A program made the translations under genes and the position numbers. Shown piece after piece: positions 1-32,089 of a stretch of DNA of 32,089 bases. Source of the DNA: Candidatus Eiseniibacteriota bacterium (GTDB taxonomy: Bacteria; Eisenbacteria; RBG-16-71-46); the NCBI GenBank assembly GCA_023249845.1, contig JAHFBW010000006.1, positions 1 through 32,089 of the forward strand, in the 5' to 3' direction. The notes below the pieces were generated by a model that worked only from the letters and a program-made list of their open reading frames with translations, did not search any database and had not been told where the DNA came from. The first letter of the stretch is position 1; each line of letters begins with the position of its first letter.

Positions 1-1051
1 CGTTCAGGCCGCCGAACAGGTAGAGGCCATCCAGGTAGAACCGCCCGCCGGCGTCCAGGTACTGGGCGATGCCGGGCTCCGCCGTGCGCAACAGTGTCGA
101 GAACGTGATCTCGTTGCCCCGGTACCACACCACGGTCTCGAACAGCTTGAACGTCTGCAGGAAGTCCTCGGCGGTGCGGAACGGATTCGAGGTCTCGAGC
201 CGGACGATCGTGTACTGGTCCGTGGTGAGTCCCACGCGCGCGACGCTGTTCGAGTAAAGCGTGTCGAAGCGCAGATTCGCGGCGTTGATGCGCGGGACGT
301 CGTCCAAGATGAGCAGCCGCGCACGCGGGCCGGTGACGGGGCGCCGGACGTTCCAGGTGACGCTGTCGGCCGGACCCGCGCGGCCGCCGTCGTCGATCGC
401 GCGCACGTAGAGCTTCCGCGGCCCGGGTGTGAGCACGCCGTTCACGAGGAAGCGGTCGCTCGGCATCGTGAGGGACGTCGCCGTGGTGATCTCCGGTGAG
501 GCCTCGTTGCCATTCAGCCAGACGAGGAAGACGAGCTTGGACGCGTCGCCGTCCACGTCGGTCGCCGTCCACGTCACGCTCACCGAAGCGAACGTCGTGT
601 CCGTGGGCAACGGCTTCCCCGTCAGCCGGACGGTGGGCGCCTGGTTGCTGAACTGGAACGTCTGCCGCGGCGGACTCGGGTCGCGTGCGCCAACGTTGTC
701 CACGGCGCGCACCGAGAACACCGGATCGGTGTACCCGGCCGGGGCCTGAACGGTGAAGATGGAGTCGGTCAGCGTCGTGAAGTTCCACGCCGTGTCGGCG
801 GGGGCGACCGGATTCTTCAACTGCCACTCGAACCCTTCGACGCTGCCGTCCGGATCGGTGCCGAACCAGTAGAGATGCACGACGTGATTCACCGTGTCCA
901 CGGGTCCATTCACGAACAGCACCGTGTTGGGCGGCGTGTTCTCCTTCATGGCTCCGGTGAGCTTGCCGGTGAGACTCCCGCAACCTGTGGCGGCGGCCAT
1001 GAGCGTGCCTGCGACGAGGGCCGCGAGCGGCAGGAGGCGCGCGATTCTCAC
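1..1051 (-). CDS. Ig/FnIII-like repeat lipoprotein, C-terminus cut by window edge
   Basis: Reading from a GTG at 1051-1049, the frame is open to the window edge for about 350 codons. The GTG overlaps the TGA of the upstream gene (GTGA). The N-terminus is a short basic stretch, a hydrophobic segment and a Cys at residue 24 (AAATGC), so a lipoprotein signal peptide is likely although the lipobox is not canonical. Two beta-sandwich-like repeats of the Ig/fibronectin III sort follow, each with an acidic D-x-DG signature (WFGTDPDGSVEGFEW and WTATDVDGD) and ending in phrases such as VRAVDNVGARDPSPP and VRAIDDGGRAGPAD. From about residue 230 a different domain begins (RARLLILDDVPRIN) that I do not recognise. 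It is the last visible gene of the TonB/PorV operon and is probably a surface or periplasmic lipoprotein. The function is unknown. Confidence 0.75.
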   Translation of the reverse strand, partial: MRIARLLPLAALVAGTLMAAATGCGSLTGKLTGAMKENTPPNTVLFVNGPVDTVNHVVHLYWFGTDPDGSVEGFEWQLKNPVAPADTAWNFTTLTDSIFTVQAPAGYTDPVFSVRAVDNVGARDPSPPRQTFQFSNQAPTVRLTGKPLPTDTTFASVSVTWTATDVDGDASKLVFLVWLNGNEASPEITTATSLTMPSDRFLVNGVLTPGPRKLYVRAIDDGGRAGPADSVTWNVRRPVTGPRARLLILDDVPRINAANLRFDTLYSNSVARVGLTTDQYTIVRLETSNPFRTAEDFLQTFKLFETVVWYRGNEITFSTLLRTAEPGIAQYLDAGGRFYLDGLYLFGGLN

Positions 1052-3102
1052 TGGAGCCCCTCCCGGTCGGACTTCACGATGAGCACCTTCCCCACCTGGG
1101 TCTTGCCGGTTCCGATGTCCTCCACGGACCACAGGTAGAGCCCGGTGGCGGTTGCCTGGCCGCGACGCGTCACGAGGTCCCAGCCGAACGTCGCGCCCGA
1201 GAACGTGCCGGGCAGATCGCTCGCCGGATTGTAGATGCCACGCGCGTTGCTGCCGTTGTAGCTCGCACCATCGAAACTCTGGTCATAGACGAGGTCGCCG
1301 GCCAGCGTGTAGACGCGGATGTTGCACCGCGCCGGCAGGTTCGCGAACCACAGGTAATGCTCGCGCACGTTCTTGCCCGCGTCCCATGCCGCTTCCACGC
1401 GGTAGGGATTCGGGAACACGACCACGCCGCCCGCGTGCTCGCCGACGCGCGGTGCGGGTACCACCATGACCTCGTTCTGGCCGCGACCGCTCTCGAGCGA
1501 CTCGATCTCGGTGTTGCCGAGGTCGTACGCCGTGACCGCGGCGAAATACTTGAAGCCGTCGCGCAGGCTCGTCAGCGTGTACTTGTAGTGGTAGGGAACT
1601 CCGTCGATCATGGCCGGCGTCGTGAGGCGCACGACGTCGAGCCCCGTGTTGAAGCCGGTCGTGTCGTGCGGCGCGACGCCAAGGTCGAATTGCGCGAGGA
1701 GGCGCAGGTCCTCGCGGTCCTCGCCCGCATAGACCCGGTAACCCTCGAAGTCCTTGGGCTGGGGGCTGGTGGGGTCCAGGAACTCCTCGGGCGAGTCGTC
1801 CCAGTAGAAGTCGATCGCGCGCGTGCGCGCCACGGCGCGAAACCGCGGCGAGGGCGGCGGCACCGGAACGATGTAGTTGAGGTCGTACGCGCGTTGCGCG
1901 GTGCGGGCCCGCTTGATGAGGCTGGCATCGTCCGTTGCGCCCACGTAGACGAAGTCCACCTCCACGCTGTCTCCCGTTCCCACCTGTGGGAACGGCCCGA
2001 CGGAGATCAACTCCGCAGGATCGCCGTCGCGCGGCGACAGGTTCGTTGGGAGCGGGTCCAGCACCGTCTTCGTGCCCGCGCTCATCAGCGCGTAGCGCTC
2101 GACGTCCTCGTCGCGGCTCGTGTCGCCCGGGCGGAAGTCCCAGCACTGCATCGTGATCTGCTTGTCGAGCGGGTCGCGCGCGTCGCCCGGCCGCACCCCC
2201 AGCAGCTTGACCCCCACGAGTTCCGGCGTGATCGAGTAGAAGCATGAGCCGGGGATCGGCAGGCTCGTGCAGTAGCGTTCGGTGAACATGCTCAGCGAGT
2301 CGATCCAGCCGACCTGTTTGTGGTTGAACCACGCGCCACCCGGCGGCCAGTTGTTGAAGTTGTTCTTGGGCCCGCTCGCCAGCTCGTTGTACACCGCGAG
2401 CTGGACGTCACGCAGCGGCGCGCCCATGTTCTTGATGACCCAGTGGAAGAACACCATGTGACGGTAGTCGGAGAACGACCAGGAATAGTTCTCCTGTCGC
2501 ACCACGACACCCAGCGGGCGGTGGTCCTCGCGGTTGTTGTCCGCGCGCTTCGGCTTCAGGTCGTCGAACGAGCCGATGAGATCGCGCTCGCTCACCGCGA
2601 GCGGCGAGAATCGGCGATTGTTCGTGAGGCTGGAGCGCACCTCGAAACGGTCACCCTGCGGCGTGAACTCCGTGGCGCTCGCGGCGACGTCGGTGACAAA
2701 ACCGTCCAGCGCTCCGGTCGAGACTCCGGTGAACGCGCCGTTGTCGTCGGCCGAGAGCGCGCCGATCCACAGCCCTCCGCGGACGAGATGCTCGTGACCG
2801 GTTCCCACGGGATACTCCATCGAGGGCGTGCGCACGTTGAAGTTGTTGCCGATGAATCCATAATTCGTGACATTGACGCTCATCAGGTTCAGGTCGCGGC
2901 CGAACTCGTCGCGGCCGGAGATGAGCGACACGAACACGCGAGACGACGTGTCCGCCCCGGCTGCGGCGGGCGCTGCCCTGGTGCGCGGCGGGCCGTGGTG
3001 GTCACCCGCCCGCACCGGGGTGACGCTTCCCAGCAGGCATGAGATCACCGTCGCGAGCACGCCGAACGTTCCGATTCGCAGGCCCTTGAGTCGTCGGCTC
3101 AC
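1048..3102 (-). CDS. Secreted protein with FlgD-Ig/T9SS-type C-terminal domain
   Basis: A 684-residue protein starting at GTG 3102 that overlaps the upstream stop as GTGA. Residues 1 to about 32 form a signal peptide ending VRA. The middle has a FnIII-like part around FYWDDSPEEF and FEGYRVYAGEDRE. Residues about 560-684 form a C-terminal beta domain with VFPNPYRVEAAW, IRVYTLAGDLVY, FGWDLVTRRGQ, TATGLYLW and KVLIVKSD, which is the layout of FlgD-Ig or type IX secretion sorting domains. It is clearly paralogous to the protein at 8229-10166 (shared NYGF.GNNF, PLRDV..A.Y..LASG, SRDED.E.Y.LMS and FEGYRVY). It lies downstream of a PorV-like gene and a TonB-dependent receptor, so a surface-exposed or secreted role is likely. 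The ligand or activity is unknown. Confidence 0.85.
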   Translation of the reverse strand: MSRRLKGLRIGTFGVLATVISCLLGSVTPVRAGDHHGPPRTRAAPAAAGADTSSRVFVSLISGRDEFGRDLNLMSVNVTNYGFIGNNFNVRTPSMEYPVGTGHEHLVRGGLWIGALSADDNGAFTGVSTGALDGFVTDVAASATEFTPQGDRFEVRSSLTNNRRFSPLAVSERDLIGSFDDLKPKRADNNREDHRPLGVVVRQENYSWSFSDYRHMVFFHWVIKNMGAPLRDVQLAVYNELASGPKNNFNNWPPGGAWFNHKQVGWIDSLSMFTERYCTSLPIPGSCFYSITPELVGVKLLGVRPGDARDPLDKQITMQCWDFRPGDTSRDEDVERYALMSAGTKTVLDPLPTNLSPRDGDPAELISVGPFPQVGTGDSVEVDFVYVGATDDASLIKRARTAQRAYDLNYIVPVPPPSPRFRAVARTRAIDFYWDDSPEEFLDPTSPQPKDFEGYRVYAGEDREDLRLLAQFDLGVAPHDTTGFNTGLDVVRLTTPAMIDGVPYHYKYTLTSLRDGFKYFAAVTAYDLGNTEIESLESGRGQNEVMVVPAPRVGEHAGGVVVFPNPYRVEAAWDAGKNVREHYLWFANLPARCNIRVYTLAGDLVYDQSFDGASYNGSNARGIYNPASDLPGTFSGATFGWDLVTRRGQATATGLYLWSVEDIGTGKTQVGKVLIVKSDREGLQ

Positions 3103-4292
3103 GGACGCCTCTTGTAGCGGATGATCTGGGCGCGACCGCGGTCCGCGATGTAGGCGAGCGAGTCGTCCACCGCGATCCCGGTGGGGTCGAGCAGCGGTAG
3201 GTCGTCGGCGTTCGGCTCGGTGTCCACGCGTTGCACGAACTCTCCCGACACCGTGAAGCGCAGTACGCGGCGGTTCTCGCGGTCCACGACGTAGAAGTGG
3301 TCCGCGCGGTCAGCGGCGACCGCCTCGGGGTGGTTGAACGTCGCGCCCGTGACGCTGCCGTCCACCCGCACGAGGCTCACCTGGAGCTCGCTCGACGACA
3401 CGCCCTTGACCTGGTTGTTGCCGCGGTCAGCCACGAACAGCGGTGAGCTGCCGCGCGGCGACCACTGGATGCCGCGCGGGTCCGAGACCGACGACGAGCC
3501 CGTACCGTCAAACACGAGCCAAGTCGTATCGCGGTGCCACGAGGAGGTGCCCGGCATGTTCACGTCGTACACGTCCGGATAGCGCAGGCCACGCTTGTAG
3601 CGGTAGACGCGACTCACCTGCTTCCGCGTGCGGATACGCTGGTCCACTTGGTTCGTGTCGAGCACCACGACCAGGCCGGCCACGTAAACACGGCCCTGGT
3701 CGTCGGCCGCGATGCCGTAGGGCTTGGCGAACGTCGTGTCGGTGAACGTCGAGACCGTGTCGCCGCCGCCCAGGCCATACTCGCGCACGCGCCACGTCGC
3801 CCTGTACTCGAAGACCAGGTTCCGGAACGGATGCCCCGTGGCGTGCGTGGTGTCCTCGTCGGGCGCGCACGAGTTGCGGCGCGCGTCGAACTTGGCCTGG
3901 CACGAATCGCCCTGGTCCAGCACGAACAGGCGCTGCGGCGCGCTACCCGCGGCGATCGCGACCGGATTGAACAGTGTGCGCATGTTCTCGAAGTAGGGCG
4001 CGCCGATCGGCTGGGGACGCGACAGCGGGTACAGCCGCACCTCGCCGCGCGGCACGGTGTAGTCGGCGATGCCGCCTCGGTTGAACAGCGCGAATAGCTG
4101 GTTGCCCTGGCCCTGCGTGATGATCAGGTCCTGCACGCCGTCCATGCCCTTCCACGTCGCGAGCATGGCGTAGCTCTGGTCAGTGGGGACCGCTTCGTTG
4201 CGACGCTCCGTGGGCAGCTCGAACCTGCCGCCGCAGCTGGCGGGAATCGCCGCCAGAACCGCGAGAAGCAGGAGCGCGAGCGCGCGGCGCAT
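3099..4292 (-). CDS. NHL-repeat lipoprotein
   Basis: 397 residues from ATG 4292. The ATG shares one base with the stop of the PorV-like gene (TGATG), so translation is probably coupled. The N-terminus (MRRALALLLLAVLAAIPASC) is a lipoprotein signal with the modified Cys at residue 20. The body has NHL/beta-propeller repeats: AKPYGIAADDQGRVYVAG, DPRGIQWSPRGSSPLFVADRGNNQ, HPEAVAADRADHFYVVDRENRRVLRF and DPTGIAVDDSLAYIADRGRAQIIRY. Such propellers usually bind proteins or glycans, and no catalytic residues are evident. Anchored in the outer or inner membrane within the receptor/PorV operon, it may be an accessory binding subunit, comparable in position, though not in fold, to SusD-type partners. 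That last point is inference. Confidence 0.82.
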   Translation of the reverse strand: MRRALALLLLAVLAAIPASCGGRFELPTERRNEAVPTDQSYAMLATWKGMDGVQDLIITQGQGNQLFALFNRGGIADYTVPRGEVRLYPLSRPQPIGAPYFENMRTLFNPVAIAAGSAPQRLFVLDQGDSCQAKFDARRNSCAPDEDTTHATGHPFRNLVFEYRATWRVREYGLGGGDTVSTFTDTTFAKPYGIAADDQGRVYVAGLVVVLDTNQVDQRIRTRKQVSRVYRYKRGLRYPDVYDVNMPGTSSWHRDTTWLVFDGTGSSSVSDPRGIQWSPRGSSPLFVADRGNNQVKGVSSSELQVSLVRVDGSVTGATFNHPEAVAADRADHFYVVDRENRRVLRFTVSGEFVQRVDTEPNADDLPLLDPTGIAVDDSLAYIADRGRAQIIRYKRRP

Positions 4293-5323
4293 CAGAACTT
4301 CACTCCCAGCGACGCTCGGTGCACGGCGCCCAGGAATCCGCCGTCCGTGTAGGCGTAGTCGAATGCCCCGCGCATGCCGCCGAGATCACCCGTGAAGCCG
4401 AGCCCGGCCGAGAGCTTGAGTGCATCGGCGCGGAAGTTGTAGCCCCCGCGCACGGCGAACGTGCCACGGAACAGCCATTCCGCGCCGGCCTTCACGAGCT
4501 GCTCGTTGTCGGCGGGCTGATTCACTTCGAACGCCGTGGTGAGCCGCTGCGTCTCGTTTTCGATGGGTTCGAACGCGACGCCATAGCGGAACATGAGCGG
4601 TGGGTCGAACGCGTCGTATTCCGCGGTCGTGTTCGCCAAGTAGGGCGAGACGAACGTTCCCGAGGGCCGCAGCGCCGAACCGAAGTTGGTGAGCGACGTG
4701 GCGATGCGCACGCTGCCCAGCCCCAAGTAGTAGATGGAACCCACGTCGAATAGGTAGGCGTTCGTCGTAGGCCCGCCCACCTGCGAGCCCAGGTCCTCGC
4801 GTACGAACTTGACGCCCGTCCCGACCAGCAGTTTGTCCGTCCACCGGCGCGAGAACGCGATCCCGGCCACGACGTCGGAGTACGAGAACGTCCTCCCGGT
4901 GCCGAACGGCTGGAACTCGGTGGTCTCCTCGATGTCGGTGGAGAGCACGCCGAGCTGGAATCCGATCGATCCGCCGAATCGCCGCGACGGTAGGATGAGC
5001 GTGAGATGCTCATAGGTGACGTCCGCGGGCCACTGCACGTGCGAGATCGCGATCTCGCGCCGCTGCAGCGACGCCAGCCCGGCCGGGTTCCAGTAGATGG
5101 CGCTCGGGTCGTTCGCCACGGCCACGAACGTCTCGCCCATGCCCACGGCGCGCGCGCCAACGCCGATGCGCAGGAACGTGGCCGACGACGTGCCGGCCCG
5201 CTGGCCGCCGAGCGTGCCCTGCGCGCGCGCCACGCCACCGGCGCCCAGGACGGCGAAGGCGACGAGCGCGGTGAGCGCGGTGAGCGCGGCCCGTGCGAGC
5301 GGAGGCCGACTAAAGATCCACAT
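4292..5323 (-). CDS. PorV/PorQ-family outer-membrane protein
   Basis: I chose ATG 5323 (MWIFSRPP), giving 343 residues. A GGAGG lies 10 nt upstream, a hydrophobic signal peptide ending ARAQG follows, and this start overlaps the receptor stop by 14 bp. A longer reading from 5356 adds only non-signal residues. The mature protein shows the PorV/UPF0164 hallmarks FLRIGVGARAVGMGET, ANDPSAIYWNPAGLA and then alternating beta strands to a C-terminal HRASLGVKF. In Bacteroidetes type IX secretion, PorV is a FadL-like barrel that carries CTD-bearing cargo to the surface. Other members have no known role. Sitting one gene upstream of the NHL lipoprotein and two upstream of a CTD protein, it could serve that cargo. 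Confidence 0.88.
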   Translation of the reverse strand: MWIFSRPPLARAALTALTALVAFAVLGAGGVARAQGTLGGQRAGTSSATFLRIGVGARAVGMGETFVAVANDPSAIYWNPAGLASLQRREIAISHVQWPADVTYEHLTLILPSRRFGGSIGFQLGVLSTDIEETTEFQPFGTGRTFSYSDVVAGIAFSRRWTDKLLVGTGVKFVREDLGSQVGGPTTNAYLFDVGSIYYLGLGSVRIATSLTNFGSALRPSGTFVSPYLANTTAEYDAFDPPLMFRYGVAFEPIENETQRLTTAFEVNQPADNEQLVKAGAEWLFRGTFAVRGGYNFRADALKLSAGLGFTGDLGGMRGAFDYAYTDGGFLGAVHRASLGVKF

Positions 5324-8102
5324 CGAGCTGCAGCCTCCACTGGGCGCCGGGACCATAGTTGGACGGGTCGTCCACCTGGCTCACGCGCGTGTAGTCGTCC
5401 AAGCCCGAGACGTAAGTGGGGTCGTACTGTCCCTTGCCCCAGACGCGGCCAAGACCTGTCACCGGATCGATGCGGTTGTAGATGTGATTGCTGAACACAT
5501 TCGTGCCCGAGACGCTGATGTCGAAGCGCCGCGTACTGATACGGAACCAGTGGTTGAGCTTCATGTCACAGAGGTACTGCACCGGGGCGTTCTCCGAGTT
5601 CGGCAGCCCGATCGGGTTCTGGTTGTACCGGTCCATCGGCGTGTAGGCGCGTCCGGACTGGCCCTGCACGTACACGTTCAGGCCCGAGCGCTTCGCCCAG
5701 GCCAGGTAGGTCGGGGCCCTGTCGTCGAAGCGCACGTCGAAGCTGCCCGTGAGCTTGCTCGGACGGTTCCAGCGCACGAACTCCTCGGACAGTCGCGTCT
5801 CGTTGCTGCCGCCCACCTCCTGCAACGCGCGCTCCTCGTTCGGATCGCTGCTCTTGCCGCGGGTCTGCTGGTAGGAGTACGACAGCTTGCCGGCCCAGTA
5901 GTTCGCGCGCCGCTTCTCGAGCTCGATCTCGAAGCCCTTCGAGCGGGCGTAGTGTCCGTTCAGGTAGATGAAGTAGGACTCGAGGTTCGTGCCCGAGAGC
6001 GGATCCACACGCGTTGCGCTCGGATAGTCGTAGACGTCACGCACGAAAAACGTGACGTTCGCGGCCGCCGTGGGCAGGAACTGGTGCTTGCCGCCCACCT
6101 CGTAGTTCACCGAGACCTGCGGATTCAGGTTCGGATTGCCCTGCAGCGGAAACGACTCGCTCGAAATGGAGTTGAGCTTGGAGTAGACGTAACGGTAAGA
6201 CGGGTTCTGCGTGAACTGGCCGTAGTTGAAGAAGAAGCTGCTGTGCTCGGTGATCGGGTGCGCCACGATGACGCGCGGCGACAAGTGCATCTTGACGCGG
6301 CGCCCGAAGAACGAGCGCGTGTCCTCGAAGAACGTCGTGCGGGTCGTGGGCGCGATGTTGTGCCGCGTCGTGTCGCCCATCGCCTGCTCGGCTTCCTTCC
6401 CAAGGAGCCAGTAGTCCGCACGCACCCCGACGTTCGCGACGAACCCTTCGAATTCGAGCCGGTCGCGCCCGTAGAACGCGCCCACCATCGGATGCACCTC
6501 CCACAGGTCGTGCGATTGGCCGAGTCCGTCGGCGTCGAACACCCAGGGGTTCTCGATGGTGAGGTACTGCACGGACTGCCACTGGTGGTCGAAGCCGACC
6601 TCGAACTCGTTGTGGTGGATGCGCTGGGTGAGCGAGCCCTGCAGCCCCCAGCTGTTCGTGCGCCGGTCGGCCCACTGGTTGTCGTCGCCCGTGTCGTAGA
6701 AGTAGTCGTCTCGGCGCGGGTCGCCGAGCGGGAACGACGAGCGGTCGTCGGGCTCGATGTAGTCCGTCCAGTTCTTGCCCTGCACGTCCTGGCGTTGCGC
6801 GAAGTAGTAACGCGAGAACTGTAGCGTCGTGAACCCGGTGAGCGACAGTGTGCGCCGCCACTCGAGCGAGCTCTGGACGTTGTCCTCGAAGAACGTCTGC
6901 GCGTTGCCGATGCGGTGGTCCCAGCGCCACGGGTAGGCCGGGTCGCCGAGGTCGCCCTGCGCGGTCAGGAACGTGCGGCTGAAGCCCTGGTCGATGGCGA
7001 TGCGCTTGGAGTAGTTGAACGACAGCTTGTTCGCGTTGTCCGGCTTCCAGGAGAGCCCGTAGCGCCCGGCCCAGCGGTTGTCCTGCGCGGGCCCCCAGCT
7101 GTCGTTGTACTTGAACGTGTAACCGAGGAAGCGGTCCTCGTAGCTCGAGGTGAGCCGTGGGTGCAGGTAGGGCGGCAGGATGGTCCTCTCGAGGAAGCTC
7201 GCGTCGTCGTGCCCGAGATAGCTGAAGCGTGTCTCGAACAGGCTGCCCGAGAGGTCGAGGATGCTGTTCACCGTTCCGGGGATCTTGACGCCGACCGCGT
7301 TCAGCGCGGGTACCCAGACGGGATCGGGTCCGGTCAGCACGGCCTGCCACGCACGCCCGCCGTAGCTGCCCGCCGACGTGGTGATGCCGAGCTGCATCTT
7401 GTCGGTGCCCTCCTTCAACCGGATCTCGACCACGCCCGAGAGCGCATTGCCGTAGCGCACGTCGAACGCGCCGGTGGCCACGTTCACCTCGGATACCGAT
7501 CGGGCGTTCAGCTGGCCGGCGGTGGACTGGCCGGTGACGAGGTCACGGTTCGCCACGCCGTTCACGACGAACATGGTCTCGTCGGCGCGGCCGCCTCGGA
7601 CGTGGATCTGGTCGGCGTCGGTGCTGATGCCCGCCTGCTGCTGCAGCACGTCGGACACGGTGGTCACCGCGAGATTGCGGATCTCGTTCGCACCCACGCT
7701 GCGCACGGTGGCGCCCTGCTTGGCCTCGACCAGGCGGCGCTCGGCGGTCACCTCGACCACCTTTTCCTGGCGGACGACGACCTCCTCGAGCTTGAAGTCC
7801 GCCACGGCGCCCTTGCCCGCCGCGACCACCACCCCGGGCCGCGACTCGGCCTTGTAGCCCAGGAACTGCACCCGCACCTCGTACGTGCCCACTGGCACGC
7901 CGGGAATCGAGAAGCGGCCCTCGGAGTCGGTGAGGCCGCCCTTCGGGACACCGACCAACGCGACGTTCGCGAACGGGAGCGCGTGGCCCGTCCGCTTGTC
8001 GGTGACCTTGCCGGTGATGGTCCCCTTGTCCTCGGCGCGGATTGGCGATACCGCGACAGCCACGAGAACGAAGGACAGAAGCAGGCGATGGATGGGTGTC
8101 AT
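5310..8102 (-). CDS. TonB-dependent receptor with N-terminal carboxypeptidase-regulatory-like domain
   Basis: 930 residues from ATG 8102 (MTPIHRLLLS). A TTG three codons upstream is possible but less likely. A signal peptide ends SPIRA. Residues about 27-110 form a CarboxypepD_reg-like beta domain (GTITGKVTDKRTGHALPFANV, then DSEGRFSIPGVPVGTYEVRV). A plug domain follows around residues 125-235 (TTVSDVLQQQAGIST, IHVRGGRADETMFVVNGV). The rest is a 22-strand-type barrel rich in alternating aromatic strands. Members take up large or scarce ligands across the outer membrane using TonB energy; the substrate is not deducible. It is the first gene of a five-gene minus-strand operon with a good predicted promoter at 8125-8154. 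Confidence 0.92.
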   Translation of the reverse strand: MTPIHRLLLSFVLVAVAVSPIRAEDKGTITGKVTDKRTGHALPFANVALVGVPKGGLTDSEGRFSIPGVPVGTYEVRVQFLGYKAESRPGVVVAAGKGAVADFKLEEVVVRQEKVVEVTAERRLVEAKQGATVRSVGANEIRNLAVTTVSDVLQQQAGISTDADQIHVRGGRADETMFVVNGVANRDLVTGQSTAGQLNARSVSEVNVATGAFDVRYGNALSGVVEIRLKEGTDKMQLGITTSAGSYGGRAWQAVLTGPDPVWVPALNAVGVKIPGTVNSILDLSGSLFETRFSYLGHDDASFLERTILPPYLHPRLTSSYEDRFLGYTFKYNDSWGPAQDNRWAGRYGLSWKPDNANKLSFNYSKRIAIDQGFSRTFLTAQGDLGDPAYPWRWDHRIGNAQTFFEDNVQSSLEWRRTLSLTGFTTLQFSRYYFAQRQDVQGKNWTDYIEPDDRSSFPLGDPRRDDYFYDTGDDNQWADRRTNSWGLQGSLTQRIHHNEFEVGFDHQWQSVQYLTIENPWVFDADGLGQSHDLWEVHPMVGAFYGRDRLEFEGFVANVGVRADYWLLGKEAEQAMGDTTRHNIAPTTRTTFFEDTRSFFGRRVKMHLSPRVIVAHPITEHSSFFFNYGQFTQNPSYRYVYSKLNSISSESFPLQGNPNLNPQVSVNYEVGGKHQFLPTAAANVTFFVRDVYDYPSATRVDPLSGTNLESYFIYLNGHYARSKGFEIELEKRRANYWAGKLSYSYQQTRGKSSDPNEERALQEVGGSNETRLSEEFVRWNRPSKLTGSFDVRFDDRAPTYLAWAKRSGLNVYVQGQSGRAYTPMDRYNQNPIGLPNSENAPVQYLCDMKLNHWFRISTRRFDISVSGTNVFSNHIYNRIDPVTGLGRVWGKGQYDPTYVSGLDDYTRVSQVDDPSNYGPGAQWRLQLDVDL

Positions 8103-8124
8103 GGGCCCCAAGAGGTGGGGCAGG

Positions 8125-8154
8125 AACTTAGGTCGGCCGTCAGAAGCGCGTCAA
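8125..8154 (-). promoter_or_regulatory. Predicted sigma-70-type promoter of the TonB operon
   Basis: On the minus strand TTGACG (8154-8149) is followed after 18 nt by TAAGTT (8130-8125), placing transcription start about 15 nt ahead of the receptor ATG. The -35 hexamer and spacer are identical in form to those before thymidine kinase. No good ribosome binding site precedes the ATG. The rest of the 126-bp gap 8103-8228 shows nothing else clear. Confidence 0.45.
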
Positions 8155-8228
8155 GGGTCCGTTTCGTAACGGTTTGTCGCGTGCATCAGCCGCGAAATCC
8201 GCGGCCGTCCCGCGCGCTGTCAGACCAC

Positions 8229-10166
8229 TCACTCGCGATCGGACTTCACCACGAGCAGCTTCCCGCGCTGCACCGGACCACCGGCCCGATCCTCCACTGT
8301 CCAGAGGTAGAGACCACTCGCGATGGCTTGGCCTCGGTCGCTGATGAGGTCCCAGGCGAACGACGCTCCCGAGAGCGACGGCGGCCCAGTGTCGCCGTTT
8401 CGGTCCCGCGTCCAGATACCTCGGATATTCTCTGTATGGTAAACAGATGCGTCGAACGGCCGCTTCATCACCAAATCTCCGGCGAGAGTATAGACACGGA
8501 TCGTGCAGTGTGTCGGCAATCCACCGAACCATACGACTTTGTCGCGTGCAGTCGAGCCCGCGTCCCACGCGGCTTCGACGCGGTAGGGGTTCGGGAACAC
8601 GTAGACCGACCGGCGCTCCTCCAAATTCGCCGACGGGATAACGATAAACTTGTTCTGTGTGATCCCGCTCTCGAGGCTCTCGATCGTGCGATCGCCTGTG
8701 TCGTAGCTCGTGACCGCCCCCCAATACCGAAAACCGTCCCGCAGTCCCTCGACGCGATGACGGTAGCGGTAGGTGACGCCATCAACGATCAACGGCTCGG
8801 GCGCCTCCGCGGGCTCGAGCCCGGTGTCGAATCCGGTCGAGTCGCGAAGGTCGAACTGCGCAAGTCGCGTGGGCTCCTCGCGGTCCAGCCCGAGGTAGAC
8901 GCGATAGCCCTCGAAATCCACGCCGCCGGGCGCCGGGCTCGTGGGATCCGAGGCCGACTCCGGAGAATCGTCCCACCAGATATCCACGTGGCGGCTGCCC
9001 GCCTCGACGTGCACGCGCGGCGACGGGGGCGCCGCCGGCAGCCTGTAATCGAGGTCGTGTGCGAACTGCGCGTAGTCCGCGTTGGCGAGGAAGCCCGGGT
9101 CGTCGTCGCCGCCCACGAACGCCACGTCCACGGAGACGCTGTCGCCGTGCTCGACCCGGTCGAACGGACCGACGCTCATGAGCTGGATGGGCGAGCACTG
9201 CCCGAGCAACAGGCAGCCGGCGGGGTCGTCCACTTGGGTGTCGCTCATGAGGTGGTATTTCTCGCGGTCCTCGTCTCGCGACGGATCCTCGAGTACGAAC
9301 CCCCACCAGCGCCAGTTCACCCGCTTGGTCGCGATGTCTCCGGGCGTGACGCCGAGGAGCTTGACCCCCGCCCACGGCGGCACGAGCGACGACAGGCAGC
9401 CGGACGGGTAGGGCGGCGCCAGACAGAAGCGCTCGGCGTAGAGTCGGCGCGCAGCGTCGTACTCGATGTGCGCCTTGTAGTACCACGAGCCCGGGCCCGA
9501 GCTGCCCGTGGGAGGCCAAGCCGTGTAGCGACTCTTGTTGCCCGACGCGAGCTGGGCATAGATCCCAAGCCACACGTCGCGGAGCGGCGGGCCGTCGTTC
9601 ACCACGACGAATCGGTTCACCACGAACGCGTCCGCGACTTTCAGCGTGAAGCTGAGCGTGGTCTGGCGCACCGTGAGGTGCATGGGCGAGTGCCGCTCGA
9701 GCTGGTTGCCGCGCGCGCCCCGGGGCGTGGCGTCGGTGTAACTCGTGATGAGGTCCTGGTCCGAGATCGCCGCCGGCGAGTAGACGCGACTGTTTTGGAT
9801 GCGCGATCGCTCACTTACGACGTCGCCGAGCGGCGTGAACTCCGTCTCGTCCGCCGAAGCGCCGCCCTGGGCAGCGTCCACGAGCGCCGTCGTCACGCCA
9901 ATGAACGCTCCCGTATCCGCGAGCGCCAGCGCGCCCACCCACAGGCCGGCGCGCGACATGTGCTCGTAGCCCGAGCCGAGCGGAAACTCGAATGACGACG
10001 AGCGCGAGGTGAAGTTGTTACCGAGAAATCCGTAATTGGTGACGGTGAGCCCGACGCGATTGCGGTTCGCGAGCCGGGCCACGTACGAGATCGGACCCGC
10101 CGCGGTCGGAACAGCCGCTCCGAGCGCCAGCAGGACCACGAATCCGATGGCCCGCGGCGGGAGCAT
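8229..10166 (-). CDS. Secreted protein with FlgD-Ig/T9SS-type C-terminal domain (paralogue)
   Basis: 645 residues from ATG 10166. The signal peptide (about residues 1-23) ends in TAAG. The architecture matches the protein at 1048-3102: NYGFLGNNF near the N-terminus, GYEHMSRAGLWVGAL, PPLRDVWLGIYAQLASG, SRDEDREKYHLMS, an FnIII-like segment (IWWDDSPESASDPTSP, FEGYRVYLGLDRE), and a C-terminal domain from about residue 530 (VYVFPNPYRVEAAW, IRVYTLAGDLVM, FAWDLISDRGQAIASGLYLW, GKLLVVKSDRE). It begins only 6 bp after the adenosine deaminase stop on the same strand, so it may be cotranscribed with rpiB and the deaminase rather than with the receptor operon. Its function is unknown. Export and surface display are inferred from the signal peptide and the C-terminal domain. 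Confidence 0.85.
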   Translation of the reverse strand: MLPPRAIGFVVLLALGAAVPTAAGPISYVARLANRNRVGLTVTNYGFLGNNFTSRSSSFEFPLGSGYEHMSRAGLWVGALALADTGAFIGVTTALVDAAQGGASADETEFTPLGDVVSERSRIQNSRVYSPAAISDQDLITSYTDATPRGARGNQLERHSPMHLTVRQTTLSFTLKVADAFVVNRFVVVNDGPPLRDVWLGIYAQLASGNKSRYTAWPPTGSSGPGSWYYKAHIEYDAARRLYAERFCLAPPYPSGCLSSLVPPWAGVKLLGVTPGDIATKRVNWRWWGFVLEDPSRDEDREKYHLMSDTQVDDPAGCLLLGQCSPIQLMSVGPFDRVEHGDSVSVDVAFVGGDDDPGFLANADYAQFAHDLDYRLPAAPPSPRVHVEAGSRHVDIWWDDSPESASDPTSPAPGGVDFEGYRVYLGLDREEPTRLAQFDLRDSTGFDTGLEPAEAPEPLIVDGVTYRYRHRVEGLRDGFRYWGAVTSYDTGDRTIESLESGITQNKFIVIPSANLEERRSVYVFPNPYRVEAAWDAGSTARDKVVWFGGLPTHCTIRVYTLAGDLVMKRPFDASVYHTENIRGIWTRDRNGDTGPPSLSGASFAWDLISDRGQAIASGLYLWTVEDRAGGPVQRGKLLVVKSDRE

Positions 10167-10172
10167 CGCGCG

Positions 10173-11246
10173 TCAGTAGCTCCCGCGCAGGTCGTACTCG
10201 CTGGGGAACGCGTCCATGAACACGCGATCGATCTCGAGGTTGACCTCGCGGAGCATGCGCGCCTTCTGCGGGTACGGCATGAACGCGCTCTTGAAACCGT
10301 TCAGGATGAGGCGCTTCACCTCGTAGGGCGAGAATCGGAACGCGCGCGCCGCGAGCGCGATCTCCTGGCTCAGCGTGGTGGCGGACATGAGCCGGTTGTC
10401 GGTGTTGAGCGTCACGCGGAGCCCCTGGCGGAAATAGTCCCCGCACGGGTGTTCGTGGATGGTTCGCACCGCCCGCGTCTGGATGTTCGACGACAGGCAC
10501 ATCTCGAGCGGCACGCGATGGTCGCGGACGTAGCGCAGCAGGTCCGGTGCCTCGCGCAGCCGCGTGCCGTGACCGATGCGGTGCGCGCCGCAGAAGTGGA
10601 GCGCCTGCGCGATGCTCTCGGCGCCGAACGCCTCGCCGCCGTGCACGGTGGAGTTGATGTTGTTCTCGAGGATCAGCTGGAACGCGCCGCGGTGCGCCTT
10701 GGCCGGATAGTCGCGCTCCTGGCCCGCGAGGTCGAACGCCAGCACGCCACGCCCCTTGTACGCCACCGCCAGCTCGGCCAGCGCCATGGACACCTTGGGC
10801 GCCATGCTGCGGATGCCGCAGATGATGACGCCGGTGGACATGTTGTACTTCATGCCGGCGTCGCGAAGCCCGGCGATGACGGGATCCACGATGTCTTCGA
10901 ATGGCAGGCGCTTCTTGCGATGGAGGATCGGCGAGTAGCGCACCTCGAGGTGGCGCACGTTCTCGGCGGCGCAATCCTCGACCAGCTCGTAGGCCGTGCG
11001 GTAGAGCGCTTCCTTCTGTTGCATGACCGCGAGCGTGAGGTCGAAGATCCGCAGATAATCTGCAAGATTTCGCGTTCGCTTGCCGGCTTCGAGCAGTTGC
11101 GTGAGGCGGCCCAGGTGCGTGGTGGGCAGCTTCACTCCCTGGTCCAGCGCCAGTTCGAGCACGGTGCGCGGCCGCACGCTGCCGTCCAGGTGGCAATGCA
11201 ACTCGGCCTTCGGCAACCGGCGAATGGTCTCGAGCGACAGCCTCAC
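10173..11246 (-). CDS. add: Adenosine deaminase
   Basis: 357 residues from GTG 11246, which overlaps the rpiB stop as GTGA. The open frame extends further upstream, but that part lies over rpiB and lacks family similarity. It hydrolyses adenosine or deoxyadenosine to inosine and ammonia. Visible motifs are AELHCHLDGS (zinc ligands H17 and H19), VHGGEAFG (zinc-binding H202, catalytic E205), HRIGHGTRL (H226) and TLNTDNRLMS (zinc ligand D283). The residue after D283 is Asn, where mammalian enzymes have Asp; I recall the same TDN variant in actinobacterial-type enzymes, so I do not take it as loss of function. Length is normal for the family. Inosine formed here would suit the purine nucleoside phosphorylase at 28358. 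Confidence 0.92.
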   Translation of the reverse strand: MRLSLETIRRLPKAELHCHLDGSVRPRTVLELALDQGVKLPTTHLGRLTQLLEAGKRTRNLADYLRIFDLTLAVMQQKEALYRTAYELVEDCAAENVRHLEVRYSPILHRKKRLPFEDIVDPVIAGLRDAGMKYNMSTGVIICGIRSMAPKVSMALAELAVAYKGRGVLAFDLAGQERDYPAKAHRGAFQLILENNINSTVHGGEAFGAESIAQALHFCGAHRIGHGTRLREAPDLLRYVRDHRVPLEMCLSSNIQTRAVRTIHEHPCGDYFRQGLRVTLNTDNRLMSATTLSQEIALAARAFRFSPYEVKRLILNGFKSAFMPYPQKARMLREVNLEIDRVFMDAFPSEYDLRGSY

Positions 11247-11806
11247 CGCGGTCCCTCCAGGGCCATGATCTTCTTGACGCGCCGCTCGTGGCGGCCGCCC
11301 GCGAACTCCGTGGTGAGGAACAGGCGCACCATGCGCACGGCGGCACCGCGGTGCACGACCTTCGCGCCAAGCGCCAGCACGTTGGCGTCGTTGTGCTCGC
11401 GCGCGTTCTTCACGGTGGCGTCGTCGTGACACAGCGCGCAGCGCACACCCGGCACCTTGTTCGCCGCCATGCTCGAGCCGATGCCGGCGGTGTCCACGAC
11501 GATGCCGCGCGCGGCGCGGCCGCTCGCCACTTCGCGCGCCACGGCGGCGGCCAGGTCCGGGTAGTCCACGGCGTCGACGGAGTGAGTGCCGCAGTCGTGT
11601 ACCTCCCAGCCCATCTCTTCGCGGATCGCGGCGCGTAGCACTTCCTTGAGTACAAAGCCACCGTGATCCGCGCCGATCGCGACGCGTCGCGCGCGGACGG
11701 GCTTCGCGGGAGTCGGCGCCGGCGTCAGAGCGGTCTCGGAGCCGAGCGCGCGGTCCACCGCCTCGCGCACGAGCCGCCGCACCTCGTCTTCGCTGGGGGT
11801 CTGCAT
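11243..11806 (-). CDS. rpiB: RpiB/LacA/LacB-family sugar-phosphate isomerase with N-terminal helix-linker extension
   Basis: 187 residues from ATG 11806; the long open frame upstream is antisense to the M16-fold gene and is not used. The core domain (about residues 40-187) has VAIGADHGGFVLKE, GTHSVDAVDYPDLA, DTAGIGSSMAANKVPG, REHNDANVLALG and a basic tail RHERRVKKI, so the RpiB fold is clear. Family members interconvert ribose 5-phosphate and ribulose 5-phosphate or related sugar phosphates. Where E. coli RpiB has its catalytic Cys (CGTGIG) this protein has Asp105-Thr106. Residues 4-22 (PSEDEVRRLVREAVDRALG) form an amphipathic helix followed by a Pro/Ala/Thr-rich linker, the layout of microcompartment encapsulation peptides. 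It heads the isomerase-deaminase operon. Confidence 0.85.
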   Translation of the reverse strand: MQTPSEDEVRRLVREAVDRALGSETALTPAPTPAKPVRARRVAIGADHGGFVLKEVLRAAIREEMGWEVHDCGTHSVDAVDYPDLAAAVAREVASGRAARGIVVDTAGIGSSMAANKVPGVRCALCHDDATVKNAREHNDANVLALGAKVVHRGAAVRMVRLFLTTEFAGGRHERRVKKIMALEGPR

Positions 11807-11938
11807 GGGTCGCCTACTGTAGCGCGGACCCGCGGCGGAACGCGAGCGCGGGTGACACGGCCCGAACACACGCGCCCGGGGCTTGCGATACACTCGTCGG
11901 CCGTTCCCGTCGCCCCTCCACCCCATCCTGGATTTCCC
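11807..11938. promoter_or_regulatory. Divergent intergenic region between rpiB and the M16-fold gene
   Basis: This 132-bp gap must hold promoters for both directions. On the minus strand TACAGT (11821-11816) lies 9 nt before the rpiB ATG, a -10-like box with almost no leader; I see no convincing -35. On the plus strand TACACT (11889-11894) is a -10-like box about 45 nt before the proposed TTG start. I see no clear operator. Confidence 0.3.
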
Positions 11939-13279
11939 TTGCCACGATCCATCCGCCTGCTCGTCGCCGTCGCGTGGTTGCTCACGGGGCCTGCGGCACG
12001 CGCGGCCATGCTGCCCGACAGCACCGTACGCGAGTCGTGGCGGCTCGCGAATGGGCTCGAGGTGCGTACCCTGCGCGTGCCGAATGCCGCGGGGGTGTCC
12101 GTGACGGTGGCCTACCGCGCTGGCTCCGGCTACGAGCCGGCGGCGCTCGAGGGACTCTCCGGGCTGCTCGCCGAGGTGCAGTGGATGAGCGCAGCAGGTG
12201 GCACTCCCGAGCGCACGCGCGACGAGATGGCGAGCGTGCGCCCACTCGGATGGGAATGCCGCCCCGGCACGCGACTTGTGCGGTTCACCGAGATCGTCAC
12301 GACGCAGCAACTCCCCGGCGTGCTGCAGGACGCGGCTCGGCGCATGGGCGGCGTCACCGTGACCGACGCGGACGTGCGCAACGCTTTTGTCAACGTGCGG
12401 CGCGATCTCGGCCAGCGTTACTTCGGCCAGGTGAGCGATGTGCTCTACTGGCGCGTTTCGGCGATCGCGCGCGGCTTGGACGACGAGGGGATCGTGCGCT
12501 ACGCCGGACTGCGCGGGCTCGAGCGGCTCGCTGTGCGCGACGTGACGCCTTGGCTCCAGCGCTGGTACCACACCGGCAACGCGTCGCTCGCCATCGCCGG
12601 AAACCTCGAGGGACTCGACGTCCATGCGCTCGTGCAGACGCTGTTCGGTCCGCTCGCGGCTGGGCCGGTGCTTCCGGACACCGTGGAAGTGCGGTTCCAC
12701 GGCGCCAGGCACATGGCGACCTGGAAGGGACTCCGCGAGCCGGTCGGCGCTCTCGCGGTGACCTCGCCGTCGCTCGCCGACACCCTGCACCCCAGCTTCT
12801 ACCTCGGCATGCTCATCACCGGGCCCGCGCTCATCGGCAGCTGGGGGCCGGCGGCGGACCCGCTCACGAGTCGGTTCCAGTACTCGCTGCTCGACGAGCC
12901 CGAGCTCGTCCGCTTCTACCCACCAGTGCGCGCCGACGCCACCGACCCGGATCTGCTCGCGGGCGCGCTCTACGAGCAGCTCATGGTGGTGGGCGGCCAG
13001 AACGTCATGGGCAGCCTGCTCACCCGGGTCAAGCGCAGCGTGCGCTGGCTCCTGGGTGGCGAGCTGGCGCCCGAGCTGCGCGAGCGCCTGCGCACCGACG
13101 TGAGCGGGCTCGGCACGCTCTCGAGCGGCATGGCCGCGCGTGCGGTCTGGAAGGGTGACGCGTTCTGGACCGCGTACCTCGCACGCTTCGACGCGTCGAC
13201 GCTCGGGCACAACTACTTCTACGAGTGGCTCACCACCGCCGAACACCAGAGCCGCCTGCTGCTCGTGCCCGCGAACTGA
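11939..13279 (+). CDS. Secreted M16-peptidase-fold protein, zinc site lost
   Basis: I chose TTG 11939 (446 residues) because it opens a proper signal peptide (PRSIRLLVAVAWLLTGPAARA); the in-frame upstream part is low-complexity and reads through the rpiB coding region. Family resemblance to M16 (insulinase/processing-peptidase) is clear in LANGLEVRTLRVPNAAGVSVTVAYRAGSGYEP, in WYHTGNASLAIAGNLEG and in VQTLFGPLAAG. The helix that should carry HxxEH reads EGLSGLLAEVQWM, so both His ligands and the catalytic Glu are missing. The protein is therefore probably a non-catalytic partner, like the inactive subunit of two-subunit M16 enzymes, but no active partner is visible here. Another TTG or GTG start cannot be excluded. 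Confidence 0.72.
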   Translation: MPRSIRLLVAVAWLLTGPAARAAMLPDSTVRESWRLANGLEVRTLRVPNAAGVSVTVAYRAGSGYEPAALEGLSGLLAEVQWMSAAGGTPERTRDEMASVRPLGWECRPGTRLVRFTEIVTTQQLPGVLQDAARRMGGVTVTDADVRNAFVNVRRDLGQRYFGQVSDVLYWRVSAIARGLDDEGIVRYAGLRGLERLAVRDVTPWLQRWYHTGNASLAIAGNLEGLDVHALVQTLFGPLAAGPVLPDTVEVRFHGARHMATWKGLREPVGALAVTSPSLADTLHPSFYLGMLITGPALIGSWGPAADPLTSRFQYSLLDEPELVRFYPPVRADATDPDLLAGALYEQLMVVGGQNVMGSLLTRVKRSVRWLLGGELAPELRERLRTDVSGLGTLSSGMAARAVWKGDAFWTAYLARFDASTLGHNYFYEWLTTAEHQSRLLLVPAN

Positions 13280-13325
13280 TCCAGCCCGGCGGCTTCCGGA
13301 GCAGCGGGCCCCGGATCGGCGCCAA

Positions 13326-13373
13326 GCTCTATCTGAGAACTCCGCGCGGACGCGGGGAGTTCTCAGACAGAGC
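13326..13373. terminator. Long perfect hairpin, probable bidirectional terminator
   Basis: Arms 13326-13343 and 13356-13373 pair over 18 positions with a single mismatch (17 of 18; as minus-strand RNA the odd position is a G-U pair). The inner 12 bp are perfect (TCTGAGAACTCC / GGAGTTCTCAGA), and the loop has a small GCG/CGC stem. There is no U-tract in either direction. It lies 46 bp after the M16-fold gene and would sit directly after the phhB stop codon if the inverted-repeat element at 13374-13558 were removed. A terminator shared by two convergent genes is the simplest reading. Confidence 0.5.
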
Positions 13374-13558
13374 CTAGCCGGGATTATTCATGAACCGTGA
13401 ATCGAGAGGGACGGATGTCCGTGAAGCGCAAGGCGTAGGCTTGGCCCGCGACGGAGTCGTGTCGGTGACACGGCGCAGGAGCGGGCCAAGCCTTCAACGC
13501 AGCGATTCATGGGCAGCCGGCCCGCGCCGGCCACGGGCTCATGAATAATCCCGGCTAG
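13374..13558. mobile_element. 177-bp terminal-inverted-repeat element (MITE-like) with CTAG flanks
   Basis: Perfect 16-bp terminal repeats CCGGGATTATTCATGA (13378-13393) and its complement (13539-13554) are each flanked outside by CTAG, which could be a 4-bp target duplication; because CTAG is itself a palindrome, it could instead be part of a 20-bp repeat. The interior holds nested palindromes: ACGGA/TCCGT at 13411-13422, AGGCTTGGCCCGC (13437-13449) against its complement (13481-13493), GTGTC/GACAC at 13459-13471, and GCCGGC/GCCGGC at 13516-13531. There is no credible gene, so it is non-autonomous. The CC ends and 4-bp duplication would suit the IS1380 family, but that link is tentative. The right-hand CTAG contains the phhB stop codon. 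Confidence 0.65.
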
Positions 13559-13854
13559 CCGCGTGGGAATCGCGCCGCGATCTCCTCCATCACCCCGGCC
13601 AGCTCGGCGTCGCGCGCGGTGATGCCACCGGCGTCGTGCGTGACGAGCTGCACTCGCACGCTCGAGTAGACGTTCGACCACTCGGGATGGTGATCGAGCG
13701 CATGGATGCGGAGCGCGCACGCACTCATGAACGCGAACGCGTCAGCGAAGTCGCGGAAGCGGAACTCACGCGCCAACTTCCCCTCCACGACCCGCCACTC
13801 CGACAGCCGCTGCAGCGCGGCCTGGAGCTCGGTCGCCTCGAGCGCTTTTCGCAT
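13555..13854 (-). CDS. phhB: Pterin-4a-carbinolamine dehydratase
   Basis: 99 residues from ATG 13854, preceded by a strong AAGGAGG five nt upstream. The protein dehydrates 4a-hydroxytetrahydrobiopterin, which recycles the pterin used by aromatic amino-acid hydroxylases; many bacteria keep it without such a hydroxylase. The family core is visible in HALDHHPEWSNVYSSV (catalytic His55-His56 with Pro-Glu-Trp) and in LVTHDAGGIT (His73), and the length is typical. The stop codon TAG lies inside the CTAG that borders the inverted-repeat element, so the coding sequence is complete while its downstream region has been displaced. No pterin-dependent hydroxylase is seen in the window. Confidence 0.92.
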   Translation of the reverse strand: MRKALEATELQAALQRLSEWRVVEGKLAREFRFRDFADAFAFMSACALRIHALDHHPEWSNVYSSVRVQLVTHDAGGITARDAELAGVMEEIAARFPRG

Positions 13855-13938
13855 GGTCCCCTCCTTCGGTAGACCTTGAGCCTGCCAGCTTGTGGGTGCG
13901 GGGTCGAACGGCCGGGTTCGGGAGTTCCCACGTTCGCA

Positions 13939-13968
13939 TTGTCACGCCAGTTCCAACGCTGCTAGCCT
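13939..13968 (+). promoter_or_regulatory. Predicted promoter of uridine kinase
   Basis: TTGTCA (13939-13944), an 18-nt spacer and TAGCCT (13963-13968) lie 11 nt before the ATG at 13980. No Shine-Dalgarno sequence fits in between, so the message would be leaderless or nearly so. The spacer length matches the predicted promoters of the TonB operon and thymidine kinase. Confidence 0.35.
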
Positions 13969-13979
13969 CAATCTCCGAC

Positions 13980-14636
13980 ATGCCCCGTCGCATCCTCATC
14001 GGCATCGCCGGCGGTTCCGGGTCCGGCAAGACCGTGGTCGCGCGCACCATCGTGCGCGAACTCGGTTCCAAGCGCGTCGTCGTGATCGACCAGGACAGCT
14101 ACTACAGGAACCTCGAGCAGGTGCCGTTCCTGGACCGCGAGGCGCGGAACTTCGATCATCCTGACGCGTTCGACTTCGACCTCCTGCGCCAGCACCTGCG
14201 CGAGCTGCTCGAAGGACACGCCATCGAGCAGCCGGTCTACGACTACAACGAGTACCGCCGCACCACGGAGACGCGCCGAATCAGCGATCACTTGGTCGTT
14301 GTGCTCGAAGGCATCCTCATCTATCACGACCCCGAGTTGCGCGCGCTCATGGACATCAAGCTGTACGTGGACGCCGACTCCGACGTGCGCCTGATCCGGC
14401 GGCTGCGGCGCGATCTGCTCGAACGCGGCCGTTCGGTCGATTCCATCCTGCGCCAGTACGAGGACAGCGTGCGCCCCATGCACCTCCAGTTCGTGGAGCC
14501 GAGCAAGCGCTTCGCCGACGTCATCATCCCCGGCGGCGGCCACAACAAGGTCGCGATCGACCTCGTGAAGACGAAGATCCGCGAGCTCCTCCGCGAGCGT
14601 GGCGTGGACGCCGCGGCGGCGCTGCCGCAGGGCTGA
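13980..14636 (+). CDS. udk: Uridine kinase
   Basis: 218 residues from ATG 13980; 30 in-frame codons upstream are non-homologous. It phosphorylates uridine (and usually cytidine) to the monophosphate in the cytoplasm. The P-loop GGSGSGKT is at residues 11-18 in RRILIGIAGGSGSGKTVVA. Further family motifs are DQDSYYRNL, NFDHPDAFDFDLL, QPVYDYNEYRR and VVLEGILIYHDPELR, followed by DADSDVRLIRRLRRDLLERGR and KRFADVIIPGGGHN. Length is usual for Udk. It is one of several nucleoside-salvage genes in the window. It ends 8 bp before the convergent MerB-family gene. Confidence 0.95.
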   Translation: MPRRILIGIAGGSGSGKTVVARTIVRELGSKRVVVIDQDSYYRNLEQVPFLDREARNFDHPDAFDFDLLRQHLRELLEGHAIEQPVYDYNEYRRTTETRRISDHLVVVLEGILIYHDPELRALMDIKLYVDADSDVRLIRRLRRDLLERGRSVDSILRQYEDSVRPMHLQFVEPSKRFADVIIPGGGHNKVAIDLVKTKIRELLRERGVDAAAALPQG

Positions 14637-14644
14637 CGCCGGCT

Positions 14645-15349
14645 TCAGGAGCGCGACGACCCGCCGGGGCTATCGCGGAACGCGTCGGAGAGCGGGTCCC
14701 AGAACTCCTCGACCAATCCGAGTCGACCGAGAATCATCCGCATCTCCGCGGGCTGCGGGCGTCGAGCGCTCGCCTCGAGTCGCGTCGCATACCAGGCTTG
14801 TGCCATGTCCCAGAGCTGGTCCATGCGAACGAGCGGCCGTAACGGGTGCCCGGTTGCCTTGCACCACTCTCGCACCCGTTCCTCCGACCGGAAGAAGAGC
14901 ATGGTGCTTCATGTGAAGACGAGGTCGTTCCACCATTGGGCGGCGGGGACGACGCAGTGGAAAAGCCAGTCGGACGACGCCGGTCCGCCCACGGGCACAT
15001 CGAGTTCCAGCGGCTCGAGCGTCTGCTCGCAGCGCGAGTGCACGGTGGAGTGGCGTCGCAACGCGGCGGAGATGCCGAGTGCGTCCCAGGCGCAGTTCGC
15101 GTGATAGGTGACACCCGCGGAGCTCACCTGATGCTGGGTCGGCACGCCGGAGAACGGGGGCGCCATACGGATCGACTCCCCGTCGGCCTCGATCAGGAGC
15201 AAGGGCTGCGCGCGAAGCACCTGGAATGCGTCACGCACCGTTGACGCATTGGTACCAAGACGGGTCGCCAGTTCGTCCACGCTCGGACGAACCCCCGTTT
15301 CGGCGAAGTGAGCGTAGATCGCGACCTTGGCTTCGAGGACCTGGTCCAT
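14645..15349 (-). CDS. MerB-family organomercurial lyase-like protein, candidate selenoprotein (in-frame TGA = Sec147)
   Basis: Read from ATG 15349 through a single in-frame TGA (14911-14909) to the TGA at 14647-14645, it codes for 234 residues, close to MerB length. Residues 1-60 are a winged-helix-like N-domain (PSVDELATRLGTNASTVRDAF). The MerB core follows: MAPPFSGVP, HANCAWDALGI with C86 and D89, C107, WLFHCVVPAAQWWNDLVFT, then TGA, then STMLFFRSEERVREWC. MerB from plasmid R831b uses C96, D99 and C159; the spacing puts the TGA on C159, in the FTC-S-T motif. Both halves keep family sequence in one frame, and a SECIS-like hairpin follows the TGA. Known MerB breaks C-Hg bonds. Alternatives are a nonsense mutation or a sequencing error. 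There are no other mer genes nearby; GAGGAG lies 3 nt before the ATG. Confidence 0.75.
14872..14907 (-). promoter_or_regulatory. Candidate bacterial SECIS element
   Basis: Starting 1 nt after the in-frame TGA on the minus strand, GCACC (14907-14903) can pair with GGTGC (14876-14872). Inside, TTCTTCC (14896-14890) pairs fully with GGAGGAA (14885-14879, one G-U) and closes a GGTC tetraloop (14889-14886). The first loop G is 20 nt after the TGA, inside the 16-37 nt range used for bacterial SECIS searches, and a G in the first two loop positions is the conserved feature. As I recall, the E. coli fdhF SECIS loop also contains GGUC. Confidence 0.6.
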
Positions 15350-15508
15350 CGTCTCCTCGCACGACCGTGCCGACGGTGGGTGACTCACGCGAGGCGCCGC
15401 GATGCGGCGGCCGGACGCTGCAGCCGAGGCACCGGGCCCGGCTCGATCAGCGCGCAGTGTGGCCGAACTCGGCGCGCTCGTGAAGGGCTCATCGCCGGCG
15501 CTTGGCCA
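15350..15508. other. Intergenic region upstream of the MerB-family gene
   Basis: 159 bp between the MerB-family start and the thymidine kinase promoter. The minus-strand frame stays open here but the predicted residues are Ala/Arg/Ser-rich and unlike any MerB N-terminus, so I leave them out. I see no clear promoter for the MerB-family gene and no MerR-type dyad. Confidence 0.3.
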
Positions 15509-15538
15509 TTGACGCCCCCCGCGCCGCACGCGTAGCGT
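15509..15538 (+). promoter_or_regulatory. Predicted promoter of thymidine kinase
   Basis: TTGACG (15509-15514), an 18-nt spacer and TAGCGT (15533-15538) end 10 nt before the ATG at 15549. There is no Shine-Dalgarno sequence between box and start, so a leader of only a few nucleotides is predicted. Confidence 0.5.
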
Positions 15539-15548
15539 CCCGCGTCCC

Positions 15549-16220
15549 ATGAGCGAACCCTCCCGCACGTTCCCCGGCACCGGCTCCATCGAAGTCATCG
15601 TCGGGAGCATGTACAGCGGCAAGACCGAGGAACTCATCCGCCGCCTGCGGCGCGCCCAGATCGCGCGCCAGCGCGTCGAGATCTTCAAACCGGGTATCGA
15701 TGACCGCTACGCCCGCGACGCGATCGTGTCTCACAGCGAGCTGCGCATCCCGTCACGCTCGGTGGAGAACGCCGCCGACGTCCTGCGCCACGCGCACGAG
15801 GCGCAGGTCATCGGCATCGACGAGGGCCAGTTCCTGGGGCCCGACCTGGTCGAGGTGTGCGAGAAGCTCGCCCGCATGGGTAAGCGCGTGATCGTGGCGG
15901 GGCTCGACCAGGATTACCTCGGCAGGCCGTTCGAACCCATGCCGCAGCTGCTCGCGATCGCGGAATACATCACGAAGACGCTCGCCATCTGCGTCGTGTG
16001 CGGCGCGCCCGCGAATCGCACGTATCGAAAGGTGCAGCGCGGCGGCCGCGTGGTGGTGGGCGGCGCCGAGATCTACGAGGCGCGCTGCCGCCGCTGCTAC
16101 GACCTGGGTCGCCGGGCGAAGCCCGCGGCCGAATCCACGGGAGAACCCCATGCCAAGCCGCACGCCGCTCGTCCGCGCGTTCGCCGCACTGCTGCTGCTC
16201 GCCGCCGCCGGGTGCGGTAA
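15549..16220 (+). CDS. tdk: Thymidine kinase, type II
   Basis: 223 residues from ATG 15549. It phosphorylates thymidine to dTMP with ATP in the cytoplasm. The P-loop GSMYSGKT is at residues 19-26, the Walker B/catalytic DEGQF at 91-95, and the structural zinc site is C148-x2-C151 with C180-x2-C183. The lasso region [22 protein letters not shown] is typical. About 35 residues after the last zinc cysteine form a basic tail ([16 protein letters not shown]) not needed by the family. This tail is encoded by DNA that also carries the first 71 bp of the next gene, a long overlap suggesting translational coupling with the nucleoside-binding lipoprotein. Confidence 0.95.
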
Positions 16221-17175
16221 GCCCGCGAAGCAGGACGCCGCGGCGACGGCGGCGTTCCCGGTGGGCCTGGTGTTCGACATCGGTGGGCGGGGCGACAAGA
16301 GCTTCAACGACTCGGCCTACGAGGGCCTCGAGCGAGCGCAGAAGGATCTGGGCGTCACTTTCACCACGCTCGAGACGAGTGAAGGCTCCGACCGCGAGGC
16401 GCAGCTCCGGCAGCTCGCCGCGGGCGACGCCAAGCTCGTGTTCGGCGTGGGCTTTCTGTTCACCGACGACATCAAGGCGCTGGCGCGCGAGTTCCCGAAT
16501 CAGAAGTTCGCGTGCGTGGACTACACCGTCACGCCGGGCGACGAACTGCCGCCGAACCTGGCCGCGCTCAAGTTCCGCGAGGAGGAGGGCAGCTTCCTGG
16601 TCGGCGCGCTGGCCGGCCTGCTCACGAAGACCAACAAGGTGGGCTTCGTGGGCGGCATGGAGATCCCACTCATTCGCAAGTTCCAGGCGGGATTCGTGGC
16701 GGGCGTCAAGGCCGTGAACCCGCGCGCGAACGTGATCGTGAAGTACGCGGGCACGACGGGTGCCGCGTTCAAGGACCCCACGAAGGGGAAAGAGCTGGGC
16801 CTCTCCGAATACCACGCGGGCGCCGACATCATCTTCCACGCGTCGGGCTCCACCGGGCTCGGCGTGTTCGAGGCGGCGCGCGAGCTCCACAAGCTCGCGA
16901 TCGGTGTGGATTCAGACCAGTACGACGAGGCCCCGGGCGTGGTGCTCACGTCGATGGTGAAGCGCGTGGACACCGCGGTGTTCGAGACCATCCGACAGGT
17001 GAAGTCCGGCCAGTGGACACCCGGCGTGCACGAGTTCGGCCTCGGCGACCGGGGCGTGACCTGGGTGTACGACGATCGCAACCGGGCGCTCATCCCGGAC
17101 GCCGTCAAGGCGAAGGTGGACTCGCTCGAGGCCGCGATCGTCGCGGGCTCGATCCACGTGCCGACCGAACCGTGA
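16150..17175 (+). CDS. BMP-family nucleoside-binding lipoprotein (ABC transporter substrate-binding)
   Basis: 341 residues from ATG 16150 with GGGAGA six nt upstream. The signal peptide ends in the lipobox LLAAAGC with the Cys at residue 18-19, so it is membrane-anchored facing the periplasm. The BMP/PnrA fold is evident: [62 protein letters not shown] (with the [11 protein letters not shown] segment), [38 protein letters not shown] and AIGVDSDQ. Characterised members (PnrA/TmpC, BmpA, BmpD) bind purine or mixed nucleosides. The ATPase and permeases it would need are at 24704-28340, about 7.5 kb away. It is translationally coupled to thymidine kinase. Confidence 0.92.
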
Positions 17176-17201
17176 TCCGCACCCTCCTCGGCCGCAATTC
17201 C

Positions 17202-17236
17202 AGGCTCCGCCCCTGCACCCGGGGAGCGGAGCCTTT
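17202..17236 (+). terminator. Hairpin between the BMP lipoprotein and MBL hydrolase genes
   Basis: AGGCTCCGC (17202-17210) pairs with GCGGAGCCT (17226-17234) as a perfect 9-bp stem, extended inward by CCC/GGG, and is followed by only three T. This is a weak intrinsic terminator or an attenuating hairpin that would end the tdk-BMP transcript before the gene starting at 17252. Confidence 0.45.
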
Positions 17237-17251
17237 CGCTCGAGGGCGGCT

Positions 17252-18130
17252 GTGAGCGCGTGGACCACGCTCGAGCCCGGCGTACGTGTGCGCACGAGCC
17301 GCTGCCAGGACATGAACTCGCTCGTGCTCACCGCCGACGACCACGCGCTGCTCGTGGACCCCGGCGTGCTGCCGAGCGAGCTGGATGACCTGGCCGCCGC
17401 CGTTTCGGAGACCGCGCCGCGATTCGAGCGCGTGGCGCTCGCGTTCACCCACCCGCACTGGGACCACGTGCTGGGGATGCCCTGGTTCCCTGGCGCGCTG
17501 ACGTTCGCGCACTCAGGGTTCGCGGACGAGCTCGAGCGCGAGGCCGCGTCCGTGGCGCACGCGGCTGAATGCTGGGTCACGGAGCAGGGCGAGCGGCTGC
17601 CGCACGCGTTTCGGCCGTTCGCGCCACGGCTCACCGCGCACGGCACGGCCGCCGTGCGCCTGGGGCCGTTTTCCGTGGTCACGTACGACACACCGGGGCA
17701 CAATGGCAATCATCTCGCGCTGTGGCTGCCGGAGCGCGGCATCCTCGCGGCGGGAGACCTGCTCTCGGACATCGAGATCCCGTGGCTCGACTCGCCGCCC
17801 TGGGTGTATCGAGGGAGTCTCAAGACGCTGCATTGGCTGTTCGAGCAGGAGGACGTGCGCGTCGTGGTGCCCGGCCACGGACCGCTCGCGCACGGCCGCA
17901 CCACGGGCTACCGACGGTTGCTGCGCGACATGGATTACCTGCTGCACCTCGAGGCGGGAGTGAGCCGCGCGTTCCAGGCGGGGCTCGATCTCGAGGACAC
18001 GCGCAAGCAACTCGCGCGCATGGAGTACGTGGGCAAGGACGCCGCCCACGCGATGAACGACGTTCATGCCGAGAATGTGCGCTTCGCCTACGAGGCGCTC
18101 GCCGACTCCACCGCACCCGGGAGGTCCTGA
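17252..18130 (+). CDS. MBL-fold metallo-hydrolase
   Basis: 292 residues from GTG 17252, with GAGG six nt upstream. The metallo-beta-lactamase signature THPHWDH gives H67, H69, D71 and H72. Further fold elements are LLVDPGV near the N-terminus, YDTPGHNGNHLALWLPERGILAAGDLLSD (third metal His and bridging Asp), and VVPGHGPLAHG. The C-terminal 80 residues are helical and resemble those of hydrolases acting on thioesters or lactones, but the substrate cannot be named. Its stop overlaps the next start (TGATG), so it is cotranscribed with the amino-acid dehydrogenase. No signal peptide, so it is cytoplasmic. Confidence 0.88.
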   Translation: MSAWTTLEPGVRVRTSRCQDMNSLVLTADDHALLVDPGVLPSELDDLAAAVSETAPRFERVALAFTHPHWDHVLGMPWFPGALTFAHSGFADELEREAASVAHAAECWVTEQGERLPHAFRPFAPRLTAHGTAAVRLGPFSVVTYDTPGHNGNHLALWLPERGILAAGDLLSDIEIPWLDSPPWVYRGSLKTLHWLFEQEDVRVVVPGHGPLAHGRTTGYRRLLRDMDYLLHLEAGVSRAFQAGLDLEDTRKQLARMEYVGKDAAHAMNDVHAENVRFAYEALADSTAPGRS

Positions 18131-19383
18131 TGGCCCGCGAGAACCTGAACCCGTTCGACATCGCGCAGCATTACTTCCAGCTTGCCGCCGACAGGCTCCA
18201 GATCGACTTCGGCATGCAGGATGTGCTGCGCACGCCGAAGCGCTGCCTCACCGTGAGCATCCCGGTGCGCATGGACGACGGCACGTACAAGGTGTTCATC
18301 GGCTACCGGGTGGCACACAACATGGCGCGCGGCCCGGCCAAGGGTGGCATCCGCTTCCACCCCGACGTGAACCTCGACGAGGTGAAGGCGTTGGCCTCGT
18401 GGATGACGTGGAAGTGCTCGTGCCTCGACCTGCCGTTCGGCGGCGGCAAGGGCGGCGTGAAGGTGGATCCGCGCACGCTCTCGAAAGGGGAACTCGAGCG
18501 GCTGACGCGCCGCTACACCAGCGAGATCCTGCCCCTGATCGGGCCCGAACAGGACATCCCCGCGCCCGACGTATACACCGATTCGCAGATCATGGCGTGG
18601 ATCATGGACACGTACAGCATGACCAAGGGCGCCACGGCCCTGGGCGTGGTGACCGGCAAGCCGGTCGCGCTGGGCGGCTCGAAGGGCCGCGATCGCGCCA
18701 CCGCGCGTGGCGTGCAGTTCACGCTGCGCGAGGCGTGCCGCGAGCGGAAGATGAAGCTGAAGGGCGCCACGGTGGCCATCCAGGGCTACGGCAATGCCGG
18801 CAGCCATGTCGCCGAGCTGCTCCATGAAGAGGGTGCGCGCATCGTCGCGGCGACGGACTCGAAGGGCGGCGTGCACCAGCCGAAGGGCCTGGACCCCAAG
18901 GCGCTCGCGGCGCACAAGAAGAAGGGCGCGAGCCTGAAGACGTTCAAAGGCGGCACGCCGGTGACGAACAGCCAGCTGCTCGAGCTGCCCGTGGACATCC
19001 TCGTGCCGGCCGCGCTCGAGAACCAGATCACGGGCGCCAATGCGTCCAAGGTGCAGGCGAAGATCGTGGCCGAGGCGGCGAACGGCCCCACGACGCCGCT
19101 CGCGGACGACATCCTGTTCAAGCGCGGGCGCACCGTGATCCCCGACATCCTCGCGAATGCCGGCGGCGTGACGGTGAGCTACTTCGAGTGGGTGCAGGAC
19201 TCGTACACGTTCTTCTGGGACGAGGACGAGGTGGACCGCCGACTCGAGGTGTACATGCGGCGCGCGTACCAGGCGTCGTCGGAGACGGCGAAGAAGCATC
19301 ACTGCAGCTTGCGCGGCGGCGCCTACGTGCTGGCCGTGCAACGCGTGCTCGAAGCGACCCAGGTGCGAGGCATCTTCCCGTAG
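18130..19383 (+). CDS. gdhA: Glu/Leu/Phe/Val-type dehydrogenase, probably glutamate dehydrogenase
   Basis: 417 residues from ATG 18130, with GGGAGG five nt upstream. It reversibly deaminates an amino acid, most likely glutamate to 2-oxoglutarate and ammonia. The substrate domain has GPAKGGIRFHPDV and DLPFGGGKGGVKVDP (the active-site Lys region), then EQDIPAPDVYTD. The Rossmann domain has VAIQGYGNAGSHVAELL and ends with EAANGPTTP, VIPDILANAGGVTVSYFEWVQD. Length fits the hexameric class of about 410-420 residues. The family also includes leucine and phenylalanine enzymes, though these are usually about 360 residues. It is coupled to the MBL-fold hydrolase; no metabolic link between the two is obvious. 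Confidence 0.92.
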   Translation: MARENLNPFDIAQHYFQLAADRLQIDFGMQDVLRTPKRCLTVSIPVRMDDGTYKVFIGYRVAHNMARGPAKGGIRFHPDVNLDEVKALASWMTWKCSCLDLPFGGGKGGVKVDPRTLSKGELERLTRRYTSEILPLIGPEQDIPAPDVYTDSQIMAWIMDTYSMTKGATALGVVTGKPVALGGSKGRDRATARGVQFTLREACRERKMKLKGATVAIQGYGNAGSHVAELLHEEGARIVAATDSKGGVHQPKGLDPKALAAHKKKGASLKTFKGGTPVTNSQLLELPVDILVPAALENQITGANASKVQAKIVAEAANGPTTPLADDILFKRGRTVIPDILANAGGVTVSYFEWVQDSYTFFWDEDEVDRRLEVYMRRAYQASSETAKKHHCSLRGGAYVLAVQRVLEATQVRGIFP

Positions 19384-19403
19384 CGCGCGAGCATTCCAGC
19401 CAC

Positions 19404-19432
19404 TTTCCCGCGGCCTCGGGCCCGCGTACGCT
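19404..19432 (+). promoter_or_regulatory. Weak predicted promoter of the SpoIIE-type phosphatase
   Basis: TTTCCC (19404-19409), 17 nt and TACGCT (19427-19432) lie 23 nt before the ATG at 19456. The -10 resembles others in the window; the -35 is poor. No Shine-Dalgarno sequence is seen. Confidence 0.25.
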
Positions 19433-19455
19433 GCGCGGCCCGAGACCGCTCCCCC

Positions 19456-20628
19456 ATGATCGAATCCAAAGCATTCTATCGAAAGATCGAGCTGGCGTTC
19501 GCCGGCAGCGAACGCGCGCGCACGCGCGAGCGATTCGCCGCCCGGCTTGCGCCGCGGCTGCTCGAGCACTTGGGCGGCTCGCTCGGGTTGGTCGCGGTGC
19601 ATCTTTACGAGCGCAAGTCGCGCCGGATCGCGGCGGCCAGGCGCTACGGCGAGGCGAGGCCCGACCTGTGCGACGAGCTCGCCACGCGGCTCCACGCCGA
19701 GGGAGACGCCGGCATCCGCGAACTGCCCTGGGTGGGCGACACGGCCGCGGGCCGCACCGGGCTGTTCGCGGTGGGCACGCTCGACGGCCCGCTCATCGCG
19801 GTGTTCACAACGGCGCCAGACGGCGTGCGGACGGTACCCACACGCGCCGAGCTGCTCTCGGCGCTCACGAGCATCGTCTACGCCGTGCGGCAGCGGCTCG
19901 AGCGTGGACGGCTCGAGGACCTGTTCGAGCAGGCGCGCACCATCCAGCTGTCGCTGCTTCCACCCGGCCGGCGCGACTTCGCCGGCTTCGACGTTTTCGC
20001 GGCGAGCACGCCGGCGCACTCGGTGGGCGGTGACCTCTACGACTATTACGCGGTGGACGGGGAGACGCTCGGGTTCGCGGTGGCCGACGCGTCCGGGCAC
20101 GGGCTGCCCGCCGCGCTCCAGGCGCGCGACGTGGCGACCGGGCTGCGCATGGGAGTCGAGCGCGACCTCAAGGTGCCGCCCATGATCGAGCGGCTGAACC
20201 GCGTCATCCACCAGAGCGGACTCACTTCCCGCTTCATCTCACTGTTCTTCGGCGAGCTCGAACGGAACGGGAACCTGAGCTACATCAACGCCGGGCATCC
20301 GCCGCCGCTGCTCCTCGATTCGCGCGGCGTTCGCGAACTTCACGTAGGCGGCATGCTGCTCGGGCCCGATCCCGGCGCCACGTATAAGTTGGGCTTCGTG
20401 CACGTGGACCGCGGCGCAAGCCTCGTAGCCTACACCGACGGCGTCATCGAGCGCGAGGACCAAAGTGGCACGATCTTCGGTCTCGAACGGCTCGCCGATT
20501 GGCTGCGCTCCGCCGCCGATATGCCCTCGGAGGATGCGGTGGCCGATCTCACGGCGAAGCTCCTGGCCTATGGCGACGGCGCGCCATTCGAGGACGACGT
20601 CACCATCGTGATCGTGCGGCGCACGTGA
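19456..20628 (+). CDS. SpoIIE/RsbU-type PP2C serine phosphatase
   Basis: 390 residues from ATG 19456. Residues 1 to about 155 look like a degenerate GAF-type sensor (LGGSLGLVAVHLYERKSRRIAAARRYGE, TGLFAVGTLDGPLIAVF). A helical linker (RLEDLFEQARTIQLSLLPPGRRDFAGFDV) leads to a SpoIIE phosphatase domain: PAHSVGGDLYDYY and VADASGHGLPAAL with metal-binding Asp residues, INAGHPPPLLL, GMLLGPDPGATY, LVAYTDGVIE and FEDDVTIVIV. Such proteins dephosphorylate anti-sigma-factor antagonists in partner-switching control. No membrane segments are present. The antagonist and anti-sigma genes are not in the window, so the target is unknown. Confidence 0.9.
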   Translation: MIESKAFYRKIELAFAGSERARTRERFAARLAPRLLEHLGGSLGLVAVHLYERKSRRIAAARRYGEARPDLCDELATRLHAEGDAGIRELPWVGDTAAGRTGLFAVGTLDGPLIAVFTTAPDGVRTVPTRAELLSALTSIVYAVRQRLERGRLEDLFEQARTIQLSLLPPGRRDFAGFDVFAASTPAHSVGGDLYDYYAVDGETLGFAVADASGHGLPAALQARDVATGLRMGVERDLKVPPMIERLNRVIHQSGLTSRFISLFFGELERNGNLSYINAGHPPPLLLDSRGVRELHVGGMLLGPDPGATYKLGFVHVDRGASLVAYTDGVIEREDQSGTIFGLERLADWLRSAADMPSEDAVADLTAKLLAYGDGAPFEDDVTIVIVRRT

Positions 20629-20647
20629 ACAGCGTGGAATCGCCCGC

Positions 20648-22378
20648 GTGAGCGCCGGCGCTCGCCGCGTCCAGCGAAAGGGCCTCGCGTCGAGCCGGCT
20701 GGCGGCGGACGGCACGAGCCGCCGGCCCGTTCCGCACGAGCGTCTCTGGCTTGCGCTGTTCGTGACCGCACACGTGACGCTCGCGGTGTGGGGCGCCGTG
20801 CGACAGAGCGTCACGTTCGACGAGAACTTCCACCTGCCCGCGGGGATCCTCGCCGCCTCGCGTGGCGAGCTGCGCGTGTCCGCTGTGAACCCGCCGCTCG
20901 TCAAGGCCATGGCCGGGTTCGCCGCGCTCGCAGCAGGCGCTCACGTGCCGCCCGACTCGGCGCTCGGCCACGGGGAACAGGGCGAGGTGGGTCAGGCGTT
21001 CATGCGCGAGAACGCTGACCGCTACCAGCGGATCTACGTGGCGGGACGCATGGTGATCGTGCTGCTTTCAGGCTTGCTCCTGCTCGTCGCGTGGCGCTGG
21101 TCGAGACGACTGTGGGGCTCGCGCGGCGCACTCGTCTCGCTCGCGTTCCTCGCATTCGCTCCCGAGTCGCTCGCGCACGCGGGGGTGGTGACGCTCGACG
21201 TGCCCACGGCGCTCGCGTTCACGCTCTCGCTCTTCACCTGGCAGGTGTTCGTCACGCGAGGACGCTGGCGCGACTGGCTGTGGGCCGCGCTCGCGGTGGG
21301 GTTCGCGTTCAACGTGCGCTTCACCGCGGTTTTCCTGGTGCCATTGCTACTAGCGCTCCTGCTCGCACAGCTCGTGGCGAAGCGCGTGCGACGTGTCCGG
21401 CGCGCGGTTGTCGGATACCTGCTTATAGCGCCCGCCGCGCTGTTGGCACTCCAGGTCGGGTATCTCGGTCACCGGTCCATGATGCCATTCGGCACGTGGT
21501 CGTTCGAATCCAAGGCGTTCAAGGCCGTTCAGCAGGCGATGCCTGCGTTCCGGCTACCTCTCCCGAACGAGTACGTGCTGGGTTTCGATCGGCAGGCCGT
21601 GGAGTCCCAGTCGAGCGCCACGCCGAGTTACCTGCTGGGGCGCATCCATCCCGAGGCGCCGCTCGCCTACTTCCCGGTGGGGCTCGCCGTGAAGTGGCCG
21701 CTCGGGTTCCTCGCGGCGGTGCTGCTGCTCGTGGTCTACGCGACCCAGCGACGGCCGCCCTGGCGGCGGATGATGTGGCCGCTGTCGCTGGCGTTCTTGT
21801 TCCTGGCCATCGGAATGTTCGTGGGCCGGCTGGGCGTCGGGATCCGCTACGTACTCCCCATGGTGCCCGCGCTCTCCGTGTGCTTCGGCGTGATCGCATC
21901 CGGACGGCGCGGCGACACGGCCGGCTGGCGACGTGTCGCCGTGGCGCTGGCGCTCGCCCAGGCGATCGAGACCGCGGCGCATTCGCCGTGGCACCTGTCT
22001 TTCTACAACGTCCTCGCCGGCGGGCCAGAGCACGGCCAGTGGATCGTGAACGACTCCAACCTGGACTGGGGCCAGGGCCTGATCGCGCTGCGCGAGGAGC
22101 TCGAGCGCCGCGGCATCCGACGCGTGCACCTCGCCTACCACGGCACCGCGGAACCGTCGATCTACGGCATCGACTACATCCCCTACACGGGCGGCGTGCC
22201 TAGCCGAGAGAGCGACTGGCTCGCGGTGAGCAGCTACTACTACGTGGGGCTCGCCCAGCGCATGATGCTTCGCGCGGGACGCACGGAGCTGCGCGTGCAG
22301 ATCGACTTCAAGCCGCTGTGGCCACGGCGGCCTGACGCCATGCCCGCAGGCTGCATGCTGCTGTTCAAGCTGCGCTGA
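20648..22378 (+). CDS. GT39/ArnT-like (GT-C fold) membrane glycosyltransferase
   Basis: 576 residues from GTG 20648. A cytoplasmic basic N-tail is followed by about ten hydrophobic segments. The first loop has SVTFDENFHLPAG, with the D-E pair where GT-C enzymes place their catalytic acidic residues, and NPPLVKAMAGF, typical of dolichol/undecaprenyl-phosphate-mannose-type transferases. Later features are WRWSRRLWGSRGALVSL, GVVTLDVPTALAFTLSLFTW and a C-terminal soluble part with DSNLDWGQGLIALREELERRGIRRVHLAYHGT. It probably moves a sugar from a lipid carrier to an extracytoplasmic acceptor, possibly a protein. Donor and acceptor are unknown. It follows the phosphatase gene by 19 bp and converges with another GT-C-like gene. 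Confidence 0.8.
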   Translation: MSAGARRVQRKGLASSRLAADGTSRRPVPHERLWLALFVTAHVTLAVWGAVRQSVTFDENFHLPAGILAASRGELRVSAVNPPLVKAMAGFAALAAGAHVPPDSALGHGEQGEVGQAFMRENADRYQRIYVAGRMVIVLLSGLLLLVAWRWSRRLWGSRGALVSLAFLAFAPESLAHAGVVTLDVPTALAFTLSLFTWQVFVTRGRWRDWLWAALAVGFAFNVRFTAVFLVPLLLALLLAQLVAKRVRRVRRAVVGYLLIAPAALLALQVGYLGHRSMMPFGTWSFESKAFKAVQQAMPAFRLPLPNEYVLGFDRQAVESQSSATPSYLLGRIHPEAPLAYFPVGLAVKWPLGFLAAVLLLVVYATQRRPPWRRMMWPLSLAFLFLAIGMFVGRLGVGIRYVLPMVPALSVCFGVIASGRRGDTAGWRRVAVALALAQAIETAAHSPWHLSFYNVLAGGPEHGQWIVNDSNLDWGQGLIALREELERRGIRRVHLAYHGTAEPSIYGIDYIPYTGGVPSRESDWLAVSSYYYVGLAQRMMLRAGRTELRVQIDFKPLWPRRPDAMPAGCMLLFKLR

Positions 22379-22391
22379 TCGAATCCGCGGT

Positions 22392-23597
22392 TCAGTGCAG
22401 GAAGTTCGCTTTGAACCACTGCAGCCCCCACGCGCCCACCGCGATGCCCCACGCCGTGACGAGCGCGACCAGCGGTGCCGGCGCGCGCGCCGCGCCGAAT
22501 GAGGCGGCGAGCAACGCCAGTGCCACGCCGTCCAGCGCGAAGCGCTGCCCGAACTGCACCCAGCCGTCGTTGTAGTAGAGGAGCGACGGCAGCGAGATCA
22601 ACGCGAAGCTAGCGAATGCGAACACCTCGAGCCGCGTCACCCGCCTCGGCCAGAGCACGAGCAGGAGGTACGGTGTGGTGAGGAGCAGGCTCATGCCGTG
22701 GGCGTCGGGCACGACCGCGCTGCCGTTCCAGTAGGGCGGCCGCAGCAGCCAGCCGTACAGGTTGTGGCCCAAGAAATGGGCCGAGAAGCGGCCGTAGCGC
22801 AGGACGAGCGCCTCGAACTCGCCACCCATCAGGATGTAGTGATAGCCGGCGTCGGTGGGGCTCCCGAAGCGCGCCACGTTGTACGCCGCGTGCAGTACCA
22901 TGGCCGCCACGATCGGCAGCGCGAGCGCGATCCAGGCCCGCGCACCCGGCGCCCGCGCCTCGGGCTCGCGGTCCCGCCTGGACCACAGCAGCCACGCGCA
23001 GAACGGCGCCGCGAGCGTCGTGGTGGAACGCGTGAGGACGGTGAGGCCAAGGAACACGCCCGCGGCGAGCGCGCGTCCGTTCGCCGCCGCCAGCAGTGCG
23101 ATGATCTGAAGTGTCGTAGCCGTGATCTGCGCGTGCAGCCAGACGTTTCCCATCGCCGCGCCGTAGTGCATCGCGGTGCCGAGCGCGAACGTGAGTGTGG
23201 CGCACGCGTGGCGCACGCGGTCGCTCGTGCCGTGCACGCTCGCGAGCAGCGCGTGAAACGCCCACACGCCGGCGAGCGCGGTGAGCGCCAGCACCAGCAC
23301 GTCGGGCGTCTCTCGCGCGAACAGCGGAACCCACGGCATGAGCAGGAGCGCCGGGAACGGCCCGAACACCACGTAGAGCTGATTCCCCACCACCGCCATG
23401 TCGCCGGCGTCGTTCGGCACACGTACCAGGTGGAGTTGGCCGTTCAGGAACGCGTCCGCCAGGTAGGTGTAGTGCGCCCAGTGCGACGAGCGCCATAGCG
23501 TCCCTGCGCCGAGCCACCAGAACGCGAACACCGAGGCGAGCAGGAGCCACGGGAAGGGCGGCCGCGCGCGCGGCGCGGGGGACATGGGCCGGACCAT
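22392..23597 (-). CDS. GT39-like polytopic membrane protein
   Basis: 401 residues from ATG 23597; a second ATG at 23585 is possible, but a TATAGT box 8 nt before 23597 favours the first. About ten hydrophobic segments are visible. The first large loop (LADAFLNGQLHLVRVPNDAGDMAVVGNQLYVVFGPFPALLLMP) and GTAMHYGAAMGNVWLHAQ resemble GT39-type transferases lacking the DE pair of the neighbouring gene, so activity is less certain. A later loop has PTDAGYHYILMGGEFEALVLRYGRFSAHFLG. Its role is unknown beyond likely lipid-linked sugar transfer or an associated membrane function. It is convergent with 20648-22378 with only 13 bp between the stops and no terminator visible. Confidence 0.7.
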   Translation of the reverse strand: MVRPMSPAPRARPPFPWLLLASVFAFWWLGAGTLWRSSHWAHYTYLADAFLNGQLHLVRVPNDAGDMAVVGNQLYVVFGPFPALLLMPWVPLFARETPDVLVLALTALAGVWAFHALLASVHGTSDRVRHACATLTFALGTAMHYGAAMGNVWLHAQITATTLQIIALLAAANGRALAAGVFLGLTVLTRSTTTLAAPFCAWLLWSRRDREPEARAPGARAWIALALPIVAAMVLHAAYNVARFGSPTDAGYHYILMGGEFEALVLRYGRFSAHFLGHNLYGWLLRPPYWNGSAVVPDAHGMSLLLTTPYLLLVLWPRRVTRLEVFAFASFALISLPSLLYYNDGWVQFGQRFALDGVALALLAASFGAARAPAPLVALVTAWGIAVGAWGLQWFKANFLH

Positions 23598-23605
23598 GGG
23601 GACCG

Positions 23606-23611
23606 ACTATA
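23606..23611 (-). promoter_or_regulatory. Consensus-like -10 box 8 nt before the GT39-like gene
   Basis: The minus strand reads TATAGT at 23611-23606, then 8 nt, then ATG at 23597. No -35 of quality lies 17-18 nt upstream. This spacing predicts a leaderless or near-leaderless message. Confidence 0.4.
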
Positions 23612-23644
23612 GCGCGACGCACCGGTGCGGCCGGTGCCAAGTCG

Positions 23645-24577
23645 TCACCGGTACAGGGTCTTCAACCTTCCCCAGCTCGTGCCGCGCGTCGCCGTGCTCA
23701 GGTCCCACACGTTCGCGATCGACGCCTCGCCGACGCCGCCGGCGAACGGCGCCAGGCCGAGCGCCTCGCAGATCATCCGGTTCAAGGTGTAGTGCGTCAT
23801 GAGCTGCGACGACTCGACTCCATGCAGCACCAGTGGCCCTACGACCACGGTGAGGATGTGGTTGCTCGCGGAACTGTCGTCCTCATCCCAGGTGAGGATG
23901 AGCAGGCCGCGCGGCCCGAGCGCTGCCAGCACCGCGGGCAGGTTGGCAGCAAGCCACGCGTCGGCGTCGGGCACGCCGCAGCCCGGTGTCGCGCTGTTGT
24001 GGCTGTTGTGGCAGTTGTTCGGGATGATGAATACGAGGTTCGGGAGGTTGCTCGCCGTGATGTCGGCAGCGAGATCGGTGTACGGGCGCTCGTTCAGATG
24101 GTTCAGGTTGGAGAACTGCGTCCACGGCTCGTGCTTGCGCGTGTAGAGACCGCTCGAAGCGTTGCCGTCGTAGGAGCACGCCGTCGAGCCGGCCACGGCA
24201 AGGTTCTCGCTGTAGGCGCGCCAGCGGAGCCCCGCGGCCTCGCACGCGTGAGCGAGGTTCTCCGCCGCGAAAGGTGAGCCGGGCGCGGGACAATTATTGT
24301 TCGTCACGCCCAGGAGGCTCGCCGCCCACAGCGCGATGTAGTTGGGTTGCGAGGGATGCGTCACCCCGAACGAGTTGGTGAACGTTGCGCCCTGTGCGCG
24401 GAGGCTCTGCGCGTAGGGCTGGTTCCGGACCTCGTCGTAGCTCTTGTTCTCGAGCACGACCACGACCACCCGGGCGTGGGGCGGCACCGGCCCTGCCTGC
24501 GCCTGGGAGACAGCAAGGCTCACCGCGACGCCCGCGAGCGTGGCGAGCCGGAGCATCGGGTTCCAGAGACGCGGCAT
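23645..24577 (-). CDS. Secreted phosphoesterase-family protein (acid phosphatase-like)
   Basis: 310 residues from ATG 24577, with GGAGG seven nt upstream; the long open frame further upstream is antisense to the ABC ATPase and is not used. A signal peptide ends AQAG near residue 29. The mature protein shows the phosphoesterase family (PF04185, phospholipase C/acid phosphatase) pattern: RVVVVVLENKSYDEV with the catalytic-site Glu-Asn, GVTHPSQPNYIALWA, NLPNLVFIIPNNCHNSHN, LLILTWDEDDSSASNHILTVVVGP, and LMTHYTLNRMICEALGL. Family members cleave phosphomonoesters or phospholipid head groups outside the cytoplasm. Being divergent from a nucleoside transporter operon, it could release nucleosides from nucleotides; that is inference, and phospholipids remain possible substrates. 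Confidence 0.85.
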   Translation of the reverse strand: MPRLWNPMLRLATLAGVAVSLAVSQAQAGPVPPHARVVVVVLENKSYDEVRNQPYAQSLRAQGATFTNSFGVTHPSQPNYIALWAASLLGVTNNNCPAPGSPFAAENLAHACEAAGLRWRAYSENLAVAGSTACSYDGNASSGLYTRKHEPWTQFSNLNHLNERPYTDLAADITASNLPNLVFIIPNNCHNSHNSATPGCGVPDADAWLAANLPAVLAALGPRGLLILTWDEDDSSASNHILTVVVGPLVLHGVESSQLMTHYTLNRMICEALGLAPFAGGVGEASIANVWDLSTATRGTSWGRLKTLYR

Positions 24578-24703
24578 GGGGGATCCTCCGTCAGGAAGGC
24601 TGTCGCACGACGATGAAGTCCCGACTTTCGCATGCCGGGGACCCGCCGGCCAAGCACGAACGTGCTTCCCGGTCGGCATCCCGCCCTGTAGGCTCCCGCG
24701 CCC
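24578..24703. promoter_or_regulatory. Divergent control region with a palindrome before the ABC transporter operon
   Basis: AAGCACG-AA-CGTGCTT (24652-24667) is a 7+7 bp dyad with a 2-bp centre. It overlaps the place of the -35 (CTTCCC, 24665-24670) of a predicted promoter whose -10 is TAGGCT (24689-24694), 9 nt before the ATG at 24704. A repressor bound there would block the promoter. The remaining 70 bp toward the phosphoesterase gene show its ribosome binding site but no clear promoter. Confidence 0.4.
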
Positions 24704-26392
24704 ATGTCGCCGTTCGACGCAGCGCCGCCGCCTCCCACGCCCCCTCGCCTGGGTGTTCCCGTCGCGTCGCTCCGCGACGTGTCGCGCCGGTTCGGTCCTG
24801 TGGTCGCGAACGACCGAGTCTCGCTTGCGCTTCATGCGGGCGAGGTGAGCGCCCTGGTCGGCGAGAACGGCGCCGGCAAGAGCACACTCATGAAGGTGCT
24901 CTACGGCCTGCACCCACCGCACTCCGGCGTCATCGAGGTGGACGGACGGCCCGTACGCATCGCCTCCCCCTCGGACGCCATGCGCTTGGGGCTCGGCATG
25001 GTGCACCAGCACTTCCTGCTCGTGGACACGCTCACCGTGGCGGAGAACGTGGTGCTGGGCCGCGAGCCGGGCCCCGCCACCGACCATGGCATTCACGTCC
25101 TCGGCCGGTTCACACCGGCCCGCGCCGAGCGCGTCGTGGCCGAACTCGCGGAGCGCCATCGGCTGCCCATCCGTCCCGGCGCGCGCGTCGCGGATCTGTC
25201 CGTGGGTGAACAGCAGCGTGTCGAGATCCTGAAGTGCCTCTACCGCGGTTCGCGCGTGCTCATCCTGGATGAGCCCACCGCGGTGCTCACGCCGCAGGAA
25301 GTGGACGAGCTGTTCGGCGTGCTGCGTGAGTTGCGTGACGGCGGCGCGGCCATCGTCCTGATCACGCACAAGCTGGCCGAGGTGAAGGCCCTCGCCGACC
25401 GAGTCACGGTGATGCGCGCGGGCCGGGTCGTGGGCAGCGGACCGGCGCGCGAGTTCTCGATCGAGCGCATGGCCGAACTCATGGTGGGACACGTGCCGCC
25501 GCCGCTCGCGGCGCGCGCGCTCGGACTCCCTGGTGACCCCGTGCTCGAAGCGGTGAACCTGGTGGCGCAGGACGCGCGCGGCCTCCCCGCGGTGCGAGGG
25601 GTGTCGCTCGCGGTGCGGGCCGGCGAGATCGTGGGCGTGGCGGGTGTCGAGGGCAACGGCCAGCACGAGTTCGTGGAATGTCTCGCGGGCTTGAGGCCGG
25701 TTCGCTCGGGGTGCGTGCGCGTGGCGGGCAGGGACGTGACGGGGCGCGGCGCGCGCGCCTGCACCGAGGCCGGCTTGGCGCACGTGCCCGCCGACCGGCT
25801 GCGACGCGGACTGGTGGCCGAGATGACGGCGGCAGAGAACCTGGTGCTCGGCCGCCAGCGCGAGCCCGTGTCCACGGCGGACCCGCACGCGACGGCGTTC
25901 TGGCTCGGCGGGCCATCGCTCGAAGCTCGCGCACGTGCGCCGCTCGCCGAGTTCGACGTGCGCCCCGCCGATCCCGGGATGCTCGCGGGTCGGCTCTCGG
26001 GCGGAAACCAGCAGAAGCTCGTGGCGGCGCGCGAACTGGGCCGTGCCCAAGCCGTGACCGGACATCCCGCGCGCGTATTGATCGCCGCCCACCCGACGCG
26101 CGGTGTGGACCTGGGCTCGGTGGACGCACTCCACCGGCGGCTGCTCGCCGCACGCGACGACGGGCTCGGCGTACTGCTTGTCTCGAGCGAGCTCTCCGAG
26201 ATCCTGGCGCTCGCCGACCGCATCGTGGTCATGACCGGAGGGCGCATCGTGCACGAGACCACACCGGCCGCGACCGACGAGCGCACGCTCGGCCTGTGGA
26301 TGACCGGCCGCGCCACGCTCACGGATTCGCCGATCCCGCCCGGGGGGCTACCGCGGCCGGGCGCGCTGCCGCCTGAGGCCCCGAGCGCATGA
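24704..26392 (+). CDS. Nucleoside-type ABC transporter ATP-binding protein (two ATPase domains)
   Basis: 562 residues from ATG 24704. Two fused nucleotide-binding domains as in sugar/nucleoside importers of the carbohydrate uptake 2 type. Domain 1 has Walker A GENGAGKST (from residue 53), Q-loop region GMVHQHFLLVDTLTVAEN, signature LSVGEQQRVEILKCLYRG and Walker B VLILDEPTAVL with H-loop LITHKL. Domain 2 has a degenerate Walker A (GVEGNGQHEFVECL), signature LSGGNQQKLVAAREL and LIAAHPTRGVDLGS, as usual for the family. HQHFxLVxxLTVAENxxLG is typical of NupA/YufO-like proteins that work with BMP lipoproteins. It is first of an operon whose stop/start overlaps with the permease are ATGA. An N-terminal Pro-rich tail (residues 1-18) is unusual. 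Confidence 0.93.
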   Translation: MSPFDAAPPPPTPPRLGVPVASLRDVSRRFGPVVANDRVSLALHAGEVSALVGENGAGKSTLMKVLYGLHPPHSGVIEVDGRPVRIASPSDAMRLGLGMVHQHFLLVDTLTVAENVVLGREPGPATDHGIHVLGRFTPARAERVVAELAERHRLPIRPGARVADLSVGEQQRVEILKCLYRGSRVLILDEPTAVLTPQEVDELFGVLRELRDGGAAIVLITHKLAEVKALADRVTVMRAGRVVGSGPAREFSIERMAELMVGHVPPPLAARALGLPGDPVLEAVNLVAQDARGLPAVRGVSLAVRAGEIVGVAGVEGNGQHEFVECLAGLRPVRSGCVRVAGRDVTGRGARACTEAGLAHVPADRLRRGLVAEMTAAENLVLGRQREPVSTADPHATAFWLGGPSLEARARAPLAEFDVRPADPGMLAGRLSGGNQQKLVAARELGRAQAVTGHPARVLIAAHPTRGVDLGSVDALHRRLLAARDDGLGVLLVSSELSEILALADRIVVMTGGRIVHETTPAATDERTLGLWMTGRATLTDSPIPPGGLPRPGALPPEAPSA

Positions 26393-27429
26393 GCCCCCGC
26401 CGGCCAGCATCGCTCACCGCGTTCGCGCCTTTCGCGGCCGTGGCGCTCTCGCTCGTGGCGGGAGGCGTCTTGATCGCGGCGGTGGGGCAGTCGCCGCTCG
26501 AGGTCTACGGCTTGCTCGTGCGCCAGGCGTTGGGCACGGGCTACGGTGTGGGCCAGACGCTGTTCAAGGCCACGCCGCTCGTGTTCGCCGGCCTCGCGGT
26601 GGCGCTGGCGTTTCGCGCCGGGCTCTTCAACGTCGGGGTCGAGGGCCAGATGTACCTGGGCGGGTTCGCGGCGGCGATGGTCGGTGCCCACGTCTCGCTC
26701 CCGGGCCCGTTGCTGCTGCCCGCGTCCATTCTCGCCGCAGCGCTCGCGGGCGCGGTGTGGGGCGCGATACCGGGGGCGCTCAAGGCACGCTTCGGCGCGC
26801 ACGAGGTGATCAACACGATCATGCTCAACTTCATCGCGTTCGCGCTCGTGTCGTGGTGGGGACGCACGCTGTTCGTTCCCGCGACCGTGCGCACACGCGA
26901 GATCGCCGGGTCCGCATGGATCCCCCGGCTCGACACCGTCCTCCCCTGGCTCAAGGGCTCACCCGCCAACTTCACGCTCGTGCTGGGACTGGGTCTCGCC
27001 GCGGCGCTCGGCGTGTTCCTGTTCCGCACGCGGCCCGGCTTCGAGTGGCGCGTGCTGGGCTTGAACCCGGGGGCCGCGGAGTACGCTGGCGTGCGCACCG
27101 GCCATGCGCAGGTGCAGGCGTTCGCGCTCTCGGGAGCGCTCGCGGGCCTGGGCGGCACAAGCTTCGTGCTGGGCTACAAGCACTGGTTCGAACTGGACTT
27201 CACCGCGGGCGCCGGTTTCATGGGCATCGCGGTGGCGCTGATCGGCCGCAACCATCCGGTCGGCGTGCTTGCCGCCGCGCTGCTCTTCGGCATGCTCGCC
27301 TACGGCGGCCTGGTGGTGAACCAGCGTGTACCGAGCGATCTCGTGAACGTGCTGCGCGCGCTCGTCATCCTGTTCGCGATCGCGGCCTATGCGCTGCTCG
27401 AGCGCGCTCGCCGGCGGAGGGCGGCATGA
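26389..27429 (+). CDS. Nucleoside-type ABC transporter permease 1
   Basis: 346 residues from ATG 26389, overlapping the ATPase stop by 4 bp. About nine hydrophobic segments. The family (branched-chain amino acid/ribose-type permease, BPD_transp_2) is clear from TPLVFAGLAVALAFRAGLFNVGVEGQMYLGG, GAHEVINTIMLNFIAFALVSW, GLNPGAAEYAGV and GAGFMGIAVALIGRNHPVGVLAAALLFGMLAYGG. The FNVGVEGQ segment and HEVINTIMLN loop are characteristic of the first permease partner of BMP-type nucleoside importers such as NupB/YufP. It sits in the cytoplasmic membrane and forms the channel with the product of the next gene. Confidence 0.93.
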   Translation: MSPRRPASLTAFAPFAAVALSLVAGGVLIAAVGQSPLEVYGLLVRQALGTGYGVGQTLFKATPLVFAGLAVALAFRAGLFNVGVEGQMYLGGFAAAMVGAHVSLPGPLLLPASILAAALAGAVWGAIPGALKARFGAHEVINTIMLNFIAFALVSWWGRTLFVPATVRTREIAGSAWIPRLDTVLPWLKGSPANFTLVLGLGLAAALGVFLFRTRPGFEWRVLGLNPGAAEYAGVRTGHAQVQAFALSGALAGLGGTSFVLGYKHWFELDFTAGAGFMGIAVALIGRNHPVGVLAAALLFGMLAYGGLVVNQRVPSDLVNVLRALVILFAIAAYALLERARRRRAA

Positions 27430-28340
27430 ACGAGCTCTCCGCGCTCCTGTTCCTCGCCGCGGCGCTGCGCATCACGGTGCCGTACGCGCTCGCGGCCATG
27501 GGCGGCTCGCTCTCCGAACGCGGCGGCGTCGTGTGCCTGGCGCTCGAGGGCATCATGCTGCACGGCGCGCTCGCCTACGTGCTCGGCGCGTGGTTCCTGC
27601 ACGATCCGTGGCTGGCGCTCCTGTGCGCGGTGCTCGCGGGTATGGCCACGGCAGGACTCCACGCGCTCGTCACCGTGGTGTTCCGCGCCGACCAGATCAC
27701 GTGCGGCATTGGCTTGAACCTCCTCGCCGCCGGGCTCACGCGCTTCGTGCTGGTGACGGTGTTCCATTCCTCCTCCAACTCGCCGCGCGTGGCTGGCCTG
27801 CCCGAGTTGCCGCTGGGACCGCTCGCGTCGCTGCCGGCGTTGGGTTCGCTCCTCGCCACGCCGCTCTTCCTTCTCACGCTGCTGCTCGTTCCGGTGACGG
27901 TGGCGCTCCTGTTCCGCACTCCGTTCGGGTTGCGGCTTCGCGCCACGGGCGAGCTGCCGGCGGCGAGCGCGGCGCTCGGGCTCTCGGTGACCGGGCTCCG
28001 GGTCACGGGCGTGCTGGCGTGCGGTGCGCTCACTGGGCTCGCCGGCGCGTGGCTCGCGAGCGAGCAGCACTCGTTCACCGACGGCATGACAGGCGGGCGT
28101 GGCTACATCGCCATCGCCGCGATGATCGTGGGCAAGTGGCACCCCGCCGGGGCGGCGGCCGCCTGCCTGTTGTTCGGCGCCACGGAAGCGGCGCAGATCG
28201 CGCTCCAGGGCAGCGGCTTCCCGAGCCCGCTCTTGCAGGCCCTCCCTTACGCGGTCACGATGCTTGCCCTTGCCGGTTTCATCGGGCGCGCCACGCCGCC
28301 GCGCGCGCTCGGAACCCCGTACGACCCCGAGCAGGCCTAG
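27426..28340 (+). CDS. Nucleoside-type ABC transporter permease 2
   Basis: 304 residues from ATG 27426, overlapping the preceding stop by 4 bp (ATGA). About eight hydrophobic segments. Family signatures are TVPYALAAMGGSLSERGGVVCLALEGIMLHGA, FRADQITCGIGLNLLAAGLTRF, FRTPFGLRLRATGELPAASAALGLSV, CGALTGLAGAWLA and GGRGYIAIAAMIVGKWHPAGAAAACLLFG. This is the NupC/YufQ-type partner: residues around DQITCGIGLNLLA and the GRGYIAIAA loop are typical. With the ATPase, permease 1 and the BMP lipoprotein at 16150 it makes a complete importer. Confidence 0.93.
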   Translation: MNELSALLFLAAALRITVPYALAAMGGSLSERGGVVCLALEGIMLHGALAYVLGAWFLHDPWLALLCAVLAGMATAGLHALVTVVFRADQITCGIGLNLLAAGLTRFVLVTVFHSSSNSPRVAGLPELPLGPLASLPALGSLLATPLFLLTLLLVPVTVALLFRTPFGLRLRATGELPAASAALGLSVTGLRVTGVLACGALTGLAGAWLASEQHSFTDGMTGGRGYIAIAAMIVGKWHPAGAAAACLLFGATEAAQIALQGSGFPSPLLQALPYAVTMLALAGFIGRATPPRALGTPYDPEQA

Positions 28341-28357
28341 CTCTGGAGCACGTTCCC

Positions 28358-29206
28358 GTGACCCTGCCGCCCGTGATGCCCACCGATGACCTCGAAGTCC
28401 GCGTCGAGCGAGCTGTCACCGCGATCCGTGCGCGCACGACACTCGTACCACGTGTGGGGCTGACACTCGGTTCGGGCCTGGGTGGCATCGTGGACGCCAT
28501 CCCCGAGGCGACCGTGTTCGCGACCCGTGAGCTGCCCGACTGGCCGCCCTCGACAGTGGCAGGGCACGCCGGTCGCCTGGCGATCGGCACGTGGTGCGGC
28601 GTTCCGGTTGCCGCGCTCTCGGGACGCAGCCATCGCTACGAGGGCTACTCGCTCGACCGCGTCACGTTTGCGGTGCGCGTCATGCGCGCGCTCGGCGCAC
28701 GCACGATGGTGTTCACGAACGCCGTGGGCGCCATCCATCCCGAGCTCCGTCCCGCCGACGTCATGCTCGCCACCGGCCACCTGAACTGGATCGGCAAACG
28801 AGGACTGCTCACGCGGGACGAGCTCCGGGAGCGACGTCAGGGGATACGCGTCGCGGATCCCTATTCCCCCAGACTGCGCGCGGCATTGCTCACCGCCGCG
28901 GCCGAAGCGGGCGTGAAGCTCCACCAGGGCGTGCTGATGGGCGGCCATGGCCCCACGTACGAAACCGCAGCCGAGGTGCGTATGGCGCGCAGGCTGGGCG
29001 CCGACGCGGCGTGCATGAGCACGGTGCACGAGGTGACGCTCGCTGCGCAGTTGGACTGTGAGGCCGCGAGCCTCTCGTGCGTGACGAACCGCGCCACCGG
29101 GCTCTCGTCGGTGCCGCTCACGCACGCCGAGGTCACCGAGGTGGCCGACCAGGTGGCCGGCCGGCTGCGCCTCGTGCTCGAGCGATTCCTCGCCGCCGAA
29201 GCCTGA
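28358..29206 (+). CDS. Purine nucleoside phosphorylase
   Basis: 282 residues from GTG 28358, chosen for GGAG nine nt upstream; an in-frame ATG at 28376 is the alternative. It cleaves inosine or guanosine with phosphate to the base and ribose 1-phosphate. Low-molecular-mass trimeric PNP motifs are LTLGSGLGGIV, PPSTVAGHAGRLAIG, ALSGRSHRYEGY (phosphate-binding Arg/His), VFTNAVGAIH, GGHGPTYETAAEVRMARRLGADAACMSTVHE (base-binding Glu) and CVTNRATG (Asn contacting the base). STVHE replaces the more common STVPE. It directly follows the transporter permeases by 17 bp and is probably cotranscribed, so imported purine nucleosides would be split here. Confidence 0.93.
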   Translation: MTLPPVMPTDDLEVRVERAVTAIRARTTLVPRVGLTLGSGLGGIVDAIPEATVFATRELPDWPPSTVAGHAGRLAIGTWCGVPVAALSGRSHRYEGYSLDRVTFAVRVMRALGARTMVFTNAVGAIHPELRPADVMLATGHLNWIGKRGLLTRDELRERRQGIRVADPYSPRLRAALLTAAAEAGVKLHQGVLMGGHGPTYETAAEVRMARRLGADAACMSTVHEVTLAAQLDCEAASLSCVTNRATGLSSVPLTHAEVTEVADQVAGRLRLVLERFLAAEA

Positions 29207-29437
29207 AGGACCGGTTAGGAGCGTTTCACCGCCCGACCGGTCGTGCGATCACGTGGTCTCACGCGCACCGGTCCCGCTCCCACAGGCGGTTATTGACATT
29301 CCTGTAACAGATTGGGCGACAACGAACTCCGCCCAGCTTCCGCGACCTGGCGAACGCATGAAAAAATCACTCGACAACCTTCGCAACCTGTATAGTCGTC
29401 CTATTCGAGTACCGGGGCTCCCCCGTGGAGGCCACTC
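29207..29437. promoter_or_regulatory. Intergenic region with promoter and strong ribosome binding site for the small secreted protein
   Basis: This 231-bp stretch is lower in G+C in its second half than its surroundings. TATAGT (29391-29396) is a near-consensus -10; the hexamer 17 nt upstream (CACTCG) is a poor -35. GGAGG (29427-29431) stands 6 nt before the GTG at 29438. A separate TTGACA (29293-29298) next to CTGTAACAG has no matching -10. Three ACCGGT hexamers occur at 29210, 29236 and 29267. I see no RNA gene. Confidence 0.4.
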
Positions 29438-29833
29438 GTGAACTTGATTCGCCCACTTCATCTCCTGCTCGTCGTCGCCACGGCCATGGTGTTGGCGCCT
29501 GTCGCCAGCGCCGGCTCGCGGTGCAGCGATGATCCGGAACGCTGTGTCGAACGAGGGACTTCGGTGTCGCGGCCCGCTTCTCGCGCCGCGATCGCCGCGC
29601 CCGCGCTCGCACAACCGACACCGGCCACCACGGCCGCTCCTGCGCACCAGCTCACCGCCGTGCGCAAGCCGACGCCGAAGCCCGCGCGCGTGACGCCACG
29701 CGCGAGCGCGGCTCCCGCGCCCACGCCGGGCATGGGCATGTTGCTCAAGCTCTCGAGCGGGACCGGCGGCGACGTATCCTGGTCGCCCGCGCGCAACGTT
29801 GAAACCAGCACCGGAGCGAGCTGGATCCTCTAG
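29438..29833 (+). CDS. Small secreted Pro/Ala/Thr-rich hypothetical protein
   Basis: 131 residues from GTG 29438 with a good ribosome binding site and a near-consensus -10 box upstream, so it is probably real. Residues 1-25 are a signal peptide ending VASAG. Two cysteines follow shortly (CSDDPERC), which may form a disulphide. Residues about 45-95 are low-complexity Pro/Ala/Thr/Lys. The C-terminal 35 residues (GMGMLLKLSSGTGGDVSWSPARNVETSTGASWIL) are the only part with a possible fold. I recognise no family. The role is unknown; a linker-like or wall-associated exported peptide is possible. Confidence 0.55.
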   Translation: MNLIRPLHLLLVVATAMVLAPVASAGSRCSDDPERCVERGTSVSRPASRAAIAAPALAQPTPATTAAPAHQLTAVRKPTPKPARVTPRASAAPAPTPGMGMLLKLSSGTGGDVSWSPARNVETSTGASWIL

Positions 29834-29867
29834 CACGCCAAGCTTTGACAAGCGGCTCGTACCGCAC

Positions 29868-29893
29868 GCCGCGCCGCCCACGGGTGGCGCGGC
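29868..29893. terminator. G+C-rich hairpin between convergent genes
   Basis: GCCGCGCC (29868-29875) pairs with GGCGCGGC (29886-29893). It lies in the 90-bp gap between the convergent genes ending at 29833 and 29924. Neither side has a T-tract, so intrinsic termination is uncertain. Confidence 0.35.
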
Positions 29894-29923
29894 GATGTCG
29901 TTCCTGGGGCGACGCCGCGAACG

Positions 29924-31999
29924 CTACGGGAGCGACTGCCCATGACGCGCGAGCAGATCCCCCGCCTCCTTGAGCTCGGGGTGTCTCTGGAGCGAGCGCT
30001 TCCACGCCGCGCGCGCCTCGCGAACGCGTCCCATCGCGGCAAGCGCCTGTCCCTCGCGTATGTCGGCCTCGCGCCACGCCGGCATCAGCCGGCGCGCTTC
30101 GTGGAACGCCTCGAGCGCGCCATGGGCGTCGCCAGCATGAAGCCTGGCCAGCCCCAGTCTCTCACGGAGATCACCTTCGAGCGGCTGCTGACTCGAAGCC
30201 GCCTCGTATTGCGCGCGCGCCTCGTTGTAACGCCCGTCGAGCATGGCGAGGTTCCCCGAAAACGTGCGCGCGCGGGCATTCCACGGTGACGACGCGATGG
30301 CGCGCGCGAACTCGGCGGATGCAGGTGCGCGCACGGTGCTGTCGCGATAGGCGCGGAGCCCCAGTGGACCCAGCGCCTGCGTGCCACCTGGCATGTAGCG
30401 GTAGGCGTGTTCGCGCGCGAGTGCCGCGCACGAACCGTCGCGGCGAAGCCAGAGCGCCGCGGCGTCATCGGCGAATACCAGCGCCCAGGTGGAGTCCGCG
30501 TCCAGGAAATCGGCGAGGTCGGGGTTGCCCGCAAGCACGCGCGGCAGCAGGATCCAATCGAACCGGAAGCGCCGATCGAGTTCGCGCCACGCCTGGGGGT
30601 CCTGGAGCGCGTAGGCGTAGAGGTAGCGGATCTCCTTGGTGCCCGCTTGGTGGATGTCCATGAACGGCAGGCGGCCGGGGTCGGGGAAGAACCGGTAGAG
30701 CAGGTAGCCACCGAACGAGAAAACGTTGAACGACCGGCCGCGCACGCCGTGCTGCTCGATCCAGTCGCTGGCCCGCTCGGGGTAGAGCGTGTGCACCCAG
30801 CCGTAGCCGAGCCCGGTGAGTGGCTGCATGAGCGTCGGGAGGACGAGCGCCACGCTCACCCCCGAGGCCACCACCGCGCGCCGCGCGGGCGCACGCAGCG
30901 CCTCTTGCCAGCGCCGGCGAGTCAACCAGTCTCCGACGTCTCGTGACACGAACGGCGCCAGCGCCAGCGCGGCATAACCCAGGAAGCGCTGCGTCATCAA
31001 CGCCTGCGGCAGGCAGACGAGCAGGAGCACGGCCTGCGCGACGTCGAAGCCACGCGTGCGCCAGCGCGCGATCGCCCCCAGCACCACGACCGCGAGCCAC
31101 AGTGGCAGCGCGTCACGGATGTGCACGTCCCAGTAGATCGGGTCCAGCTCGCCGATGGTCTTGTAGATGGGCTCGTGCCGCCACACGGTGAAGTACTCGA
31201 GCGGCTGCACCAGCGCGCGCCAGCCGAACGGGTTGGCGAGGCTCGCGACCGCCGCGGCGGCGATGGCGATGGCCAGCATCCCGGGCCGGCGGCCTCGCTT
31301 GCGATGAAGCAGGTCGTCCAGCAGGTAGCCGCCCGAGATGACGAAGCCCAGGTAGTACGAGATGTGAATGTTCGCCCACAGCAGGGCGATGGGTACGATC
31401 CCCCATGCGAGGTCGAGCCGCGGGCGGGTGATCGCGTCCTCCACGCTCGCCCGCGCACGGCGCGTCTCGAGCAGCAGCACCTGGGCGGCGAGCAAGACGC
31501 CCGCGAGCGTCTCGGGTCGCATCTGGGCTCGCTGCCGCCAGAGCAGCGCCGTCCACACCAGCATCGCGATGGGCGCGACGCCGGTCGCCCCCATGCGGCG
31601 TGCAGCGACGTAGGCCATACCAAACGCGGCCAGCGTGGTGATCCAGCGCCACACGTAGAGACCATGGACGCCGAACAACTCCCAGAACGGCCACAGCGCG
31701 ACGCGGAACAGCCATGACGGCAGCACGTCGGGCGCGCCGTGCGTGGGCCACGTCCACACTTGCGTCATGGGGATGGTGTGCGTGCGCCACAACGTCCTGC
31801 CCACGGCCAGGTGTTGCCATAGGTCGGGATCGTGGATGGCGTAAGTGCACGCTGCCAGCACGCACAGCGCGGCCACCAAGAGTGTTGCCGCGCGCGCCTC
31901 GCGCGTCATCGCGGGCAGCGGCTCGGCTGCCACCCCGCCGCGCTTCCTGCCGCGCTCCTCCCTGCTCGCCCGCCCCGCCCGCGTTCGCGGTGGGGTCAA
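29924..31999 (-). CDS. Polytopic membrane protein with C-terminal TPR repeats
   Basis: 691 residues if started at TTG 31999, which overlaps the upstream stop as TTGA and has GAGG seven nt before it; ATG 31909 (661 residues) is an alternative without a ribosome binding site. Residues about 35-400 hold some ten to twelve membrane segments with a GT-C-like first loop (HDPDLWQHLAVGRTLW). Then comes a soluble part (YPERASDWIEQHGVRGRSFNVFSFGGYLLYRFFPDPGRLPFMDIHQ) and, from about residue 570, TPR-like repeats (NARARTFSGNLAMLDGRYNEARAQYEAA, EGDLRERLGLARLHAGDAHGALEAFHEA, ADIREGQALAAMGRVREARAAWKRSLQ). Such proteins are common in FCB-type bacteria without an assigned activity. A glycosyltransferase or a peptide-substrate membrane factor is possible. 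Confidence 0.72.
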   Translation of the reverse strand: MTPPRTRAGRASREERGRKRGGVAAEPLPAMTREARAATLLVAALCVLAACTYAIHDPDLWQHLAVGRTLWRTHTIPMTQVWTWPTHGAPDVLPSWLFRVALWPFWELFGVHGLYVWRWITTLAAFGMAYVAARRMGATGVAPIAMLVWTALLWRQRAQMRPETLAGVLLAAQVLLLETRRARASVEDAITRPRLDLAWGIVPIALLWANIHISYYLGFVISGGYLLDDLLHRKRGRRPGMLAIAIAAAAVASLANPFGWRALVQPLEYFTVWRHEPIYKTIGELDPIYWDVHIRDALPLWLAVVVLGAIARWRTRGFDVAQAVLLLVCLPQALMTQRFLGYAALALAPFVSRDVGDWLTRRRWQEALRAPARRAVVASGVSVALVLPTLMQPLTGLGYGWVHTLYPERASDWIEQHGVRGRSFNVFSFGGYLLYRFFPDPGRLPFMDIHQAGTKEIRYLYAYALQDPQAWRELDRRFRFDWILLPRVLAGNPDLADFLDADSTWALVFADDAAALWLRRDGSCAALAREHAYRYMPGGTQALGPLGLRAYRDSTVRAPASAEFARAIASSPWNARARTFSGNLAMLDGRYNEARAQYEAASSQQPLEGDLRERLGLARLHAGDAHGALEAFHEARRLMPAWREADIREGQALAAMGRVREARAAWKRSLQRHPELKEAGDLLARHGQSLP

Positions 32000-32089
32000 G
32001 GAAGGACCTCGACGTCGTAGACGGTGGTGCCCTGCGTCACGCGCTTCGCCACGTCGAGGCCGCGCGTCACGCGCGCGAAGATGGTGTAG
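31996..32089 (-). CDS. Cyclophilin-type peptidyl-prolyl isomerase, C-terminal end only
   Basis: The minus-strand frame from the window edge to TGA (31998-31996) reads YTIFARVTRGLDVAKRVTQG then TTVYDVEVLP. This matches the end of bacterial cyclophilins (typically V-F-G-x-V-x-x-G-x-D-V-V-x-x-I ...), where it closes the barrel. Only about 31 residues are visible; the active site and start lie outside the window. It is followed immediately (TTGA overlap) by the membrane-TPR gene. Confidence 0.7.
   Translation of the reverse strand, partial: YTIFARVTRGLDVAKRVTQGTTVYDVEVLP

Follow-up and report, generated by a model that had tools for sequence, protein, structure and literature searches.

A candidate selenocysteine-containing relative of the organomercurial lyase MerB encoded in an Eisenbacteria genome

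The minus strand of the window (the whole stretch of 32,089 nucleotides analysed, from a Candidatus Eiseniibacteriota genome) contains two open frames that have the appearance of separate genes, and the question raised by the locus is whether these represent two genes, one broken gene, or a single gene in which an in-frame TGA is decoded as selenocysteine (Sec). The best explanation, to which a probability of roughly 0.8 is assigned on the basis of comparative sequence data, is that the locus would encode a full-length enzyme of the MerB superfamily (Sec-MerB), with Sec inserted at the UGA of codon 147, thereby completing a putative Cys-Asp-Sec organometal-cleaving site.

Read without interruption, the minus-strand sequence from 15349 to 14645 constitutes one frame of 234 codons (gene 14645..15349; 234 amino acids including U147) with a single in-frame TGA and a terminal TGA, and runs ATG...NCAWD...FT-TGA-STMLFFRSEERV...TGA with no other lesion. 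A Shine-Dalgarno-like GAGGAG, present also in the relative L001, is located just 5' of the ATG (15353..15358, minus strand). The predicted product consists of a winged-helix-like N-terminal domain followed by a MerB catalytic domain, and the MerB profile of Pfam (PF03243; gathering score 27 bits) matched the whole frame with 91.4 bits, the match spanning the TGA. When the two halves were scored separately, the upstream half alone gave 54.5 bits (profile positions 1-80) and the downstream half alone 19 bits (profile positions 87-125), the latter being below the gathering score; this difference indicates one MerB domain interrupted by the TGA, and bears out the proposal of the initial sequence-only reading that the two apparent genes are a single MerB-family frame. 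Standard gene calling splits the gene in two at the UGA codon. In a fold search, every match below an E-value of 0.001 was to MerB, and an AlphaFold model generated from four sequences was of moderate confidence (pLDDT 74), with low values next to the active site (residues 136-144).

In characterised MerB, mercury is held by Cys96 and Cys159, and Asp99 assists proton transfer (PMC4525700). The placement of C86, D89 and C107 proposed in the sequence-only reading was confirmed in the frame, these residues matching Cys96 (codon at 15092..15094), Asp99 (15083..15085) and the buried or structural Cys117 (15029..15031) of MerB, respectively, all on the minus strand. The first two were kept in 59/59 aligned Sec rows despite a median pairwise identity of 38% (minimum 27%), and the third is Cys in 54/59; by way of contrast, the position of D89 is occupied by Cys in 12 of 15 Cys rows. 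The in-frame TGA (14909..14911, minus strand) had been assigned to catalytic Cys159 from residue spacing, and alignment agreed: U147 fell on the Cys that binds metal in MerB2 (5c17), and on C159 in the C160S form of R831b MerB (3f2g). With wild-type R831b MerB, in which C159 and C160 are adjacent, the profile alignment slips by one, but the ungapped spacing to the next FF favours C159. It is therefore very likely that Sec147 occupies the Cys159 site, in which case all three positions involved in MerB chemistry (Cys96, Asp99 and Cys159, the last as Cys or Sec) are present. With Cys96 and Asp99 kept and Sec at 159, the active site would be Cys-Asp-Sec.

An organomercurial or related organometal lyase activity is somewhat favoured for the predicted product. 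The most durable alternative, which we consider unlikely although deserving of attention, is that this MerB-fold selenoprotein acts on some other organometal or organometalloid, or serves as a metal-binding sensor by means of an N-terminal helix-turn-helix, rather than as an organomercurial lyase. The gene stands alone: no mer gene (merR, merT, merP and merA included) was recognised in the window, nor in any neighbourhood sampled. Flanking genes vary from clade to clade; judged by eye, they encode S58-type peptidase, DoxX-like, DUF899-like and DUF2200-like proteins. Moreover, MerA scored above its cut-off in only 5/45 Sec carriers, and a search of the window's own genome returned no MerA above the cut-off; mercury may therefore not be the main substrate. 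A weak GntR-like helix-turn-helix match was recorded at the N-terminus by profile search, but this is no sign of a regulator, since canonical MerB also has a winged-helix-like N-terminal domain. The related SaoL has been assigned to a Sec-assisted organometallic system (PMC13188914). Against any such change of role stand the retention of all three chemistry positions, Cys96 and Asp99 without exception, and the fact that the sole significant fold matches were to MerB.

Compared with established MerB enzymes (R831b MerB, 1s6l/3f2f; Bacillus megaterium MerB2, 5c17; PF03243), Sec-MerB shares the two-domain fold, Cys96, Asp99 and, mostly, Cys117. However, it differs in having Sec in place of Cys159, in exhibiting only about 20-23% identity in structure comparison, and in being located outside a mer operon, usually without MerA. 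Scores against the MerB equivalog models NF009710 and NF033555 were 42.7 and 37.1 bits, compared with NCBI cut-offs of 193 and 200, respectively.

The sequence-only reading had known of no described Sec-containing MerB, a view that can be upheld only in part. Reviews list one MerB-related selenoprotein, SaoL (NF040728, motif CU), formerly termed alkylmercury lyase MerB-like protein (PMC9312934, PMC13188914), and described as the MerB-like organometallic lyase of the SAO system (Haft and Gwadz 2023, as cited in the latter); an 'organic mercuric lyase MerB2' is also listed without detail (PMC7435645). The present clade is nevertheless not SaoL by the NCBI cut-off, and has no row to itself in a 2026 selenoprotein review. 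That the clade is the already described SaoL family, and hence known, is accordingly regarded as improbable. Both are MerB-related, contain Sec and lie outside mer operons; the SaoL model matched Sec-MerB at 38.8 bits and its relatives at 24.5-44.5 bits; and this model, with 159 positions, would end near residue 148, such that its CU motif may sit at or next to the Sec site. However, all of these scores are below the curated cut-off of 140 bits, and the matched part lies entirely N-terminal to the Sec region. The SaoL family is further distinguished by its shorter model and by a reported operon containing several other selenoproteins, and the CU motif given in PMC13188914, with a Cys adjoining the Sec, contrasts with TU and no adjacent Cys in Sec-MerB; throughout the clade the residue preceding Sec is Thr, rarely Asn. 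We therefore rate Sec-MerB as a new version of MerB beside a known Sec-containing relative, SaoL, and some members of the clade may already be present in earlier supplementary lists.

A sister clade with Cys at the Sec site (support 100/99) has the same length and architecture, and consists of 12 rows: L065, L066, L069, L077, L079, L083-L086, L101, L028 (Paraburkholderia) and L029 (Sphingomonas). Unlike the Sec genes, its members have TGC or TGT at this codon, nearly all are devoid of the hairpin described below, and in 12/12 rows Asp99 is replaced by Cys to give a CxxC motif (C96-x-x-C99). This CxxC clade spans Gemmatimonadota together with a Paraburkholderia plasmid and a Sphingomonas plasmid, both of which carry Cys forms, and possibly has a separate metal-binding function.

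In searches of plasmids and of genomes from Eisenbacteria (47), Gemmatimonadota (395) and Eremiobacterota (149), TGA was located at exactly codon 147 in 57 distinct homologues from all three phyla, a recurrence that cannot be attributed to chance. In the first alignment set, 15 rows had TGC or TGT at this position, as had L101 and the plasmid-borne MerBA L030; these codons also occur at the Sec site in the sister clade and in canonical MerBs. The homologues thus provided the TGA or Cys codons that the sequence-only reading had anticipated, with no disabling mutations elsewhere. When mapped on the tree, the Sec label required two changes compared with 13.8 for shuffled labels, indicative of strong clustering. 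Comparison with a same-genus relative yielded dN/dS values of about 0.24 upstream of the TGA and about 0.24 downstream. A search for viral or phage relatives returned none. Taken alone, one such codon in a MAG that is 87% complete could be an error, but the two corresponding readings, a nonsense mutation that has split a pseudogene and a sequencing mistake at codon 147, are effectively refuted: the codon is likewise TGA in 57 distinct genes of three phyla, assembled independently; constraint is equal on both sides; frameshifts are absent; and the hairpin considered below is conserved.

Three further observations emerged from these searches. In genome G035, of the same family, L027 and L025 represent a remnant Sec-MerB in which residues about 1-78 and 172-228 lie in different frames and the catalytic middle is absent; the gene appears to have been lost here, although the genome retains SelB. 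L031 (G355) and L032 (G164), drawn from genomes classed as Gemmatimonadota, nest within the Eisenbacteria Sec-MerB clade, which suggests either transfer between phyla or misbinned contigs. A MerA-like or dihydrolipoamide dehydrogenase-like frame with one in-frame TGA (G165:C26:57853-59205) may encode another selenoprotein or reflect an error.

Directly 3' of the TGA, the Sec genes share a conserved hairpin of the bacterial SECIS type, usually CUUCC-GGUC-GGAAG; in this gene (14880..14895, minus strand) the core is CUUCC-GGUC-GGAGG, and the loop lies 19 nt after the UGA. The FRSE codons that underlie the hairpin exhibited almost no synonymous variation: among 55 distinct genes, Arg was encoded by CGG in 55/55 and Ser by TCG in 52/52, these codons having shares of 31% and 38%, respectively, over the remainder of these genes; such synonymous changes as were present, GAA/GAG, preserve pairing as U-A or U-G. 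At the exact position, 54/57 genes had a stem of at least 5 bp, and 53/57 combined a stem with a GGTC loop; 400 synonymous shuffles gave, on average, 11 and 3.7 such genes, respectively, and at most 21 and 9. Exceptions include L003, which has FRDE and a shorter stem, and the stem was absent in 13/15 Cys genes. Like the SECIS of Escherichia coli fdhF, the hairpin lies immediately after the UGA and presents a GGUC loop (18 nt from the UGA in fdhF), but the sequence and length of the stem differ. No Rfam SECIS family matched the window. An exact search for TTCCGGTCGGAA after TGA gave no match in the window's genome; the gene itself, with GGAGG, also falls outside this pattern, and the result is thus uninformative.

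The machinery required for Sec incorporation was detected in the window's genome (433 contigs, 87% complete, 5.4% contamination), matches being recorded for SelB (343 bits), SelA (516 bits) and tRNA-Sec (70 bits). SelD, the remaining component sought, is itself a Sec form with TGA at the usual GUAAKLGP site (L018:1502-2529, contig C245), the tRNA-Sec gene following directly after it. Amongst related genomes, G034, G035 and G038 also had SelB above its cut-off, as did G048, a carrier from Eremiobacterota; the same-genus MAG and G049 yielded partial matches that fell below it. Amongst Gemmatimonadota, a SelA match was recorded in 38/40 genomes with the TGA form compared with 3/10 with the Cys form (Fisher p 4e-5, with the relatedness of the genomes ignored), and also in 20/30 genomes without a match to Sec-MerB; 36 of the 38 exceeded the curated cut-off, and the other two, in G402 and G417, were fragments that fell short of it. 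A genome-wide alternative code in which TGA specifies another amino acid, or generic readthrough, was rejected, since the gene itself ends in TGA, homologues without TGA have Cys at codon 147, tRNA-Sec and SelB are present, and the other genes of the window read normally. With TGA aligned to Cys, a conserved SECIS-type hairpin 3' of it, and SelA, SelB, SelD and tRNA-Sec all in the genome, the selenoprotein status first proposed for this gene is, as a prediction, close to certain.

A mechanism may be suggested for the predicted enzyme. The UGA at codon 147 would be decoded as Sec under the direction of the SECIS hairpin about 14 nt downstream, as the comparative genomic data indicate, and the alignment suggests that Sec147 takes the place of the mercury-binding Cys159, with C86 and D89 retained. 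The Sec selenolate and the C86 thiolate could then hold the metal atom of the substrate (an organomercurial or a comparable organometal), after which D89 would relay the proton that cleaves the carbon-metal bond. Compared with its counterpart in a Cys enzyme, the selenolate would ionise at lower pH, serve as a better soft-metal nucleophile and permit faster protonolysis; such a rate advantage is chemically reasonable, because small-molecule selones cleave Hg-C bonds faster than their sulfur analogues, the thiones (PMC11639659). The bound metal would subsequently be passed to cellular thiols: as most carriers are without a recognisable MerA, its probable fate is transfer to thiols or export, not reduction.

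MerB is the reference enzyme of biological methylmercury breakdown, and a natural Sec substitution at one of its two metal-binding residues, in a protein apparently made by this bacterium and by dozens of relatives in other phyla, would test directly whether selenium speeds enzymatic Hg-C cleavage or traps the product, a question approached so far with small-molecule selones. It is a fair possibility, if a less than even one, that these genes constitute a separate and widespread Cys-Asp-Sec selenoenzyme family responsible for organomercury or organometal cleavage in several phyla without MerA and outside mer operons. Such a family, if real, would escape present-day surveys of merB, since called genes end at the UGA, short of the catalytic residue. 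The signature used in one merB survey requires an intact Cys159 (PMC8261052), and surveys of this kind would miss the clade; the demethylation potential of Gemmatimonadota and similar phyla may therefore be undercounted.
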